NCBI GenBank assembly: GCA_016839055.1 | Contig: JAEKNX010000003.1 | Location: forward strand, 62,001 to 126,000 | Direction of reading: 5' to 3' | DNA length: 64,000 nt | Source of the DNA: Spirochaetales bacterium | GTDB lineage: Bacteria > Spirochaetota > Spirochaetia > UBA9216 | Part shown: positions 1 through 64,000 of the stretch, one piece after another | How positions within the stretch are numbered: the stretch's first letter is position 1 | Layout: each line of letters begins with the position of its first letter | Program-made: the position numbers and the translations under genes | Notes under the pieces: generated by a model | What the model was told of the DNA's origin: nothing | The model's input: the letters and a program-made list of their open reading frames with translations, nothing else | The model's database searches: none

Positions 1-1
1 T

Positions 2-2239
2 GGGGAAGCCGGTGGTGCAATTACCCTCAGTTGGATTTCCAGAGGAGGAAAAACAGGCCATAGCTATCTACTTCAGCGGCTGATCGCCGAGTCCGACTGG
101 CTGCCCGAGGACGGTGTCCTGTATTCAAGCGGAGACGCGGCAGTCCCCGGCCTGCAGTACAGCGGCAGTGAGCAATCCTTCATTGATTCTTCGGTTATCG
201 CCGGAGAAGTATATTATTATAGACTGTTTGCCGCCGATGGCGGGCTGTCATATTCAGAGCCTATAACTATCACGATCACCCTGAGTGCCGATGGAGTTTC
301 TGTTATTGAAGCTCCTCTGCTGCTGTATATTCGGCAAGAGACGTATTATGTCGATATCGGCTGGGAAGAATCTGGTGCGAATACCGCCGGTTATATTATT
401 GCAAAAGCCGAATCGCCGATTAGCTGGAATCCGGATAACGGCAGCACCTATTCTTCAGGGCAGTCTGTTACAGGCGCTTCAATACTGCATACAGGCACCG
501 GCAGCACCTACAGCGATACTGAAGTCGAAGGCGGCCGGGAATATTATTATAAGATTTTCGCCTTTAATTCTGAAAAATTATACTCCACCGGTCTTCAGAG
601 CCGGCTGCTATTTGAAGCTGAGTCAGATCTGGCTTACGATCGTTTCCCCTGGATCAATAACTACATCATCTATTACGGCCCCCTTGATAATGAAGCCATT
701 AATACTGCGAAAAAATATGATCTTGCTATCATTCATTCCAATAATAGCGCAATTACCCGGGATCAGGTCAGACAAATCCAGCGTGGTTTTAATGCTGACG
801 ACCCCACCGATGATGTGCTGGTGATAGCCTATGTGGCAGTGGGCGAGGATCTTCGTACTACCGGGTTCTATCCTGATGGTGCAGCCGAGCCCGATTATGA
901 GGCAATGCTCGACGATGATCGTTTTGTCAGAAACGGGATAGGTCCCCGCGTAGATCCCCGGGGACCGAAGCCCATGGGTGATGTTCTGGAATGGGATTAT
1001 TCGGTCGGGAATGAAAGCCCGGGAGGAACCGGATTTGCCAGCTACTACCTAGATGACAACGATGCGGTCAATCACTCTCAAGATAGCAATCATGATATAG
1101 ACGGCAAACCGGATTTTAATGAATCCTGGCGTGGGGCCTTTGTGAATGCCGGAGATCCGCTCTGGTTTCAGGAAGTTGACCAGATGCGCCATAGTACTGA
1201 CGGCATCTTCGGTCTTCAGGAGCTTTTAACTACTTCGGTTGGAGAAGGCCTCGGCGTCGATGGAATTTTCATGGATGCGCTGGACACCTGCGCACCGAAT
1301 GGGTGGACGAACAAGGACAGCTTCGTGCAAACTGAGTTTGAATGGACTGCCCCCGGCTATGCGGATTTTATAATGCGCCTGAAAGATAAGTATCCTGATA
1401 AAATCGTCGTCCAGAACCGGGCGGTATATTTTTTCCGTCCCGGATTTGTGCAGCAGTATCTGAAATACACCACCCGGCCGTACATTGATTTTCTGTTATT
1501 TGAGAGTTTCAGGTTAAACTCCAGCAGTACTGAAGACTTCAATGAGGCATACTACCGCGATAACCTCTACAACTACGCTCCGCCCGTTCTCGCCGAGGCA
1601 GGCAGGGAAGACGGCTTCCAGGTACTCTCGCTCGGATACGCCGAAGGCCCCTCTATCACCTTAAGTAGCGCTCTGGATGCGGGAGTAAATAATTCATCCT
1701 TAATAGACGACTTAAGGGTGACCCAGAATATCGGATTCCGGCATTATCTGAGTAACCGGTCAGTCGATCATATAAATACCTATGTTCTTGACAGGACAGA
1801 TTTAACCGACACGACCTCGCCGGCCTGGAGTTCGATTTATAATGCACAGTCAGCTGCTCCTCCCGAGGTTTCCGGCCCCCCTAATCCCCGCTGGGGACTG
1901 CTTAAGGCAGAGTCGCCTAGTTCCGGGGTGATACGGATTTACTGGGACCTGGCGCAGGATAAGCACCCGGTTGATTATTATCTTTACTATGACAGCTCAC
2001 CCCTCGATTTCGCGAACAACCCGCAACTCGAGGGAATACATCGGATAAAACTCACACCGCAGATGCCTGAAGAGTATCGTACTCACTCAGTGGCAATGAC
2101 GGATGAGGTATATCCGTTCTATGATGATGTTGAGGGCTTTACCCCAGGCGAGAGCGTTCACCTATGTGTCCGGGCAGTTGACCGGTCACCAGGTCGGAAT
2201 ATGGACACCAATACATCAACCTTGTTTATCACTCCGTAG
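2..2239 (+). CDS. GH114/TM1410-like secreted glycosidase, 5'-truncated by window edge
   Basis: The frame is open from base 2 to a TAG at 2237-2239 (745 codons visible); the start lies outside the window. The first ~210 residues read as beta-rich, fibronectin-III-like modules with two similar 'YYYRLFA'/'YYYKIFA' strands. From about residue 213 (FPWINNYIIYYG) the protein resembles the TM1410/GH114 TIM barrel (endo-alpha-1,4-polygalactosaminidase family), including IIHSNN, the VIAYVAVGED strand and the acidic strand end VDGIFMDALDT near residue 420. The C-terminal ~120 residues again look like a beta module. An extracellular role in polysaccharide attack is inferred from the family. It converges with a carbohydrate ABC operon, which fits uptake of the products, but substrate is unknown. 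Confidence 0.75.
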   Translation, partial: GEAGGAITLSWISRGGKTGHSYLLQRLIAESDWLPEDGVLYSSGDAAVPGLQYSGSEQSFIDSSVIAGEVYYYRLFAADGGLSYSEPITITITLSADGVSVIEAPLLLYIRQETYYVDIGWEESGANTAGYIIAKAESPISWNPDNGSTYSSGQSVTGASILHTGTGSTYSDTEVEGGREYYYKIFAFNSEKLYSTGLQSRLLFEAESDLAYDRFPWINNYIIYYGPLDNEAINTAKKYDLAIIHSNNSAITRDQVRQIQRGFNADDPTDDVLVIAYVAVGEDLRTTGFYPDGAAEPDYEAMLDDDRFVRNGIGPRVDPRGPKPMGDVLEWDYSVGNESPGGTGFASYYLDDNDAVNHSQDSNHDIDGKPDFNESWRGAFVNAGDPLWFQEVDQMRHSTDGIFGLQELLTTSVGEGLGVDGIFMDALDTCAPNGWTNKDSFVQTEFEWTAPGYADFIMRLKDKYPDKIVVQNRAVYFFRPGFVQQYLKYTTRPYIDFLLFESFRLNSSSTEDFNEAYYRDNLYNYAPPVLAEAGREDGFQVLSLGYAEGPSITLSSALDAGVNNSSLIDDLRVTQNIGFRHYLSNRSVDHINTYVLDRTDLTDTTSPAWSSIYNAQSAAPPEVSGPPNPRWGLLKAESPSSGVIRIYWDLAQDKHPVDYYLYYDSSPLDFANNPQLEGIHRIKLTPQMPEEYRTHSVAMTDEVYPFYDDVEGFTPGESVHLCVRAVDRSPGRNMDTNTSTLFITP

Positions 2240-2326
2240 AATCAGCTCTATGGCGCCCATTAATATAATCATATCCGGTGCTTATTTTTCTACCAGAATC
2301 CTAAGTGAGTCCAGAACCTTTCTGTC

Positions 2327-3148
2327 CTACTCCTTAAGCGAACCAGCCAAAAGTCCTCTTATAAAATATTTTCCGAGAAATATATAGATAATCAGTACCG
2401 GTACCGCCGACAACAGAGAACCTGCCATTGGAAGGTTCCAGCTGACAGCCTGACCGCCGGCGAGCTGAGAGAGGCCTACGGTAATAGGATTTGCCGCCTG
2501 ACGCGTCAGGGTTATACCCCAGAGGAACTCGTTCCAAATCTGGGTGAACTGCCAAATGCAGACAACAACAAATCCGGGAATTGATAAGGGTAGAATCAAC
2601 CCCGAATATATTCGAAAGAATCCGGCTCCGTCTATCTTTGCCGACTCCATAATTGAACTAGGGATCTGATCATAAAAGTTTCGAAACAGCATAGTTACTA
2701 TAGGTATTCCGTAAACGACATGGGCCACTACCAGCCCCCCGAGGGATCCGTAGAGCCCTATGGTCTTTAACACCTGAAAAAGAGGAATCAGGATTATCTG
2801 ATACGGGATAAACATTCCGAAGAGAATCAGGGTAAATATCACCTCACTTCCCCGGAATCTGTTTTTTGAGAAAATGTAGCCGTTGATCGAGCCTATCATT
2901 GCCGAAATAACCGTCGCACTCACTGTCAGTATCAGGCTGTTTCGCAGGTTAGGGGCCATCAAAAGAAATGCCTCCTTGAAGCTGCTCCAGTTAGCCTCGC
3001 TCGGCAGCTTCCAGGCTGTTGATAGATTTATCTCCGATGGATCTTTTAGGGCGGTCACAAAGGCCATATACATCGGCACCAGGTAGATCGCTACAAATAT
3101 TATTAAAACCACATAGAGCAGTATTTTATTCAGCTTGTACTTGTTCAT
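2327..3148 (-). CDS. Carbohydrate ABC transporter permease, MalG type
   Basis: This 273-residue inner-membrane protein has about six hydrophobic segments. It carries the MalG-type EAA loop (ESAKIDGAGFFRIY, around residues 165-180) that docks the ATPase subunit. The length is normal for the family. Its start overlaps the stop of the upstream permease by 4 bp (ATGA), so the two are translationally coupled. With the binding protein and partner permease it would form a sugar importer. No ATPase gene is present in the locus; a shared MsmX/UgpC-type ATPase elsewhere is the usual solution in such genomes (inference). Confidence 0.9.
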   Translation of the reverse strand: MNKYKLNKILLYVVLIIFVAIYLVPMYMAFVTALKDPSEINLSTAWKLPSEANWSSFKEAFLLMAPNLRNSLILTVSATVISAMIGSINGYIFSKNRFRGSEVIFTLILFGMFIPYQIILIPLFQVLKTIGLYGSLGGLVVAHVVYGIPIVTMLFRNFYDQIPSSIMESAKIDGAGFFRIYSGLILPLSIPGFVVVCIWQFTQIWNEFLWGITLTRQAANPITVGLSQLAGGQAVSWNLPMAGSLLSAVPVLIIYIFLGKYFIRGLLAGSLKE

Positions 3149-4278
3149 AGCCCCTGCCGCTCCTTATGTGAATGAATCATATAAGGGATGATAAAGAACG
3201 CCGCAACTATGAATAGGATTACGGCTATTGCCGCTCCCCTCGCAAAGTTATTGGCCCTGAAGGTTGTCAGATACATGTTGATTGACGGATGCCCTGTATT
3301 TCCGTTATCGGCCCCTGCCATCGCATAGATCAAATCAAACATCTTCAGTGAGATATGTGCCATTATGACAACGGCACTAAGCGTGATTGGACGAAGATTA
3401 GGTATGGCTATCTTTGCGTAATAGATAAACTCATTTGCCCCGTCGAGCATGGCTGACTCCCTGATGCTCGCAGGCAAGGCCCGCAGCCCTGCCATGTAAA
3501 GTGCCATCGCGTAACCCGAATACTGCCAGATTGCAGCGATGAGGATACCTATTGTTGCAAGATTGAAACCGTGCGCCTCTTCCATCGGCAGGATCGGCGG
3601 CAGAAGCCTATGAAGAACCAGCACATAGAGCAATGACAGACCGAGAAAGATTGAAAACTTGATAATCACCCTCTTTTCCCTGTTCATTATCGCCCTGATT
3701 AAAATTATGGCAAAAACAAATGATGCAATTATCAAAATAATCTGGATGATGTTCTGCCAGTTGAAGTTTAATATCGAGTCTCTGCTGCTCACCCATAGGA
3801 AATTCCATTTAGGAAGTCCGAAAATTTTCGGAATAAGATTAAGCCCGCCGCTCGGAGCCACAAGCCATCGCCAGATAGTACCTGTGACGATGAACGATAG
3901 CGCCATCGGATATAAAAATACTGTCCGGTAAAAACCTTCCCTCTTGACCGGGCGGTCCAGAAGGATCGCAAGAAATAGTCCTAGCCCGAGAGTTCCGACA
4001 AGTAGAAAAACTGTATAAAAGACCGCGTTTACAAGATCCTGCCTGAAACGGCCCTGGATGAAATTGGTGAATAGAAACCTATAGTTTTCCAGGCCGATGA
4101 AGTTCTTAACCGGATGTTCGGCCAGACCGGCGCCCCTCCCCCAATCGGTGAGTGAAACCCAGATCGAATTCCCGATAAACCCATAAACAAAGATTCCAAC
4201 CAGTATCATCGACGGCAGCAGAACGAGAATGGAGATAATCTTATCCTTTCTTTTTCCCAAGCTGTTGAATGTTGCCAT
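3145..4278 (-). CDS. Carbohydrate ABC transporter permease, MalF type
   Basis: This 377-residue membrane protein is the MalF-type partner of the downstream permease. The EAA loop ESAMLDGANEFIYYA lies near residue 285. It is longer than a typical ~300-residue sugar permease because of an insert of about 70 residues around residues 165-235 with two extra hydrophobic stretches. It follows the binding-protein gene after a 76-bp gap that contains a hairpin plus T-run, so its expression is probably lower than that of the binding protein. The start is preceded by AGGAAG at 5-bp spacing. Confidence 0.9.
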   Translation of the reverse strand: MATFNSLGKRKDKIISILVLLPSMILVGIFVYGFIGNSIWVSLTDWGRGAGLAEHPVKNFIGLENYRFLFTNFIQGRFRQDLVNAVFYTVFLLVGTLGLGLFLAILLDRPVKREGFYRTVFLYPMALSFIVTGTIWRWLVAPSGGLNLIPKIFGLPKWNFLWVSSRDSILNFNWQNIIQIILIIASFVFAIILIRAIMNREKRVIIKFSIFLGLSLLYVLVLHRLLPPILPMEEAHGFNLATIGILIAAIWQYSGYAMALYMAGLRALPASIRESAMLDGANEFIYYAKIAIPNLRPITLSAVVIMAHISLKMFDLIYAMAGADNGNTGHPSINMYLTTFRANNFARGAAIAVILFIVAAFFIIPYMIHSHKERQGL

Positions 4279-4283
4279 TAAAA

Positions 4284-4354
4284 CTTCCTGTAATTAGATT
4301 GTTGGGCCCGAAGGCCCGAAAAAAGAAGGCCCCTAAAGGCCTTCCTGTAATTAT
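4284..4354 (-). terminator. Attenuator-like hairpins between binding protein and permease genes
   Basis: On the minus strand GAAGGCC and GGCCTTC (4325-4344) form a 7-bp stem followed by six T residues (plus-strand A run 4319-4324), a classical intrinsic terminator. A second stem GGGCC/GGCCC lies at 4304-4317. The 13-bp sequence CTTCCTGTAATTA occurs at both ends (4284-4296 and 4342-4354). The inner copy supplies the AGGAAG ribosome-binding site of the permease. Partial termination here would give binding protein in excess over permease. Confidence 0.7.
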
Positions 4355-5680
4355 TTATTTTCCCATTCCGTTCTGAATGGCGATTGCCTGACAGGCGTTT
4401 GCAGCCTGCTGAGAATCTCTGCTCTTTAAAAACATTTCCATAACTGTAGAGAAGTCATTCATAAAACCTTCGTTTGCAACTACACCATGTGCGAGACTTC
4501 CGACAATTCTGTTTGATGCGAAATCTTCGGCTGCTGATTTTGAATAAACATTGTAGAGAGACAGATCTGCGTCAGTTCTGGCCGAGATTGAGCCCTTGAG
4601 CGGATTGAAAGCATCCGATCCCTCGCGTGAACCGCAGGCGGCCAGCCATGCCAGCGTAGCATCGGGATTCTTTGTGCCCTTTGGCGCGCCGAAGCTGTCT
4701 GCCAGGAACATGAAGTTGCCGTCTGTTCCTGGAGAAGCCATCCAGCCGTAATCAACTGACGGTTCGAGCTTCAGGGTCGTGGACATATAACCGGCGGCCC
4801 AGTCGCCCATGATATTGAAGGCAGCCTGTCCGTTAACAACCATGTCGGTTGCCTGCTGCCATGAGAGCGATGCTGCATCATTATTTGTATATTTAAGAAC
4901 CTTGCCGTAAGTTTCCCAGACTTTTACAACCTTAGGATCAGCCCAGGATATTTTACCTGCCCATAGTGCGTCATAATCATCAGCGCCCAGAACACCGAGA
5001 GCAACTGATTCCCAGAGGTGGTTTGCAGTCCATGTTGTTGCCAGTGATAGAGGAACAATACCCTTAGCCCTCAGCTTATCGCCTGCGGCAAAAATGTCGT
5101 CCCATGTTTTCGGAGGTTTAATTCCCCATTTGGCAAGATTTTCCGGAACATACCAGAGTACGTTTGATCTGTGAATGTTTACAGGAACAGACCAGATACC
5201 CTCTTTGGTTCCGATTAGATTAACAAGATCTTTCGGAAATACATCCATCCAGCCTTCTGCCTTAAAAAGAGGAGTAAGGTCCAGCATTCTCTTTGCAGCT
5301 ACCCAGGTACCAATGAGCTCCTGCCCCGCATGAACCTGGAAGGACTCGGGAGGATCTCCGCCGAGCATTCTTGTTTTAAGAACTGCTTTTGCATTAACTC
5401 CGGAACCTCCGGTAATCGTTGCATTAAGAACATTAACAGCAGGATTCTTTTTTTCGAACACCCTGATGAGTGCGTCGAGTGCCGGACCTTCGTCTCCTGC
5501 CCACCATGAAAAGATCTCGAGATCTCCTGAAGCAGGATTACCAGTAACTTCCACCTTTTCAACCATCTTTGCGGGGGCCGAATCCATAGTCTGCGCATCC
5601 TGCTGGCCGCCGGCGAAAACCGCGGTCGAAGCAACTAGCAGCAGTATGCTCAGCATTGCAATGACTTTTTTTGAGTTCAT
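4355..5680 (-). CDS. Extracellular sugar-binding protein of ABC transporter
   Basis: This 441-residue protein belongs to the family 1 extracellular solute-binding proteins. A signal peptide (residues 1-24) ends AVFA before GGQQDAQ, a start to the mature protein common in spirochaete binding proteins; there is no lipobox Cys. The typical hinge pattern NPAVNVL...LKTRMLGGDPPESFQVHAG is visible at residues 80-125. It delivers an unidentified sugar to the two downstream permeases. AAAGGAGAG precedes the ATG. A consensus sigma-70 promoter lies 118 nt upstream, separating it transcriptionally from the regulator genes. Confidence 0.9.
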   Translation of the reverse strand: MNSKKVIAMLSILLLVASTAVFAGGQQDAQTMDSAPAKMVEKVEVTGNPASGDLEIFSWWAGDEGPALDALIRVFEKKNPAVNVLNATITGGSGVNAKAVLKTRMLGGDPPESFQVHAGQELIGTWVAAKRMLDLTPLFKAEGWMDVFPKDLVNLIGTKEGIWSVPVNIHRSNVLWYVPENLAKWGIKPPKTWDDIFAAGDKLRAKGIVPLSLATTWTANHLWESVALGVLGADDYDALWAGKISWADPKVVKVWETYGKVLKYTNNDAASLSWQQATDMVVNGQAAFNIMGDWAAGYMSTTLKLEPSVDYGWMASPGTDGNFMFLADSFGAPKGTKNPDATLAWLAACGSREGSDAFNPLKGSISARTDADLSLYNVYSKSAAEDFASNRIVGSLAHGVVANEGFMNDFSTVMEMFLKSRDSQQAANACQAIAIQNGMGK

Positions 5681-5804
5681 ACAACTCTCCTTTTAATAAT
5701 TTTTTTTACCAGAGAAGGGCTTTCTGAGTGCCGGGTTCCGATACAACACCGGAATAATTAACCTTTTACCAGAAAAATTAACCTAAATCCTTACCCTGTA
5801 TAGA

Positions 5805-5833
5805 ATTATAATTCCGGCATTTTGATCTGTCAA
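5805..5833 (-). promoter_or_regulatory. Consensus sigma-70 promoter of the sugar ABC operon
   Basis: On the minus strand TTGACA (5828-5833), a 17-bp spacer and TATAAT (5805-5810) match the full consensus. The predicted start is near 5798, giving a leader of about 118 nt before the binding-protein ATG. The promoter sits just past the stop of the YesN-like regulator gene. The leader carries direct repeats AATTAACC (5756-5763, 5776-5783) and TTTTACCAGA (5704-5713, 5764-5773), which might be regulator contacts. Confidence 0.75.
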
Positions 5834-5842
5834 TTTATTTCT

Positions 5843-7375
5843 TCAGGAAAACATATTGTGGCGATATTCAGACGGAGAGACACCCTTGAGTTTTTTAAAT
5901 ACAACGGCAAATTGATCATAATTTTTAAAGCCTGTTCTCTGCGCTATCTCATAGATTTTTAAATTTTCCTCCTTAAGAAGAAGGGTAGCCTTCCTGATTC
6001 GATAGTTCTGAAGAAAGTCATAATAGGTTCGTCCGGCCTCTTTTTTAAACAGTCTGCTTAAATAAACCTTGTGAACTCCTATTTCATCGGCTAGATCTTC
6101 AAGGCTGAGATCTTCGTCATAGCGTGTTTTTATAATATTAATAACTCTCTGAATATTCCGGTTGGCAACCCTGGGCGAGGGATCCTCGTCTTCTATCTTG
6201 AAAATTCTGCTGAAGATGTTTTCAAACCATTGCCTCATCTCGGAAACGGTCTCCTTAGACTCGAGATCCTTGATCGACAGAAACTCCTGTCCGGTTATCT
6301 CCCTGAGGTTTATCTCCCCCCGCTCTTCGGACGCGAGGATAATAGACAGCAGCCGGAGATTTACCCATTCAAGATAATTGTACTTCAGCATTCCCGGAAG
6401 ATCCCTGTCATAGAGCTCCCGCAGCAGGATGAAGCAGCCTCCCGAATCGCCCTCATGAATTGCGCTTTTTATCATTTCGATTTTCTTTCTGATATACGAA
6501 GGATTCTTTCCTCCGATACTCCGAACTGTTTCAGATAATATTATTCTGTTCTTCCCGAGGAAGAGTCTGTAGCCGAAGATTTCCCTTACTGAGGCAGCCT
6601 CTGTCTTGAGATCATTCTCCGCGCCGAAAGTCTCTCCCGCGGCAATTGTAACAGAAATATTGTTCGCAGCCATTCTGCTGTAAAATCCTTCGGCGAATGC
6701 GAGAGCTTCGCCTTCGAGAAGAACCCAGAAATCTCCCGAATCCGAATAACAGGCGCTGCAGAGCTTCCCGCCTGCCTCGACAGCGGCAAGATCATAACGG
6801 ATTTCTTCTATGAACTTCGCCGGCTCATGCCGACTGAGAGAAAATCCGTCTATATGAATGAGAACAAGAGCCGAAGCCCTGCCCTCTTTATCTGAGAAAA
6901 TATCTGAGAGCAGCCCGCCGCGCCCGACAGCACGCATCAAGGCCTGTCCGCGATCATCTGCCCCGGCAGGTGGAATAGTATATTCTTCTGAGCGTACTTC
7001 GGCCGAGGAATCTGTCATCTTCGATAATGCGAGCCTTATAGCATCTTCTTCCATGAAATCTTTCAGCAGATACTCCCGAACTCCAAGAGAAACAGCCCTT
7101 CGTGCATATTCAAAACTCTCATGACAGCTGAGAATAATCACCGGGGTACATATATCATCCTCCCGCAGCTGCCGAATCAGCTCTATCCCGTTCATAACAG
7201 GCATCTCAATATCGGTGATGATGACATCAACCCTTAGCCTGGACAATTTTTCAATCGCGGCAAGACCATTCCGTGCGGTGCCCGCAAGCCTGTATTTACC
7301 GCCGGTCCAAATCCGGAAAGAGCTTATGCGATCAAGAGCGGAGAGCTCATCTTCAACAATAAATACATTCACCAT
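5843..7375 (-). CDS. YesN-type response regulator, REC plus AraC-type HTH
   Basis: This 510-residue regulator starts with a receiver domain (about 1-120; phospho-acceptor Asp55 in VIITDIEMP, Lys in EYLLKD). It ends with an AraC/XylS double HTH (about 405-508) carrying the signature GFKNYDQFAVVFKK. The long central region is usual for YesN proteins. It is the cognate partner of the kinase immediately upstream (10-bp gap). It probably activates the adjacent sugar ABC operon in response to the periplasmic binding protein sensor; the target is inferred from position. Confidence 0.9.
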   Translation of the reverse strand: MVNVFIVEDELSALDRISSFRIWTGGKYRLAGTARNGLAAIEKLSRLRVDVIITDIEMPVMNGIELIRQLREDDICTPVIILSCHESFEYARRAVSLGVREYLLKDFMEEDAIRLALSKMTDSSAEVRSEEYTIPPAGADDRGQALMRAVGRGGLLSDIFSDKEGRASALVLIHIDGFSLSRHEPAKFIEEIRYDLAAVEAGGKLCSACYSDSGDFWVLLEGEALAFAEGFYSRMAANNISVTIAAGETFGAENDLKTEAASVREIFGYRLFLGKNRIILSETVRSIGGKNPSYIRKKIEMIKSAIHEGDSGGCFILLRELYDRDLPGMLKYNYLEWVNLRLLSIILASEERGEINLREITGQEFLSIKDLESKETVSEMRQWFENIFSRIFKIEDEDPSPRVANRNIQRVINIIKTRYDEDLSLEDLADEIGVHKVYLSRLFKKEAGRTYYDFLQNYRIRKATLLLKEENLKIYEIAQRTGFKNYDQFAVVFKKLKGVSPSEYRHNMFS

Positions 7376-7385
7376 AGTTCTTTCC

Positions 7386-9161
7386 TCATAGGGGCATATG
7401 GATACTTACAACAGTGCCCTCTCTTTCCTGACTTATAATTCTAACTCCCCATTCTTTTCCGAAAAGAATTTTGATTCGATCATCAACATTCTTTATGCCG
7501 ATTCTGTTAAACTGACGACTCTCCGCCCCGCCCTTGAGAACCACCGCAATCTCATCTTCGGTCATCCCCCGGCCGTTATCTCCGACCGAAAGAATAATGG
7601 CCTTCTCCGCCTTCTCCGCCGTTATCTCGATTCGGCCATCTCTTTCGGCTGGCTCTATTCCATGAAAGATCGAGTTTTCAACTATTGGCTGAAGGATCAG
7701 CTTCGGAACCTGAAGCGAGTCCAGGCCGTCACCTATCCTGAAATTGATAGTAAACCGGGATCCGTATCTGAGCTGAAGTATGTTGATAAAATTCCGTACT
7801 AATTCTACTTCTTCACTGAGTGATATCATTTCCTGGGTTCCCGAGATTGACGCGCGCAGGAGTATATTAAATGATTTAAGACTTTCATATATGTCCATAT
7901 TACCGGCCTTCTCTGCCTGATGACCTATGGCATTCAGGGTATTGTGGATGAAATGGGGATTAATCTGCGCCTGAAGAAAATCAAGTTCATACTGCAGGCT
8001 GAGGAGCTCAGCCTCCTTCTTCTTTTCCTGTTCTTCATAAATATTGGAAATATACCTGTTGATGCTTGATACAAGGCGGTTATATACCTGAACCAGGTAG
8101 GCAAGCTCGCCGTCGGCTTCAACCATAATAGGCTCCAGCTGAAGGCTTTCATCATATGCATGCATTGCGTTTGTAATCGAAAAAAGCGGCCGGGTTATTG
8201 TCCCTGCCAGAAAATAACTGACTGAGAATGCTATCAGGATGAATATTATTCCTATAATGACAATATAACTGATTATATACTTCCTCTCTTCAAGGATGGT
8301 TGAATAGGGAACGATACCGGTAAGATACCAGTTCACACCCGCTACAGGTTTTATCAGTACAAGAAAGGATTCCCGCCTGCCATTATCACTCTCCATATCA
8401 AGACTGAACCACCTGTCCCCGTCAATCTCTGAGAAATCAATACCAATATCATCGGCATCAATCTTACGGCCCTCCTGGTGGACAACCTCATTCCGGCTGT
8501 TGATAAGCGCAATTCCGTCAAAGAGTCCATCCTGATTATTCGACCATAGAGAATTAAATATCCTGTCCTTCCGAATAACAGCAAGTAGATAGCCCATCAG
8601 CCAGTAGTTCTGATCCAGAAGCTTCTGATAGAGCACTATTGTAAGATCATCGGCACCCGACTGTTTTGATATATCGATTGGAAAAGTCCCGGGATTTGAA
8701 AAGTAGTAGGAGTAGTTTCCCCTAAGAAATTCAATAAAGCCCTGATTATTGAGGATAGCTTCCCTGTACAATACCCGCTCATAAATCGGATCAAGGATGA
8801 CAAGATTACGGTTTATAAGAATCAGACGGCTTATTGCATAATTTGAATCGGTTACCTGAGCATGAACCTTGAATAGATTGTTATAGGAGCGGGTCCAGCC
8901 CTCATCCCTGTTATACGACTCGAGAAGCCTCGAAACATCATCGTTACGTTTGATTTCATCACATAGCCCTACAATTCCATGAATCTCCTCCTGGAGAGTC
9001 TGCTCGATATCCCACAGCCTTTTTTCAATATCATTTCTCGAATTTTCAATGAGGTAATTTGAAAAGACAAGTGAAATTGTTATTACAACCGTCAGAAGGA
9101 TCATGAAGATCAGGATCGAATATGCGTAGAATAGTCGCGAGCGGATTGACTTTGGTCTCAT
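7386..9161 (-). CDS. YesM-type sensor histidine kinase
   Basis: This 591-residue membrane kinase has an N-terminal membrane segment (about 13-35), an extracellular sensing region and a second membrane segment (about 285-310). HAMP follows, then the His_kinase dimerisation motif QINPHFIHNTLNAI with His403 as predicted phosphorylation site, and an HATPase domain with the DNGRGM G1 box. It belongs to the 5TM-independent YesM/LytS-like subfamily that partners AraC-type regulators. Its start overlaps the stop of the upstream periplasmic binding-protein gene (ATGA), so the three products are probably made in fixed ratio. Confidence 0.92.
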   Translation of the reverse strand: MRPKSIRSRLFYAYSILIFMILLTVVITISLVFSNYLIENSRNDIEKRLWDIEQTLQEEIHGIVGLCDEIKRNDDVSRLLESYNRDEGWTRSYNNLFKVHAQVTDSNYAISRLILINRNLVILDPIYERVLYREAILNNQGFIEFLRGNYSYYFSNPGTFPIDISKQSGADDLTIVLYQKLLDQNYWLMGYLLAVIRKDRIFNSLWSNNQDGLFDGIALINSRNEVVHQEGRKIDADDIGIDFSEIDGDRWFSLDMESDNGRRESFLVLIKPVAGVNWYLTGIVPYSTILEERKYIISYIVIIGIIFILIAFSVSYFLAGTITRPLFSITNAMHAYDESLQLEPIMVEADGELAYLVQVYNRLVSSINRYISNIYEEQEKKKEAELLSLQYELDFLQAQINPHFIHNTLNAIGHQAEKAGNMDIYESLKSFNILLRASISGTQEMISLSEEVELVRNFINILQLRYGSRFTINFRIGDGLDSLQVPKLILQPIVENSIFHGIEPAERDGRIEITAEKAEKAIILSVGDNGRGMTEDEIAVVLKGGAESRQFNRIGIKNVDDRIKILFGKEWGVRIISQEREGTVVSIHMPL

Positions 9162-10153
9162 TCCGCCGTTCCCCTGAAATCATTACGGGTAATCATTTTA
9201 AACGGAACCGAGGTAACTGCCGGAATAGCGGATCCGTTTTTTATATAACTGTAAAGAGCGTCTGCAGCCCGGCTGCCTAGTTGATATGGATCATAGAAGA
9301 CCGCTCCCTTAAAAGCTGTCTCCTGAGCAAGGGAAAACTCACCGAAAGCCCTCTCTGCCTGAATCCCGCAGGCAATGGAACGGGATCCAAGCCCAACCTG
9401 CTCAAGTGCCCTCACCGCCCCGATGGCCCCCTCGTCGGTGGCCGAAAAAACTATCCAGTTGGTTATCTCCGGATGCTGATTGAGCAGTTCCTGCATCGAC
9501 AGAAGCCCGCCTACGGCATCGGTTCCGGGATAATCAAGCTTAAAAAACCGGCTCCGGCTCAGTTCGGGCAGCCATTCAAACAGGGCGCGCTGACATTCAT
9601 TGACCCTCACTCGGTATTCGGTTATATGCATATTTGTAAAAGCGGCTATACCTATTGTGTTCGACAGGCTGCCATACCATTCAAGCTCCTGTACCTGACG
9701 CGCGAGCCACACTCCGGCTGAATATCCGGCGGATTTATCATCCAGTCCGAAATGAGGAGCAAGCTGCCGGCCCTGGTGATCGAGCAGCTTTAAATCGAGC
9801 GAAACGATGGCAATATTTGATTCGAACGCTCTATCCACAATGAGCGGCCCCATCCGCTGCTCCGGAACAACAATAGCAATTCCGTCAACCTTCTTTTCAA
9901 TAGCAAGATCAATATTCACTAGTGCAATATTAGGATCCATTTTATTGTCCATTACTATTGAAGAAACTCCTAGTTCGCGGCAGCGGGCAGCAAATCCTTC
10001 GGCTTCTTTACGATACCAGCTCTCATCACCCTTTTTGATTAAAATTGCAAACTGAAGCTCAGAACCATGCTCTTCTTCCCGGAACCCAAGTGAATGTAAA
10101 ATCCCACCTGATAAAAGAAAAAACAAGACAATGACTGCAGCACCTTTTTTCAT
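9158..10153 (-). CDS. Periplasmic sugar-binding protein (Peripla_BP_4 type), likely sensor component
   Basis: This 331-residue protein has a signal sequence (VIVLFFLLSGGILHS) and the RbsB/LacI-like type I periplasmic binding fold: IVMDNKMDPNIALVNIDLAIEK, the hinge strand ending IAIVSLDLK, and NWIVFSATDEGAIGAVRALEQ. No matching ribose-type permease is present. It is sandwiched by 4-bp overlaps between an MFS gene and the YesM-type kinase. The likely job is therefore ligand presentation to the kinase, as in other binding-protein/kinase/AraC-regulator trios, rather than transport (inference). Confidence 0.85.
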   Translation of the reverse strand: MKKGAAVIVLFFLLSGGILHSLGFREEEHGSELQFAILIKKGDESWYRKEAEGFAARCRELGVSSIVMDNKMDPNIALVNIDLAIEKKVDGIAIVVPEQRMGPLIVDRAFESNIAIVSLDLKLLDHQGRQLAPHFGLDDKSAGYSAGVWLARQVQELEWYGSLSNTIGIAAFTNMHITEYRVRVNECQRALFEWLPELSRSRFFKLDYPGTDAVGGLLSMQELLNQHPEITNWIVFSATDEGAIGAVRALEQVGLGSRSIACGIQAERAFGEFSLAQETAFKGAVFYDPYQLGSRAADALYSYIKNGSAIPAVTSVPFKMITRNDFRGTAE

Positions 10154-11334
10154 AAGGCCGTTTTCCTGTCCCCCCGAAAAGTTTTCCCAACCCGCCCTTC
10201 AAGCAACATGAATACAAGCACCAGAAAAATGAAAACGGGGGCAACAACAAAGGCCTCATGAAGACTGTACGCGTCCCCGATGATCCCCATGACTAAAACA
10301 GCGAAACTGGTTCCCGGGATTCCGAAACATGAGAGAAACACCATCAGAGCCGTAGCATCTACATCGATAACCGTCGCGGCGTAAGACTGAATACTCGGCC
10401 AGAAACAGGCAACAAAAAGACCGACTATGAACAGATAACCGTAAATTATGGCAGGGTTCTGAATAATGAAGAAAGACAGGCTGAAAACAGCGCCGAGAGC
10501 GGAAGATGTAATTATTATCTTTTTAAGTCCGAATCTGCCCGCCAGCTTCGAGGTTGCAATCCTCCCGACGGCCATCCCAAGCGCGAAGGCGGCCGCTCCG
10601 AAGGCTCCTGCACGCGGCAGTGTATTGAAGTTTATCTGAATATAACTTGCCGCCCAGTATGCATACGCGACCTCTCCGGCACCAGAGAAGAACATCGCTA
10701 TGCCGAGCATCCAGAATCTGGGTCGCCTGAGAATCTCACCCAGATGCCCGAGGTCAGCCCTGGACGGCGGGAGTTTCGCCTTTTTAGCACCAGGATAGGT
10801 GAAATATATTATCACCGCCAGTACAGCCGTTCCAAGAAAAAGAACACGCCATGACAGGCCGCGTGAAAGCAGTTCCCCGAAGATCAGAACACTGATGCAG
10901 ACACCGATTGGCCAGAAAGCATGAAGAAGGTTCATCTTCGCCCCGCCGTCATCCGGATGCAAATCATTGACAAGGGGAGTAATCACCGCCTCAATCATCG
11001 CGTTCCCGAAACCTGTAATGACAATAAGACTTACAGCAATTACATATGAACGGCTGAATGCGAAGGCGACCAGCCCTGCGGCCGTTATAAGCAGGGCTGT
11101 CCGAAGAATCCTGATTTTCCCGAACCTCGCGGCAGCAAAAATGCTCAGAATGAGAATAAAAAACTGTTCAATTGATGTAACAAAGCCTAATAATCCGGCC
11201 TGGGTTAGATTCATGGACAGCTCTTCGGATATCTTTACAAGGGCTATCGGCAGGATATTAACTGATGCTGCGTAGGTTACCATTGTTGCATAGGCAGATT
11301 TATCGATTCTGTTTCTCATTGCATCGTTTATCAT
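10150..11334 (-). CDS. Major facilitator superfamily permease
   Basis: This 394-residue protein has 12 predicted membrane helices. It has a typical MFS interdomain Arg/Lys-rich loop (GAKKAKLPPSRADLGHLGEIL near residue 190) and the repeat AFGAAAFALGMAVGRI in the second half. It resembles fucose/glucose-type MFS sugar permeases, but substrate cannot be read from the sequence. It is first in a minus-strand operon with the binding protein, kinase and regulator, and is divergent from the YdbC-like gene 61 bp away. Confidence 0.85.
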   Translation of the reverse strand: MINDAMRNRIDKSAYATMVTYAASVNILPIALVKISEELSMNLTQAGLLGFVTSIEQFFILILSIFAAARFGKIRILRTALLITAAGLVAFAFSRSYVIAVSLIVITGFGNAMIEAVITPLVNDLHPDDGGAKMNLLHAFWPIGVCISVLIFGELLSRGLSWRVLFLGTAVLAVIIYFTYPGAKKAKLPPSRADLGHLGEILRRPRFWMLGIAMFFSGAGEVAYAYWAASYIQINFNTLPRAGAFGAAAFALGMAVGRIATSKLAGRFGLKKIIITSSALGAVFSLSFFIIQNPAIIYGYLFIVGLFVACFWPSIQSYAATVIDVDATALMVFLSCFGIPGTSFAVLVMGIIGDAYSLHEAFVVAPVFIFLVLVFMLLEGRVGKTFRGDRKTAL

Positions 11335-11395
11335 GAATAGAATTATATACAGATCCGGCTACTTTTGGTAAAATCTTTTAAAAAGAAGGAAGACT

Positions 11396-11617
11396 ATGGC
11401 AGAATTCAGTTATAAAATAATAAAACACATCGGGACAATCTCCGATTCACCGAAGGGCTGGAAAAGAGAACTGAATCTCGTATCATGGAACGAACGTGAG
11501 CCCAAATATGACATCAGAGACTGGGCTCCTGATCATGAAAAAATGGGTAAGGGGATAAGTCTGAGCCATGATGAACTCAACGCGCTGAGCGTACTAATCT
11601 CAGAACTGGATAAATAA
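11396..11617 (+). CDS. YdbC-like PC4-fold ssDNA-binding protein
   Basis: This 73-residue protein matches the bacterial PC4/YdbC family, whose members bind single-stranded DNA as homodimers. The diagnostic pattern is LNLVSWNEREPKYDIRDW followed by a Gly-Ile strand and a C-terminal amphipathic helix (LSHDELNALSVLISEL). The length fits the family exactly. GAAGGAAG precedes the ATG. It is followed after 14 bp by glucose-6-phosphate isomerase, probably co-transcribed; the pairing has no obvious functional meaning. Confidence 0.85.
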   Translation: MAEFSYKIIKHIGTISDSPKGWKRELNLVSWNEREPKYDIRDWAPDHEKMGKGISLSHDELNALSVLISELDK

Positions 11618-11631
11618 ACAAAGGAGACAAC

Positions 11632-13215
11632 ATGTCCGAAGTAAACTATAAAAATCTTGATAAGACAGCGGCTTACACAAAGCTCAAAAAAACAGCAAAA
11701 CCGTCACTTAAGAAGCTGATAAACGCAAAAAGGATTTCAACCTGTACTATAAACGCCGGAGGCGGTCTGACCTATAATTACTCAGCCAAAGCCGTCACCG
11801 ATGAAATAATCGATCAGCTCGGAATTCTCGCGCTCGAGCAGCAGCTGATTCAGAAATATATGTCTATCCTCTCTGGAGAAAGGATGAATACCGGCGAGGA
11901 TCGGATGGTGCTTCATCAACTGACCAGGGGCCAGACAATTTCAGCAGTAACCGAAAAAGGAAGGGATATCGGGGAGTTCTACCGCGAACAGCAGAAACGT
12001 ATTGCCAATTTCGCTGACGGCGTTCATTCAGAGCAGATAAAGGGATCCACCGGAAAACCTTTCGATACAGTTGTTCAGATTGGAATTGGCGGTTCCGACC
12101 TTGGCCCCAGGGCACTCTATCTTGCTCTCGAAGGCTGGGCTGAGGTAAACGGAAAATCAAAAATGGACGCTCTCTTTATTTCTAATGTTGATCCGGATGA
12201 CGCCACCTCTGTCACCGCATCGATAGATCCGGAAACAACTCTGTTCATCCTCGTCTCAAAAAGCGGAACAACCCAGGAAACCCTCACCAACCAGGCCTTT
12301 GTTCTCGATATAATCAATAAGACAGGACCTAAAGGTCTTATCCCTTCGAAACATATGATAGCAGTCACCAGCCAGACTAGTCCTCTATCATCATCGGCTG
12401 AGTTTTTAGACTGTTTCTATATAGATGACAATATCGGCGGCCGCTACTCGTCCACAAGCGCGGTCGGAGGAGCGGTCCTGAGCCTGGCCTTCGGACCGGA
12501 TGTCTTTAAGGCTTTTCTTGCCGGCGCCCATGAAGCCGATGTATGCGCGCTCGAGGCCGACATCAGAGGCAACGCGTCCATGATGGATGCGATGTTAGGA
12601 GTATATGAGCGAAACATTCTCGGTTACAGATCAACAGCAGTGCTGCCGTACAGCCAGGCACTTTCCCGGTTTCCAGCCCATCTTCAGCAGCTTGATATGG
12701 AGAGCAACGGCAAGAGCGTTAACAGAGAAGGTGAGCCGGTTGAATATTCTACCGGTCCGGTTATTTTCGGAGAACCAGGGACCAACGGTCAGCACTCTTT
12801 CTACCAGCTGCTTCATCAGGGAACAGACATTGTCCCGCTGCAATTCATAGGCTTTAAGAACTCTCAGCGAGGTTATGACCTGGACATTGACGGCTCTACA
12901 AGCCAGCAAAAGCTGAATGCAAACCTTGCCGCCCAGATTACAGCCTTTGCCCTCGGACAGAATGATGAGAATCCGAACCGGCAGTTCAGCGGAGAACGGC
13001 CTTCGAGTCTTATAATAGGACAGGATCTCAATCCTGAAGCTCTCGGGGCACTGCTCGCCCACTTCGAGAACAAGGTAATGTTTCAGGGGCTTATCTGGAA
13101 TATCAACTCCTTCGATCAGGAGGGTGTTCAGCTAGGTAAGGTACTTGCTAAAAAGCTTCTCGGCGGTGACGGATCTATTCCGGTTCTTGAGGCATATTTT
13201 AATCTGCTGAATTAA
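11632..13215 (+). CDS. pgi: Glucose-6-phosphate isomerase
   Basis: This 527-residue cytoplasmic enzyme interconverts glucose-6-phosphate and fructose-6-phosphate in glycolysis. Family blocks are clear: VQIGIGGSDLGPRALYLAL, LFILVSKSGTTQETLTN, the signature DDNIGGRYSSTSAVGG, and LDMESNGKSVN. The C-terminal catalytic segment around SFDQEGVQLGKVLAK contains the essential Lys. The length agrees with the ~550-residue bacterial type. AAAGGAG lies 7 bp before the ATG. Two hairpins follow the stop. Confidence 0.96.
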   Translation: MSEVNYKNLDKTAAYTKLKKTAKPSLKKLINAKRISTCTINAGGGLTYNYSAKAVTDEIIDQLGILALEQQLIQKYMSILSGERMNTGEDRMVLHQLTRGQTISAVTEKGRDIGEFYREQQKRIANFADGVHSEQIKGSTGKPFDTVVQIGIGGSDLGPRALYLALEGWAEVNGKSKMDALFISNVDPDDATSVTASIDPETTLFILVSKSGTTQETLTNQAFVLDIINKTGPKGLIPSKHMIAVTSQTSPLSSSAEFLDCFYIDDNIGGRYSSTSAVGGAVLSLAFGPDVFKAFLAGAHEADVCALEADIRGNASMMDAMLGVYERNILGYRSTAVLPYSQALSRFPAHLQQLDMESNGKSVNREGEPVEYSTGPVIFGEPGTNGQHSFYQLLHQGTDIVPLQFIGFKNSQRGYDLDIDGSTSQQKLNANLAAQITAFALGQNDENPNRQFSGERPSSLIIGQDLNPEALGALLAHFENKVMFQGLIWNINSFDQEGVQLGKVLAKKLLGGDGSIPVLEAYFNLLN

Positions 13216-13221
13216 ACTGAA

Positions 13222-13253
13222 GCTCTTTTAAAAAGATCACTTTTAAAAAGAGC
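13222..13253 (+). terminator. Imperfect hairpin after pgi
   Basis: Arms 13222-13235 and 13240-13253 pair at 13 of 14 positions around an ATCA loop. The stem is A/T-rich and lacks a downstream T-run, so it could be an mRNA-end or processing hairpin rather than a strong terminator. Confidence 0.45.
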
Positions 13254-13263
13254 CTGTGATGTG

Positions 13264-13310
13264 TTTTTGACAACAATATTAAAAATCATATTGGACAATG
13301 TTGTCAAAAA
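13264..13310. promoter_or_regulatory. 12-bp inverted repeat TTTTTGACAACA/TGTTGTCAAAAA
   Basis: The arms 13264-13275 and 13299-13310 are perfect inverted copies separated by 23 bp. An inner CAATAT/ATATTG pair (13274-13279, 13286-13291) lies inside. Both arms contain TTGACA in opposite orientation. The element is upstream of the acyl-CoA ligase gene and may be an operator; no regulator is assigned. Confidence 0.4.
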
Positions 13311-13353
13311 TTTCATGTAAAACCATCCGCTGTTTGAAAATAAATTTTTATTT

Positions 13354-13378
13354 AAATCGGTCGTCGACCGATTTTTTC
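13354..13378 (+). terminator. Intrinsic terminator
   Basis: AAATCGGT (13354-13361) pairs with ACCGATTT (13367-13374) around a CGTCG loop, and the T-run extends to 13377. It closes the ydbC-pgi transcript before the acyl-CoA ligase gene. Confidence 0.65.
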
Positions 13379-13458
13379 TTGTCTTTTGCCGTTTAAAAGG
13401 TCATAATGATCTATCGGCCGAAAGGCTCATGATTTATATCACGGGGGAAAGACTTAAT

Positions 13459-15087
13459 ATGCTAGAAAGAAATTTTGTTAAAACGATAGAAAAGAGTCTA
13501 AAGGATAACTGGACTCTTCCCTGCTTCTCAAATTTTGAAGCGGATACTCATAGCTACGCTGATATTGCAGAAAGCTTCCTGATTTTTCATGAAGTATTCA
13601 AAAAATGTGGAATCAAAAAAGGTGATAAACTTGCCGTATGCGGAAAAAATTCTGTCAACTGGGCCAAGTGTTATCTCGGAACGGTCACCTACGGCGCGGT
13701 GATAGTCCCCATCCTTCCTGATTTTTCTTCAGAAGACATCACAAACATACTTAACCATTCCGAGGCTAAAGTTTTCTTTGCTGATGAATCTATTCTCAAG
13801 GGTCTAGATTTAGAAGCAATCCCTGTACTTGAAGTGGTTGGAAAGCTTGATGATTTTGATATAATAAAAACTTCCGGGAAAATAACCAATACAATTATCG
13901 CTGAAGCCAGAGGCGTTATCTCAGAACGCTATAAAGCCGGACTAAAACCAGAGGACCTAGCCTTCGATGATATTCCGAACGATACCCTCGAAGGAATAGT
14001 ATACACATCAGGAACTACCGGATTCTCCAAGGGCGTTATGCTTAATCATAATTGCTTGATGGCGAACGTTGATTTTGCCCAGAAGAATATCTCACTCAAA
14101 TCCGGTGATGCTATATTAAATTTTCTTCCGTTAGCACATTCATTCGGTTGCGCATTCGACCTCCTGTTTCCCATTGCTACAGGATGTCACATAACCTTCC
14201 TTCCCAAGATGACCCCTCAACTGCTGATAAAGGGCCTGGCTGAGGTTAAGCCTGCTCTAATTCTAACAGTTCCGCTTCTTGTCGAGAAAATCTACTTCAA
14301 ACAGCTTAAACCAATCCTGAACAAGAGCTACGCTAAAATCCCGGGCATCAAACAGCTGCTCGAACGCGTAATCTATAAAAAACTGAACGCAACCTTCGGC
14401 GGAAATTTCATTTCGCTGGTTCTCGGTGCGGCTGCATTCAATCCTGAAGTAGAAGCCTTTCTCAAGAAAATCAAATTCAGATTTACGGTCGGATACGGCA
14501 TGACTGAATGCGGTCCCCTTATCAGCTATATGCCCTGGGATGTTTACAAAGGCGGGTCGGCCGGCCGGCTGATAAATCATCTTGAATGTAAAATAGACTC
14601 TGAGGATCCTGCAAATATCCTGGGTGAAATTTGCGTCAGAGGCGAAAATGCCATGATCGGTTACTACAAGAACGACGAGGCAACCCGCGAGGCAATAGAT
14701 GAGGAAGGATGGCTGCATACCGGCGACATGGGTACAATGGACAGCGATAATGTTATATTTATTAAAGGCCGCTGTAAAAACATGCTGCTAGGTGCCGCCG
14801 GTCAGAATATCTATCCTGAAGAGCTCGAAGCTAGACTAAACAACCATGATATAGTCGCTGATGCCCTGGTTCTCGAGAGAGAAGGCAAGGTTACTGCCTT
14901 GATTTATCCCGAACCGGACTTTATAAAAAGCCTCAGCGATACTGAGGTCGAGGCCGAGGTAAAAGAGACAGTCAGGATTGTGAACAAAGAACTTCCGGCT
15001 TACTCGAAAATCATTCTGAGTGAAATTAGAACAGAAGAATTCGAAAAAACTCCAACGTCAAAAATAAAACGATATAAATACTCCTGA
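13459..15087 (+). CDS. Long-chain acyl-CoA ligase (AMP-forming)
   Basis: This member of the ANL superfamily activates a carboxylic acid with ATP and joins it to CoA. The AMP-binding P-loop YTSGTTGFSKGVMLNH, the GYGMTECGP motif, the HTGDMG motif and the C-terminal hinge region IKGRCKNM are all present. The start at 13459 gives 542 residues and has GGGGGAAAG 7 bp upstream; an in-frame ATG ten codons earlier (13429) has no good ribosome-binding site. It stands alone between two terminators. Substrate is not readable; lipid remodelling is a reasonable guess. Confidence 0.9.
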   Translation: MLERNFVKTIEKSLKDNWTLPCFSNFEADTHSYADIAESFLIFHEVFKKCGIKKGDKLAVCGKNSVNWAKCYLGTVTYGAVIVPILPDFSSEDITNILNHSEAKVFFADESILKGLDLEAIPVLEVVGKLDDFDIIKTSGKITNTIIAEARGVISERYKAGLKPEDLAFDDIPNDTLEGIVYTSGTTGFSKGVMLNHNCLMANVDFAQKNISLKSGDAILNFLPLAHSFGCAFDLLFPIATGCHITFLPKMTPQLLIKGLAEVKPALILTVPLLVEKIYFKQLKPILNKSYAKIPGIKQLLERVIYKKLNATFGGNFISLVLGAAAFNPEVEAFLKKIKFRFTVGYGMTECGPLISYMPWDVYKGGSAGRLINHLECKIDSEDPANILGEICVRGENAMIGYYKNDEATREAIDEEGWLHTGDMGTMDSDNVIFIKGRCKNMLLGAAGQNIYPEELEARLNNHDIVADALVLEREGKVTALIYPEPDFIKSLSDTEVEAEVKETVRIVNKELPAYSKIILSEIRTEEFEKTPTSKIKRYKYS

Positions 15088-15095
15088 TATTAACC

Positions 15096-15127
15096 GGCGG
15101 CAGCCGCATTGAGCTGCCGCCTTTTTT
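15096..15127 (+). terminator. Strong intrinsic terminator after acyl-CoA ligase
   Basis: GGCGGCAGC (15096-15104) and GCTGCCGCC (15113-15121) form a perfect 9-bp GC-rich stem with an 8-nt loop, followed by six T residues. Confidence 0.9.
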
Positions 15128-15144
15128 ATTTTAACATTCACTGT

Positions 15145-15423
15145 AACAAACCACAGTAATTCTAATTTTAACCTCCGGAAGCGCCTGAATAATCTTTAAA
15201 ATGTCTAAACATCTAAATCATTCCTCTTTGCCACCTGTTGAAGAGTTCTAATTCCCGCTTCCAGGACGTCAGTAGTTCTGAATTTGGCTGCCTTTGTATG
15301 CCGCCGCTGGGGGCCCCGGAGCCGCCTGAGAAAATTGAGGTCTTCCGAACCTTTTTCTGATGGTGTCGGGGTCAGCAAGGGCCGACCTTCAGGGGAATTG
15401 CAGTCAAATTCAGAATTGCTGAA
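15145..15423 (+). repeat. Dispersed repeat, copy A (~275 bp), structured
   Basis: This non-coding stretch recurs in inverted orientation at 62877-63145 with about a dozen differences over the 250-bp core. The arms TTCTGAATTTGGCTGC (15276-15291) and GCAGTCAAATTCAGAA (15400-15415) pair over 16 positions, one being G-T, enclosing ~108 nt. TCAGCAA/TTGCTGA offers an alternative pairing. Short ORFs cross it, but the two copies are open in different frames, so coding is unlikely. It fills most of the 15088-15596 gap. It could be a MITE-like element or a structured RNA. Confidence 0.85.
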
Positions 15424-15596
15424 TAAACCATAAATGACTTGCTTTTTTGACATTCCGGATTTAAACTGCGGTATATTTTTATTATCTTCCGAATCTTCAT
15501 TTCCTGAAAACCAGGCAGAGATGCCTGCGTATGGAAGAAGATCGACGGGTTCAGCCGGAAACAGCTGCGCCTCCCGTGTTTGGAAAGGAAGTCAAA

Positions 15597-17087
15597 TTGT
15601 TAAAAAAAATCAGCGTTGCCTCGGCGGCCCTGTTCTGTGCGCTAAATTTATACTCACTCTCGGTTTCGGTAAACTCCAGCCCATGGGAAGATTACAGCCG
15701 GCAGAGACTTGACAGTCTTGCCTATGCTATCGCCGCTGATAACGGAGAGATAAAAAAAGGTATATCACTCGCCGAACTCTTTCCGGCTCTATTTGACGCA
15801 TGGCTCCTCGAAGTCGAGTGCTCCCCGGCCTCCGAAAGGGTTCAATTTGAGGTTCCTGACCTGGCTGATAAACTCGAGGGAATCTTTTTAAGCGCCGGGT
15901 CATCAGGATGGGAACTTGAATACGAAGGCCTCACATTCAGTAATATAAATTCAATAAATATTAAAGGTGAAGTTCTGACCAAAAGACCCCTTGAAATTTG
16001 GGTTAACTGGGAGGGCACGGAATTCCTCCGTGGCGAGATTAAGAGATACGCCGATCTTCATCGTGTCGAGATTAAGGTAACCGAAGTACCCCGGCCGGAT
16101 TCGAAACTTATTTCAGTCGCCAGAGGCGGCGGGGCTGTTCCTGACATTCTCATGGTTCAGTCCGGCTACATTGACAGTCTTGTCCGGTCGGGAAGCATAC
16201 AGAATATCGGATACATGTATCCTGAAGGGCTGCAAGTTCAGGGGCGAGAAGCTTTTACCTACGATGGAAAGATCTGGGCGGTACCATTTTACTATGACGC
16301 CCAGCTTATGTTCTATAACCCCGAAATGATTCACGGCCCAGATTACAACTGGACCCTCAGCGATTACGAGAAGCTTTGCAGAACTGCCGGCAGTTCCGGA
16401 TCGATCGCCTCTGCATGGAACGCCTATTCTGCATCATTTCTTATTCCCTTTCAGTTGTCCTTCGGAAAACAGCATATCATAGAGCCGGACGGCTCAATCA
16501 GGATTACCGACGAGGCCAGCAGAAAAGCCCTCGAATACATCATAAGACTAAAAGATGCCAGCCTTATGACTCCTATGGAAAGAGACGCCATGACTTCGCT
16601 CTTTGTCTCAGGAGATGCCGCGATGATTATCAGCGCGTCATACGCCATTCCTCACTTTCAGGATCTTGGAATCCCCTTTGAGACTGTCCCCCTCCCGGTA
16701 AACCAAAATACAGGAATAAGGGTCTCGCCGCTTCTCGACTTTAAGGCCTTCGCTATTACAAAAAAATCCCGGAACACTGCCGGAGCACGCCGCCTTATCG
16801 AATACCTTACCGGAACCGGAGTTCAGTACCGTTTCACATCCGAGACATCAAAGGTTCCAGCCCTGGAATCCGCTTTCAGACTTCTCAAAGGCGAAAACAA
16901 GTACTACGAGGCTCTCAGAATTAGCGCCGAATCAGGAACAATCATACCTACTGACAAAGCATACTCAGTTTACAAAAACACGATGTGGAAGATGCTCAGA
17001 TTTGCAATCTCAGGCAGAATGCCCCCCGGAGTAGTGCTTGAGAAAACACAGGAGCTTGTAGATAAAAATATGGAAGATATAAATTAA
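15597..17087 (+). CDS. Extracellular solute-binding protein of an ABC transporter
   Basis: This family 1 solute-binding protein is the substrate receptor of the operon that ends with the fused permease. The TTG at 15597 is chosen because AAGGAAG lies 5 bp upstream and translation then begins directly with a signal peptide (LLKKISVASAALFCALNLYS). An ATG at 15531 would add 22 unrelated residues before it. The 496-residue product has the usual hinge blocks: GGGAVPDILMVQSGYI, KIWAVPFYYDAQLMFYNPE and LLDFKAFAITKKS. An extra ~150-residue beta-rich N-terminal part precedes the binding fold. It lies 9 bp from the next gene. Confidence 0.85.
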   Translation: MLKKISVASAALFCALNLYSLSVSVNSSPWEDYSRQRLDSLAYAIAADNGEIKKGISLAELFPALFDAWLLEVECSPASERVQFEVPDLADKLEGIFLSAGSSGWELEYEGLTFSNINSINIKGEVLTKRPLEIWVNWEGTEFLRGEIKRYADLHRVEIKVTEVPRPDSKLISVARGGGAVPDILMVQSGYIDSLVRSGSIQNIGYMYPEGLQVQGREAFTYDGKIWAVPFYYDAQLMFYNPEMIHGPDYNWTLSDYEKLCRTAGSSGSIASAWNAYSASFLIPFQLSFGKQHIIEPDGSIRITDEASRKALEYIIRLKDASLMTPMERDAMTSLFVSGDAAMIISASYAIPHFQDLGIPFETVPLPVNQNTGIRVSPLLDFKAFAITKKSRNTAGARRLIEYLTGTGVQYRFTSETSKVPALESAFRLLKGENKYYEALRISAESGTIIPTDKAYSVYKNTMWKMLRFAISGRMPPGVVLEKTQELVDKNMEDIN

Positions 17088-17096
17088 GGAGAAACT

Positions 17097-18509
17097 ATGA
17101 AAAAAAACCTATTAAGATACCTGCTGCCCGGTCTGGCGGCCGTCCTGCTGCTTTTCGCAGGATGTAGTACGGTAGCGAACGAGAATAGCGCGGCACAGAA
17201 CCAGCCTGCTGTTGAAAAAACCGGGACTGATACAATCACCCACGCTACACCTAAGGGCGAAGGCTGGATGATCAAGATTTCCGGCGTCCGCAGTGATGAA
17301 ATATGGGAATCTAATTTCGTAAAATGGAAGAAAGCTCCATCCTCAGGCTACGGTGAATACGAATTCTCCGAGAAGGGTAAGCCGGTGATTTTCAAGGCAA
17401 TGCCGCTTAAAAACATCATAGCTATAGCCGATGATGCCGATGCGACAATGCCGTATTCATTCCTCAGCGCGAAATGGAAGGACGGATACGATATTACAAT
17501 GACAGCCTCAGACGGCTATTCGGTTACAGTAAACTCCGAGGATTTTCCGGAAGACGCGTTCTATCTTGCCGACGGCAGAGACGGTGAAAACATCAGTCCT
17601 ATGATAACCGGTAATATTTCAACTCAATTCTGGCTAAGGGAAATATCCGATATATCACTGTCGCTGCAGCCTCTCGCCCTCGAGAACAACGACTTCGAAC
17701 TCCTCCTGGATATCGGCGGGAAGGAGGACTCATTCACAATCAGCGAGCTTGAGAAGCTGAGCTACTACATTGAAGACAGGGGAAATTACACAAACACCTA
17801 CGACAACAACTTCCAATTCCTATGGGGCGGAGTCAAGATAGTCAGTCTCATTAATGAATATGCAAAGCTGAGTGAAGACATGAGTGTTATTATTGAGGCC
17901 ATGGACGGCTACGCCATGACCTATAGTGCCGCACAGCTGATGGATGACAGCGATGGAGAATGGATTCTGGCCTTCAAAGAAGACGGGAAATATATGCCCG
18001 AAGATCCTGGATATATCAGACTGGTGAAAGTCGGACCTGAGAATCCTACCATGCTCGGACATACTTCCGCGCGGATGGTAAAGAAGATTATTCTCGAAAA
18101 CTCATCATTCAAGGACTTCACCCTGAAGATCATAGATGGCGCTAAGGTTGAAAACATGGATCGCCAGACCCTTCAGAGCGGAGTAACCACCTGGAGAACA
18201 ATTGTAAATCACTTCAACAGCAAAGAGGATAAAACTACCGCGTACATGGGCATGCCGATCTATGAAATTCTGGGCAATTACAGCGGATATGATACAGTCA
18301 GTATTGTTGCTGAAGACGGCTATACAATGACTCTCAAAGCCGAGGACCTCCAGGATAATGCTGATGTAATTCTCGCAATGTTCTACGGAGACGGATCCGA
18401 GCTGGCAGACAATGAATTCCCGCTTGTAGTTGCTTGGGACAAGGATGCCGAAAGAATTCCATCCGGAATCAAACCGGTTAGAAATGTCGCGCAAATCATA
18501 GTTGAATAG
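17097..18509 (+). CDS. Lipoprotein with three SUOX-like (molybdopterin-fold) repeats
   Basis: This 470-residue protein starts with a lipoprotein signal (LLLFAGC, Cys22). Three successive ~130-residue units follow the pattern W...V.G, GxPIxxIL, then DGYxxTxxAxDL and ILAxFxDGxxL, and end with a strand near VxKIILE. This pattern is that of oxidoreductase molybdopterin-binding (SUOX) domains. The only Cys is the lipidated one, so the molybdenum-ligand Cys is absent and a ligand-binding or structural role is more likely than redox catalysis. It is translated from an operon between the binding protein and the fused permease and overlaps the permease start by 8 bp. Function unknown. Confidence 0.65.
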   Translation: MKKNLLRYLLPGLAAVLLLFAGCSTVANENSAAQNQPAVEKTGTDTITHATPKGEGWMIKISGVRSDEIWESNFVKWKKAPSSGYGEYEFSEKGKPVIFKAMPLKNIIAIADDADATMPYSFLSAKWKDGYDITMTASDGYSVTVNSEDFPEDAFYLADGRDGENISPMITGNISTQFWLREISDISLSLQPLALENNDFELLLDIGGKEDSFTISELEKLSYYIEDRGNYTNTYDNNFQFLWGGVKIVSLINEYAKLSEDMSVIIEAMDGYAMTYSAAQLMDDSDGEWILAFKEDGKYMPEDPGYIRLVKVGPENPTMLGHTSARMVKKIILENSSFKDFTLKIIDGAKVENMDRQTLQSGVTTWRTIVNHFNSKEDKTTAYMGMPIYEILGNYSGYDTVSIVAEDGYTMTLKAEDLQDNADVILAMFYGDGSELADNEFPLVVAWDKDAERIPSGIKPVRNVAQIIVE

Positions 18510-20514
18510 AAAATACTTTAAAATAAACTGGTATTTTATTATTCCCGCCCTGCTGATAATAGCGGCGGCGGGAATTTCCCCATTTTTCGAGGCACTGACA
18601 ACTTCACTATTTCACGACGTTTACGGAAATAGGACTTTCGCGGGCTTTGACAACTTCAAATACCTCGGCTCTGATTCAGGCTTCGGTTTCAGCCTCAACA
18701 TTACAGCGCTCTGGGCACTGCTCAGTTCGGCGGGAAGCATCTTCTTCGGTTTCATTGTTGCTTCGGCGCTCTCAGGCAGACGAAAAAAACTCTCGAATGT
18801 CCTCTACGGCGCCCTCCTCATTCCCTGGGGTATTCCGGTATACATTGCAGTTCCGCTCTGGAGAGCCCTCATTCACGGCAACGGAGGAATATCGATTCTT
18901 ACAACACTCTTCGGAGTAAAGGCAAATCTTCTCCTTGATCCAGCGGCGGGATTTATCAGCTGTATGGTAGTAAACCTCTGGATGACAGTCCCCTTGACTG
19001 CCTTCGTCCTCCGCGGAGCGCTGGGGAAAATACCAGTCAGCACTATTGAGGCTGCCGTAGTCGACGGCGCCAATCCCGGGGTAATGACAGCCTATATTTA
19101 CCTGCCTCAGATAAGATCCTCGCTTCTCGTCATGGGCCTGCTTAACTTTATTAAGGCTTTCAAGGAGTTTACTCTTATTTTCCTAATGACCTCCGGCGGA
19201 CCGCCGCTGATGTCAGGAATTACCGAGCGATATATAATAGGTTCGACAACCACCCTCGATCTCTTCCTGTATGATGTTTTCAGTAATACCGACGATCTTG
19301 GAATAACGTCCGCCTATTCTGTCATGATGGCCGGCATAGTAATTTTTCTGATGGCAATATGGTATGTGACCCGCAACCGAAAACAGACTGAAATAAAGAA
19401 ATTTAGGGCGATGAGCATTATCACGGCGGTTCTCCAGCTCCTTTTCGGAGGTACCGCGGGACTTCTTCCTGCGGCCGGTTATCTAACAGGGATATGGAGC
19501 CGTAAACTATTTAAAATAACCGCCGTTGTTCAGCTAGCCTGGGTGCTCTTTAGAATGGTTACCGTCAACTTCCTCGAAGGTTTTACTCCGGGAATACTGC
19601 CTGCCCTCTTTACGCTGTATTACTTCCGCAGTCGCCTGAAGGCTTCCGAAAAAAAGGATTTCACGGACAGAAAGTTCCATCCCCGCCTGATAAACAACCT
19701 AAACTCCGGCCTGTCAATATTTAGCGCGGGATTCCTTATTATCTCTTCAGCCGCTGTTCTATATTTCCTTCTATGGATGAGCTTCTCGGGGGTCAGCGCC
19801 TGTTTCATAGATGGATTCCTGCCCCCGCATCCGGGAACAGACAGTTATATAAACGTAATTAAAAATGAGAACATTTTCCTGTATTTTAAAAACACCCTCA
19901 TAGTCGCGGGACTCACAGGCCTTCTCATTCCCGCGGTAAGTTTCCCGGCGGCAGTGTTTCTCAACAGCCGCGGAAAGGCATTTACAATCGGATTTCTCAC
20001 CTTTATTCAGATTCTCGGAATAACAGGCGGTATGCATTCACTTATCCCATTATATTCGGCTTTCAGCCGGGCCGGCCTTGTCAACTCGTATCTCCCGCTG
20101 ATAATCATCTCAATATACCACAGTATTCCGTTCTCATTATTCACAATCACCGCCTGGCTTGAGAGAATGCCGAAGGCTTTCAGGGATATTGCCCTTTTAG
20201 AAGGGCAGAGGCCCCTGATATACCTGCTGCGGATAATCCTGCCTCTGTCAAAACCAGTGCTGATAACGTCCTTTATGACGGCCTTCATCGGGGCATGGAA
20301 CAGCTTCATGGCACCGCTTCTCTTCCTGAATAACGAAAAGCTTTATACTATCAGCGTGAAGCTTTATTCATTTGTAGGAAGTATTGCAAGCGGTTCACCT
20401 GAGTGGAACATCTTTGCGGCGGCTTCAGTTATTAATTGTCTGATTATTGCTCTGGTTTTTTCAAGATTCAAAAAACCGGTCGGAGAAACCGGCTTGTCTG
20501 AGTTCACTGAATAA
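18502..20514 (+). CDS. Fused MalF-MalG-type ABC permease
   Basis: This 670-residue membrane protein contains two complete permease halves. The first has the EAA loop EAAVVDGANPGVMTAYIYLP near residue 185; the second has DIALLEGQRPLIYLLRIILP near residue 555. A linker of about 100 residues with roughly four extra hydrophobic segments joins them (about 285-380). The TTG start overlaps the preceding stop by 8 bp, so translation is coupled. Sugar importers normally encode the two halves separately, so this is a gene fusion. No ATPase is encoded nearby. Confidence 0.85.
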   Translation: MNRKYFKINWYFIIPALLIIAAAGISPFFEALTTSLFHDVYGNRTFAGFDNFKYLGSDSGFGFSLNITALWALLSSAGSIFFGFIVASALSGRRKKLSNVLYGALLIPWGIPVYIAVPLWRALIHGNGGISILTTLFGVKANLLLDPAAGFISCMVVNLWMTVPLTAFVLRGALGKIPVSTIEAAVVDGANPGVMTAYIYLPQIRSSLLVMGLLNFIKAFKEFTLIFLMTSGGPPLMSGITERYIIGSTTTLDLFLYDVFSNTDDLGITSAYSVMMAGIVIFLMAIWYVTRNRKQTEIKKFRAMSIITAVLQLLFGGTAGLLPAAGYLTGIWSRKLFKITAVVQLAWVLFRMVTVNFLEGFTPGILPALFTLYYFRSRLKASEKKDFTDRKFHPRLINNLNSGLSIFSAGFLIISSAAVLYFLLWMSFSGVSACFIDGFLPPHPGTDSYINVIKNENIFLYFKNTLIVAGLTGLLIPAVSFPAAVFLNSRGKAFTIGFLTFIQILGITGGMHSLIPLYSAFSRAGLVNSYLPLIIISIYHSIPFSLFTITAWLERMPKAFRDIALLEGQRPLIYLLRIILPLSKPVLITSFMTAFIGAWNSFMAPLLFLNNEKLYTISVKLYSFVGSIASGSPEWNIFAAASVINCLIIALVFSRFKKPVGETGLSEFTE

Positions 20515-20515
20515 G

Positions 20516-22063
20516 TTATTTATTTCCGTTTTTATTGAAGAACTGCAGCAGCTGGACAAAATAGTAGCATTTTCGGTAGACCTCCGACATTCGCTCAACC
20601 ACTCCTCCTTCAATCAGGGGTTCCAGCTCTTTCCAGTTGGTTAAAAGTTCATGCGGCTTTTTCTGGTAATCCTCGATAACAAGTTTAAAACTCTTTGCAA
20701 TGGATACCAGGTGAAGACCGGTTGTATTTATAAGACGCTGGGCGTCATCGTTTACTTCCTTGATTGATTTCCGGAGGGACTGAATATTGGACTTATCGGC
20801 GTCACGGCGTTTAAGTAGTTTGGTTATCTCAACGCCCTTTTCTCCTTCTTCGGAGAGCCTCTCGTCAAAAATAATCAGTTCATCAGCTGTGGACATGAGG
20901 CCGTAAAAAGCTTCTGAGAGCTGCTGTGAACTGATGTTCGTCGTCCATTTACCGCGGATCAGAAGAATATCACATATTTCTCTTATATCTTTTTTGCAGT
21001 AATCCACAAGAAACGCCTTCAGGTAATTCATGGGCATAATATAAGTATAACCGCCTAGCATCTTCTTGGCAAATGCAAGATTTGCCTTGTCTGTGTAAAA
21101 CTTCATCCTCGAGACGGCATTTGTCCCGAAGATCTTGAATGCGAGATTATCAATCTTTGATGAACGCTTTTCCTTGAGAATTTTCTGGATTGTCAGCTCA
21201 ACCTGATTTTTCAGCTTAGTTAAATAGTCTTCCACAATTCGGTTCGACGGCCGCTGTGCTTTATATGAAAATGACGGATCTTTTTCGATTGACTGTACGA
21301 CAAGATCGAGTATCTTGGACATGCGGACATCACGAATCTTCTTCAGCATTTTCAACCAGTCTTTACGGTTGAGCACTTCCGCACCCTTATATGAAGAAAG
21401 TACATCAAATAGATCTTCCCAGGCGGCATCAAGATCAAGAAAGGGAATGAGAACCAGAAAATCCTTTAAATCGTCCGCTATATATTCTCCATTAATATCC
21501 TCAAATCGGGGATTATATGTAAAATCATTTTCCGGAAAGCGGGAATCAAACTTTCGGAGAAAAAAGTAAAAATCAAATGAAATAAAATCAAGAAAAATTG
21601 TCATGAGATTATATGTCGCGTTGATACTCTGGACTTTCTGGGTTTCAAAAAGAGAGAAAAAGTTTACCAGATTCGACTTCAACGATTCAGTAACCTGCTT
21701 TACATCTCCATCATCTTTTTTAACAGCTTCACGTATTTCTGATTCTTCAAAGGAGGCCCGTATATTCAGCTGCTCATCGGAAAGACTGTTTTCAATAATA
21801 ATTGTCTTCAACACAACTGAGGCTTCGGCATGATCAAGGAGAACCTTTGCCGGACCAATTATAGTATAAATTTCATAGACAAATTTTGCCAGGGCAGAAA
21901 GCGCCTCATCGGACTTGGGCTTATAGAAATTATATTTATGTTTATTTATCTGTTTGTAAATTTCCTTCAGCTGCTTCTTTTTGTCCCGTTCCGGATCTGA
22001 GGCCTGTATCAGAAAAGAAAAAATCTTACTAAAAAATCCGGCTTTGTCATCAGGATTGCTCAC
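20516..22063 (-). CDS. DUF5312-like spirochaete protein
   Basis: This 515-residue, largely alpha-helical cytoplasmic protein has no signal peptide. It resembles the DUF5312 family known from spirochaetes; function is unknown. Visible features are an acidic/charged N-terminus (FFSKIFSFLIQASDPERDKKKQ), many EK-rich helices and a possible coiled coil at about 410-450 (KRRDADKSNIQSLRKSIKE). The GTG start has AAGGTAAGGGG upstream and a TTGACA-17-TAACAT promoter. It ends 1 bp from the converging permease stop. Confidence 0.7.
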   Translation of the reverse strand: MSNPDDKAGFFSKIFSFLIQASDPERDKKKQLKEIYKQINKHKYNFYKPKSDEALSALAKFVYEIYTIIGPAKVLLDHAEASVVLKTIIIENSLSDEQLNIRASFEESEIREAVKKDDGDVKQVTESLKSNLVNFFSLFETQKVQSINATYNLMTIFLDFISFDFYFFLRKFDSRFPENDFTYNPRFEDINGEYIADDLKDFLVLIPFLDLDAAWEDLFDVLSSYKGAEVLNRKDWLKMLKKIRDVRMSKILDLVVQSIEKDPSFSYKAQRPSNRIVEDYLTKLKNQVELTIQKILKEKRSSKIDNLAFKIFGTNAVSRMKFYTDKANLAFAKKMLGGYTYIMPMNYLKAFLVDYCKKDIREICDILLIRGKWTTNISSQQLSEAFYGLMSTADELIIFDERLSEEGEKGVEITKLLKRRDADKSNIQSLRKSIKEVNDDAQRLINTTGLHLVSIAKSFKLVIEDYQKKPHELLTNWKELEPLIEGGVVERMSEVYRKCYYFVQLLQFFNKNGNK

Positions 22064-22089
22064 TCAGTTACCCCTTACCTTCGGCCATA

Positions 22090-22118
22090 ATGTTATTTTA
22101 AATAACCCCGCCTGTCAA
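22090..22118 (-). promoter_or_regulatory. Sigma-70 promoter of the DUF5312-like gene
   Basis: On the minus strand TTGACA (22113-22118) and TAACAT (22090-22095) are separated by 17 bp. Transcription would start near 22083, 20 nt before the GTG start. Confidence 0.6.
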
Positions 22119-22134
22119 TCATGAAAAAAATGTA

Positions 22135-22494
22135 TCATCTTTTCAGGAAAAGAGATAAAAAACTTCCACATGCGGCTCCAGCCAAATCTGCCAGAAAATC
22201 GGCGGCTTCAGGAGTCCTTCCTGTATAAGATTGCAGAACCTCAATAAGGGCTCCTATGACAGCCAGAGCGGATATCCCGGCGGCAAGGGCGACGACTCTT
22301 CTCATCCTGGTTCCGTTTAGATAGTTCATTAGCAGAAATGAAAGAACAAGATATGCTACGAAATGCTCTAACTTATCAATACCTGATATTTTTACCGGTA
22401 TTTGGGGAGGTTCGGGAACAAGAGACAGATAGAAAACTGCCGCAAGACCGATTATAAATAAAATAAGAGAACAGTTTTTCATTATCATATCCAA
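22135..22494 (-). CDS. VanZ-like membrane protein
   Basis: This 119-residue protein has about four hydrophobic segments. It has the VanZ-family core KLEHFVAYLVLSFLL, followed by a helix ending SYTGRTPEAADFLADLAGA. Family members include the teicoplanin-resistance accessory VanZ, but most, like this short one, have no known role. Three closely spaced Met codons (ATG at 22494, 22488, 22482) could serve as start. Confidence 0.85.
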   Translation of the reverse strand: MDMIMKNCSLILFIIGLAAVFYLSLVPEPPQIPVKISGIDKLEHFVAYLVLSFLLMNYLNGTRMRRVVALAAGISALAVIGALIEVLQSYTGRTPEAADFLADLAGAACGSFLSLFLKR

Positions 22495-22539
22495 ACTTAA
22501 CCAGAAAACTCCTGTTCAGTCAATCAGAGGTTTGCATTC

Positions 22540-22568
22540 TTGACAAATCAAATCATGATAGATATTCT
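22540..22568 (+). promoter_or_regulatory. Promoter placing transcription start at the aminotransferase ATG
   Basis: TTGACA (22540-22545), a 17-bp spacer and TATTCT (22563-22568) lie so close to the gene that the expected start (7 nt past the -10) coincides with the ATG at 22575. No ribosome-binding site precedes that ATG, so a leaderless mRNA is predicted. Confidence 0.6.
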
Positions 22569-22574
22569 CAGACT

Positions 22575-23864
22575 ATGAATAATTTAGCAATAGAATTAAA
22601 CAATCAGATCAAAGACAGCATAGCAATAGAGCTTCTATCTGATTATGGAAAAAGATTATACTTTCCAAAGGGCATAGCCTCACAGTCAGCCGAAGCAAAA
22701 CAGAAGGCAAAGACTTATAATGCTACTATCGGAATGGCAATCAGCCACGGACAGGCCATTGAGCTTCCCTCACTAAAAAAGCTTATGCCACAGCTCAGCC
22801 CGGCCGAAGCGGTCACATACGCGCCTACGGGAGGAGATCCGGCTCTTGTAAAACTATGGAAAGACGATATGATCGTGAAAAATCCCGATCTCGACCCGGA
22901 AAAGATATCCTCGCCCATTGTTGTGCCGGGACTTACGAACGGAATATGTCAGATTCTCGAGCTCTTCGTGAATGCCGGAGAATCAGTCGTTGTCCCGGAT
23001 ATGTTCTGGGGAAACTACAGGCTGATGATCGAGGAGAGACAGAAAGCCTCAATTGCTGCCTTCCCATTCTTTTCAGAAGACGAAGGACTGAATATCGATG
23101 GTTTTATTAACACAATTAAAAAAAATGCCGTCAATAAAAAAGCCGTAGTCATAGTTAATTTCCCGAATAATCCGACCGGTTATTCTCCATCAAAAAAAGA
23201 AGCCGTCGAGTTTAAAAACGCCCTTATCAGTACCGCCGAAGAAGGGTACAAACTACTGGTCGTGACTGATGATGCATATTTCGGACTTTTCTTTGAAGAT
23301 GATACTTATAAACACTCACTATTTAACGAACTAGCCGACGCTCATGAGAACATTCTGGCTGTAAAAATTGACGGAGCTACCAAAGAACATTTCGTCTGGG
23401 GATTCAGGATTGGTTTTGTAACCTTCGGTTCAAAAAACATGACTCAGGCCCAGTATAAAGTTCTGGAGACAAAACTTTCAGCATCCATAAGATGTACTAT
23501 CTCAAACTGTTCCAGACCGGCTCAGAGCATGCTGCTTAAGGCCATGACTGACCCCAATTATAAAGCTGAAAAAGCTGCCTTTGAGGAAGAACTTAAAGCG
23601 CGGTACCAGAAGATTAAAACCATAATAGAAGCCCATAAAGAGGATACTATTCTAAGACCGCTATCGTTCAACTCCGGTTACTTCATGACTTATGTCCTGG
23701 AAAAAGGAAGTGCCGAGGCTCTCAGGATAAAGCTTCTCGAAGAGGACGGCATAGGAACAATCTCTATTCAGGATAAATATTTAAGAGTAGCTTTCTCGGC
23801 AGTTGACATTGAGAATATTGACGATCTGTATTCGAAGATATATCAGGCGGCCGCGGCCCTCTAG
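22575..23864 (+). CDS. Class I/II PLP-dependent aminotransferase
   Basis: This 429-residue fold-type I enzyme has the PLP Schiff-base region KIDGATKEHFVWGFRIGF (Lys in GATKE), the Asn/Pro block VNFPNNPTGYSPS and VTDDAYFGLFFED with the Asp that contacts the pyridine ring. It transfers amino groups between an amino acid and a 2-oxo acid; the specific substrate is not clear. It ends in Ala-rich codons within a duplicated terminator region and appears to be leaderless. Confidence 0.9.
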   Translation: MNNLAIELNNQIKDSIAIELLSDYGKRLYFPKGIASQSAEAKQKAKTYNATIGMAISHGQAIELPSLKKLMPQLSPAEAVTYAPTGGDPALVKLWKDDMIVKNPDLDPEKISSPIVVPGLTNGICQILELFVNAGESVVVPDMFWGNYRLMIEERQKASIAAFPFFSEDEGLNIDGFINTIKKNAVNKKAVVIVNFPNNPTGYSPSKKEAVEFKNALISTAEEGYKLLVVTDDAYFGLFFEDDTYKHSLFNELADAHENILAVKIDGATKEHFVWGFRIGFVTFGSKNMTQAQYKVLETKLSASIRCTISNCSRPAQSMLLKAMTDPNYKAEKAAFEEELKARYQKIKTIIEAHKEDTILRPLSFNSGYFMTYVLEKGSAEALRIKLLEEDGIGTISIQDKYLRVAFSAVDIENIDDLYSKIYQAAAAL

Positions 23865-23916
23865 ACTAATACCGCGGCCCTCTAGACTAATACCGCGGCC
23901 CTGATATAGGCCGCGG
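23850..23916. terminator. Bidirectional terminator hairpin with duplicated left arm
   Basis: CCGCGGCC (23893-23900) and GGCCGCGG (23909-23916) form a perfect 8-bp stem. The unit CCGCGGCCCTCTAGACTAATA (21 bp) that carries the left arm and the gene's TAG stop occurs twice in tandem just upstream, so three left arms compete for one right arm. The hairpin separates two convergent genes. Confidence 0.7.
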
Positions 23917-23917
23917 A

Positions 23918-24400
23918 TTATATTTGAATAAGCAATTTCCCAACATCAGCCAGTTCGGGCATCTTTGTGTACAGGGGCGCCTTCCCCTTTGCCTCATCCT
24001 TGTCGAGTTCTATCGTTTTCATATAGAGCTCATTAACCATATCGACGAAAATACCGAGATTTGCGTTGAAATTAGAGACGGCCATATCCATCAGAAGTTT
24101 TTCGTTTCCTGAAGGATACTGATTCGCCAGCATTGTCCGGAGGTTCGGAGCAACATCATTTCGCAGCTTCCTGATAAATAATGCCATATTATAAATACCG
24201 TCATAGAGCTCCGTATAGGTGTAGCCCTGAATTCTGTCGTATTCGGCACCCTCTGTCAGTTTCTCGATCTTTTCCCAAGCACCCTTATCCATGGTAAGGC
24301 CTGTGAATGCCTTTCTCAAATATCTGTTTGCGATATTCTGCTGATAATGTTCACTTATTCTTTCAATAATACTAAGTATCTGTGCATTTTTAATAGGCAT
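23918..24400 (-). CDS. Hypothetical helical protein
   Basis: This 160-residue protein is not recognised. It has no signal peptide or membrane segment, no Cys, and reads as a bundle of amphipathic helices (for instance IIERISEHYQQNIANRYLRKAF and MDMAVSNFNANLGIFVDMVNELY). GGAG lies about 8 bp before the ATG. It is probably co-transcribed with the radical-SAM gene 19 bp upstream. Confidence 0.7.
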   Translation of the reverse strand: MPIKNAQILSIIERISEHYQQNIANRYLRKAFTGLTMDKGAWEKIEKLTEGAEYDRIQGYTYTELYDGIYNMALFIRKLRNDVAPNLRTMLANQYPSGNEKLLMDMAVSNFNANLGIFVDMVNELYMKTIELDKDEAKGKAPLYTKMPELADVGKLLIQI

Positions 24401-24419
24401 CCTGTTTTCTCCAAAGCAA

Positions 24420-25385
24420 TTATATCAGATTATATTTGTAAAGTCGCCCCTGAAATGTATTTCTCATCTCCATTTCAGTTCGGAGAAGATTGTAAAACTC
24501 GGTCTTTTTCATGAAGTCTTTCGGCGCGGCGCGTTCATTTTCCTGGCTGTCACAGGTGAGCCGCATTATGACGGTCGATTCCGGCATTCTCTCAATACCG
24601 GCAATCACATACTCAAGATGCTCTTTTGTGGTCGGAACATCAACTAGTCCGCGACGATACTCCTCATACAACGGAGAATTATACGGAATGTGGAGATTAT
24701 GAAACTTGACGCCGTCAGGATTGAGATCTGCGGTAAACTCACAGCTTGAGATGATATCAGAGAGCCCTTCTCCCGGCAGTCCGAAGATCAGATGAACCGC
24801 GGTTTTAATTCCGTACTCTTTAAGCAGCCGATAGCTGCGGATGAAATCCTCAGAGCTGTGCCCCCTGTCAATGCGCTTGAGTGTTTCATTATTTGAGCTC
24901 TGAAGTCCGAGTTCAACCCAGACATCAAGCCCTCTCTCCTTATAGGACGCGAGAAGCTCAGCCTTCTTTCTGTCAATGCAATCCGGCCGGGTCGAGATAA
25001 TCAGCTCTCTGTAATCTCCAAGCGAAAGACTATAGTCATAGACAGCCCTAAGGTGCTGCAAGTCGGCATGAGTGTTCGAAAAAGCCTGCAGATAAAGGAG
25101 GAAAATTTCCGCCTTGTACCGCTTTTTCAGAAAATTCACGGCTGTCGCTGTCTGCAGCCTTATTTCTTCTCTAAGGTTTTCATCGACATCATCAGAGATT
25201 GCCCCTTCGGTACGCTGGTACATTGCCCTTGCGCCGAAGGCGTCACAATAACTGCAGCCTGCCGAATTCCTCCCATCGGCCCTGTTCGGACAGGAAAACC
25301 CTGCGTCTATACCCACCCTGAATGCGGGTCTGCCATAAAGTTGTTTTAAATACTGGCTGTAACTGTAAAAAAGGTTCTTATCCAC
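24420..25385 (-). CDS. YhcC/TIGR01212-like radical SAM protein
   Basis: This 321-residue protein matches the TIGR01212/YhcC family of radical SAM proteins, function not established. The cluster motif is the family's expanded one, C-PNRADGRNSAGC-SYC, in which the CxxC-like spacing to the third Cys holds the 4Fe-4S cluster. Further family blocks are VWVELGLQSSNNETLKRI and HLIFGLPGE. Translation starts with GTG (GTG GAT AAG). It is divergent from a lipoprotein gene. Confidence 0.88.
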   Translation of the reverse strand: MDKNLFYSYSQYLKQLYGRPAFRVGIDAGFSCPNRADGRNSAGCSYCDAFGARAMYQRTEGAISDDVDENLREEIRLQTATAVNFLKKRYKAEIFLLYLQAFSNTHADLQHLRAVYDYSLSLGDYRELIISTRPDCIDRKKAELLASYKERGLDVWVELGLQSSNNETLKRIDRGHSSEDFIRSYRLLKEYGIKTAVHLIFGLPGEGLSDIISSCEFTADLNPDGVKFHNLHIPYNSPLYEEYRRGLVDVPTTKEHLEYVIAGIERMPESTVIMRLTCDSQENERAAPKDFMKKTEFYNLLRTEMEMRNTFQGRLYKYNLI

Positions 25386-25413
25386 AGCTCTATTATCCGA
25401 ATATCATCCGGGA

Positions 25414-25442
25414 TTGACAACCCGCCCTGATAAGCTTAAATT
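25414..25442 (+). promoter_or_regulatory. Promoter placing transcription start at the lipoprotein ATG
   Basis: TTGACA (25414-25419), 17 bp and TAAATT (25437-25442) predict a start at about 25449-25450, the A of the ATG at 25450. No ribosome-binding site is seen. This favours ATG 25450 over a TTG at 25414, which is itself the -35 box. Confidence 0.65.
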
Positions 25443-25449
25443 CTTTTTC

Positions 25450-26718
25450 ATGAAGAAATCATTAATCATGACAGCCATTATCACAATACTGGTTTTATCA
25501 GTCCTGCTTTTCTCAGGATGTCTCTTAATTGAACAGAAAACGGCCATCCTCTGGACAAATATTCCGGAAGTCGCGGCCTATGTTGAAATATTCAACGCTT
25601 CCCAGTCTAATTACAGGGTTGAACTCGTGTATTCGGAAAACCCGGCTAATTTCCGTAAATTAACAGAAGAAGGCGCCCCGGATATTGTAATCTCTGAAAA
25701 CCTCGCCTCAAATGCTATTATTTCAGCCTTCGCCCCGCTTGATAAACTGATTGAGAAAGAAAGGTTTGATCCTTCCACCCTGTATCCCGACCTTTACAAA
25801 CTGGGAACCCGCGAGGGGATTCCGTACACACTTCCCCTCTCCTTTAATATTCCGGCAATAATGTTCAAACAGGGAAACCTTTCAGAGAAAATATCCGGGA
25901 CAACCATCAGCCCCCTGCAGCTGAGGGCAGAGGCAGAAATCTATAATGGACGCAGCACGGAAAAATCTCGGGTTACCGGATTTTCGCCCTCATGGGAACC
26001 TGAGTTTCTTCTGAAGAATGCTTTTATATTCAAGAGTGACTTTGCCGAAACCGAAGACGGAAGCCTCATCTGGAACGACGAGAACCTCAATTCTTCAATA
26101 AAGTTCACAAGAGACTGGACCGAAAACATCAATTCAGGATGGGCGGCGGAGAAGGATTTTGCCCTCACCTACTGCTATGATCCAGGATACAAGCTGCTCA
26201 ATGCCGATCGGATCGGATTCCATTATACTACCCTCAAGGATTTCTTTACAATTCCCGCCGAAGATCGCTCATCCCTCGATTTCAAATGGCTGGGCAGCGA
26301 GACAAGCATTCCGGTCTGCAGAGATATTGTTTTTACCGGAATTCCGAAGCTGTCCGCCAAGAAAAAGACAGCTGAAGCCTTCATCCTCTGGCTTCTCGAC
26401 GCGGGTACCCAGAAGATTCTTCTCGAATCATCACATTTCAAACGAACCAGGGGATTCGGAATCTGCGACGGGTTGTCATCTCTCCGCAGTATAAATCAGC
26501 TGGTAATACCGGCTCACTACAAGAGGCTCATTGGTGCGGTTCCGAGTCCGGAATACCTGAGTTTCCCGAAAAACCTTCCGGTTGACTGGCAGCAGATCAG
26601 GGATGATGTAATAATTCCATGGCTGCTGAGCCAGAATTCTAAAGAACCGCCTTCCGAGTCACTGGCAAAAATCCTGAAGACATGGACCCTCCAGGAAAAA
26701 AGGATTAAGCATGAATGA
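25450..26718 (+). CDS. Solute-binding lipoprotein (ABC family 1 type)
   Basis: The start at ATG 25450 gives 422 residues beginning with a lipoprotein signal (VLLFSGC). The rest resembles an extracellular solute-binding protein: AILWTNIPEVAAYVEIFNASQ at the N-terminus, APDIVISENLA, and ALDK-type linker blocks followed by SIPVCRDIVFTGIPKLSAKK. No permease or ATPase is nearby, so it is an orphan binding protein. Its stop overlaps the start of the pncC-like gene by 8 bp. A leaderless transcript is predicted. Confidence 0.75.
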   Translation: MKKSLIMTAIITILVLSVLLFSGCLLIEQKTAILWTNIPEVAAYVEIFNASQSNYRVELVYSENPANFRKLTEEGAPDIVISENLASNAIISAFAPLDKLIEKERFDPSTLYPDLYKLGTREGIPYTLPLSFNIPAIMFKQGNLSEKISGTTISPLQLRAEAEIYNGRSTEKSRVTGFSPSWEPEFLLKNAFIFKSDFAETEDGSLIWNDENLNSSIKFTRDWTENINSGWAAEKDFALTYCYDPGYKLLNADRIGFHYTTLKDFFTIPAEDRSSLDFKWLGSETSIPVCRDIVFTGIPKLSAKKKTAEAFILWLLDAGTQKILLESSHFKRTRGFGICDGLSSLRSINQLVIPAHYKRLIGAVPSPEYLSFPKNLPVDWQQIRDDVIIPWLLSQNSKEPPSESLAKILKTWTLQEKRIKHE

Positions 26719-27190
26719 ATTATCAGAATCCTGCCGTTTTTTCCATAAGGCAGCCGAACTTGGAATAACATGCGCATTTGCCGAATCAATGACAGCCGGC
26801 AACCTCACTGCAGAGCTTGTGAACTATCCGGGTTCATCCAAGGTGCTTAACGGAGGAGTTACCGCTTATTCAAATTCGGTAAAAATCAAGACTCTGGGGG
26901 TGGCCCCTTCGACCCTTGATAACTTCGGAGCAGTGTCCAAGGAGACAGTAAGCGGAATGCTCACAGGCCTTTCAAGACTCATCCCTTCTGATATCTATGC
27001 CGCCGTCTCTGGAATTGCGGGTCCTGACGGGGGCACCGATGATAAACCCATAGGAACAGTTCAGATAGGTTTTCTGTATAAAGGAAGGCAGCGGATCGAC
27101 AGGGTCATCTTCGGCGGCAGAAGAGAAGAAATTATCAGGCAGACCGTTGACTATGTATATCACGAGATGCTGAGCCTGATTACCGGTTAA
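26711..27190 (+). CDS. pncC: Nicotinamide-nucleotide amidohydrolase (CinA C-terminal domain)
   Basis: This 159-residue protein is a stand-alone CinA C-terminal domain. It would deamidate nicotinamide mononucleotide to nicotinate mononucleotide in pyridine-nucleotide recycling. The family motifs are CAFAESMTAGNLTAELVNYPGSSKVLNGG, AVSKETVSGM and SGIAGPDGGTDDKPIGTV. Length is standard for the single-domain form. It overlaps the preceding lipoprotein gene by 8 bp and lies 4 bp from the next. Confidence 0.93.
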   Translation: MNELSESCRFFHKAAELGITCAFAESMTAGNLTAELVNYPGSSKVLNGGVTAYSNSVKIKTLGVAPSTLDNFGAVSKETVSGMLTGLSRLIPSDIYAAVSGIAGPDGGTDDKPIGTVQIGFLYKGRQRIDRVIFGGRREEIIRQTVDYVYHEMLSLITG

Positions 27191-27194
27191 TATC

Positions 27195-28661
27195 ATGAAG
27201 GCTGTAGTCGCCGTTCCCCCGGTCCTCGATTTTTATTTTACCCCTTCAAGAGCATCGGCTCTCGGTGCCGTCTCGGTCGATGAACTTCTGAAAGAAAGAG
27301 GCATAGAGACTGTCCTGTTAAACTTCCCAACCCTCTGCGCTAAACCCGCGAAACTCGAGCTGCCTCCGGAGCTCACACACCTCCGGGATTTCATCATAAC
27401 CGGCGAACACGGGCCTGTTTCTTTTTTTTCCAATTATAAAAGATTCGGTCCGGACTTTTCAGGCTGTGCTGCTACTATTGCCGCCGAATCACCTGAGATA
27501 CTCTTCATCTCCTGTTTCGCCTGGGCCTACGCTGAGGAAACTGTCAGCCTTGCCGCGGCGGTGAAGGCATTGCGGCCGGAGATAATCATCACTGCCGGCG
27601 GAAGTGGAGTCAGCGTCAATCCGGACTATTTCGAGAAGGCTGAGCCAATCGATTTCGTCCTCACAGGAGAGGCAGAGAAGGTTCTCCCGGCCTTTCTCGA
27701 AGAACAATTCGGAACAGGAGGAGGGAAGGCGGCGCGCGAGGCGCCCTCCTTCCAGATTAACCGCACCGGCTATTCGGAAAGAAAAAACATCCAGTACTAT
27801 TCGGCAATCCTGACCCGTGGATGTCCGAAATCCTGTAAATTCTGTTCAAACCATCTTGTCCACGGCAGAGAGTTCAGAAAAACCCCGGCCGAAGAGGTGG
27901 AGAGGAAAATCAGGCTGCTTCCCGGCGATGCTAATATACACATCAATTTCGAGGATGATAATCTTCTGTTTGCCAAGGAATATTTTGTCGGGATTCTACG
28001 GATGATTCGCAGCAGGTTTCCGAATGCGTCCTTCTCTGCGGAAAACGGCCTGGATTACACTCTTCTTGACGACGTTCTTCTCGAAGAACTGATAGAGTTC
28101 GGATTTCGTTCGTTCAATCTGTCGATGGCCTCTACAAGTCAGGCCATGCTCCGCAGTCAGAACAGACCCGCTGATTCAGACAGACTTACTGCCATCCTGC
28201 ATACTCTGAGAAAGAAGAAAACAGCTTCGGTAACCTACTTCATCTGCGGACTTGAAGGGGAAACCCCCGGGGCAGTTGTGGACAACCTCACTTATCTTCA
28301 CCACCTGCCGACCCTGACCGGCATATCCCTCTTCTATCCGGTTCCCGGACTTCCGATATGCACTCAGGACTTCAACAGTCTGCCGCCCCGCCTCTGCGCG
28401 GGAAGCTCGGCCTGGCCTTGGACCGGCAGCCTCGCCACTTCGCAGCTGCTTACAGCCTTCAGACTCGCAAGGCTTTCCAATTTGATAAAGACTTCACAGG
28501 GTCTAGTCGGCTCGTCATTCCCGGCTCCGGCCTGTCCGGAAGCCGAACTGCTTGATATCATTTTATCAACTGGGAGACTTCATACAATTAAAAGCCGCCG
28601 TATTATTGAAGTTCACGGAATGGACAACGAGATGGTCACCGCATTTTTAGCCGGGATATAG
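27195..28661 (+). CDS. B12-binding-domain radical SAM protein
   Basis: This 488-residue protein has an N-terminal cobalamin-binding-like Rossmann region (about 1-170) with the conserved IIITAGGSGVSVNPDYF and FVLTGEAE blocks. A radical SAM barrel follows with the cluster motif CPKSCKFC (about residues 210-217). Such proteins typically carry out methylations or rearrangements at unactivated carbon; the substrate here is unknown. It is third in an apparent operon with the binding lipoprotein and pncC. Confidence 0.85.
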   Translation: MKAVVAVPPVLDFYFTPSRASALGAVSVDELLKERGIETVLLNFPTLCAKPAKLELPPELTHLRDFIITGEHGPVSFFSNYKRFGPDFSGCAATIAAESPEILFISCFAWAYAEETVSLAAAVKALRPEIIITAGGSGVSVNPDYFEKAEPIDFVLTGEAEKVLPAFLEEQFGTGGGKAAREAPSFQINRTGYSERKNIQYYSAILTRGCPKSCKFCSNHLVHGREFRKTPAEEVERKIRLLPGDANIHINFEDDNLLFAKEYFVGILRMIRSRFPNASFSAENGLDYTLLDDVLLEELIEFGFRSFNLSMASTSQAMLRSQNRPADSDRLTAILHTLRKKKTASVTYFICGLEGETPGAVVDNLTYLHHLPTLTGISLFYPVPGLPICTQDFNSLPPRLCAGSSAWPWTGSLATSQLLTAFRLARLSNLIKTSQGLVGSSFPAPACPEAELLDIILSTGRLHTIKSRRIIEVHGMDNEMVTAFLAGI

Positions 28662-28674
28662 GTCATCCCAAGAC

Positions 28675-28703
28675 TTGACTAAAGGCAGCCATCCGGCTAG
28701 GAT
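28675..28703 (+). promoter_or_regulatory. Promoter of homoserine dehydrogenase
   Basis: TTGACT (28675-28680), 17 bp and TAGGAT (28698-28703). The leader is about 29 nt and carries AGGAG 6 bp before the ATG at 28739. Confidence 0.5.
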
Positions 28704-28738
28704 CTTTTAATCATATTTTCTATAATCAGGAGATTTTA

Positions 28739-30064
28739 ATGGCCGCTGAAAAAGTCGGAATAGCAGTTATCGGCTGCGGAATTGTCGGAGGATCAACAGC
28801 AAAGCTGCTTGTTCGGGACAACGAACTTCTAAAAAATAAAATCGGGATTGACCTCAACCTAAAATATATTGTTGATGTAAATTTCAGCAAAGCCCAGAAA
28901 ATGGGACTCGATCCGGCTCTTTACGAAACAGATTTGAACAAGGTTCTCGCAGACCCCGAAATAGAAATCTGTGTTGAACTCGTCGGCGGCACAACGATGG
29001 CCAAGGATATCACCGAGAAGGTCCTGAGAGCCGGCAAACAGGTTGTAACGGCAAATAAGGCGCTTCTGGCCCTTCACGGCACGGAGCTGATGGCCATTGC
29101 CCGTGAACACGGCTCGGCAATAGCATTCGAAGCCTCCTGCGGAGGCGGAATACCCATTATCCGGGCTCTATGCGACGGTCTATCGGCAAACAGGATAGAT
29201 GCTTTCTACGGGATAGTTAACGGAACATGCAACTATATTCTTACCGAGATGATTCAGAAGGGGCAGACTTATGCCGACGCCCTGGCCGAGGCTCAGAAAG
29301 ACGGACTGGCCGAAGCCGATCCGACCCTCGATGTCTCAGGCGGGGATTCCTCTCATAAACTGGCCATAATGTCCGCTCTCGCATTTGGAAAGCATATAGA
29401 TTATAACAAAATTCCAGTTCAGGGAATTGATACGCTTGACCTCACCGATGTTAAATACGGCGCGGAGCTCGGTTATATTGTAAAGCTGCTGGCAATTGCC
29501 CAGAGGACTGATAAGGGACTGAACCTCAGAATCAGCCCCGCCTTCATTTCGAAAGAACATCCCCTTGCATGGGTAAGCGGACCATTTAACGCGGTCAGCG
29601 TCTACGGCAGCAATGTTGGGCATACCATGTATTACGGACGCGGAGCCGGCGGCTTCCCGACAGCCTCAGCCGTTGTCGCGGATATTGCATCCGCAGCTAT
29701 GGGAATCACTAAAATCCAGTTTGACAAGATGGGAATCTGGCCCGACAAAACTGAGGCGGCATTACAGCTTCCACTCGAAGACTATGAGAGTAAGTATTAC
29801 GTGAGGGCGATGGTCAAGGACGAACCGGGAATGCTCAGCAAGTTGTCGGCCATCCTGGCTGAATACAACATCAGCATAGCCTCCGCCCTGCAGAAAGAAC
29901 CGACAGCCGGGAGTAATTCCGCGGTTCCCATCGTTATTACAACCTACAGCACAACTGAGGGGAATATTCGGCAAGCTTTAAAATCCATCGAAGAACTCGA
30001 GGGTATCAGCGAAAAACCAGTATATATCGGGATTGTTGATGAACACGAAGAGTTCAGCAGCTGA
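28739..30064 (+). CDS. hom: Homoserine dehydrogenase
   Basis: This 441-residue enzyme reduces aspartate semialdehyde to homoserine on the threonine/methionine pathway. It has the N-terminal nucleotide-binding motif GCGIVGGSTAKLL, VVTANKALLA, the substrate block GIVNGTCNYILTEM and the signature DPTLDVSGGDSSHKLAIMSALAFG. A C-terminal ACT domain (about 360-437) predicts allosteric control by threonine or a related amino acid. It stands alone between its own promoter and a strong terminator. Confidence 0.96.
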   Translation: MAAEKVGIAVIGCGIVGGSTAKLLVRDNELLKNKIGIDLNLKYIVDVNFSKAQKMGLDPALYETDLNKVLADPEIEICVELVGGTTMAKDITEKVLRAGKQVVTANKALLALHGTELMAIAREHGSAIAFEASCGGGIPIIRALCDGLSANRIDAFYGIVNGTCNYILTEMIQKGQTYADALAEAQKDGLAEADPTLDVSGGDSSHKLAIMSALAFGKHIDYNKIPVQGIDTLDLTDVKYGAELGYIVKLLAIAQRTDKGLNLRISPAFISKEHPLAWVSGPFNAVSVYGSNVGHTMYYGRGAGGFPTASAVVADIASAAMGITKIQFDKMGIWPDKTEAALQLPLEDYESKYYVRAMVKDEPGMLSKLSAILAEYNISIASALQKEPTAGSNSAVPIVITTYSTTEGNIRQALKSIEELEGISEKPVYIGIVDEHEEFSS

Positions 30065-30076
30065 TTTTCAGAATTT

Positions 30077-30119
30077 AAAAAAAAAGGGTTCTGCGCGCAA
30101 TGCGTCGAGCCCTTTTTTT
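30077..30119. terminator. Bidirectional terminator between hom and DUF554 gene
   Basis: An A-run (30077-30085), a GC-rich stem from 30086-30096 to 30102-30112 and a T-run (30113-30119) form a terminator usable from both sides. Confidence 0.85.
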
Positions 30120-30133
30120 ATCCGCAGGCGGCC

Positions 30134-30850
30134 TTATAGTCTGAACGGAATATAAGGGTCTAAGGCCGCGAGGATTACAACAATTAGCAGGGCCGGGATA
30201 AAATTCGCGGTCTTTATGTCTTTCAGCTTGAGAAGGTTCAAACCTATCATTATTATCATGACTCCTCCGAGACCGGAAATTTCGGTTATTACCAGAAGCG
30301 GAATGAAGTCGCCGAACATCATCGCAAGAAGGGTAAGCCCTCCCTGGATAATCAGAATAGAGATTATGGAAAAGGCTACGCCCATTCCCATTCCGGCGGC
30401 GAAGATAACCGATGATATCCCGTCCATTACTGATTTTGTTAGAAGAAGTTCATAATCCTTCGACACGCCAGCCCGGATTGAACCGACTATTGTCATGGCC
30501 CCTAGGCAGAACAGGATTGACGCATTCAAGAAGGCGTGGGCGAAGGTACTCTCGGTGCTGCAGTCACCTCGGCTGAACCGCCGCTCAAGAAAATGACCAA
30601 ACCGCAGAATTGCCCCGTCAACATCAACCAGATAACCAATCAGTCCGCCGGCAGTAAGCGATATCACCACATAGAGAGTCTTCGTGAACTCAAAACACAT
30701 TCTGATGCCGATTACTAGAGAAATCATCCCTATACAGATGAAAAGGACCTCTTTCAGCCTGTCATTTATCCTGTTTGCAAGCTTAACGCCCAGGATAGAC
30801 CCTATAAGAACAGTAATACAGTTGATAATCGTTGCAATCATAGGGTGCAT
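30134..30850 (-). CDS. DUF554 family membrane protein
   Basis: This family has about six to seven membrane helices and is sometimes annotated as a putative transporter; function is unknown. The pattern MIATIINCITVLIGSILG is the normal DUF554 N-terminus, so the start is taken at the ATG at 30850 (MHPMIAT), giving 238 residues; 30841 is also possible. An open frame continuing to 31057 would add 69 residues and run under the divergent gene, and is rejected. The upstream TTGATA-17-TATTCA ends only 4 bp before the ATG, so the mRNA may be leaderless. Confidence 0.85.
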   Translation of the reverse strand: MHPMIATIINCITVLIGSILGVKLANRINDRLKEVLFICIGMISLVIGIRMCFEFTKTLYVVISLTAGGLIGYLVDVDGAILRFGHFLERRFSRGDCSTESTFAHAFLNASILFCLGAMTIVGSIRAGVSKDYELLLTKSVMDGISSVIFAAGMGMGVAFSIISILIIQGGLTLLAMMFGDFIPLLVITEISGLGGVMIIMIGLNLLKLKDIKTANFIPALLIVVILAALDPYIPFRL

Positions 30851-30964
30851 TATATGAATATTGTGGTATAATGTTAATATCAAGAAATAGGTATACAAAC
30901 CCTTAATATATAGAATGAAAGGGTCGATTAATAAATATAGATTCAAAAAACGGGGAGGAGTTCC

Positions 30965-31297
30965 ATGGGAGCCGCTCAGACAGCTGATGTAATAAAAACC
31001 ACAGATTCTTTTGATGATATTTCCAGTGACAAGATCTACTGCGCTAACTGTGTACACTGTAAACTCATAAGATCAAACACCGGCTCCGGAAGCCAATACT
31101 GCCTAAGAGTTCGCTGCAACGCGGGTATGTGGAAAAAAAAGCTCGGTGAAGAGAAGATATATAAATATTTTACTGTTGCCCGAAGAAGCCCTGATACGTG
31201 TTCACATTATGAACCGATGGGAGATCCCAGAGAGTTCATCAAAGAACTTAAAAAAACCCTGCCGATAAAAGATGAGGTTTACACAAACCTTTATTAA
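30965..31297 (+). CDS. Small Cys-rich (zinc-ribbon-like) hypothetical protein
   Basis: This 110-residue protein carries CANCVHCK, a YCLRVRC pair and a last Cys in DTCSHYEP. The five or six Cys and two His are spaced to hold one or more metal ions; fold not identified. GGGGAGGAG stands 5 bp before the ATG, an unusually strong ribosome-binding site. It is followed after 15 bp by a lipoprotein gene. Function unknown. Confidence 0.75.
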   Translation: MGAAQTADVIKTTDSFDDISSDKIYCANCVHCKLIRSNTGSGSQYCLRVRCNAGMWKKKLGEEKIYKYFTVARRSPDTCSHYEPMGDPREFIKELKKTLPIKDEVYTNLY

Positions 31298-31312
31298 TCT
31301 TAATATATCCGC

Positions 31313-31723
31313 ATGAACAGAGTTTCCCGTATTTCTACCATCATTCTCGGAATAGCCCTTATTACCGCGTGCACGACTACCGGCACAGAAATTGAAGACA
31401 ACCTCAGCCCGGGTGAATTTTTCCAGAGAGCCCAGTCTGCCTCCGTGGAGTTCAGTGACTATCAAAAGGCCATGCTTTACTATAAAACATTCATTGAACG
31501 ATATCCGTCTGAGCAGATCCTGATCATGGAAGCCGAATACGAAATTGCCTTTCTTTATTATAAGATGGGTGATTTTGCAACATCATCAGAACTGTTTACA
31601 AAGATCATCGATAGGTATAAACAGCCTGAAGCAGCCATCCTGCCTTCATGGCCTGAAGTTCTTTCAAAAAAAATTCTTGGAATAATTCAGGAAGCTGAAA
31701 AAGCATCAATTGAAACTGAATAA
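31313..31723 (+). CDS. TPR-like small outer lipoprotein
   Basis: This 136-residue protein has a lipoprotein signal (ISTIILGIALITAC, Cys20). Two TPR-like helix pairs follow (YQKAMLYYKTFIERYPSEQ and AEYEIAFLYYKMGDFATSSELFTKII), reminiscent of a shortened BamD/YfiO or YbgF repeat. A scaffold role at the outer membrane is likely but unproven. Confidence 0.75.
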   Translation: MNRVSRISTIILGIALITACTTTGTEIEDNLSPGEFFQRAQSASVEFSDYQKAMLYYKTFIERYPSEQILIMEAEYEIAFLYYKMGDFATSSELFTKIIDRYKQPEAAILPSWPEVLSKKILGIIQEAEKASIETE

Positions 31724-31724
31724 A

Positions 31725-31763
31725 TAAAAAAAAAGACACCCGGGGATCTACATCTCCGGGTGT
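31725..31763. terminator. Terminator for the minus-strand lipoprotein gene
   Basis: ACACCCGGGGA (31736-31746) and TCTCCGGGTGT (31753-31763) form an ~11-bp stem. Read on the minus strand it is followed by a run of nine T residues (plus-strand A run 31726-31734). Confidence 0.8.
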
Positions 31764-31774
31764 AAGCTCTGAAT

Positions 31775-32638
31775 TCAGAACAGGTTTTTCGTCGAGTCGG
31801 CGTCGACTTCAAGAATAAAATCACCCATATGAATCATAGTCTGGCTCCTTATGTCGTTATAGGTCCAATCTCTCCATTCACCCATTGCATCCGCTTCCCA
31901 ATCGTACCGTCTGTCCCGATTAACAAGTTCGGTATACCAGAAGGTGACGGTATTGCCCTTCTGCCATGTTACACCTGTGGGAGCAAGCCTGTACACGCTG
32001 CCTCCCTTCTCTCTTTCACCGGTTGTTATGGCAATCTCAGCATCATGGAATTTAGTAGTATTAAGCTGAGAAAGCATAAACTCAGTACCGGTTATTTTAT
32101 ATGTCTTTACGCTGCTGTCTAAATAAATTTCCTCGATGCCTCCCGATGTTTCTTTATGTTCATAGTTCCACTTGTACTCCCAGGTATCGGCAACAGCAGC
32201 CGCCTTATACACAGCATACATGCCGTTGCTAGTTATATAGACTGTAAATGAATCTATTATCGACCAGGCAGTAACATCCTCCTGCTCAGCGTAGAAATCC
32301 GCAAGAACAACCCAGTCGTCGCTGTCGCCCCAGCCCCAGTGCTCTGTTGCGGTACGGGTCATCAGAAAAGTTTCACTATCATAAGTATAGGTCCCTCGTG
32401 CCCCCCAGGACTGCACCCAGGCCTCGGTAGTGCTGTCCCATTCCTTTCTAACCACTTCATAGCTTCCATCGGCTCTGTAGGTGTCTACCCAGGCTCCCGA
32501 ATCAAAAACCTCGTCCGAGATGAAATGTCCATCCCAGACTAACGGTTCATCTCCCATAATTGCCGGAGGCGATACCGGACATGCCGTTAAAAACACCAGA
32601 AAAACTAATGCTGTAATAATAATTAACTGTTTTTTCAT
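31775..32638 (-). CDS. Hypothetical lipoprotein
   Basis: The start at 32638 has GGGGAGAAGGAA immediately upstream and yields MKKQLIIITALVFLVFLTAC, a clear lipoprotein signal; an ATG seven codons earlier is less likely. The mature part of about 265 residues is Trp/Tyr-rich and beta-like, with repeated short motifs (YRADGSYEVV, RGTYTYDSETFLM, GWGDSDDWVV) resembling lipocalin-like spirochaete lipoproteins. The function is unknown. Confidence 0.7.
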   Translation of the reverse strand: MKKQLIIITALVFLVFLTACPVSPPAIMGDEPLVWDGHFISDEVFDSGAWVDTYRADGSYEVVRKEWDSTTEAWVQSWGARGTYTYDSETFLMTRTATEHWGWGDSDDWVVLADFYAEQEDVTAWSIIDSFTVYITSNGMYAVYKAAAVADTWEYKWNYEHKETSGGIEEIYLDSSVKTYKITGTEFMLSQLNTTKFHDAEIAITTGEREKGGSVYRLAPTGVTWQKGNTVTFWYTELVNRDRRYDWEADAMGEWRDWTYNDIRSQTMIHMGDFILEVDADSTKNLF

Positions 32639-32819
32639 TTCCTTCTCCCCTATTTTCATTATGAAAATATCAGAGCAGGAATTGTACCAACTCTTGAGAA
32701 TAAGATAAGTTGTTAGTTTGTAAATAGTTATTCAACTCGAAGATTTCATTGACAGGTTTATGAGTAAACCATTATTGACACAGGAGTAAATTTTACTTGA
32801 CACCTCTCCTTTCGAAAGG

Positions 32820-33932
32820 CTACTGAGGAAGAATAATAGTAGTTATCTCGACACCCAGACTCTCGGCATCTTCGTAGACCATTTCTTTAGTGATCTTCCC
32901 GCGCGGGCGCTCATGCGGGGGCGCGTCGCCTATGAGTATCAGCTTTTTATCATCCGCCATCCACGGGAAGGCGTGCAGCCCCTCATACAGTGCCTCATGA
33001 ACAGCTTCGGGAATATCACGCCCGCCGAATACCGTTGTCCGGTTTATTACCTTCTGAACCGTATCAAAATCAGTCTGGAACGGCCTTACCCTGGTCACAT
33101 ACTCATCATGATAATCACGGTAGAGAACCATGCCGAATCTGAAATGACGATATCCTTCAGTCTGCTCCCGCAGCAGGGGCACAAGTTCCCGCTTCAGCCA
33201 GGGGATATCGTTCTCCATACTCGCAGTCGTGTCCAGGGCTAGCACGAGATCAAGGCTTCCGCTGAGGACATCATCGAGGATGTCCTCAAGGGCATTCAGG
33301 AGATCTTCCTCTCCCATGCAGCGGAGAGCCCGTCCGCCGCCATGGCCGGCTATCTCCTCATAACTTATAAGAGTATCTTCCATGTAATTATCGTCCGCGG
33401 GCCCTTCAAAAGGTTTCTGAGTGACCCTCAGAATAAATGGATTATCATGAAAACCGTTTGAGTAATCGGCATATTTACTACCGAAACTCCTTACGCTCAG
33501 GTATGTACCGTCAACTACGAGCATTTCACCCTGCCTGCTCCAGGGATAGCCATATATGACTATATAGGGAATAAACACCCGGAATGCCTGCCCAAACCCG
33601 TCCTTAAACTCCGGGGTGGAATCAATCAATGAAAAAAGTTTCCTCTCGGAATCGAGAAACTCTCCGTTGAGCATTCTCCTCTCGTCGCCGTTATAAACAT
33701 TATAATCAGTCGCCCGGAGCGCATAGGAGGCCGCTTTATGCTCCGGGTCCTCGGTTGATTCGGTGATAAGAACAGACTCCATCCCTTCTTTCTGCCGAAT
33801 CCAGAGATCATACCCTCCTTCGAGGTTCTGTTCGATCATAAGATCTTCCGGGTTAACAGTAAGATCCTGGGCAGACAGCATCATCCCAGCACATAAAAGG
33901 CAAATCGAAATCAGCAAGCGAGGCGTCTTCAT
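32820..33932 (-). CDS. Secreted von Willebrand factor A domain protein
   Basis: This 370-residue protein has a signal peptide (LLISICLLCAGMMLSAQ). After ~200 residues of unassigned beta-rich sequence comes a vWA domain (about 230-368) with a MIDAS-like LALDTTASM (DxTxS variant), the Thr in NRTTVFGGRD, and Asp in LILIGDAPPHE. A metal-dependent protein-protein contact role in the periplasm or at the surface is the family expectation. Upstream are two direct repeats ATCGGCGTA (33942-33950, 33956-33964). Confidence 0.8.
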   Translation of the reverse strand: MKTPRLLISICLLCAGMMLSAQDLTVNPEDLMIEQNLEGGYDLWIRQKEGMESVLITESTEDPEHKAASYALRATDYNVYNGDERRMLNGEFLDSERKLFSLIDSTPEFKDGFGQAFRVFIPYIVIYGYPWSRQGEMLVVDGTYLSVRSFGSKYADYSNGFHDNPFILRVTQKPFEGPADDNYMEDTLISYEEIAGHGGGRALRCMGEEDLLNALEDILDDVLSGSLDLVLALDTTASMENDIPWLKRELVPLLREQTEGYRHFRFGMVLYRDYHDEYVTRVRPFQTDFDTVQKVINRTTVFGGRDIPEAVHEALYEGLHAFPWMADDKKLILIGDAPPHERPRGKITKEMVYEDAESLGVEITTIILPQ

Positions 33933-34036
33933 ATTAAAATTATCGGCGTATTTACATCGGCGTATAAATTCCTATCAATGAAGATAACGAAAAAAATTGT
34001 ATAAGTTTATAATATGGCTTTGACGATAATTTAATT

Positions 34037-34852
34037 ATGAATATTGAAAAACTTATCATTAAAAATGAGACAGTAATCTGTTATTCGAAAGGCGGGGGAG
34101 ATACCACGCTCTTTTTCATTCACGGCAATTCAAGTTCTTCACAACTGTTCGAGAAACAGCTTGAAAGTGAACTCTCTGAGCAGTTCCGCCTTGTTGCGGT
34201 AGATCTGCCGGGCCACGGAGCCTCAGATTATGCCATTGAACCCGAAAAAAGCTACGGCTTTGCCGGTCTTGCTGACATTATTGCGGGGGTCTCGGTGAGT
34301 ATGAAGCTTGAGAATGTAATTTACATCGGGCACTCCCTGGGCGGCCATATTCTGCTGCAGGAAGGGTACAGACTACCCGCGCTGGCCGGTATTGTGGTTT
34401 TCGGCTCGACTCCATTTGATCTGCCGCCGCGCTTTGATTTGGCCTTTCAGAAAAACCCTGCCAATGAATACTTCTTCAGCGACTGCCAGGATGATAATCA
34501 GTTTGCAAAATGGGCGGGCCTCATGCTTTCTCATGGCATCAAGGTGCCGGGGCGAATCATGCTGAATCTCCAGACAACCGACCCGTTGTTTCGGAAAAAA
34601 ATCGGCGAATTTATTAAAGCGGGAAAACTAAATAGAGAGACGACAATGGCCGAAAGCCTACCGGTTCCTCTTGCCGTTATTCACGGCCGGGGTGATCAGC
34701 TAATCAATCCAAAGTATATGAGCAATTTGTCAATGAAAAATCTCTGGCGCGGGGGAGTTCAGTACCTATACGGGGGGCATTGCCTGCAGTGGGAATCGCC
34801 GGAGAGCTTTAACAGCCTTATTGTCGAATACGCCGACGAGCTTTCAGACTGA
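34037..34852 (+). CDS. Alpha/beta hydrolase
   Basis: This 271-residue alpha/beta hydrolase has the oxyanion segment FFIHGNSSSSQLFEKQL, the nucleophile elbow IGHSLGGH with the catalytic Ser, the acid strand end AVIHGRGDQLINP and a C-terminal GGHCLQWESPE supplying the catalytic His. The substrate is not readable. No ribosome-binding site precedes the ATG; TATAAT at 34008-34013 gives a leader of about 16 nt. Its end overlaps the convergent response-regulator gene by 9 bp. Confidence 0.85.
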   Translation: MNIEKLIIKNETVICYSKGGGDTTLFFIHGNSSSSQLFEKQLESELSEQFRLVAVDLPGHGASDYAIEPEKSYGFAGLADIIAGVSVSMKLENVIYIGHSLGGHILLQEGYRLPALAGIVVFGSTPFDLPPRFDLAFQKNPANEYFFSDCQDDNQFAKWAGLMLSHGIKVPGRIMLNLQTTDPLFRKKIGEFIKAGKLNRETTMAESLPVPLAVIHGRGDQLINPKYMSNLSMKNLWRGGVQYLYGGHCLQWESPESFNSLIVEYADELSD

Positions 34853-36235
34853 TTCAACTTCCTGATTATTCTTCAGCAGCCTCTTGCTGAGAGCTTGCTT
34901 TGATATTCCCAGAAAGCCGGCTGCCAGGGTCTGATTCCCTTCGGCCCTTCCCATTGCCTCTTGAACAAGAAGCTCAACCGCCTCTTTGATTGTCGGAAGC
35001 TCACTCCTGTCATTCTGATAGGCCGTAAACGCCGGCCCTTCCTGCGAAGAGCTTCTTTTAATCTTCAGTTTCTTTCTGATGTTTTCGGCCATGGTGCCGC
35101 TTACAAGACTTCGCTCCTCTGAATCAATGAGAAGAGATCTTAGTTCGCGCACATTTCCAGGAAATGAGTATCCGCGCAGAATTGAAACAATTTCAAGACG
35201 GGCCTCAGGACATGAATTCGAAAGAAAATATTCAACAAGAAGAGGAAGATCCTCAAAACGATCCCTCAATGGCGGGATTACTATTGAATGTGTATCAAGG
35301 CGGTAAAAAAGGTCTTTTCTGAACCGTCCATCCCTTACCATTTTCGAGATATCCCTGTTTGTTACCGCGATGATTCTGGTATTAGATCTCTTAGGAAGAT
35401 CCGAGCCGAGAGGATAATATTCACCCTTATCGATGAGCCGCAGGAGTTTTACCTGAGAATTATTTGACAGATCACCAATTTCGTCCAGAAGAATTGCGCC
35501 CCCCTCAGCCAGCTGCAGAAGTCCCGGGCGGCGGTCACTGGCTCCGGTGTAGGCTCCTTTGTGATGACCAAAGAGAGTATCCGAAAAAGTCAGATCATCA
35601 ATTCCTGCAACATTTACCGTAATATACTCCCCCTTTTTGTTGCCCGCGTCATAAACAGCACGGGCAAAAAGCTCTTTCCCGACCCCAGTCTCTCCTGTAA
35701 TCATGACAGGTTCTGTTGAATCGCCAATTATTTCGATGTAGGCAAAAAGCTGGGACATCTGCGTGGTTCCGGTAATTATATTCGAGAATATTCCAGGATT
35801 TTTTATCCTGCTGGTAAACAGATATTCACGGAGATTGCGGTTCTCCCTTGCAAGCGAACGATACTCAATGGCCCGTCTTACGCCACTTAGCAGCCGGCTT
35901 TTCTCCACAACCTTAACCATATAGTCAAAGGCTCCAGCCTTAATACATTTAACAGCTTCGGCAATGTCATTTACTCCTGTAATAATAATTACAGGAACCT
36001 CCGGATAGTTCTCGGTAATATAGGAAAGGACTTTCTGTCCGGACAGTTCCGGCATCATCAAATCCAGCAAGACCAGTTCAATAGGCCGGACCGACATAAC
36101 CGACTGAACCTCACGCGAATCGGACAGGCAGATAATATTATCGATCCCCTCCGACATCAGCAAAGATTTCTGTCCTTCGAGAATATACTCCTCATCATCG
36201 ACTATCAGTATTGGTTTTGAAGGATATTGTTTCAT
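34844..36235 (-). CDS. Sigma-54-dependent response regulator (NtrC type)
   Basis: This 463-residue enhancer-binding protein has a receiver domain (about 1-120, Asp in VLLDLMMPEL), a central AAA+ domain (about 145-375) and a Fis-type HTH at the end (GNQTLAAGFLGISKQALSKR). In the AAA+ domain are Walker A GETGVGKE, the sigma-54 contact loop written GAYTGA instead of GAFTGA, and Walker B GAILLDEIGDL. It overlaps the giant sensor kinase by 4 bp. It is the probable activator of the two sigma-54 promoters found at 41487-41502 and 41687-41702. Confidence 0.95.
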   Translation of the reverse strand: MKQYPSKPILIVDDEEYILEGQKSLLMSEGIDNIICLSDSREVQSVMSVRPIELVLLDLMMPELSGQKVLSYITENYPEVPVIIITGVNDIAEAVKCIKAGAFDYMVKVVEKSRLLSGVRRAIEYRSLARENRNLREYLFTSRIKNPGIFSNIITGTTQMSQLFAYIEIIGDSTEPVMITGETGVGKELFARAVYDAGNKKGEYITVNVAGIDDLTFSDTLFGHHKGAYTGASDRRPGLLQLAEGGAILLDEIGDLSNNSQVKLLRLIDKGEYYPLGSDLPKRSNTRIIAVTNRDISKMVRDGRFRKDLFYRLDTHSIVIPPLRDRFEDLPLLVEYFLSNSCPEARLEIVSILRGYSFPGNVRELRSLLIDSEERSLVSGTMAENIRKKLKIKRSSSQEGPAFTAYQNDRSELPTIKEAVELLVQEAMGRAEGNQTLAAGFLGISKQALSKRLLKNNQEVESV

Positions 36236-39200
36236 AACAAATTGCCTCTTTCCTTACTTACCGGAACAGAGACTACCGCTGTTGTTCCCGAATATTCATT
36301 TTTCCTGTACTTCAGACTGCCTTCAAACATTTTTATTATTTCCTCCGATATTGAAATCCCAAGCCCAAGACTGCCCTTGGTCGAATAAAACGGTTTCTTC
36401 ATCTGTTCAGCGCTTGAAGAAAATCCTGTTCCCTCGTCTATGATCAAGATTTTAACGGCATCATCTTCCTGCGTGTAAAAAGATTCTATACGCAATATAC
36501 GGCTTTTCTCAGGCAGGGACTGACAGGCGTTTATTATCAGGTTCATGAGGGCCTGCTGCATTTTCTGACGACTCCCTGAAACAGCAGGAAGCGCTGTAGC
36601 CAGATCAACCGAAAACCTGTCAGTAGATTTTTCAATAAATCCGGTACAAAGAGTTATTGTCGATTCAATGATGGAATTTATATTCAACTGTTCGGGCGCG
36701 GCATCCGGCTCTCTCCTGACATACCTTTTAAGCTCTTTGATGACACTATCGATCTGCTGTGAGCAGCTGAGAATAGTATCGACAACCCGAGGAATCTTCT
36801 CTCTAAATTCATTAAACGACAGGCCGCCGATGTGCAGGCTGTCGAGATCCTCCGAGTAGTCTTCAAGGAGGGCAAAAACCTCATCCTTGACCCCCGAGAG
36901 AAATTCGGAATTCAGATGAATAGCATAATTCGGGTTGCTAACCTCATGGGTAATGGATGCCGCGAGAATTCCCAGCGACGCCATCTTTTCAGCCTGAAGA
37001 AGCTGTTGAAACTGATCCTTATTCTGCTCTTCTTTCTGCTTCAGGGCTGTATAACTCTGCTGCAGAGATTCATACAGCCGGGAATTTTCCAGTGAGACCG
37101 AAATCTGACCCGATAGATATTTAAGCAGCTCCAGCCGTGCCGGAGAAAAGACGCCTCTTGTCAGCTTGTTGTCAAGATAGATGCAGCCTACGAGTTTACT
37201 CCTGTGCATCAACGGCATACACAGAATGGATTCAGAATCACCTGTCTTAAAGTAATCGATGCCAAATTGCTCCGGCTCACTTGGAGAACCGTTCAGAATT
37301 ACCGGCTGCAGGGTCCGGACAGTGTAATCGAGAATCTCCTGTGAATACAGGTTCGCATCTGACTCCTGTGCCTGAAGTGAGGTCTCAACTTCAAGATTTC
37401 CATCCTTTATTCCTGCAACGGCAACGGGTGTAATCATATTTTCATTTTCAAGAAACAGTATTCCGCGCTGCGCGCCGCTGTACTGAATCACAATCTTCAA
37501 AATTGCCTTTATAAGATCCCCGGGAACAATCTCTCTAGAAATAGCCCTGGCAGCCGATAAAACACTGGAGACATCGACTATCTTAGCTACCTGCTCAATA
37601 ACAGATTCCCGGCTGAGTCCGAAAATAGGATTGGTTCTTAGAAAAGGATAATTCAATTCAAGCTGCTCGAACTTCCTGACCGCTCCCCATCTTCTGTACA
37701 GGATGTAAGCTTCCCTGAGGCATGTCTCAGCCTGCGGAGCATTTCCCTGGGATAAATAAAACCCTCCGGCCAGCTCATTAGCCAGGGCCTGATCCTGCAC
37801 GAATCCGTTTACCCCGGCACATTTGACAGCCTGAGCATAATTCCATGCCGCCGTCTCTACATCGTTCCTGCAACGTGCCAGTTCTGCCTTTGCAAGGAGC
37901 AGGCGATGCTGATTATTCCCCGGAGCGAAGCCAGCGAAAGAGGCGAGCAGCTTCATGTTCTTTCTGACTTCATGCATCCTGAACTTAGCACCTTCGGTAT
38001 AATTCCATTTGAGTAATGCCAGCGTGGCGTACCAGATAAGCCAGACATATGTGAATTGCCCAAGCAGCCCCGATGAAAACTCCCGGGCCTTGTCCGAATA
38101 ATCTATCGCGGTCTTGTAATCATCATAATGATAATGAATTATCATTTTATATGTATGAAATGAAGCTGCCGCGCTGTTATCCCTTACCCTGATATATTTA
38201 GATAGCTGCCTGTCTTCCTCAGCAAAAGAGGAAAATAATAAAAACTTATCTGCTGTATTTCCGCTCAGGTTTTCAATCAGACCGTAGGTTCTTAGAATAG
38301 AAGCCCGTCCACGTTTATATCCTGTTCGTGATATAAAATTAAGCTTTTCCTCCTTATCATCAAGAAAAGACTGAAGATTCTTTCCCGACGCAAAATTCAG
38401 AAAAAACATGAGGTTCTGAGACAGGGCGGCATACTCAAAATTTCCGCTTTCCATCCCCATACTCACCCCCTTTCTCAGAGTGACAATGCTGTTTTCCAGA
38501 GGCTCACTCCAGTGCTGGAGAAAACAACCATAGATAAAATACACCTTTGAACAAAGGCTCTTCCTGGCCTGCCGCTGACATAATTCCATTCCAAGCCGGC
38601 CAAATTTTATTGCGTACTTCCTTCTTTCAGGTTGTTTCAGGAGGATCAGCCCGTACATTACAAGAATGAACGGCATAGAAGAGGAACCGCCGTATTTCAA
38701 AGACAGACTCAGGGTCCTGAAGATTAAATTATCAAGTTTTTCCGGTACAGAAAGATAAACGGCGGAAAACGACATCATCAGAATCTCAATAACGGCCTCA
38801 ACCTTCTGATTTTTAAGACTCGGAAGCCGCGTGAAGTAATGCTCCGACTTACGATACAATCTTCGAACTTGAAGACCAGGCCATAAGATCTTACGTACCT
38901 CCAGCGACCTCAGGAGTTCCTCTGCGGCCGCGACCGCCTCCGTCCTTCTATTTTGCGCTATCAGCGCCGTGATGGTCTCTTTTTCAAGCAGGACCTTATC
39001 GATTACATTATTTACATGAGTATTAGATTCCCTGATAAGCATTTCCATCCGGGCATAATTGCCTGTCAGCCTTGCAGACTCAATACACTGCCGGTACAAT
39101 AGAATTTTCTCCGAATATTCCAGATCAATCCTGTACTCCTTAAATAACCGCATAGCCGCATTCGAAAGGATGACACATAATTCCCAGGCCGACTGTTCAC

Positions 39201-41370
39201 CGGCCCTTACCGCGGCGTCGATGTTCATTCTTGTTAATAAAGCTATTTCAGCTCTTGAGTCAATCAGCATTGAAGCCTTGTTATAGTGGGTGACTATCTG
39301 AATAAGATCTTTATCTCCCGATACTTTTCTTTTATTTAATTTACGCGCGATATTCAGATGCAGGGTTTTTAAATCTAATCCGGAAACCCGGGAATATGCT
39401 GCCTGCCGGATTTTATCGTGGCTAAATTTATATTCATATTCATTGGCGTCGCTGCGGAAGATAAAACCTGATTCTACAATTTCACCGAGATCCATTTCAA
39501 TATCCATCATCGATATTTTCAGGATAAACGACAAGCAGCGAGAATCAAATTGGTCACCAAGACAGGCCGCGTAATTAAGCAATTCAAGCTGCCGGTCATC
39601 CAGCTTCTTCATTTCGGAAACAAGAAATCCTATTACATTTTCCGATCCGCAGCATAGCTGAAGGGAATCTGTTTTCCAGCACCAGCTCTGTGAATCATAA
39701 TTGAAGCTTAGTATGTTTTCATTCTGAAGCTTTTCAAGAAGCATTCTCATATAAAAAGGATTTCCGCCTGTCTTGGAAATCAGCACCTCGGAAAGGCCGG
39801 AAGCCTCGGCCTCGGTACAACTTAGAAGATTAGAAAGAAAATCTCTTATTGCTTTCCCCGGGAGGGAATCAAGATAAAGCTCTAGAACTATGTCTTGCCG
39901 ACTCTGCCTGAGAAATTCCATGACTGCTTCCTGTTCTTCAGTCTCCTCAGTCCTGTAAGCCAGAATAAGCAGCATTTCCCGCGGAAAGATAATTTGCCTA
40001 AGGCCTTCCTTCAACAGTTCCAGAGAGGAATCATCAATCCACTGAAGATCGTCAATGAAAATTGTAAGCGGATTATTATCACCTATAATAATTCTTAGAA
40101 ACTCGAAGAGGCAAACCATCAGCCTGTTTTTTGCCTCTTCGGGGCCAAGAGGCTCCGCGTCAGGCAGAGGCCCGGTTAAAAGTTCAATATCCGGGACAAT
40201 TCCTGAAAGAACTCCAGCCGATTTAAGTATCCTCCGGCTAAATTTCTTTCTAATGCTTTTCAGATCTTCATTCGAATTCTTCAGATAATCATGAACAAGT
40301 GCCCGAAACGGTTCTAAAACGGCATGATAAGGAAGGTTCTGCTCGGCCTGCCCGCATTTTCCCGAAAGAATCAGGCCGTCCCGCTTCCTGAGAGCCGGAA
40401 TTATCTCGTTTACAAGCGAGGTCTTTCCGACTCCTGCATTTCCGCTTACTTTGATTATCCGATATCGTGAGGAGTTTCCATGATTAATGATCTCATAAAG
40501 CCTTTCTTTCTCGGCATCTCTACCGAAAATTCTTCCGCTGAACTCCAGCCTCGGAGACCTGTCCCTGGTTCCCGGAATAAATTCTGTTTCCATACCAGCT
40601 TTGATATTCTGTTTCAATCTGAGCAGATCCTGAAGAAGACCATAGGCGGTGTGATACCGCTGTTCCGGATCTTTTTCCAGTAACTTGCAGATTACGGTGG
40701 AAAGCTGTACCGGAATACCTGTATTCAGCTGTACCGGGGGAACAGGTTTGACAGCAAGATGCCTGTAAATTGTCTCTTCCGGAACCCCGCCCGCACAGGG
40801 ATACACCCCGGTCAGAAGACTGTACATCAAGACGGCCAGTGAATACAAATCTGAAACCGTGGAAGAACTGACCCGGCTCTGGTTTATTCTCTCGGGTGCA
40901 ATGTATGGAAGGTAATCACTCCAGCTGAGTACAGGCATATTGGCCGTGAAAAACAGTCCGTATCCTGAACCATCTCTCCGGCGAAAGATGAAATGCGGAG
41001 ATATCTCTCCATGACATAAACCATTCCTCTGCATCTCATGAAGGGCCCGGGCGGCACCTATACCTATTTCAATGACAGTTTCCGCGTCAGATGCCTGAAT
41101 TTTATCACCTGTTAAAGGAAATGCCGGAGCATTATCATACCTCAGGACTATTTCATTATCAGAGCCTGCGGCGACCTGGGGCAGACAGAGTGATTCTTCT
41201 CCGCCGAAGCGGGATAATAAAAATTTAATTTCTGTAAGTGATTTGCAGTCCACTCCGGCCCTGTTATATATGATTTCTGTTCCAATACTGCCGCTAAAAC
41301 CGCCAATCCAGATTGAAGCATTTTCTCCACGATATGAGCACTGACGTTCTGTAATCTTTTCTATTTTCAT
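36232..41370 (-). CDS. Giant hybrid sensor kinase: STK-like, AAA ATPase, TPR, GAF, histidine kinase
   Basis: This 1712-residue, soluble-looking protein starts with a Ser/Thr-kinase-like fold (about 1-255). Its catalytic loop reads HGEISPHFI instead of HRDxKxxN, so it is probably a pseudokinase. A predicted ATPase domain follows (Walker A GNAGVGKTS near 311-319, Walker B LTIFIDDLQW), then a long helical-repeat region (about 650-1290), a GAF domain (about 1320-1460) and a histidine kinase: ITHEVSNP with His1475, LMNLIINACQ N-box and DEGTGF G1-box. The domain order is that of Che/ActR-like 'TOMM-system' kinases. It is the partner of the adjacent sigma-54 regulator. A near-consensus sigma-54 promoter precedes it. 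Confidence 0.93.
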   Translation of the reverse strand: MKIEKITERQCSYRGENASIWIGGFSGSIGTEIIYNRAGVDCKSLTEIKFLLSRFGGEESLCLPQVAAGSDNEIVLRYDNAPAFPLTGDKIQASDAETVIEIGIGAARALHEMQRNGLCHGEISPHFIFRRRDGSGYGLFFTANMPVLSWSDYLPYIAPERINQSRVSSSTVSDLYSLAVLMYSLLTGVYPCAGGVPEETIYRHLAVKPVPPVQLNTGIPVQLSTVICKLLEKDPEQRYHTAYGLLQDLLRLKQNIKAGMETEFIPGTRDRSPRLEFSGRIFGRDAEKERLYEIINHGNSSRYRIIKVSGNAGVGKTSLVNEIIPALRKRDGLILSGKCGQAEQNLPYHAVLEPFRALVHDYLKNSNEDLKSIRKKFSRRILKSAGVLSGIVPDIELLTGPLPDAEPLGPEEAKNRLMVCLFEFLRIIIGDNNPLTIFIDDLQWIDDSSLELLKEGLRQIIFPREMLLILAYRTEETEEQEAVMEFLRQSRQDIVLELYLDSLPGKAIRDFLSNLLSCTEAEASGLSEVLISKTGGNPFYMRMLLEKLQNENILSFNYDSQSWCWKTDSLQLCCGSENVIGFLVSEMKKLDDRQLELLNYAACLGDQFDSRCLSFILKISMMDIEMDLGEIVESGFIFRSDANEYEYKFSHDKIRQAAYSRVSGLDLKTLHLNIARKLNKRKVSGDKDLIQIVTHYNKASMLIDSRAEIALLTRMNIDAAVRAGEQSAWELCVILSNAAMRLFKEYRIDLEYSEKILLYRQCIESARLTGNYARMEMLIRESNTHVNNVIDKVLLEKETITALIAQNRRTEAVAAAEELLRSLEVRKILWPGLQVRRLYRKSEHYFTRLPSLKNQKVEAVIEILMMSFSAVYLSVPEKLDNLIFRTLSLSLKYGGSSSMPFILVMYGLILLKQPERRKYAIKFGRLGMELCQRQARKSLCSKVYFIYGCFLQHWSEPLENSIVTLRKGVSMGMESGNFEYAALSQNLMFFLNFASGKNLQSFLDDKEEKLNFISRTGYKRGRASILRTYGLIENLSGNTADKFLLFSSFAEEDRQLSKYIRVRDNSAAASFHTYKMIIHYHYDDYKTAIDYSDKAREFSSGLLGQFTYVWLIWYATLALLKWNYTEGAKFRMHEVRKNMKLLASFAGFAPGNNQHRLLLAKAELARCRNDVETAAWNYAQAVKCAGVNGFVQDQALANELAGGFYLSQGNAPQAETCLREAYILYRRWGAVRKFEQLELNYPFLRTNPIFGLSRESVIEQVAKIVDVSSVLSAARAISREIVPGDLIKAILKIVIQYSGAQRGILFLENENMITPVAVAGIKDGNLEVETSLQAQESDANLYSQEILDYTVRTLQPVILNGSPSEPEQFGIDYFKTGDSESILCMPLMHRSKLVGCIYLDNKLTRGVFSPARLELLKYLSGQISVSLENSRLYESLQQSYTALKQKEEQNKDQFQQLLQAEKMASLGILAASITHEVSNPNYAIHLNSEFLSGVKDEVFALLEDYSEDLDSLHIGGLSFNEFREKIPRVVDTILSCSQQIDSVIKELKRYVRREPDAAPEQLNINSIIESTITLCTGFIEKSTDRFSVDLATALPAVSGSRQKMQQALMNLIINACQSLPEKSRILRIESFYTQEDDAVKILIIDEGTGFSSSAEQMKKPFYSTKGSLGLGISISEEIIKMFEGSLKYRKNEYSGTTAVVSVPVSKERGNLL

Positions 41371-41486
41371 AGTTTTCTACTTAATTTCGTAACCTTGAAC
41401 GAATTTCAAAAAACCTCACTTAATACTAATCCTGAATCTGACACAGAACAAGAACAATTTACCGACCCTTATCTCGAAACTATATC

Positions 41487-41502
41487 AGCAATTTTCATGC
41501 CA
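41487..41502 (-). promoter_or_regulatory. Sigma-54 promoter of the kinase-regulator operon
   Basis: On the minus strand the sequence TGGCATGAAAATTGCT matches the -24/-12 consensus TGGCACG-N4-TTGCW with one mismatch. Transcription would start near 41476, 106 nt before the kinase ATG. Confidence 0.75.
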
Positions 41503-41576
41503 GAGAGTGAATTATAGTTAACTCGCTCTCTCAGAACAAATTATCTGCCTCAGACATCAGACTGAGACAATCCAGC

Positions 41577-41615
41577 GTCAACTTATATTGACAGTTCGTT
41601 TCAATATAAGTTGAC
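41577..41615. promoter_or_regulatory. Perfect 15-bp inverted repeat, candidate shared enhancer (UAS)
   Basis: GTCAACTTATATTGA (41577-41591) and TCAATATAAGTTGAC (41601-41615) are perfect inverted copies with a 9-bp spacer. The centre (41596) is 120 bp from the predicted start of the kinase operon and 117 bp from that of the lipoprotein. No T-run follows, so it is not a terminator. Likely ligand: the Fis-type HTH of the sigma-54 regulator. Confidence 0.7.
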
Positions 41616-41686
41616 AAATCAGTCTTATGAAAAAATCGCGCTTTCATAACCCCTTGTTATTTATAGAATTATGCATTCCAAAAACA

Positions 41687-41702
41687 TGGCCCGATAATTG
41701 CA
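41687..41702 (+). promoter_or_regulatory. Sigma-54 promoter of the cadherin-like lipoprotein
   Basis: TGGCCCGATAATTGCA matches TGGCACG-N4-TTGCA with one mismatch. The predicted start is 41713; AAGGAG then lies 6 bp before the ATG at 41737. Confidence 0.78.
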
Positions 41703-41736
41703 TAATAAAAGAACCATGTAAATCAAGGAGCAAAAA

Positions 41737-43230
41737 ATGGTCAAGAAACTTAAAGTCGATTTAAGAATGTGCATTCTTCTTCTCAGTGTGTTACTAATCT
41801 TCGCGGCCTGTGATGATTTCCCCGGAACCCCAAGCGGTCCCGATGATGCAACACTATCCGGTCTTAGTGTAAGCACGGGAACTCTAAGTCCTGATTTCGC
41901 CCCGGGAATAGAGACTTATTCACTGCCGCTGGCAGACACCGTCACCGAGATTACCCTTACTCCGACCGCAACCAACAGCTCGGCGACCATCACTGTAAAC
42001 GGCACGGCCGTCATTTCCGGCGAAGCCTCCGGAGCCCTGAGCCTCTCAGGAGGGATAAACACTATCAATATAGTAGTGACGGCCGAAGACGGCACCACTG
42101 AAAAAACCTATACAATCAGCGCAGTAGTCGGCGGAGTAAACCTAAGCGGCACCCTGACCCTTCCGAACGGCGAGGATGCTTCCGGGAAGGACTTCCATCT
42201 CGGACTCATTACAGATTTTGACGAGGCTACCGAAGACACAAGATCAATTGACGCGGTATGGACCTCCGGGAGTAATCAGACCTACCAGTTAACCGGAGTT
42301 CCGGAGGGAACTTACTATCTATACGCAATCATCGACTGGAACAATGATGGAGACTTTGACGATGGATATCCCGACTACGCCGGACTGTCGGGATTTACCT
42401 TCGACAGCCTTAATTCGCTCATTGTTGACGGAACCCCTCCGGGAGACGCCAATATAATCGTGGCCGATTCAAACCTCACAGCCGATATCACCGACATTCA
42501 GCAGATACCGGCGAGTGACGGGACAATTACAGTTTCGCTTACAGGCGCCGGAGATGAAAACGGAGAAGTTTTTCTGTTTTATGTTTATAATGCAGAAGAT
42601 ACTCCGACTCCGAGCAACCATGTGGCTACCGGCAGCGATACAGTCCAAGCCGGTTTTGTATCAATTGTTGCGCAGGCAAAAGATACAAATGAAGACTTCA
42701 TCGGAACAGGCGGCTCCGGCTACAACATCTTTGTACTGATTGAGAACGTCATAGTCAACAGCAGCCCTGACAACGGCGAACCCTTTGGCGCATACATGAA
42801 TGAGGTAATCGACGGCAATATCACCATCCAGGTTAACTATGAAGATCTGGAACCTTATGTTACGCCGCCGAGTGACGGGACTATTACTGTTTCGCTTACA
42901 GGCGCTCCTTTACAGACGGATGACTCCTGCGGAATCGCAATCTTCCCCGAAGACGGTCCATACGGAGAAGACGATAGACTTGGGCAGAATTATGCGCCAA
43001 TCGGAAGCGACGGCTCCGTCACAATAACCGCAAGGAACGCTGATGATACAGAAAATTTCACCGGCACAGGCGGAACAAACTATGACGTCTTCGTTTTAGT
43101 TGATGAAAACAATAATGGTGCAACCGATATTGGCGAGATGATCTACATGGCTACAGGAAATACCGTGGATGGTGATATTACAGTACCTGTAGACTATGGT
43201 GGTATGACTCCTTATGTAACTGTCCAATAA
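41737..43230 (+). CDS. Lipoprotein with cadherin-like beta-sandwich and repeats
   Basis: This 497-residue protein has a lipoprotein signal (LLLSVLLIFAAC). Residues ~35-130 form a cadherin-like beta-sandwich domain (DATLSGLSVSTGTLSPDF ... EDGTTEKTYTISAVV). Three beta modules of about 110 residues follow; modules two and three both begin SDGTITVSLTGA and share a TGGxxYxxFVLxxxN motif. A surface structural or adhesive role is probable. Its own sigma-54 promoter and the shared inverted repeat place it under the neighbouring two-component system. An intrinsic terminator lies just after the stop. Confidence 0.85.
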   Translation: MVKKLKVDLRMCILLLSVLLIFAACDDFPGTPSGPDDATLSGLSVSTGTLSPDFAPGIETYSLPLADTVTEITLTPTATNSSATITVNGTAVISGEASGALSLSGGINTINIVVTAEDGTTEKTYTISAVVGGVNLSGTLTLPNGEDASGKDFHLGLITDFDEATEDTRSIDAVWTSGSNQTYQLTGVPEGTYYLYAIIDWNNDGDFDDGYPDYAGLSGFTFDSLNSLIVDGTPPGDANIIVADSNLTADITDIQQIPASDGTITVSLTGAGDENGEVFLFYVYNAEDTPTPSNHVATGSDTVQAGFVSIVAQAKDTNEDFIGTGGSGYNIFVLIENVIVNSSPDNGEPFGAYMNEVIDGNITIQVNYEDLEPYVTPPSDGTITVSLTGAPLQTDDSCGIAIFPEDGPYGEDDRLGQNYAPIGSDGSVTITARNADDTENFTGTGGTNYDVFVLVDENNNGATDIGEMIYMATGNTVDGDITVPVDYGGMTPYVTVQ

Positions 43231-43232
43231 TT

Positions 43233-43880
43233 TCACTTCCTCCGGGTGCCTTCGGGCACCCCTTTTTTCAATCTGAGGGCCCTAACCTTATCATTGGTAA
43301 TTTCGAGTTCATCTTCTGAAAGCGTTGGAATATCGCCTGAATCTTCTGCATAAGACGATGGTCCGGCGAGCTCCAAGAGAATGCTGTCTTTCGGCAGCAC
43401 CCGGTCGGAGTGCCCATCCCACCGGCCGGCGACTTTCCAACCGCCGCAGCCGCTGAGATTCAGAATTTCCTCATCGAAGGTCGCATCGGCCTTCAGCCAT
43501 CTGCTGCTTAAATACACAGCACACACAACATGGAGCACAGGATCTCCGAGAAGAGACAGGGCCTCTTCGGAAAAAAACGGCATCATGCTTTCGGCTGTTA
43601 TCTCCTGAAGGAAGTAGCCCGAAGGAATACCGCAGGCACGCAGCAGACTTATCTGAAGCTTAGCCTTGGCAAAACAGTTTCCCTCGCCCGCGGCCAGAAC
43701 ATCCGAGGCGCGCTGAGCAGGTGAGACATTTTTAAAGAGTATTCCGTCGCGCACAAAATGATAGACTGCTATTGCCGTTTCAGTCTCATTCTGACTTGTG
43801 CCTGACAAACTTTCGGCTAAACTCAGTATATCAGGGTGGTTGAAATCGCAAAAAATCGTCGGCTGAAGAAAGTCGTTCAT
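43233..43880 (-). CDS. Transglutaminase-like cysteine protein
   Basis: This 215-residue protein has the transglutaminase/protease-like triad: Cys in GEGNCFAKAKLQISLLRACG, His in VLHVVCAVYL and Asp in WLKADATFD. The Thr/Arg-rich substrate loop seen in larger family members is absent. It is cytoplasmic by sequence. A protease, peptidase or amidase role is possible. The last eight residues overlap a terminator for the opposite strand. Confidence 0.85.
   Translation of the reverse strand: MNDFLQPTIFCDFNHPDILSLAESLSGTSQNETETAIAVYHFVRDGILFKNVSPAQRASDVLAAGEGNCFAKAKLQISLLRACGIPSGYFLQEITAESMMPFFSEEALSLLGDPVLHVVCAVYLSSRWLKADATFDEEILNLSGCGGWKVAGRWDGHSDRVLPKDSILLELAGPSSYAEDSGDIPTLSEDELEITNDKVRALRLKKGVPEGTRRK
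43244..43268 (+). terminator. Intrinsic terminator inside the convergent gene's 3' end
   Basis: GGGTGCC (43244-43250), TTCG tetraloop and GGCACCC (43255-43261), then six T residues. It ends the lipoprotein transcript and also encodes the last residues (GVPEGTRR) of the convergent transglutaminase-like protein. Confidence 0.85.
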
Positions 43881-43954
43881 TTTTAACTCCTGATTTTTCT
43901 ACACTAAGTATAAATCCGGTATAGAGAGATCACAACTCGTTTCTTTTTCTAAGT

Positions 43955-44740
43955 TTATAGTTTAGATGGTAAAGCAGAGTGCGTTTCCCCTTCTTCATCG
44001 AAGGCGTAATTGGAAAAATGAAAGGCATCCGCCCCTGGGACGCCACCGGCCCGGGTTATGTTCATCCTGCCTAAATAATAATAGGACAGCCGAGTTGCCT
44101 CGAAAATACCGTCGAGCAGAGTTACTTCGGTGCCTGGAATAACCGATGCCAGCTCACTCTTCCGGAGATTATTCATGAACCTGTCGAACCGGCGCCTAAT
44201 CTGATAAAAGTAATCTCGAAGATTCACATAGGGGCTGTGTAACGAATCACGGCTGCCGGAGGACGGTTTATAAACATCTATTTTATTTATCTGTCGGGCG
44301 GTAAAAAAATAATCTCCATTCCCGGAGGGTGTAAGAATCCATTTATCAAAAAAAGAAAGAATGAGGATCACCTCTTGCGGCTCATGCTCAGAACCGGCTA
44401 ATAAATCCTCGATTTCCCAGAGAATGAAATTAAGCCTGCTGATTATATCCGAGACAGTCCGGTCGGCACAGCGGCCGGCAGCCGCGTGTTTTATAGTTTT
44501 TCGCTTTTTAACTACAGTACTTGAACGTAGATAATCATCATAAAGGCTCCGCTCCTTTGCAGTGGAGAGGATTCTGTAGGCTTCAAGAATCACCCTGAAG
44601 ACAAGCTGAGAATCGGGAGAGTTTCCATTTTTATCGGGGTGATGAATCTTGGCAAGATGCCGAAAACTATACCTGATGACATCAACGCCGGCATTGGCCG
44701 GTACTCCCAGGATTCTGTAATAATCAGGATAGTTCGACAT
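43955..44740 (-). CDS. J-domain protein
   Basis: This 261-residue protein begins with a J-domain (about 4-66) that contains HPD at residues 34-36, the motif that stimulates DnaK ATPase. There is no Gly/Phe region or zinc-finger, so it is not a full DnaJ. The remaining ~190 residues are unassigned and presumably bring a specific client to DnaK. It is divergent from the first hydrolase gene. Confidence 0.9.
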   Translation of the reverse strand: MSNYPDYYRILGVPANAGVDVIRYSFRHLAKIHHPDKNGNSPDSQLVFRVILEAYRILSTAKERSLYDDYLRSSTVVKKRKTIKHAAAGRCADRTVSDIISRLNFILWEIEDLLAGSEHEPQEVILILSFFDKWILTPSGNGDYFFTARQINKIDVYKPSSGSRDSLHSPYVNLRDYFYQIRRRFDRFMNNLRKSELASVIPGTEVTLLDGIFEATRLSYYYLGRMNITRAGGVPGADAFHFSNYAFDEEGETHSALPSKL

Positions 44741-44803
44741 TGATTATTCCACTCCTATAGATAAGTATACTACAAGGAATTATCTTTACCGAAAAAAACC
44801 TTA

Positions 44804-44819
44804 TGTAAGATATCCGATA
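44804..44819 (+). promoter_or_regulatory. Candidate Crp/Fnr site upstream of first hydrolase (weak)
   Basis: TGTAAGATATCCGATA matches TGTC-N8-GACA at 6 of 8 fixed positions. The centre is 30.5 bp before a candidate -10 box GATAAT (44842-44847), one base off the spacing seen at the other sites. Confidence 0.45.
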
Positions 44820-44874
44820 GACGGCAGCCAATCTTCAGAGCGATAATTACCCTATCAAAATTAACGGAGTTTTT

Positions 44875-46716
44875 ATGACTATTGAAGAATTTGAACAGGC
44901 TACCGAATTGCAGAAAATTCCCCCATACTGGGACGGACGTTATACTAAAAACCTGGATAAACTATCCAAACCAAAATATACAGTTGTAGTGGAGGAAGAT
45001 GTCCCGATTAAGCTCAGAGACGGAGTAACAATTTACACTGACATTTATCGTCCGGCGGAACTGGAAAAAGCCCCGGCCCTGCTTGCATGGTCTGCCTACG
45101 GCAAAACAATGCAGGCAATAAAAAGGGGCTCTCTTCCCGGTTCCTCAGCATATTTCGATCACAGCCTGGAAGCCGGTGATATAGATTTCTTTGTTGAACG
45201 AGGATATGCATTCGTAATTCCGGATCCCAGAGGTATCGGACGCAGTGAAGGAACATTTTACGGCATTTATAATCCTCAGGAACAGACAGATGTTTATGAT
45301 ACGATTGAATGGCTTGGAACAGAGTATGGACACTGTGATTCAAAAGTATCCCTCCTAGGGTACTCCTATTTCGGGATAATTCAGATGCTGGTCGCGGCTC
45401 TTCAGCCGCCGCATCTGACATGCATTATGCCGCTGTCCTACACCGATGATTATTATCAGCACGGACATTACGGCGGATGTGCGAATACCTATATGAGCAT
45501 GTACTGGGAACTTTGCCCGTCGCCGGACACTCTACCCTGGTCTCTCGAAAAATATGGGGAGGATTGGGTAAAAAATCAGATAAAAGAAGTTCAAAAAGAT
45601 CCTGATATCGCGATCATCTCCTACTTCAGTAAAATCTTCAATACCTGGCCGCCGCGATACCACACATTCATGCTTGACTATCTTCTTCACCCGGATGAGG
45701 ATGAATTCTGGCTGGAAAGATCCGCGAAAGAACTCTACGACAAGATAAAGGTACCGGTATACCTCAAGTGCGGATGGGCGCCGACCGGCCGATGGAGCGC
45801 GCCTGTATTCAATGCGATGAACAGCATAGAGCTCGACACCTACAAACGCTGCGGCGTTATGGAATCCTACGGAGGAATGGAACTTCCCTACCGTTTCATG
45901 AATGAAGAAATGCTCAGGTGGTATGATCACTGGATGAAGGGCATTGATACAGGAATAATCGAAGAACCCCTGATGAAACTGAACATCATCGGACGCGGAT
46001 ACAGATATGAAAACGAGTGGCCCCTCGAGAGAACAGAATGGAAGAAGCTGTACCTTAGAACCTTCAACCAGCTCAGATGGGAAAAAGATCCGGAAGGAAA
46101 TCTTCCGCCCGATAGTTTCAACCACAGACCGCCGAACATTACTACCGAGGTCGAAACCCTAACATATCGAACAGCCAGATTCGGCAGACCTACAGAGTTT
46201 ACAGGCCCTATTGAGCTTCACCTCTTTGCGGCGATTGATGCTGAAGATGCAAACTTTGTTATAAAGCTCTGGCAAATCACTCAGGGAGGAACCAGAATGC
46301 CGTTATGCAGAACAGGTTCCCTGAAGGCTTCATACAAGCTCGATCCTGAAAAATACCAGATTGGCCGGCCTGTTCATGATTTCTCAAAAAGAGTTCCTGT
46401 GGTCCCGGGTGATATCAATGAGTATGTTATCGAGATCAATCCGATAGGAATGGTCTTTGATTCCGGAACTTCTCTTGAACTGGAGATCAAGGCTTCCGAC
46501 CCCTTCGAACATCAGGACAAGGCCTGGGAAGGAAAGTTGGGACATATGGGGCCCATTCCCAGTGCAAATACGATAAACTACAAGATTTTCAGAGACAAGG
46601 ATTACCCCTCCTACATACTGCTTCCGAACATTCCATATACAGAACCGGAAAAATGGCTGCAGCCCGTAGTAAACGGTACGTCATTCTCAGGCAGCGGGAA
46701 AGGAGCCACGCATTAA
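44875..46716 (+). CDS. CocE/NonD-family (S15-like) hydrolase, paralogue 1
   Basis: This 613-residue cytoplasmic protein combines an S15/CocE alpha/beta-hydrolase domain with a C-terminal jelly-roll (PF08530 type, from about residue 390). The nucleophile motif is LLGYSYFG (Ser164). In CocE the acid sits in GGW-D and the base in GPW-H. Here these positions read CGWAPTGRW and GVMESYGG, so the canonical Asp and His seem absent; a conserved DDYYQHGHYGG segment follows the nucleophile strand. It resembles the hydrolase at 56083 closely. ACGGAG lies 7 bp before the ATG. Substrate unknown; an amide or ester of an amino acid fits the neighbours. Confidence 0.85.
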   Translation: MTIEEFEQATELQKIPPYWDGRYTKNLDKLSKPKYTVVVEEDVPIKLRDGVTIYTDIYRPAELEKAPALLAWSAYGKTMQAIKRGSLPGSSAYFDHSLEAGDIDFFVERGYAFVIPDPRGIGRSEGTFYGIYNPQEQTDVYDTIEWLGTEYGHCDSKVSLLGYSYFGIIQMLVAALQPPHLTCIMPLSYTDDYYQHGHYGGCANTYMSMYWELCPSPDTLPWSLEKYGEDWVKNQIKEVQKDPDIAIISYFSKIFNTWPPRYHTFMLDYLLHPDEDEFWLERSAKELYDKIKVPVYLKCGWAPTGRWSAPVFNAMNSIELDTYKRCGVMESYGGMELPYRFMNEEMLRWYDHWMKGIDTGIIEEPLMKLNIIGRGYRYENEWPLERTEWKKLYLRTFNQLRWEKDPEGNLPPDSFNHRPPNITTEVETLTYRTARFGRPTEFTGPIELHLFAAIDAEDANFVIKLWQITQGGTRMPLCRTGSLKASYKLDPEKYQIGRPVHDFSKRVPVVPGDINEYVIEINPIGMVFDSGTSLELEIKASDPFEHQDKAWEGKLGHMGPIPSANTINYKIFRDKDYPSYILLPNIPYTEPEKWLQPVVNGTSFSGSGKGATH

Positions 46717-46745
46717 GCATGAAAACAACCACCGCCTATGAAAAT

Positions 46746-46849
46746 CCGCTATTATCTGTAAGATCTCAGATAACAGCGGCACGCAATCATCTGGGAGAAT
46801 CGGAATAAGGTTTCATACTGCAGTTGAGCGCGACGAGGTAGTCGCGCTC
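46746..46849 (+). other. Two strong hairpins downstream of hydrolase 1
   Basis: CCGCTATTATCTG/CAGATAACAGCGG (46746-46758, 46767-46779) pairs 12 of 13 positions. GAGCGCGAC/GTCGCGCTC (46826-46834, 46841-46849) is a perfect 9-bp stem with loop GAGGTA. Neither has a T-run; they may stabilise the mRNA end or be part of a decayed element. Confidence 0.5.
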
Positions 46850-46858
46850 TCCGCCTGG

Positions 46859-47071
46859 ATGACCTTCAAGTGCGGAGTAATGGATCTGCATAACTACTAT
46901 TGGAGTTTTGATGAAGTCCAGGATAAGCAGCAGAAAAAGATGAAAGGGGCCTTCGATAAAATCATAAATCTGATGAATGACAAACAGGTTACCATGAGAG
47001 AGGCTTGTTATATATATTCCATTAAAAAACTTTCAACGACAACAAAACTCCGCGGAATTATACGCAAATAA
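46859..47071 (+). CDS. Small hypothetical protein (uncertain)
   Basis: A 70-codon frame encodes a basic, helix-rich peptide (DEVQDKQQKKMKGAFDKIINLM). It has no recognised domain and no ribosome-binding site before the first ATG; the ATG at 46880 has CGGAG only 2 bp away. It may be a real small gene, or the tail of a decayed one, since it lies just past two orphan hairpins and is followed by a strong terminator. Confidence 0.35.
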   Translation: MTFKCGVMDLHNYYWSFDEVQDKQQKKMKGAFDKIINLMNDKQVTMREACYIYSIKKLSTTTKLRGIIRK

Positions 47072-47076
47072 AAAAA

Positions 47077-47124
47077 CAAATAAAAGAAGGAGGGACGTCT
47101 AAGGCGTCCCTCCTTCTTTTATTT
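47077..47124. terminator. Very long bidirectional terminator
   Basis: The arms at 47077-47096 and 47105-47124 are ~20-bp inverted copies (AAATAAAAGAAGGAGGGACG and its complement), with T/A-runs built into the ends. It overlaps the stop of the convergent aminotransferase. Confidence 0.9.
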
Positions 47125-48312
47125 AATATTTAAAAGCGCCTGCTCAAAAGCATCCATACCTTTTTTTAAATTCTCGAGCGAAGCTGCGTAGGAAATACGG
47201 ACATTTTCCGGACTTTCAAACGCCTCACCCGGTACTAACGCAATTGATGCTTCAGAGAGCATATAATCACAGAAGCCGTTTGAATTACCTATTATATCAC
47301 CGGAAGGAGTCCTGCTCCCATAATACCCGGAAACATTTGGCATGAGATAAAAAGCTCCTCTGCTTTCAACACATTCAATTCTGCTCATAGATTTCAACCG
47401 GTTAAAGAGATATAACCGGCGTTCATTGAATGCAGTTTTCATTCGCTCAATATCAGCAGAACATTCTTTTAAAGCAGCAATTGCGGCATATTGGGAAATA
47501 GTATTAGCATTTGATGTTGTATGACTCTGAAGTGAAACAATTCCATCTGCAAGCTCCTTCGGCGCGGCTGTATACCCGATTCTCCAGCCAGTCATCGCAT
47601 ATGCCTTCGAGAATCCATTAATTGTAATCGTATTATCCATTGCATATTCAGATACTGAAGCGGGACTGAAAGGCCGCTCATCTGTATAAATGAGTTTTTC
47701 ATATATCTCATCTGAGATCATTACAAGCCCATACTTTTCAGCAGTCTCAGCTATCATCCGGATTGTGCTCTCACTATAAATAGCGCCCGTAGGATTGTTC
47801 GGGGAGTTGATGATTATCGCCTTTGATGCAGGGGTGACAGCCTTTACCAAATCTTTCCTGCTAGGCTGGAAACCATTTTCCTCAGATGCTTTAACGAGGA
47901 CCGGTATACCACCCGCAATTTTAACTATCTCGACATAGCTGACCCAGCATGGTGTAAAGATTATTACCTCGTCTCCAGGATTACAGACAGCCTGTGCAGA
48001 GTTTACAAGCGCCTGCTTGGCACCTGTCGAGACGCAAATTTGCTCCGGTGAATACTCAAGATTATTATCTTCTGATAATTTCCTGCAAATCTCAGTCCTG
48101 AGCTCGGAAATACCTGCTACCGAAGTGTACTTTGTATGGCCGCACCTCATGGCTTTTTCAGCAGCTTCAATTACAGAGACAGGCGTATTAAAATCCGGTT
48201 CACCAAGATTAAAAGCCAATATTTCCCGGCCCTGTCCTTTAAGCCGCGAAATCTTTTCGGTCAAAGCTAGAGTCTTTGACGGATTCAAGTTTTTAACAAG
48301 ATTACTTACCAT
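47119..48312 (-). CDS. Aspartate/aromatic-type PLP aminotransferase
   Basis: This 397-residue class I aminotransferase (AspC/AAT subgroup Ib-like) has the Schiff-base block TINGFSKAYAMTGWRIGY, INSPNNPTGAIYS, VMISDEIYEKLIY and the substrate-carboxylate Arg in VRISYA. It transaminates an amino acid to the oxo acid. It follows a transporter gene by 18 bp on the same strand. Position within the hydrolase/permease/Crp cluster suggests a catabolic role on the imported amino-acid-like compound (inference). Confidence 0.93.
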   Translation of the reverse strand: MVSNLVKNLNPSKTLALTEKISRLKGQGREILAFNLGEPDFNTPVSVIEAAEKAMRCGHTKYTSVAGISELRTEICRKLSEDNNLEYSPEQICVSTGAKQALVNSAQAVCNPGDEVIIFTPCWVSYVEIVKIAGGIPVLVKASEENGFQPSRKDLVKAVTPASKAIIINSPNNPTGAIYSESTIRMIAETAEKYGLVMISDEIYEKLIYTDERPFSPASVSEYAMDNTITINGFSKAYAMTGWRIGYTAAPKELADGIVSLQSHTTSNANTISQYAAIAALKECSADIERMKTAFNERRLYLFNRLKSMSRIECVESRGAFYLMPNVSGYYGSRTPSGDIIGNSNGFCDYMLSEASIALVPGEAFESPENVRISYAASLENLKKGMDAFEQALLNIK

Positions 48313-48330
48313 AGATTACCATCCTTTAAA

Positions 48331-49479
48331 TTAAATAAAACTAACTGCAATGCTTATCAGCAGTACAGAAAAAATATTAATAACATATAAAGACCCCATC
48401 TTCGTCTCTTCAATCAATCTTGCAACATCATCAGTTTCAAAGGCAGACTCAGGTTTTATTATGCTTTTGATCATGATGATATTAACCGGAACAGGAACAA
48501 GCGAGCTTATGGCAATGACCACAGCCCTCGTTCTGCTGACGCCGAGCGGCCGGCTTAATGCAATGCCTGATAAAACAAGTGCAGTAGTGCTTACAGCGAA
48601 ACAGATCAGGGCAGGAGGAATAAGCGCAATCACGGCCGAAAGCGGAATATTAGCAAGACTTTTGGCCATAAGACTCATCAAACCAAGCATGAGGAGCCCG
48701 AAACAGTCGGCTTTTTGAAGGGGGTTTCGATCGATAAGTCCTGTTTCACCAACAACAATACCTATAAGAAGTGCAGTTAGATTCAACGAAAGCCCTGTCC
48801 CGGAAAAAAAAGTATTGAAGAATAGGCGGTTTAAGAGAGAAAGCAACATTAAAGCCATCAGATAAAAAGCCGTTCCTTTCAGGCTGCCGTTCATTTTATC
48901 TGCAATCCTGCCTCTCGCCTCAGGCAATGACGCCATTTCTTTCCGATATCCTCCGATTTTCAACTTTTCCTTTTTCAGCATCAGCGCAAAAACCGGAGCA
49001 CCGAAAAGACACTGAAGCATGAATATCAGCCATGGAAAGAAGCTGATTTCCGGAAGACTTCTCATTACGCTCACCGAAGCAATGGCACAGGTTGCCCCGC
49101 CGCCGACGACAGAAGGTGCCGCCAGAATAGCGAGCTCTCTGCCGATAAGTCCGGAAAGTCCTCCAATAATGATTACGTTACTGAGTATTACCCCTGATAG
49201 AGTTATAAGCAGCGCCTTCCTGTTACGCTTAAGCTCCCTTAAGCTGAACATCGTACCCGCATGAATAATCAGGACATTGAAGGCAATCCTGCCGACCCCG
49301 AGAAGCCCGGTTTTATCTATAAAATCTTTCGGAAAAATTTCCAGCGAAAAGCCGGCCATGAAAATAAGACCGAAGGCAAGCGGCAGAGAAAGCCTTCCCC
49401 GTGAAAGAAACGAAATGAGCTGTGAAACAAATGCCACAACCAGAAATACTGTTAGACTTAATTCAAACGACCATTCCAT
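48331..49479 (-). CDS. Multi-pass transporter-like protein (GltS-like topology)
   Basis: This 382-residue protein has about ten hydrophobic helices arranged as two similar halves. Each half has a Gly/Ala-rich broken helix (for example APSVVGGGATCAIASVSV), as in ion-coupled symporters of the GltS/DUF819-like group. No close family was recognised. AAGGAGAG precedes the ATG. It is co-transcribed with the aminotransferase and divergent from the amino-acid permease. Transport or export of a small acid is a guess. Confidence 0.6.
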   Translation of the reverse strand: MEWSFELSLTVFLVVAFVSQLISFLSRGRLSLPLAFGLIFMAGFSLEIFPKDFIDKTGLLGVGRIAFNVLIIHAGTMFSLRELKRNRKALLITLSGVILSNVIIIGGLSGLIGRELAILAAPSVVGGGATCAIASVSVMRSLPEISFFPWLIFMLQCLFGAPVFALMLKKEKLKIGGYRKEMASLPEARGRIADKMNGSLKGTAFYLMALMLLSLLNRLFFNTFFSGTGLSLNLTALLIGIVVGETGLIDRNPLQKADCFGLLMLGLMSLMAKSLANIPLSAVIALIPPALICFAVSTTALVLSGIALSRPLGVSRTRAVVIAISSLVPVPVNIIMIKSIIKPESAFETDDVARLIEETKMGSLYVINIFSVLLISIAVSFI

Positions 49480-49528
49480 GAACTCTCCTTATGTTATAAT
49501 TTGATATAATGAAGAGCCCTCCCTTGTC

Positions 49529-49544
49529 TGTCACAATATATACA
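49529..49544 (-). promoter_or_regulatory. Possible Crp/Fnr half-conserved site upstream of transporter
   Basis: TGTCACAATATATACA matches 7 of 8 fixed positions of TGTC-N8-GACA. A TATATC box on the minus strand lies 28.5 bp away, one base short of the spacing at the better sites. Confidence 0.3.
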
Positions 49545-49589
49545 GAAACCATTTATTACAGATTTTCAGTCATTTTTAATTATTTTCTT

Positions 49590-49605
49590 TGTCAGATAGA
49601 TGACA
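49590..49605 (+). promoter_or_regulatory. Crp/Fnr-type operator upstream of the amino-acid permease
   Basis: TGTCAGATAGATGACA, a full TGTC-N8-GACA dyad. Its centre (49597.5) is 29.5 bp before the candidate -10 box TACCAT (49627-49632), giving about -41.5 relative to a start at 49639. The permease ATG is at 49669. Confidence 0.65.
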
Positions 49606-49668
49606 TACGGCACAAATTCTCTGTGCTACCATTTAATCATCAGCCTCCTATACCGGGAGGTCCTATCT

Positions 49669-51126
49669 ATGAAATTTTCAAAAAAGGTGGTTAAAATGGG
49701 AGAAAAGAAAAAAAAGATGTCATTGCTTGCCTGCATAGCAATGGGGCTCGGATGTATCATTGGGGCCGGTATATTCGCGATTACACCCGTTGCAGTAAAA
49801 ATTGTAGGAAACGGGGTGGTATGGGGATTCCTCCTCGCAGCAGTGTTTTTGCTTTTCAAAACTCTACCCGAATTTATTATAAGCAGTTCCATACCTGCTA
49901 ACGGCGGAGCTTATATGGGCCTTTCCAGGCTTATTCATCCAATAATGGGCTGCTTTCAAACTTTCAACGATCTGGTAATTGGAGTGATGAAAATTGCAAC
50001 CCTGTCACTCACATTCGCAACCTATACAGCAATTTTGTTTCCTGTCATCGCGGAAAGTGCTTTCGGAACAGCTTCGGTTGCCATTCTGATAACAGTAATT
50101 TTTACGGCAATTTCACTTAAGGGAATTAAAGTGAGTGTATGGGTGCAGAATATTTCGGTTCTCACCCTTCTTGTAGCCCTCGGTATATATATCTTCGGAG
50201 GTTTTACTAAGATAAAAATTGATCCGATGGATGTGATAGTTCCGACCATAAAAATAACCAAACTATGGGCCGTAATGGGAATGCTTCACGGAAGCCTGAT
50301 TGGAGCAAACGCATTAATCTACATGGCCGATGAAATTGATGAACCAAGAAAAAACATTCCCAAAGCCTTCATCTTCAGTACTCTTGTCTGTGCCCTGGTT
50401 TTTGCTCTAATGTCCTATATCACAGTAGGTGTTATTCCGGTCGACACTATGGGAGAAAGGGGACCAGTAATTTATTCTGATGCATACAGCCTTGGGCTCG
50501 TAGCCGAACAGTTCATGAGTAAACCAATGCTAATCTTCTTCATTACCGGCGGAGCTCTAATTGCAGTAATCACAAGCCTTAATGCAGTAATTCTCATGTT
50601 CTCAAGAGGCCAGTTCGTTGCGGCAAGAGACGGTCTTTACCCCAAAATAGTTGCTAAGATGAATGTACATAACGTTCCGGTAGGTGCAGTACTTCTAAAT
50701 ACAATTATCGCGGTAATAGCAATAGCTTCAGGATACAATCTCGATGATGTTGTAAAGATAACTACGATTCCGGGACTTCTTTTGAGTCCGATACTTTATC
50801 TTTCCATCTTCGTTCTTCCGAAAAAATACCCTCTTTGTTACAAGAACAACTTCTTCAAAATACCACATAAGGTAACCATTGCACTGGTAATTTTTGCATC
50901 AATCCTCTGTTTTCTGCTCGGAGGTTCAATGGTGATGAACATGAAGCCGAAACATTATGGAGCGATGATTGTATTCTATGCAATTGCAGCATTGTATGTA
51001 GTAATACGTAAGAATTGGCTCAAGAAAAACAAGGGAATCGAACTTTTTGAACAAATGAGAAAACCACATGAACCGTGGAACAAAATGGAAGAAGAATTTG
51101 CACTAAAAGAAAGAGCAGTAACCTAG
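49669..51126 (+). CDS. APC-family amino-acid permease
   Basis: The start at 49669 has GGGAGG 8 bp upstream and gives 485 residues; an earlier in-frame ATG at 49600 lies inside the operator and is rejected. Twelve hydrophobic segments are visible. TM1 has the substrate-binding GCIIGAGIFAITP and TM6-7 has YMADEIDEPRKNIPKA, the APC hallmark. It resembles AdiC/PotE-type amino-acid antiporters. It heads an operon with the Crp-like regulator and is probably activated by it. Confidence 0.92.
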   Translation: MKFSKKVVKMGEKKKKMSLLACIAMGLGCIIGAGIFAITPVAVKIVGNGVVWGFLLAAVFLLFKTLPEFIISSSIPANGGAYMGLSRLIHPIMGCFQTFNDLVIGVMKIATLSLTFATYTAILFPVIAESAFGTASVAILITVIFTAISLKGIKVSVWVQNISVLTLLVALGIYIFGGFTKIKIDPMDVIVPTIKITKLWAVMGMLHGSLIGANALIYMADEIDEPRKNIPKAFIFSTLVCALVFALMSYITVGVIPVDTMGERGPVIYSDAYSLGLVAEQFMSKPMLIFFITGGALIAVITSLNAVILMFSRGQFVAARDGLYPKIVAKMNVHNVPVGAVLLNTIIAVIAIASGYNLDDVVKITTIPGLLLSPILYLSIFVLPKKYPLCYKNNFFKIPHKVTIALVIFASILCFLLGGSMVMNMKPKHYGAMIVFYAIAALYVVIRKNWLKKNKGIELFEQMRKPHEPWNKMEEEFALKERAVT

Positions 51127-51135
51127 CAACTGTTA

Positions 51136-51166
51136 TCGGCGGCCGAATTGAATCATCGACCGCCGA
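51136..51166 (+). other. Hairpin between permease and crp-like gene
   Basis: TCGGCGGCCGA (51136-51146) and TCGACCGCCGA (51156-51166) pair at 10 of 11 positions. There is no T-run, so read-through into the regulator gene is likely, perhaps with reduced yield. Confidence 0.5.
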
Positions 51167-51213
51167 ATCAATTCTCTTTCATTATTAGGTTGTTTCCTAT
51201 AAAGGACTGGTAT

Positions 51214-51915
51214 ATGATTAAAATAATGAAAGATGAAACAATCTTATTTCTAAAAAGCGTTCCGCTGTTTTCATCCTTAAACAACAAAGAGATAGAAACC
51301 CTAGCCGATAATTCCAGAACTATAACATATGAAAAAGGTGATTACATCTTTAAAAAATCCGCTTTTCCGAATGCAGTCTATATTATTATGAAAGGAATAG
51401 TAAAAGAAATTGTTATTGACAGCAACGATTTTGAAACCGTTGTTAAAAACCGCAGGGTACACGACTACATAGGGGAAATTGGCGTACTACTTCAGGAACC
51501 CTACGTCAGCACAGCTATTGCGACGAACAGTGTCGAATTATTAGAAATACCAAGAGAGTTTTTCTGTCATCTGACATACAACCACGTCAAAATCACTAAA
51601 TTTATTATTAAAACACTTTGTCTCAGGCTGCAGAACTCGGCGGAGACTCATCTGTCATTTCTTATGTTTAACTCCGAGGGGAGGATTGCCTATAGAATCT
51701 TGATGCTGTCACGCGAGCTGGAGAGAAATGCGAATAAAATTGAAACTACACAGGAGACGCTGTCCCAGATGTGCGGAGTAGCCCGCCAAACCCTATCCAA
51801 TATTCTCGGAGGCTGGAAAAAAGACGGAATAATCCTGACCCACCGGGGATACATAGAAATATTAAATAAAGAAGAATTAGTTGAAGTATTCCTTGGCAAC
51901 ACAATAATCAGATAA
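51214..51915 (+). CDS. Crp/Fnr-family transcriptional regulator 1
   Basis: The start at 51214 (AAAGGA 7 bp upstream) gives 233 residues. The N-terminal cNMP-fold has GDYIFKKSA and GEIGVLLQEPYVSTAIA. In Crp the corresponding segment carries the Arg that binds the cAMP phosphate (RSA); here it is VSTA, so cAMP is unlikely to be the ligand. No FNR-type Cys cluster is present. The wHTH recognition helix reads CGVARQTLSNILGGW. It is cotranscribed with the permease. Likely target: the TGTC-N8-GACA sites in this cluster. Confidence 0.9.
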   Translation: MIKIMKDETILFLKSVPLFSSLNNKEIETLADNSRTITYEKGDYIFKKSAFPNAVYIIMKGIVKEIVIDSNDFETVVKNRRVHDYIGEIGVLLQEPYVSTAIATNSVELLEIPREFFCHLTYNHVKITKFIIKTLCLRLQNSAETHLSFLMFNSEGRIAYRILMLSRELERNANKIETTQETLSQMCGVARQTLSNILGGWKKDGIILTHRGYIEILNKEELVEVFLGNTIIR

Positions 51916-51916
51916 T

Positions 51917-51947
51917 AAAAAGGGGCTGAAATACAGCCCCCCTTTTT
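51917..51947. terminator. Bidirectional terminator between crp-like gene 1 and hydrolase 2
   Basis: GGGGCTG/CAGCCCC (51922-51928, 51934-51940) flanked by A5 and T5 runs. It overlaps the stop codon of hydrolase 2. Confidence 0.85.
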
Positions 51948-53745
51948 ATTCATCTTCAAATTGCTGAACCCAATTCTCCACAGGAGTATAGGGGATGAGC
52001 GGAAGAACAAGATGAGACGGATGATTCCTGTCCCGATAGATTTTGTATGAGATAGTATCAGAGCTCGGAACAACATGCATATTTCCAACCTTTCCGGTCC
52101 AGCTGTCCATATGAGAAGGATTAGGACACATACTTGTAATTTTCAACAGCAGCTTATGTCCGGCAGGAACAATCATTGAGGTCGGATTAATCTCTACCGA
52201 ATATTCATTGATTTCACCCGGTACAACTTTAACCTCTCTGGTGTTGTCATGAACAGGGCGGCCGATATCCGATTTCTCATCATCAAGAGGATGCGACATC
52301 CTCAGAGCCCCATACCGGTTAAGCGGCATCATACTGCCGTCAGGCAAAACGTCATAGAGCATTGCAATCAGATTCCCGTCCTCAGCATCAATTGATGCAT
52401 GAATCTTAAGTTCTATCGGACCGGTGAATTCCATCGGCTGGGTAAACATTGACGTAGTATAACTAATATCATTGACATCCGTTGAAACCGAAGGCGGAAG
52501 ATGCATAAATCCGTCAGGCGGAAGATTCTCATCAGCGTCACTGTCCCAGCGCAGCTTTCCGAAAGATCTAAGATAAAGTTTCTTCCACTTTGTCCTCAGA
52601 AGAGGCCATTCATGCTCATATCTTACGCCGCCGTTTATTACAGTGAACTTGTAGGGAGGTTCATCCATGATTCCCGTATCGACGCCCTTGAGCCACATAT
52701 CATACCAACGGAGGCACTCCTCATTCAGAGCCCTGTATGGAAGCTCCAAGCCGTCATAGCCTTCGAGAACACCGAGACGTTTCGGGCAGGACAGGCGCTC
52801 ATCATTCATTGCATCAAAGATCGGGGCGCTCCACCGTCCTATAGGCGACCACGCACAATGGAGATAAATCGGAACCTTGACCTTGTCATAAATTTGATTA
52901 GCCGATCTCTCCTGCCAGAATTCACCATCGAGAGGATGAAGCAGATAATCCAGATAGAAGGTATGATAATTGGGAGGCCAGGTTGTAAGAATCTTGGTAA
53001 AATAGGAGTTCACGGCTATGTCCGGATCTTTAAGCCGCTGTGCCATCATCTGCCTAACCTTCTCTTCTCCATATTTTTTAATAGACCAGGGAACCGGGTG
53101 ATGAGAAGGACAAAGTTCCCAGTAAATGGACATATAGGTATTGGGAACACCTCCGTAATATCCATGCTGGTAATAGTCATCAACAAATGAACAAGGCATT
53201 ATGCACTTCAGATGAGGAGGCTGCTGCGCTGCCGCCAGTATCTGAACTATCCCGAAATACGAATATCCGATCATGCCGATATTCCCGTCAGACCAGGACT
53301 GTTCGGCACACCATTCTATGGTATCATACACATCCTCATGTTCCTGCGGATTATAAACTCCATAAAACTCTCCTTCGGACTTGCCGATTCCTCTCGGATC
53401 CGGAATAACATAGGAGTAACCCCGGCTCACAAAAAATTCGATATCACCGGCCTCAAGGCTGTGATCGAAAAGAAGGGATTCCGGCGGAATCGAACCCCTT
53501 TTAATTGACTGCATAGTCTTTGAGTATGCTGACCAGGAAACCAGAGTCGGAGACTCCTCACATCCTACCGGAAGAAAAATATCGCAGCAAATCTTTACTC
53601 CGTCTCTCAGTTCCAACCATACATCATTAATTTGTTTTACCTCATAATCAGGCTTAGATAATTTATCAAGGTTCTTCACATAGCGCTTGTCCCAATAGTT
53701 GGGTAAGTTAGCGAGACCCAGTTCCTGTGCAAGTTTTTCCTGCAT
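51946..53745 (-). CDS. CocE/NonD-family (S15-like) hydrolase, paralogue 2
   Basis: This 599-residue cytoplasmic protein has the same two-domain layout as paralogues 1 and 3 but is the most diverged. The nucleophile lies in MIGYSYFG (Ser162). The positions expected for Asp and His read CAWSPIGRW and GVLEGYDG, so again the usual triad is not seen; DDYYQHGYYGG is conserved. AAGGAGAG precedes the ATG. A Crp-type dyad and TATAAT box lie upstream. It is divergent from the chemoreceptor. Confidence 0.85.
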   Translation of the reverse strand: MQEKLAQELGLANLPNYWDKRYVKNLDKLSKPDYEVKQINDVWLELRDGVKICCDIFLPVGCEESPTLVSWSAYSKTMQSIKRGSIPPESLLFDHSLEAGDIEFFVSRGYSYVIPDPRGIGKSEGEFYGVYNPQEHEDVYDTIEWCAEQSWSDGNIGMIGYSYFGIVQILAAAQQPPHLKCIMPCSFVDDYYQHGYYGGVPNTYMSIYWELCPSHHPVPWSIKKYGEEKVRQMMAQRLKDPDIAVNSYFTKILTTWPPNYHTFYLDYLLHPLDGEFWQERSANQIYDKVKVPIYLHCAWSPIGRWSAPIFDAMNDERLSCPKRLGVLEGYDGLELPYRALNEECLRWYDMWLKGVDTGIMDEPPYKFTVINGGVRYEHEWPLLRTKWKKLYLRSFGKLRWDSDADENLPPDGFMHLPPSVSTDVNDISYTTSMFTQPMEFTGPIELKIHASIDAEDGNLIAMLYDVLPDGSMMPLNRYGALRMSHPLDDEKSDIGRPVHDNTREVKVVPGEINEYSVEINPTSMIVPAGHKLLLKITSMCPNPSHMDSWTGKVGNMHVVPSSDTISYKIYRDRNHPSHLVLPLIPYTPVENWVQQFEDE

Positions 53746-53782
53746 GCTGCACTCTCCTTACTGTGTCATTTCGTTAATCAGA

Positions 53783-53825
53783 ATTATAACTGCCAATTGT
53801 TTTTCGAACTATCAGATATGTGACA
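53783..53825 (-). promoter_or_regulatory. Crp/Fnr-type operator and promoter of hydrolase 2
   Basis: The dyad TATCAGATATGTGACA (53810-53825) has 7 of 8 fixed positions of TGTC-N8-GACA. Its centre is 29.5 bp from the minus-strand TATAAT (53783-53788), giving -41.5 relative to a start at 53776. The -35 region has no TTGACA match, as expected for an activator-dependent promoter. Confidence 0.68.
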
Positions 53826-53867
53826 CAAGCTTTTAAAACAACATTTTTAATTTTCGAAACGCCCCAT

Positions 53868-53910
53868 TGTCTGATTAATGACAGAATAAATTATAATGCC
53901 GTCGTAATAT
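53868..53910 (+). promoter_or_regulatory. Crp/Fnr-type operator and promoter of the chemoreceptor gene
   Basis: The dyad TGTCTGATTAATGACA (53868-53883) is a full TGTC-N8-GACA. TAATAT (53905-53910) lies 29.5 bp from the centre. A better-looking TATAAT (53892-53897) is closer, so a second start cannot be excluded. Confidence 0.62.
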
Positions 53911-53937
53911 GGAGAAGAAATAACAGGAGAAATAATA

Positions 53938-56034
53938 ATGCGCCTATTTCAGTTCCAGGGATACCTCAGTTTAAAATGGAGAATAGCTTTACTGTTTAGT
54001 TTCGTCTCAGTCATCATCTTCTTATTTCTCTCAATATGGGGCTATCTCCAGACCTATCAAAGAGAAAAAGAAAGAATAATACAGGCTATGACCCGGGAGG
54101 TTGAAACCTCAGTAAATGAGATTGATTCATGGTTCCAAACACGCATTACTGCCCTTAATACCCTGGCCGAATTCATCTCGACACCCGGAACACTTGAAAC
54201 TCTTCTTAAAGCCGGGGAAGACTTCAACCCTTATCTAAGCCCCTTCATCAATTACTTCGGAATAAATCCCTACATAGGTCTATCGGGACATCCGCCTTAT
54301 TACGGCGGAGATTTCCCTCAGCCTCCCGATTATCAGGTTGAAACAAGACCCTGGTTTAAGAATGCAATGAAAAACCGGACAACCTCTTTCACTGATTACT
54401 ATATCGATTCTGAAACAAAAACATTGACAACAACACTATACTCTCCAATATTTGGCGAAAATGAAACAATTAATGCTGTTTTAGCAACAGATCTCAGACT
54501 ATCAACATTAATGGAAAAACTTTATTCCTTTGAAGTCAATGATGCTTCTCTAATCATGATTGATAAAAATGGAACAATCCTTGCTCATGAAAAAAAAGAA
54601 ATAATAAACACGGATGGACTAAACAGTATTTACGCAGAAGCCGTTTCAAGATTTTTAAAAGACAGAAACGGGGTAATAGAATTTGAAGTTGGTGGTAATA
54701 ATTATATATCTGCATTCAGGGAGGTCTCATCAACAGGATGGATACTTGGATTCTGGATGAATAACGAAATTTTATTCGCAGAGCTCAGGGCTCTTAGAGC
54801 CTCTTATCTTGTTATTACATTGATATCAATTATAATATTCTCAATTCTATCATTGTTAATAGCAGGCCGAATCAATAAAAGAGTGCTTTATATATCCGAT
54901 TCACTGTTTAATATTTCACAGGGAGAAGGAGATCTCACCGTTTATGTGGAGTTTTATAGTAAAGACGAGCTTGGCACACTATCGGAAAATTTTAATAATT
55001 TTCTAAAACAGATGAAAAAACTTATCTCCGGCATAAAAGACAGTTCGGACGTAACTATCAAACATAAGAATATACTGGAAGTGAATACAAGCGAAACAGC
55101 AGCTGCGGTAACAGAAATAAGCTCAAATCTCAATTCAATGGGACAGAAAGTCGAACTTCTGGATAACAGCATTAACAGCAATCTGAAAGCCTCAGATCTG
55201 ATAAGCACTTATATTCGGCAATTTAACGACCAGATGGATGAACAGTCAATACTTGTCGAGCAGACGACAGCGGCCGTTAATGAGATCAATGCCTCAATAA
55301 TGAATGTTAATAAAACAAGCGTTTCAAAAAATAATGCGGCAAAGGAACTTAAGTCAAAGGCGAAAACCGGCGGAGAGCAGCTTCAGATTACTAAGGATCT
55401 GTTCAATACTGGGATTGTCAGACAACTGAATGATATTAAGGATATAACAAAACTAATAAAAGGGATTGTAAGCCAGATCAACATACTGTCGATGAACGCC
55501 GCAATAGAGGCGGCCCATGCCGGCAGCTCAGGAAAAGGTTTTGCCGTTGTAGCAGATGAGGTCAGAAAACTTGCCGAATCATCGTCTGCCAGTATAAATA
55601 ATATCGAAAATGCAATCACCAAGATCAATAAAGCAGTAATCCAAACCTCGGCTTCAGTAGAAAAAACTGCGTTGTCTTTCAATGATATTAATAATTCAGT
55701 AGATAACTTCACTTCTGCTTTTGAAGAGATTACCTGTTCTACAAATGAACTCATGACCGGAAGCAGTCAGATAATTGACTCATCATTGTCATTACAAGAA
55801 ATTACAGTCGAAGTAAGAAAAGGCTCAGAGAAAATAATGGAACAGATCATCTCGATGAACGATGAGCTTTCAAAGATACAGAGGGTATCCGGAACGGTAT
55901 CAAACGGGATTCGAGAAGCTGTAACCGAATCCCGAAATATTGTAGATACTACCAGGCTTACATCTGACGTAATCCTGGAATTAGACACGAGTACGATGAA
56001 ACTGAAAAAAGAACTCGACCAATTCAAGACCTAG
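53938..56034 (+). CDS. Methyl-accepting chemotaxis protein with dCache amino-acid sensor
   Basis: This 698-residue receptor has two membrane helices (about 15-37 and 285-307) enclosing a dCache domain, then a HAMP-like region and a signalling domain with the hairpin tip INILSMNAAIEAAHAG. The ligand pocket reads YQVETRPWF ... TDYYID ... LATDL. Tyr, Arg, Trp, Tyr and Asp match the spacing of the amino-acid dCache_1AA motif (Tyr at Arg-5, Trp at Arg+2, Tyr at Arg+18, Asp near Arg+48), with Phe for the second aromatic. It therefore probably senses an amino acid. AGGAG lies about 9 bp before the ATG. Confidence 0.93.
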   Translation: MRLFQFQGYLSLKWRIALLFSFVSVIIFLFLSIWGYLQTYQREKERIIQAMTREVETSVNEIDSWFQTRITALNTLAEFISTPGTLETLLKAGEDFNPYLSPFINYFGINPYIGLSGHPPYYGGDFPQPPDYQVETRPWFKNAMKNRTTSFTDYYIDSETKTLTTTLYSPIFGENETINAVLATDLRLSTLMEKLYSFEVNDASLIMIDKNGTILAHEKKEIINTDGLNSIYAEAVSRFLKDRNGVIEFEVGGNNYISAFREVSSTGWILGFWMNNEILFAELRALRASYLVITLISIIIFSILSLLIAGRINKRVLYISDSLFNISQGEGDLTVYVEFYSKDELGTLSENFNNFLKQMKKLISGIKDSSDVTIKHKNILEVNTSETAAAVTEISSNLNSMGQKVELLDNSINSNLKASDLISTYIRQFNDQMDEQSILVEQTTAAVNEINASIMNVNKTSVSKNNAAKELKSKAKTGGEQLQITKDLFNTGIVRQLNDIKDITKLIKGIVSQINILSMNAAIEAAHAGSSGKGFAVVADEVRKLAESSSASINNIENAITKINKAVIQTSASVEKTALSFNDINNSVDNFTSAFEEITCSTNELMTGSSQIIDSSLSLQEITVEVRKGSEKIMEQIISMNDELSKIQRVSGTVSNGIREAVTESRNIVDTTRLTSDVILELDTSTMKLKKELDQFKT

Positions 56035-56082
56035 CCAGTGTGGAGCTCCTTCAGGCAGCTCCTATCAATTGGCTCCGCTCTT

Positions 56083-57909
56083 TCAAGTCCCTCCTGAAAA
56101 AGCTCCGTCATCATCAAGGGGCTGCAGCCACTGCTCACCGGCAGTTTCAGGAATGTAAGGCAACAGGATGTAGGACGGGTAATCTCTATCCCGAAAAATC
56201 TTATAGTTTATAGTATTAGCACTTGGAATGGGCCCCATATGTCCAATCTTTCCCTGCCAGGCCTTATCCTGGTGCTCGAAGGAGTCCATGGCTTTGATCT
56301 CCAGTTCTATAGACGTACCCGCGTCAAAAACCATGCCGATGGGATTGATCTCGATAAGGAATTCCAAGATTTCCCCTGAAGTTACAGGTACCCTCCGGCT
56401 GTGATCATGGACAGGGCGGCCTATCCGGCAACCTTCGGGATCGAGGCGATGAGAGGCTTTAAGGGCACCGAAACGACAAAGCGGCATTCGGGTGTCGCCG
56501 GGCGTTATCTGCCAAAGTTTTACAATAAAATTGGCATCTTCTGCATCAATTGAGGCAAACAGGTGCAGTTCCACTGGCCCAGTAAATTCCATTGCCCTAC
56601 TGAATCGGTCGGTGCGGTAGACCAGAGTCTCAATTTGAGTGGTGATGTTCGGCGGTCTGTGGGTAAAACTATCAGGAGGAAGAGTCCCTTCAGGATCAGG
56701 CTCCCAACGCAGCTTCCCGAAGGTTCGCAGATAGAGTTTCCGCCATTCTGTTCGCTTTAAGGGCCATTCATTCTCATATCGGTAGCCTCTGCCGATGATA
56801 TTCATTTTAAACAGGGGTTCATCCACAATTCCCGTATCTACATCTTTAAGCCAGTGATCATACCACCTGAGCATCTCTTCGTTCATGAACCGATAGGGCA
56901 GCTCCATCCCCCCGTAGGCTTCCATCACACCGCAGCGCTTGTAGGACTTCAGATCTTTAGAGGTCATAGCATTGAATACAGGCGCGCTCCAGCGGCCATT
57001 GGGAGCCCAGCCGCATTTCAGATATATAGGAACCTCAATTTTATCAAATATTTGTCCCGAAGAGCGCTCCTGCCAGAAAGGACCATCCTCGGGATGGAGA
57101 AGATAATCCAGAAAAAAAGTATGATATTTCGGGGGCCAGGTATTAAAGATCTTGTTAAAATTGGAGATGATGGCAATATCCGGATCTTTTTGAACATCCT
57201 TGATCCGCGCCTTCATCTCTTCTTCTGTATACATCTTAGTAGACCATGAAACCGGATTATTGGCAGGACAGAGCTCCCAGTACATGCTCATATAAGTATT
57301 AGCCACACCTCCGTAATGACCGTGCTGGTAGTAATCATCGCTCATTCCCATGGGCATAATGCATTTCAGATGCGACGGCCTCTTCGCCGCGGCCAATGTC
57401 TGAATTAAACCAAAATAGGAGTAACCCAGCATAGCAACCTTCCCGTTCCCGGCGTGATAATCCGTCCCCAGCCATTCGATTACATCGTAAACATCATCCT
57501 GCTCCTGAGGATTGTATATTCCTAGAAACTCTCCCTCTGAAACACCAATCCCCCTGGGGTCGGGTATGGCAAATACATACCCCCTGGAGACGAAGAAATC
57601 TATATCCCCAGCCTCCAGGCTGTGATCAAAATAAAGAGACGCCCCGGATAAAGTTCCCCGCTTCATCGCCTGCATTGTCTTACCGTAAGCCGACCAGGCC
57701 AGCAGCACCGGTGCCTGATCCAGTTCTGCCGGCCGGTAGATATCGGTGTAGATTGTTACTCCGTCTCTGAGATTAATCGGAACATCCTTCTCTACTTTTA
57801 CTGTATATTCTGGTTTTGACAGCTTATCCAAATTCTTAATGTACCGTTTGTCCCAATAAACCGGGATTTTCTCCAACCCGGAGACGGTTTTAAACTTTTC
57901 TAATAACAT
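56083..57909 (-). CDS. CocE/NonD-family (S15-like) hydrolase, paralogue 3
   Basis: This 608-residue cytoplasmic protein is very similar to paralogue 1 along its whole length. The nucleophile motif is MLGYSYFG (Ser164); the acid and base positions read CGWAPNGRW and GVMEAYGG. The C-terminal jelly-roll begins near residue 390. AAGGAAGGG precedes the ATG. The gene has the best-formed activator-type promoter of the cluster, with a GC-rich dyad TGTCGGGAATCCGACA. Confidence 0.85.
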   Translation of the reverse strand: MLLEKFKTVSGLEKIPVYWDKRYIKNLDKLSKPEYTVKVEKDVPINLRDGVTIYTDIYRPAELDQAPVLLAWSAYGKTMQAMKRGTLSGASLYFDHSLEAGDIDFFVSRGYVFAIPDPRGIGVSEGEFLGIYNPQEQDDVYDVIEWLGTDYHAGNGKVAMLGYSYFGLIQTLAAAKRPSHLKCIMPMGMSDDYYQHGHYGGVANTYMSMYWELCPANNPVSWSTKMYTEEEMKARIKDVQKDPDIAIISNFNKIFNTWPPKYHTFFLDYLLHPEDGPFWQERSSGQIFDKIEVPIYLKCGWAPNGRWSAPVFNAMTSKDLKSYKRCGVMEAYGGMELPYRFMNEEMLRWYDHWLKDVDTGIVDEPLFKMNIIGRGYRYENEWPLKRTEWRKLYLRTFGKLRWEPDPEGTLPPDSFTHRPPNITTQIETLVYRTDRFSRAMEFTGPVELHLFASIDAEDANFIVKLWQITPGDTRMPLCRFGALKASHRLDPEGCRIGRPVHDHSRRVPVTSGEILEFLIEINPIGMVFDAGTSIELEIKAMDSFEHQDKAWQGKIGHMGPIPSANTINYKIFRDRDYPSYILLPYIPETAGEQWLQPLDDDGAFSGGT

Positions 57910-57950
57910 TAGACACCCTTCCTTTTCTGTAATTTGTTTATTGAATTCTC

Positions 57951-57993
57951 ATTATATGAAGGGATCTTCGTTCTTTCTGTCGGGAATCCGACA
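57951..57993 (-). promoter_or_regulatory. Crp/Fnr-type operator and promoter of hydrolase 3
   Basis: The dyad TGTCGGGAATCCGACA (57978-57993) is fully symmetric over 6+6 bp around a 4-bp spacer. Its centre is 29.5 bp from the minus-strand TATAAT (57951-57956), that is -41.5 relative to a start at 57944. The -35 hexamer reads CAGAAA, a poor match. Confidence 0.78.
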
Positions 57994-58079
57994 CCGGAAT
58001 TTCATTGTTTAAAAATCAACTTATTCGAGTTGCGACCTCTAGGCTGTTATGCGGCGCTCCTTAACATAATCAATCCAGC

Positions 58080-58802
58080 TTAGTAACTTTTTGCATTATT
58101 CATAAGAATATCCGTCAGCTTATCCACCGCAAGGACCGAAATTCGTCCCCTCTGAATATCAATTACGGCCTGTTTCTTCCAGCCGTTCAGCAAACAAGAA
58201 ACAGTTTGACGGGATATTCCGCAGTGGCGGGAAAGGTTCTCCTGGATTATTCTTATGCTGGAACCGTCATTTTGCCCCTGGTGCATCATCAGCAGAAGAT
58301 AGGCCAAACGGCCCTCTACATTGAACATAGTACAGGAAATAAACTTTTGAGCAGAATTCTGTAAGCCTCTCTTGAACATTTTGAGAATTTCTTTCAGAGC
58401 CGCAGGATTCCCCCAGACTACCTTTCTGAAAACCCCTCCCGGTATAGCCAGGATTACAGCAGGTGAAGTTACAATTGCTGTTGTGGTATAGGATTCCTCC
58501 AGCAGAACTCCCAATTCACCAAAATAATCAAAACGATTTTTAATAACAGCAATAGTCGAAAATTCATTCCCATCAAGGGCAATCTCTGATACAGTGCCAG
58601 TCTTTATTAAGAATACCGAACATGCAAGGCTGCCCTTTCGGCAAACTATATCACCCTTGTTGTATTGTCTTTCAATGACATGATTACACAGATAATCGAT
58701 ATTCTCCCGTGCCAATTCCCTAAATATCGGAGACGCCTGAAGCAGATAAAAGTTACTGTTCAGCTTAGAAACTTGTGATACGCCCTTTCCGCAACTCTCC
58801 AT
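58080..58802 (-). CDS. Crp/Fnr-family transcriptional regulator 2
   Basis: The start is placed at ATG 58802 (MESCGKGV), giving 240 residues, because the frame upstream of it (to GTG 58853) runs through an operator and its -10 box. The predicted transcription start is at 58803, so the mRNA would be leaderless. The cNMP-fold has GELGVLLEESYTTTAIV, lacking the cAMP-binding Arg. The recognition helix reads CGISRQTVSCLLNGW, sharing the R-Q-T-x-S pattern with regulator 1, which suggests the same DNA site. Six Cys are present but not in FNR spacing. Confidence 0.88.
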   Translation of the reverse strand: MESCGKGVSQVSKLNSNFYLLQASPIFRELARENIDYLCNHVIERQYNKGDIVCRKGSLACSVFLIKTGTVSEIALDGNEFSTIAVIKNRFDYFGELGVLLEESYTTTAIVTSPAVILAIPGGVFRKVVWGNPAALKEILKMFKRGLQNSAQKFISCTMFNVEGRLAYLLLMMHQGQNDGSSIRIIQENLSRHCGISRQTVSCLLNGWKKQAVIDIQRGRISVLAVDKLTDILMNNAKSY

Positions 58803-58809
58803 AGTATAT

Positions 58810-58852
58810 ATTTTAATCCAGAGAGACTGATTGTTCTGTCGTAAAAATGACA
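58810..58852 (-). promoter_or_regulatory. Crp/Fnr-type operator and promoter of crp-like gene 2
   Basis: The dyad TGTCGTAAAAATGACA (58837-58852), a full TGTC-N8-GACA, is centred 29.5 bp from the minus-strand TAAAAT (58810-58815). The start would fall at 58803, next to the ATG at 58802. This implies autoregulation. Confidence 0.72.
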
Positions 58853-58991
58853 CTCATACTAAATTCAGGCTTGATGAATGAGAAACTATGTATTCCGGAA
58901 ATGCTGCGTCAGCCGGTGAGGAGAACTCTTTGTCCGATTAGGAAAGATAAGAAGAAGGGGTAATTTGGTACATTCTTTTGAAGACTAAACC

Positions 58992-59020
58992 AAAAAAAAA
59001 GAGAGCATTACGCTCCCTTT
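58992..59020 (-). terminator. Intrinsic terminator of the cold-shock gene
   Basis: On the minus strand AAAGGGAGC and GCTCTCTTT pair around a 5-nt loop (58998-59006 with 59012-59020), followed by a T-run (plus-strand A run 58992-59000). Confidence 0.85.
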
Positions 59021-59049
59021 AATTACTAAAAAAATATAGCTTCGTTAAA

Positions 59050-59244
59050 TTATATTTTCCTTACCTGAACTGCACAAGGGCCTTTCTGACCTTCGCCAAT
59101 TTCAAAGTTAACGCTGTCATTTTCATCAAGCTGTCCATTTTCTACTTCTGAAACGTGAACAAAAATGTCCTTGCTTCCATCATCCGGAGTAATAAATCCG
59201 AATCCTTTTGATTGATTGAAAAACTTTACTTTACCAGTACTCAT
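59050..59244 (-). CDS. Cold-shock protein, CspA family
   Basis: This 64-residue single cold-shock domain has RNP1 KGFGFITP and RNP2 DIFVHVSEV intact, plus the N-terminal GKVKFFNQ. It binds single-stranded RNA/DNA as an RNA chaperone. AAGGA precedes the ATG. The leader is only about 33 nt, shorter than the thermosensor leader of enterobacterial cspA. Own promoter and terminator make it monocistronic. Confidence 0.96.
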
Positions 59245-59283
59245 ATTCTCTTTTCCTTCTTCTAACTAAATAAGTCTTTTATG

Positions 59284-59312
59284 AACATATTAAAACTACT
59301 CTGTGTTGTCAA
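59284..59312 (-). promoter_or_regulatory. Promoter of the cold-shock gene
   Basis: On the minus strand TTGACA (59307-59312), 17 bp, TATGTT (59284-59289). Expected start about 59277. Confidence 0.65.
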
Positions 59313-59574
59313 GCGGTATACATTGATAAGACGGTATTTATGCAAAATATTTGGTTTTTTTTAAAAAAAACACTGTATTTCATTGAATTCTTCCCTTTCT
59401 AAGGCAATTCATCAAGATCTGTCATGTCTATACAAAAAATTTATAGTTGCCTCATTGCTCTCTGCCCTAAGAGAACTTCCTGCAATTAGAAACAAGGCCC
59501 CTATTCTCTGAACTTTTTGATGGGAAGAATATTGCCTGCGACAAAAACACGTTTACAACTTTTCATCATGTATG

Positions 59575-59659
59575 AGATGGAGAAAATATAAAGGCAGCGC
59601 TGAGCGGCGGGATAGATTCAACTGTTGCGGCGCAGATGAAAAGGATGACATCAACATGA
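59575..59659 (+). pseudogene. Remnant of an ATP-pyrophosphatase (SGGxDS) gene
   Basis: The frame 59576-59656 reads DGENIKAALSGGIDSTVAAQ and a few more residues before two stops. LSGGIDSTVAA is the P-loop of N-type ATP pyrophosphatases (MnmA, GuaA, NadE and relatives). A stop lies directly upstream and nothing else of such a domain is seen, so it is a fragment. It lies in a 406-bp gap (59245-59650) that otherwise holds only the cold-shock promoter. Confidence 0.45.
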
Positions 59660-60037
59660 TAATACTTTACTATATAATTCCTTGACCAATTTAATGATTT
59701 CATCTTCAGAAATTCCAAGATTTTTATAAAAAAGTAAATCTTTTAGCATTTGTTTCCTGATTATATTAGTTCTTTTGTTCCCCAATTCATTATTGGATAA
59801 ATCCGAAATAAAGCAGCCTTTGCCCGCTACAGAGTAGATCAATCCGTCCCGCTCGAGTTTCTCCCACGCCTTCTTTACAGTAATTATACTAATTCGAAGT
59901 TCTTTGGCCGCAGTCCGAATAGCAGGCAGATTAAAGTCGCTCTCCAGTTCGCCTTTCAATATCTGTGAACTGATCTGCTCGAACAGCTGCTGGTAGATAG
60001 GCTTATTGGATTTATTGGATATGCTTATCCCTCTCAT
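59651..60037 (-). CDS. GntR-family regulator, YtrA subfamily
   Basis: This 128-residue protein has a GntR wHTH (PIYQQLFEQISSQILKGEL ... LPAIRTAAKELRISIITVKKAWEKLERDGLI) and only a short C-terminal tail. Such YtrA-type regulators normally repress the ABC operon they sit in. The start overlaps the permease stop by 4 bp. The likely operator is the inverted repeat at 61554-61584. Confidence 0.92.
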   Translation of the reverse strand: MRGISISNKSNKPIYQQLFEQISSQILKGELESDFNLPAIRTAAKELRISIITVKKAWEKLERDGLIYSVAGKGCFISDLSNNELGNKRTNIIRKQMLKDLLFYKNLGISEDEIIKLVKELYSKVLSC

Positions 60038-60687
60038 AAATCAATATTCTCAAATCTCTTTGCTGACATTTTATACGCAATGAAATTAAATAGTGCAAAA
60101 ATCCCTATCCCGGCAATCAGAATGATAATCTGCAGTACTTTCATCTCAGGACTTCTCCCCTCGAGGAAATTCCTGAAGACGGGATTAAATAATACAAGCA
60201 GTTCCACTGCCGCGGCAAACAGGATGGCTGCCACATTAGCTGCGATTGTCGGAATTCCATACTTGTAGGCTGATTTAAAATAAATCGGAAAGAAAACTAT
60301 ATTAAATAATGCAAACATCATAAATGCAATGCCGAAGAAGGCAAAATTGAGATCAAGCATGAAATTATCAATCCCATAAAGCTTCACATGAATAAACGCA
60401 AAAATAGCTCCAGTGAGCAGGTGAATCAGTTCGATTATTATAAACGATGAAATCTTTCCTTTGACTATGTCATTCTTGCTGACAGGCATCATAATAGCGA
60501 ATCCGAAATCATTCTGAGAATTATATGTCGCGAAGACATTAGGCACTGTTATAAAAAAGAAATACATCAAAGCAATGAAAAAAGGCCATTGCGGAATCAG
60601 AAACAATGCTCCCGTCAGAAAGGGCATAATTATGAAGAAAAACCAATTAATTGATAATTTAAAATCCTTATATATTAAACTGCGCAT
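60034..60687 (-). CDS. ABC-2 type permease
   Basis: The start is set at 60687 (AAGGAGGAAG 5 bp upstream), giving 217 residues with six hydrophobic segments; the frame extends seven codons further but without a ribosome-binding site. The sequence resembles the ABC-2 membrane subunits (ABC2_membrane_2/YtrC-like) found beside YtrA regulators: FGFAIMMPVSKNDIVKGK is the typical cytoplasmic segment. It overlaps the ATPase gene by 20 bp. An exporter role is probable; substrate unknown. Confidence 0.85.
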   Translation of the reverse strand: MRSLIYKDFKLSINWFFFIIMPFLTGALFLIPQWPFFIALMYFFFITVPNVFATYNSQNDFGFAIMMPVSKNDIVKGKISSFIIIELIHLLTGAIFAFIHVKLYGIDNFMLDLNFAFFGIAFMMFALFNIVFFPIYFKSAYKYGIPTIAANVAAILFAAAVELLVLFNPVFRNFLEGRSPEMKVLQIIILIAGIGIFALFNFIAYKMSAKRFENIDL

Positions 60688-61534
60688 TATCTTCCTCCTT
60701 TTTGGCATAATAAATCATAATGTCATCGAGTGTGGGAACTTCAGCATTGATACCTTTATAAGGCTTGAGTTTTACTGTTTCAATTAAACCTGTGAATCCG
60801 AAAGAATTCTTCTTGGAGGAGACCATATCTTCCTTCATTCCATTCAAATCATCCTCGGAACCGTTTACCAGGCGATATTTATCGAGTAAATCATCCTTCG
60901 TAGTGCTTTCGATTATCCTGCCGTTATTTATATAGGTAATGTAATCAGCACATTTTTCCAGATCTGAAGTGATATGAGTTGAAAAAAGTATACTCTTATC
61001 ACCCTTCTCCACCAGCTCCTGAAACAGTTCAAGCAGGTTATCCCTTGCAACAGGATCCAGACCTGAGGTTGGTTCATCGAGTATTATAAATCTTGCATTA
61101 TGTGACAGAGCAAGGGTTAATGCGAACTTAATCCTCATCCCTTGAGACAGCTCTTTGACTTTTTTCTCAGGATCCAGCTTAAACCTTTTCAGATAGCCCT
61201 CGTAGGCTTCCTGGTTCCAGTTTGAATAGAATCTCTGAACAATCGAACTGATGGTTTTCAGCTTTCTTCCAGGATAATAATCACTGCTGCCCATCATGAA
61301 TGCAATATCCTGTTTCAGTGCAATCTCGTTACCATCTATATTTTTGCCGAAAATCTCAACAGTACCCGCGTCTTTATGGATAACATTGAGGATGCCTTTT
61401 AAAGTAGTGGTCTTGCCGGCCCCGTTACTGCCTATGAATCCCATGATGTATCCTTCATCGAGACTGAAAGATACATCATCAAGATAGAACTTATCATATC
61501 TTTTACATATACCCTGAACGTTTAATACTTTCAT
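60668..61534 (-). CDS. ABC transporter ATPase
   Basis: This 288-residue ATPase has Walker A GSNGAGKTTT, signature LSQGMR (divergent from LSGGQ), Walker B FIILDEPTSGLDP and the switch His in LFSTHITSD. The C-terminal ~70 residues are the extension common in bacitracin/lantibiotic-type exporters. It is the first gene of the ATPase-permease-GntR operon. GGGGAG is 9 bp before the ATG. Confidence 0.95.
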   Translation of the reverse strand: MKVLNVQGICKRYDKFYLDDVSFSLDEGYIMGFIGSNGAGKTTTLKGILNVIHKDAGTVEIFGKNIDGNEIALKQDIAFMMGSSDYYPGRKLKTISSIVQRFYSNWNQEAYEGYLKRFKLDPEKKVKELSQGMRIKFALTLALSHNARFIILDEPTSGLDPVARDNLLELFQELVEKGDKSILFSTHITSDLEKCADYITYINNGRIIESTTKDDLLDKYRLVNGSEDDLNGMKEDMVSSKKNSFGFTGLIETVKLKPYKGINAEVPTLDDIMIYYAKKEEDNAQFNI

Positions 61535-61553
61535 CTGGTATTACTCCCCGACA

Positions 61554-61607
61554 CATACTGTGCCTATCGTATATACACAGTATGCACTGTAACATTCAAG
61601 TTGTCAA
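61554..61607 (-). promoter_or_regulatory. Promoter and GntR-type operator of the ABC operon
   Basis: On the minus strand TTGACA (61602-61607), 17 bp, CATACT (61579-61584). A perfect 9-bp inverted repeat CATACTGTG/CACAGTATG (61554-61562, 61576-61584) covers the -10 box and the start site (about 61572), the position expected for a repressor. Confidence 0.7.
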
Positions 61608-61700
61608 TAAAAACATTGGGAATTCTTCGGCGCGTTAAAAAAGACCCTCATAACGCTGGAAAACGGGATTCTAATATTCTTTATCTATGTTGAAAGAAAA

Positions 61701-62087
61701 TTATAAAAATGGGTTTATCAGTTTTTCATCGTATTCCAGGATTCTATTATTAACCAAATCAACAATTTCATTTTCAAGATTCAGACTGCTTTCTAAAAAT
61801 CGTTTTGAAACTTTCTTTTTATCAAAATATCCGTCAATCAAAGAAATTGGAGACTGCTTTGAATGCCCGGGATTATTTTCACCGGAATCAATCTCAGTAT
61901 GAAGGTAGCCCTTATTCTGTTTCCAGATAATAGAATGCTCATCAGAGTCTTTATTATAACAGAGCTCAAAACCGATAATATCTCCGCCTTTTTTGTCATA
62001 CCAGACATACAAATCAAAAAATTCATCAAGAAACAGTCTTCTATATCCTTTTTCTTTCTGCTGCACCTTTCTAAACTCGTATAACAC
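61701..62087 (-). CDS. Hypothetical protein
   Basis: This 128-residue cytoplasmic protein is not recognised. A beta-rich first half (FFDLYVWYDKKGGDIIGFELCYNK) is followed by a charged helical end. It is short and standalone; AAAGGAG lies 8 bp before the ATG. It could belong to one of the small families of unknown function often found beside mobile genes. Confidence 0.6.
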   Translation of the reverse strand: MLYEFRKVQQKEKGYRRLFLDEFFDLYVWYDKKGGDIIGFELCYNKDSDEHSIIWKQNKGYLHTEIDSGENNPGHSKQSPISLIDGYFDKKKVSKRFLESSLNLENEIVDLVNNRILEYDEKLINPFL

Positions 62088-62110
62088 AGTAATCTCCTTT
62101 TAAAGAATAA

Positions 62111-62320
62111 TCACTTATCTTTCTTCTGATAGAAAAGACCTCTATTCTGCCGTACTGTTTCAATTTTTCTATCAGCCTCCAGTACGGAAAGATATTTATT
62201 AATTTTATTTACATGAAAGCCTAAAATCTTCGTTAAATAATCGAACGTGCAGGGTCTTCTTGCTATCGTTTCGATAATGGCATTCTCAGTATCCTCCCTG
62301 AATGACTGAATATTTTCCCC
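62111..62320 (-). pseudogene. Winged-helix fragment downstream of the CGGC-domain gene
   Basis: On the minus strand a frame of 69 codons with no ATG reads AIIETIARRPCTFDYLTKIL, GFHVNKINKYLSVLEADRKI and a short basic end, then TGA at 62111. This is a winged-helix domain like those at the C-termini of some radical-SAM or regulator proteins. A stop precedes it at 62321. AGGGAGG lies upstream of an out-of-frame ATG, so it is probably a decayed 3' end. Confidence 0.5.
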
Positions 62321-62326
62321 TTATGC

Positions 62327-62764
62327 TCAATCATATTTTCTTCTCAAATCTTCATTGACCAAAGTCGGCTTAATCATTTCCTGCCATTCTTCGGATTTCC
62401 ATGTTCCAAGATTCTCGTGTGTAATGAAATATTTTTGCGGAATCGGGTGTGTTCCAAGTACAACCTGAAGCTTATACTTGTCTTGTATAAACTGTTTAAA
62501 ATGAGAAATGTAAGGACATGGCGGATATCCAACAATCAGACCGGTTGCAAAATGAATGGCTTCGGCTCCATTTTTTATCATTTCTTCAGGAGTATATTCG
62601 AAGTTTCCACCCGGGCAGCCGCCGCAGCTTGTGTATCCAACTATCTCGAGTGGCTCATCTTTGCTGTAGATATCAAATGCCCCTTCCCGGTTCTGCATTG
62701 ATCTGAAGCACTTACCGCCGGCACAATTCCTGTACCTATCACAAATTATTATTCCAATTTTCAT
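62327..62764 (-). CDS. CGGC-domain metal-binding protein
   Basis: This 145-residue protein matches the CGGC domain family (PF08821), putative metal-binding. Motifs are CDRYRNCAGGKCFRS near the N-terminus and YTSCGGCPGG near residue 50, plus a third Cys in GYPPCPYIS. Many homologues are found in anaerobes; role unknown. It sits beside a winged-helix fragment of a possible second gene. Confidence 0.9.
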   Translation of the reverse strand: MKIGIIICDRYRNCAGGKCFRSMQNREGAFDIYSKDEPLEIVGYTSCGGCPGGNFEYTPEEMIKNGAEAIHFATGLIVGYPPCPYISHFKQFIQDKYKLQVVLGTHPIPQKYFITHENLGTWKSEEWQEMIKPTLVNEDLRRKYD

Positions 62765-62876
62765 ATGCTTACTCTTTTCTAGTCCTTAATACCAGGATTT
62801 CGGCAGCATCTCATATCTGCCTCTCCAGGGAAATTATACACCTGAATAAAAATTATAACAAATAAGAGTTTTACTA

Positions 62877-63145
62877 ATCAGCAAGTCTGAATTTGACTGC
62901 AATTCCCTCGAATGTCGGCCCTTGCTGACCCCGACACCATCAGAAAAAGGTTCGGAAGACCTCAATTTTTCCTGACGGTACCGGGGCCCCCAGCGGCGGC
63001 ATACAAAGGCAGCCAAATTCAGAACTACTGACGTCCCGGAAGCGGGAATTAGAACTTTTCAACAGGTGGCAAAGAGGAATGATTTAGATGTTTAGACATT
63101 TTAAAGATTATTCAGGGGCTTCCGGAGGTCAAAATTAAAATTGCT
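62877..63145 (-). repeat. Dispersed repeat, copy B (inverted relative to copy A)
   Basis: The reverse complement matches 15145-15423 through AATCTTTAAAATGTCTAAAC, GCCGCCGCTGGGGGCCCCGG and TTCCGAACCTTTTTCTGATG. Differences cluster at a seven-base variable patch after GGGGCCCCGG. The two 16-nt arms that would pair are retained but for one terminal base. It fills most of the 62765-63195 gap; nothing else was recognised there. Confidence 0.85.
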
Positions 63146-63195
63146 GTTTACTAATATTCTTGTAAGCGGTTTATTAAGACAGTTTCGGGTGCTAT

Positions 63196-63930
63196 CTACT
63201 GCTTATTTTTATTGATAAAATACGAGAGCATCTTGTAGTATAAGTATCCAACAATTCGCTTAAAAATATTAATCCTGCAGGAATAGAAATACGATTGATT
63301 TATATAGCCTTTTTCAGTCCAATACGTCAGATCAAGCGGCAGAATATTAACAGCTAATACTTTCTGTGTATTAAATTCAATTATTTGTTTCAGTCCAGGC
63401 TTATACTTCTTTTTATTATCATCTTCCAGAAAATACCTTAGCTTTGATAAAGAATCTGCTTTAATTTCCAGTTCGATATTAAACATTGTCCTTGATATTG
63501 AACCCGCAAAAATTGTCCCCCATTGAATTGAAACATCTTTTAAATATTTTACAGCCTGTTTAGATCCGGTTACTTGAGTTGTAGTTAGAAACATGATTGG
63601 TTTTCCGGCGAGAGGAGATCTATGATACCAGGCGCATCCCCGATCAATTAAGACTTTAAGGAATCCTGAAATCTGTCTCAGGTACACTGGTGTTCCAATA
63701 ATAATTCCATCAGCGCTGCTCATCCGATTCAGTAAAATATCAGCATCATCTTTTATATTACAATTTCCTTTTCTAAGACAATTTTCACATCCTACACAGG
63801 GTTTAACATCGAAGTCTTTCATACTCAAAAACTCAACTTCATAGTCTCCCAGGAGTAATTCCATTCTTTTCAATAATGAATATGTGGATTTCGTTCTAAT
63901 ACTGCTGTTTATGATCAATATTTTTTTCAC
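63196..63930 (-). CDS. Flavodoxin-fold NAD(P)H reductase with Cys motif
   Basis: This 244-residue protein resembles multimeric flavodoxin/iron-sulfur flavoproteins. It has the FMN phosphate loop ILIINSSIRTKSTYSLL and the segment CVGCENCLRKGNCNIKDD, a CxxCxxC-type cluster-binding motif typical of these proteins. IIGTPVYLRQISGFLKVLIDR is the FMN-ring loop. Translation starts with GTG at 63930. It probably reduces a small molecule or protein with FMN under anaerobic conditions. Confidence 0.85.
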   Translation of the reverse strand: MKKILIINSSIRTKSTYSLLKRMELLLGDYEVEFLSMKDFDVKPCVGCENCLRKGNCNIKDDADILLNRMSSADGIIIGTPVYLRQISGFLKVLIDRGCAWYHRSPLAGKPIMFLTTTQVTGSKQAVKYLKDVSIQWGTIFAGSISRTMFNIELEIKADSLSKLRYFLEDDNKKKYKPGLKQIIEFNTQKVLAVNILPLDLTYWTEKGYINQSYFYSCRINIFKRIVGYLYYKMLSYFINKNKQ

Positions 63931-64000
63931 AATGATAATCCTGTGTCAAGGTTAACCGAGCTTATTCATTAATTTCAAGGGTGTCAATTGCATCAACAAC

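Follow-up and report, generated by a model that had tools for sequence, protein, structure and literature searches.

The DNA analysed here is a 64-kb stretch, referred to as the window, from a spirochaete genome of 5.0 Mb in 43 contigs (G000; 97% complete). It carries a trio of genes on its forward strand. The first is a binding-protein gene (15597..17087) with a TTG start, whose secreted product has the maltose-binding-protein fold. The second is a lipoprotein gene (17097..18509), with three SUOX-fold repeats in which the Mo-ligand Cys is absent, and the third is a permease gene (18502..20514) encoding 670 aa with MalF-like and MalG-like halves. A sequence-only reading had described these genes as tightly coupled, and the coordinates confirm a gap of 9 bp between binding protein and lipoprotein, as well as an overlap of 8 bp between lipoprotein and permease. 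A Moco/Tuco riboswitch (RF01055) that lacks the P3 stem stands in front, at 15475..15606 on the same strand. Further upstream lies an acyl-CoA-synthetase-like (AMP-ligase) gene (13429-15087), which also occurs before the trio in L038, L039, L041 and L046. The strong terminator-like hairpin at its 3' end (15096..15121, forward strand; 9 pairs, 8 of them G-C, with a T tail) separates the operon from this gene; terminator-like sites in the region are no more numerous than in shuffles.

The binding protein matches SBP_bac_8 (7.9e-21) and also SBP_bac_1 in Pfam, and its SBP_bac_11 score of 18.1 lies under the cut-off of 25. Its structure model (pLDDT 93) matches the Thermotoga maltotriose-binding protein (E 1.7e-27), and its nearest solved relatives bind maltodextrins. 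There is an extra N-terminal domain at about residues 20-130. Compared with the profile of lipoprotein repeat 2, this domain scored 24.6, above all 60 column shuffles; compared with the SUOX domain of the ECF transporters discussed below, it scored 15.6, a value reached by 1 of 60 shuffles. A SUOX-type origin of the domain was set aside for its weak profile support and is kept as an idea. The single permease with both halves, as first described, is borne out by two BPD_transp_1 stretches (Pfam), assigned by NCBIfam as MalF-like (42-280) and MalG-like (458-654), and an EAA-type motif can be read directly from the sequence of each half. Two separate permease genes in relatives were considered and ruled out, as the permease is one open frame in every locus with both halves.

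The operon had also been described as lacking an ATPase, and a MalK-type query finds none in the 64-kb window. Outside it, the genome contains five OB_MalK matches, and at L054 there is a lone MsmK-type ATPase with no transporter genes within the surrounding 3 kb. Three relatives (L116, L120 and L133) have a homologue of this ATPase (67-68% identity) next to the trio in divergent orientation. With such candidates for a shared ATPase, the absence of an ATPase gene from the trio is unremarkable.

The lipoprotein has 470 aa, with repeats at about residues 55-192, 199-338 and 340-470. Oxidored_molyb (PF00174) matches residues 240-339 in Pfam (3.5e-6; 27.1 bits, cut-off 24) and is matched in 27/29 members of the family. 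A model based on 29 sequences (mean pLDDT 84.4) gave Foldseek matches to sulfite dehydrogenases and to PruR, which has been described as a Cys-less, SUOX-fold periplasmic pterin-binding protein of about 170 aa that pairs with DcpA-type signalling. By VIA, repeat 2 matches PruR (7kom, Z 15.9) and the C185S sulfite oxidase (3hbg, Z 15.5), and repeat 3 matches PruR with neopterin (7rkb, Z 15.3), confirming that these two repeats fold as SUOX domains. Of the three SUOX-like repeats originally proposed, repeat 1 is weak by fold (no strong match, Z about 5, which is no proof of difference) and is tied to repeat 3 by a profile match of 99.2%. The Mo-ligand Cys is indeed missing from the window lipoprotein, since its only Cys is C23 of the lipobox, a column with Cys in 21/24 rows. 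All 15 invariant columns among the 29 lipoproteins fall in repeat 2, and the number of repeats is two or three across the family, apparently more in L128 (623 aa). The predicted role of the lipoprotein in ligand handling, also part of the first description, is judged to be supported.

In relatives, repeat 3 contains an S(G/C)VSCH motif, with Cys at the 365 column in 19/27. The full CxxCH haem-type motif is present in 12/38 loci (as CVSCH in L113, L115-L118, L120-L123, L129, L132 and L133) and hints at a redox property there. It is absent in the window clade, from which it has been lost.

Across the 98 relatives searched, a lipoprotein relative was found in 15 genomes, including the window's own, and the fused permease in 13; in G004 and G054, the contig ends before the permease. 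A neighbourhood search shows that the trio is conserved, with binding protein, lipoprotein and permease adjacent wherever contigs allow. In G071, the lipoprotein is present and is overlapped by another frame. A further 19 trio loci comprise 17 from spirochaetes and 2 from Thermotogota, so that the gene pair, together with the riboswitch, persists in many families and extends to Thermotogota. In the Kosmotogaceae locus L131, the permease comes first, followed by the riboswitch, the binding protein and the lipoprotein.

The riboswitch match overlaps the start of the binding-protein gene and reaches 59.1 bits with the covariance model (gathering score 36; E 1.2e-13). This RNA motif senses Moco/Tuco and is associated with molybdate/tungstate transporters (Regulski 2008). 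It was found upstream of the trio in 30/30 loci having upstream DNA, namely 14 of the 15 trio-bearing relatives (the contig of G076 starts inside the binding-protein gene) and 16 of the further loci (L113, L118 and L129 are truncated). A lone second lipoprotein gene in G062 also carries its own riboswitch copy. A conserved GGAAAGG core is followed by the start codon at a distance of 5-13 nt in 28/30 trio loci. The aptamer therefore contains a likely Shine-Dalgarno region, and the core itself is likely that of the binding-protein gene.

The P3 stem is missing from the window copy in the covariance-model alignment. The gap between P2 and P4 was short in 29/31 copies according to a script that misplaced P2 in some, clearly in G070 and L117, and by eye the room for P3 is absent in all 31. 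RNAs lacking P3 were tied to the tungsten cofactor (Tuco) in Regulski 2008, and the window riboswitch has, in its predicted structure, the form of the Tuco type.

Other Moco riboswitches accompany a range of genes. The window's own genome has two P3-bearing copies, one before a Peripla_BP_2-type ABC system and one at a TonB-receptor locus (L090:1932-5504, contig C26). The latter copy is followed by genes for a lipoprotein of 316 aa and a TonB-dependent receptor with a Plug domain, possibly a route through the outer membrane that is controlled in a similar way. The genome also has a separate TupA-type tungstate system under the same RNA (RF01055). A P3-lacking copy stands before a gene for adenylosuccinate lyase, behind which come guaB-, purA- and guaA-like genes (L092:1623-7719), and a riboswitch stands ahead of the same lyase gene in the same-genus relative G003 (L095). 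Moco is made from GTP. Elsewhere in G003 (L099:7467-8481), a Moco riboswitch is found before a putative tRNA(Ile2) agmatinylcytidine synthetase gene, so named from the look of its start.

Tungstopterin-type AOR enzymes are nearly universal among trio bearers, occurring in 33/34 trio genomes (15/15 relatives and 18/19 further genomes); across all relatives, the family is found in 49/98. MoaC is present in 16/34 trio genomes, the window's own included, while both MoaC and MoeA are missing from 18/34, and 17 of these 18 have AOR. Among the 15 trio-bearing relatives, nine have MoaC and MoeA and six have neither (G006, 97% complete; G023, 93%; G035, 97%; G054, 90%; G062, 89%; G076, 81%). The 19 further genomes include 12 with neither gene and seven with MoaC, six of which also have MoeA; most genomes are MAGs, and the completeness figures are those of the relatives. 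MoaE was tried as a marker and proved uninformative, as it occurs in 12/98 genomes and many MoaC-positive genomes are without it. That MoeA is missing along with MoaC suggests uptake, in those genomes, of the complete cofactor with its metal. In the window's own genome, where both genes are retained, the system would serve for salvage.

Riboswitch distribution adds to this picture. Five of the 33 riboswitch-bearing relatives lack MoaC and MoeA and all five bear the trio, compared with 9/28 of the other riboswitch-bearing genomes. Two of these genomes, G023 and G035, have no Moco riboswitch besides the one before the trio. G006 has two others, both ahead of AOR genes; one is immediately adjacent, and the other is separated from its AOR gene by a ferredoxin-like gene. 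Among AOR-positive relatives, no association was found between the trio and missing synthesis (p 0.50; such Fisher values count related genomes as independent and are a guide only). Nine of the 15 AOR-positive relatives without MoaC/MoeA are also without the trio, five of the nine being from family f9, with weaker matches. In an AOR tree built from the longest open frame per stretch (the G045 row was left unused for an apparent wrong frame and a branch of 4.2), G009, which has no trio, falls beside the trio bearer G035, and G046, also without the trio, falls among trio bearers. This placing would speak for gene loss or missing contigs.

A parallel association was found in Bipolaricaulota (L134, L136) and Thermoplasmatota (L139-L142), where a SUOX protein adjoins an ECF transporter. 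For L139, Pfam identifies a CbiQ-type EcfT, a double ATPase and an ABC_cobalt-type S component; L140-L142 were assigned by frame similarity only. The S components of L134 and L136 have a C-terminal Oxidored_molyb domain above cut-off, and that of L139 scores slightly under it (21.4 vs 24 bits). By profile, the S-component SUOX domain matches lipoprotein repeat 1 at 97.5%. Seven ECF-type genomes, including L135 (record cut short) and the single 1.70-Mb chromosome record CP070748.1, all have AOR, and 6/7 are without MoaC/MoeA. None of the seven ECF loci has a Moco riboswitch at or above the gathering score. At L139:7136-8632, the SUOX protein is separated from the ECF genes by a metallophosphatase whose C-terminal stretch looks SUOX-like by eye; this enzyme might remove phosphate before uptake.

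Taken together, the regulator, the fold, the missing synthesis genes and the ECF parallel agree, which is why the trio is read, with moderate confidence, as an ABC importer of Tuco/Moco or metal-free molybdopterin, the ligand being deduced. The Cys-less SUOX domains, anchored in the envelope outside the cytoplasm, would capture the cofactor in the way that a molybdoenzyme or PruR holds its pterin. The cofactor would then be handed to the maltose-type binding protein, which would dock on the fused permease, with entry powered by a shared MsmK-type ATPase encoded elsewhere. Once in the cytoplasm, the cofactor would bind the P3-lacking riboswitch, hide the Shine-Dalgarno region and so shut down import. 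The initial reading is supported for the architecture, the SUOX fold, the absent Cys and a role in ligand handling; the substrate, the riboswitch, the loss of cofactor synthesis and the ECF parallel were all missing from it. Several points speak against cofactor import: MoaC in 16/34 trio genomes, the nine AOR-positive relatives with neither MoaC/MoeA nor trio and the lack of association that goes with them, the large share of MAGs, the PruR pocket (reported as likely too small for Moco), the maltodextrin-binding relatives of the binding protein and the CxxCH motif of relatives.

Other substrates were weighed on the same evidence. The trio could import an organic substrate or precursor of a tungsten enzyme, with the riboswitch merely co-regulating it, as a maltose-type binding protein, AOR genes near some trios (G001, G021) and the control of enzymes by this RNA would allow. 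This is rather unlikely, as it leaves unexplained both the pterin-type SUOX domains with their ECF S-component fusions and the fact that G023 and G035, both devoid of MoaC and MoeA, have kept a riboswitch solely for the trio. Import of molybdate or tungstate, either as such or bound to an organic carrier, would follow the transporters to which Regulski 2008 ties the motif, and the TupA-type system in the window's own genome is under the same RNA. However, the genome already has that system, the trio's binding protein is of the maltose type and not PBP_like_2 (with SBP_bac_11 under its cut-off), and an oxyanion would be of no use where MoaC and MoeA are missing, making this reading improbable.

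The lipoprotein might instead be an exported redox protein of a degenerate sulfite-oxidase or haem type, co-transcribed by chance with a sugar importer. The CxxCH loci and a weak match to an NCBIfam diheme family (33.1 bits vs a cut-off of 300) point in this direction, but the window clade has neither the Cys nor the haem motif, and the gene pair and riboswitch have stayed together over such taxonomic breadth; we regard it as quite doubtful. Uptake of another pterin (folate-like or monapterin), with an indirect riboswitch link, is highly improbable, since the binding of small pterins by PruR is outweighed by an RNA class that senses Moco/Tuco (Regulski 2008) and by AOR in nearly every trio genome.

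Cofactor import, if true, would be surprising, as cells are generally thought to need their own synthesis. According to the prevailing view, Moco has to be made by every cell that needs it, and its passage across membranes has been posed as a question (PMC9793310, 2022). Prokaryotes with molybdoproteins and an incomplete Moco pathway were found in a 2018 survey, for which unsequenced genes, new biosynthetic components or Mo-independent proteins were offered as explanations (PMC6147048). A part in the uptake of cobalamin or molybdopterin has been suggested for some T11SS outer-membrane proteins (PMC12282271), and a 'molybdopterin import cluster' is mentioned in a genome report, in a passage that gives no evidence for it (PMC4511579). 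No described bacterial Moco importer was found among open PMC papers. The operon is a concrete, cloneable candidate on each of these points: the need for own synthesis, the passage of Moco across membranes and the molybdoprotein bearers with an incomplete pathway. An exception in Regulski 2008 concerns Syntrophomonas wolfei, where 'sulphite oxidase' genes are preceded by RNAs without P3; these genes may encode pseudo-SUOX capture proteins.

More broadly, the chances seem about even that many anaerobes depend on tungsten/molybdenum-pterin cofactor as a vitamin, with two unrelated importers, the ABC trio and the ECF type, each having gained Cys-less SUOX capture domains. Many bearers would have lost MoaC/MoeA and kept their tungstopterin enzymes, so that under this vitamin reading the cofactor would have to pass from cell to cell in natural settings.

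Compared with known systems, the trio is closest in its parts to CUT1-type ABC importers (MalEFGK), with which it shares the binding-protein fold, the MalF-/MalG-like halves and MsmK/MalK-type ATPases in the genome. It differs in its fused permease halves, the lack of an operon-encoded ATPase, the SUOX-repeat lipoprotein in between and the Moco/Tuco riboswitch in front. ModABC, TupABC and WtpABC are also importers, some under a Moco/Tuco riboswitch, but they use another binding-protein family for oxyanion cargo, and the trio has no ModA/TupA-type binding protein. Sulfite oxidase and YedY (MsrP) share the SUOX fold (PF00174), whereas the window lipoprotein lacks their Mo-ligand Cys. PruR is likewise exported and Cys-less with a SUOX fold, but it is a single domain of ~170 aa with DcpA-type signalling, in contrast to a 470-aa lipoprotein that adjoins a permease and belongs to a family with 2-3 repeats. 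Finally, ECF vitamin importers are comparable in that, in Bipolaricaulota and Thermoplasmatota, a SUOX protein adjoins EcfT, a double ATPase and an S component; there a SUOX domain is fused to the S component and the transporter is of a class other than the window's.

Follow-up and report, generated by a model that had tools for sequence, protein, structure and literature searches.

A predicted autoregulated sigma-54 two-component switch connecting a giant histidine kinase with a small set of lipoprotein genes in a Spirochaetales bacterium

Introduction

What controls transcription from a 366-bp intergenic region that separates the operon of a giant sensor and a sigma-54 activator from a divergent lipoprotein gene? 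The locus lies within a 64-kb stretch of Spirochaetales DNA (hereafter, the window), and a preliminary description had read it as two divergent sigma-54 promoters around one palindromic enhancer, providing autoregulated control of a surface lipoprotein. Here, we examine the promoters, the repeat, and the encoded proteins, and trace the arrangement through the remainder of the genome (G000) and through related genomes. It is very likely, in our assessment, that the locus is an autoregulated sigma-54 two-component switch, in which a sensor-activator pair and a small set of lipoproteins are controlled via paired operators.

Results

Divergent promoters and a predicted operator pair

Only two zero-mismatch matches to TGGCNYGNNNNTTGCW are present in the 64-kb window, and these are the two -24/-12 elements previously placed in this intergenic region: TGGCATGAAAATTGCT on the minus strand (41487-41502; predicted start, 41476), ahead of the kinase-activator operon, and TGGCCCGATAATTGCA on the plus strand (41687-41702; predicted start, 41713), ahead of the gene for the cadherin-like lipoprotein, the leader of which extends for ~24 nt from the predicted start and contains AAGGAG. 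Across the whole 5.0-Mb genome, TGGCNYGNNNNTTGCW has 16 exact matches, compared to 1 for a reversed-pattern control; several of the 16 are intragenic, and single -24/-12 matches are common. The presence of rpoN, which the preliminary description had left to be checked, was verified (Sigma54_DBD, E 1.5e-56). With GG and GC at -24 and -12, the correct spacing, and rpoN in the genome, both elements are classified as candidate sigma-54 promoters with predicted starts.

Between the promoters, GTCAACTTATATTGA and TCAATATAAGTTGAC form an exact inverted repeat with 15-bp arms (41577-41591 and 41601-41615), and the distances of 120 and 117 bp given earlier from the repeat to the two predicted starts agree with the coordinates. 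Shuffling this region 300 times with its dinucleotides preserved gave arms of at most 12 bp, so that the observed length was reached in 0/300. A repeat or mobile element was rejected, there being no further exact copy of the arm in the genome. The perfect repeat thus stands, but its reading as a single palindrome does not: because each arm is itself a dyad, TCAA-N6-TTGA, the structure is better described as a tandem pair of operators, with the consensus GTCAA-N6-TTGAC. Relative to the minus start, predicted operator 1 (GTCAACTTATATTGAC, 41577-41592; centre, 41584.5) is located at -108.5 and predicted operator 2 (TTCAATATAAGTTGAC, 41600-41615; centre, 41607.5) at -131.5; relative to the plus start, operator 2 is the nearer, at -105.5, and operator 1 is at -128.5. 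The two centres are separated by 23 bp.

The giant sensor and its adjacent activator

The minus-strand operon encodes a giant kinase and a sigma-54 activator, as originally described. The sensor (36232-41370, minus strand; 1712 aa) combines, by Pfam, a pseudokinase-like N-terminus, a STAND/AAA_16 ATPase, a GAF domain, and a histidine kinase, and a crude hydropathy test detected no convincing transmembrane stretch in it. The Pfam Pkinase match to this protein (P0001) is below the cut-off, and the HRD and DFG motifs are missing in all three sensor orthologues (HGE/HGQ/HGR, and no DFG), so that the sensor is not classified as an active Ser/Thr protein kinase. The histidine kinase boxes are intact (HEVSNP/HEISNP, NLIINAC, DEGTGF/DQGTGI, and GLGISI/GLGLSI; HATPase_c in Pfam), as in a genuine histidine kinase. 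Because the N-terminal Ser/Thr kinase domain appears to be inactive, the C-terminal histidine kinase would be the working kinase, and the protein is best called a histidine kinase that carries a pseudokinase-like domain rather than a working Ser/Thr kinase. Elsewhere in the genome, two histidine kinase regions on contig C11 (3077-3994 and 7583-8500) match the sensor with identical statistics (E 6.9e-17 and 60.5 bits each), which suggests a recent tandem duplication.

The activator gene (34844-36235, minus strand; 463 aa) overlaps the kinase stop codon. Pfam and the translation identify a receiver, a sigma-54 AAA+, and a Fis-type HTH domain, the composition of an NtrC-type enhancer-binding protein; the receiver retains the phospho-acceptor Asp, and the Walker A motif is GETGVGKE. 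In the present genome and in two relatives that encode orthologues, G006 and G118, the AAA+ loop is GAYTGA, GAFTGA, and GAYTGA, and the recognition helix is GISKQALSKRL, GISKQALNKRI, and GISKQALSKRL, respectively. The best NCBIfam models are AtoC and NtrC, with scores short of the equivalog cut-offs (309 vs 714 and 266 vs 558.6). NtrC-type proteins are abundant in the genome, with 77 matches to the activator (P0002), not all of which are activators. One paralogous histidine kinase-activator pair, on contig C28 (49520-52864; L158), includes an activator that is 48% identical and has a different recognition helix; 1.1 kb downstream of this pair, a -24/-12 match overlaps the first codons of a 548-aa ORF as called.

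Further operator-promoter units in the genome

The plus-strand gene (41737-43230; 497 aa) was correctly recognized as encoding a cadherin-like lipoprotein: the product contains a cadherin-like beta-sandwich domain (PF12733, E 2e-16 in Pfam) and a hydrophobic signal ending in Cys. A near-match scan of the window revealed another tandem pair of predicted operators, at 32764-32779 (GTAAACCATTATTGAC) and 32786-32801 (GTAAATTTTACTTGAC), each a 9/10 match, centred at -108.5 and -130.5 from the predicted start at 32663 of a further -24/-12 element, TGGTACAATTCCTGCT (32674-32689, minus strand). This start is 25 nt ahead of the start codon of a lipoprotein without a Pfam family (MKKQLIIITALVFLVFLTAC..., 31775-32638, minus strand), for which the listed ORF begins earlier, at 32659. 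The exact 15-mer TCAACTTWTRTTGAC occurs at two loci only in the genome, this window and C20:217622, where the operator is ~75 bp from the -24/-12 element TGGCATGAGTATTGCT, which reads into a gene for a lipoprotein with DUF4959 and RCC1 repeats. At this promoter, the operator centre is at -107.5, and the second site is weak only (8/10, -120.5). Both additional elements were found by the motif search itself; they extend the regulon originally envisaged by at least two more lipoprotein promoters.

A relaxed scan for operators located -105.5 to -108.5 from the start predicted by a -24/-12 element covered ~2.1 of the 5.0 Mb, the remaining 58% being searched with the exact pattern only. It yielded four promoters, the divergent pair and the two additional ones, with scores of 26, 25, 23, and 19 over a background of ≤18, and when the operator distance was shifted, few scores reached 19 or more, mostly from the two promoters of the window itself; within the ~2.1 Mb, only these four promoters exceed the shifted-distance controls. 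Additional 8/10 sites near -38 and -43 are too few to be told from chance.

Orthologous loci and a spacing rule

Among 60 relatives and 395 genomes of the class, close full-length orthologues of the kinase were detected only in G006 (42% identity) and G118 (40% and 51% in two parts); more distant giant relatives are 26-31% identical, and most of these align only up to the GAF region. The two G118 parts are split between contigs C386 and C13 at residues 922/923 and were joined by inference, in an assembly with 7% contamination. Several of the nearest named relatives of the activator come from Spirochaetales or Spirochaetaceae metagenome assemblies.

In G006, which encodes a 61% identical activator, the kinase orthologue is preceded by TGGCACGGAATGTGCA and by two exact operators, 32 bp apart, at positions -107.5 and -139.5 with respect to this element, and exact operators precede no other gene in that genome. 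A search of the 395 genomes for an operator followed, after a 66-84 bp gap, by a -24/-12 element produced 40 matches: 3 in the present genome, where ~0.09 were expected (P ~1e-4), 2 in G118, 1 in G006, and 34 in the other 392 genomes. G118 was first picked out by this search and only then shown to encode a 64% identical activator and both kinase halves. On its contig C386, the kinase is likewise divergent from an operon, the products of which are a secreted protein, a protein with a caspase domain, and an FG-GAP lipoprotein; two more promoters, on C280 and C52, precede genes for a lipoprotein and a PEGA/CsgG secreted protein, respectively. Thus, the operators recur before the kinase operon in both relatives, and the divergent layout recurs in G118 but not at the G006 kinase locus, which lacks a divergent lipoprotein and has a FliG homologue as its nearest long upstream ORF. 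The full system was found in three genomes only, G000, G006, and G118, and all its non-kinase transcription units begin with a gene for an exported protein or lipoprotein. In both the window (34037-34852, plus strand) and G006 (L156, 9250-10068, minus strand), a gene for an alpha/beta hydrolase converges on the activator gene, and the activator neighbourhood is therefore conserved.

In 9/9 promoters from the three genomes, the centre of the proximal operator is 105.5-108.5 bp before the predicted start (mean -107.1, sd 1.06 for eight promoters; -108.5 for the ninth, at 32.7 kb of the window), and 8/9 have a second operator centred 128.5-140.5 bp before it. NtrC-type operators are dyads bound 80-150 bp upstream, and the predicted sites are candidate dyads with this fixed geometry.

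Some candidates were discarded. The one-mismatch sites on C2 of the present genome and C92 of G006 are coding; TTGAC-based matches (C11 and C45 of G118, C3 and C10 of the present genome) lack a second half-site or are intragenic; and the one- and two-mismatch operator matches examined in same-genus genomes are coding or have no -24/-12 element. The same operator was not found near the system in the loci with 42-50% identical activators (L032-L043).

Discussion

The evidence points to the following mechanism. The large soluble sensor would phosphorylate the NtrC-type activator encoded next to it, and activator dimers would then bind the paired GTCAA-N6-TTGAC operators, ~107 bp and 129-140 bp upstream of the -24/-12 promoters. 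The bound activator would oligomerise, loop to RNA polymerase-sigma54 via its GAYTGA loop, and open the promoter. With one operator pair serving two divergent promoters, the sensor-activator pair and the lipoprotein would rise together, and solo copies of the operator-promoter unit would drive two other lipoproteins. We infer positive autoregulation because the operators precede the sensor-activator operon in all three genomes, and on the same comparison of sequences, the autoregulated lipoprotein control originally proposed is supported. Judged by their signal sequences, the lipoproteins are probably located at the cell surface.

Another activator could use these sites because the genome encodes many NtrC-type proteins, among them the close paralogue on C28; the promoters and operators would then be real, and the neighbouring activator would control something else. 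We regard this as improbable, since the operator-promoter unit tracks the orthologue through G000, G006, and G118 and is absent before comparable genes in same-genus genomes without it, since the recognition helix is conserved among the orthologues but different in the C28 paralogue, and since the operators precede the operon of this very activator in 3/3 genomes. Repressors and sigma-70 activators, too, typically have a palindrome between divergent genes, and the anatomy of the inverted repeat alone would be compatible with such a regulator, the -24/-12 matches being fortuitous. The constant distance to a -24/-12 element, seen at nine promoters, would then mean nothing, and the signal is lost when the operator distance is shifted, making a conventional repressor or sigma-70 activator a still weaker candidate, which we consider quite unlikely. 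Chance might be suspected, with promoter-like and repeat-like strings arising in AT-rich intergenic DNA, given how frequent lone -24/-12 matches are, intragenic ones included, but an arm longer than in all the shuffles, three pattern matches in one genome against the ~0.09 expected, and independent recurrence in G006 and G118 render this explanation extremely improbable.

The predicted switch has the sequence features of an NtrC-type two-component system controlling a small envelope regulon and most resembles PrsK/PrsR, in which a histidine kinase and an NtrC-type response regulator control PEP-CTERM genes, the dispersed genes for exported proteins have in common an activator motif within a limited distance of the -24/-12 element, and motif and regulator have a common phylogenetic profile (Haft et al. 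2006, PMC1569441). The logic is closest to that found here: a kinase, an NtrC-type regulator, and a motif with a -24/-12 element common to dispersed exported-protein genes. The targets, however, are lipoproteins and other secreted proteins rather than PEP-CTERM proteins, the place of PrsK is taken by a soluble giant kinase that includes STAND ATPase and pseudokinase parts, and the cut-offs of TIGR02915 and TIGR02916, the PrsR and PrsK models of the PEP-CTERM system, are missed by a wide margin (241 vs 502.6 bits and 55 vs 300 bits). With NtrC- and AtoC-type regulators, the activator shares the order of receiver, AAA+, and Fis HTH domains and paired dyad sites ~100-140 bp upstream, but it scores below their equivalog cut-offs and has its own operator sequence and target set.

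Fusions of Ser/Thr and histidine kinases of the Chk1 and HstK kind join an N-terminal protein-kinase fold, an ATPase, a GAF domain, and a C-terminal histidine kinase. The sensor has the same domain series, but none of the three orthologues retains the catalytic residues of HRD and DFG.

In another spirochaete, Borrelia burgdorferi, sigma-54 acting with Rrp2 drives rpoS, and RpoS in turn controls lipoproteins (PMC4014564, PMC3037356). The likeness is an NtrC-type activator and sigma-54 placed over lipoproteins, and the difference is that here, the -24/-12 elements directly precede the lipoprotein genes and are accompanied by specific paired operators. Direct sigma-54 control of lipoprotein genes, as predicted here, would add to and agree with the proposed role of sigma-54 in governing the bacterial exterior (PMC3162934).

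The chances are about even that this is a novel signalling module, in which a soluble histidine kinase with STAND-ATPase and pseudokinase parts drives a very small envelope regulon via a double operator of fixed geometry, and in which module and operator remain constant and the lipoproteins (cadherin-like, RCC1, FG-GAP, caspase-containing, and CsgG/PEGA) are exchanged between lineages. For an otherwise anonymous sensor, a predicted operator, a rule for its spacing, and a short target list are now on hand, so that the pathway can be tested by a handful of gel shifts and reporters, and a giant STAND-type kinase is linked to a defined, if predicted, output.

Envelope genes of other kinds follow -24/-12 elements in the vicinity of the 42-50% identical activators (L038, 14190 plus and 7142 minus; L035, 8358 plus; L032, 14481 minus; L036, 6801 minus). 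The genes preceded by such elements near distant activators encode a PEGA/CsgG protein in L032, like that on C52 of G118, a VWA/FlgO protein in L035, and an apolipoprotein N-acyltransferase-like protein in L038. Two of these loci, L038 and L035, share another upstream word, AGGTT(GAT), near -100; in L036, GCAACCAAGGTTGC is found at about -109.5. The window also contains a molybdenum/tungsten cofactor riboswitch aptamer (RF01055; 15475-15606, plus strand; 59.1 bits vs a gathering score of 36), which overlaps the start of the ORF listed at 15531-17087.
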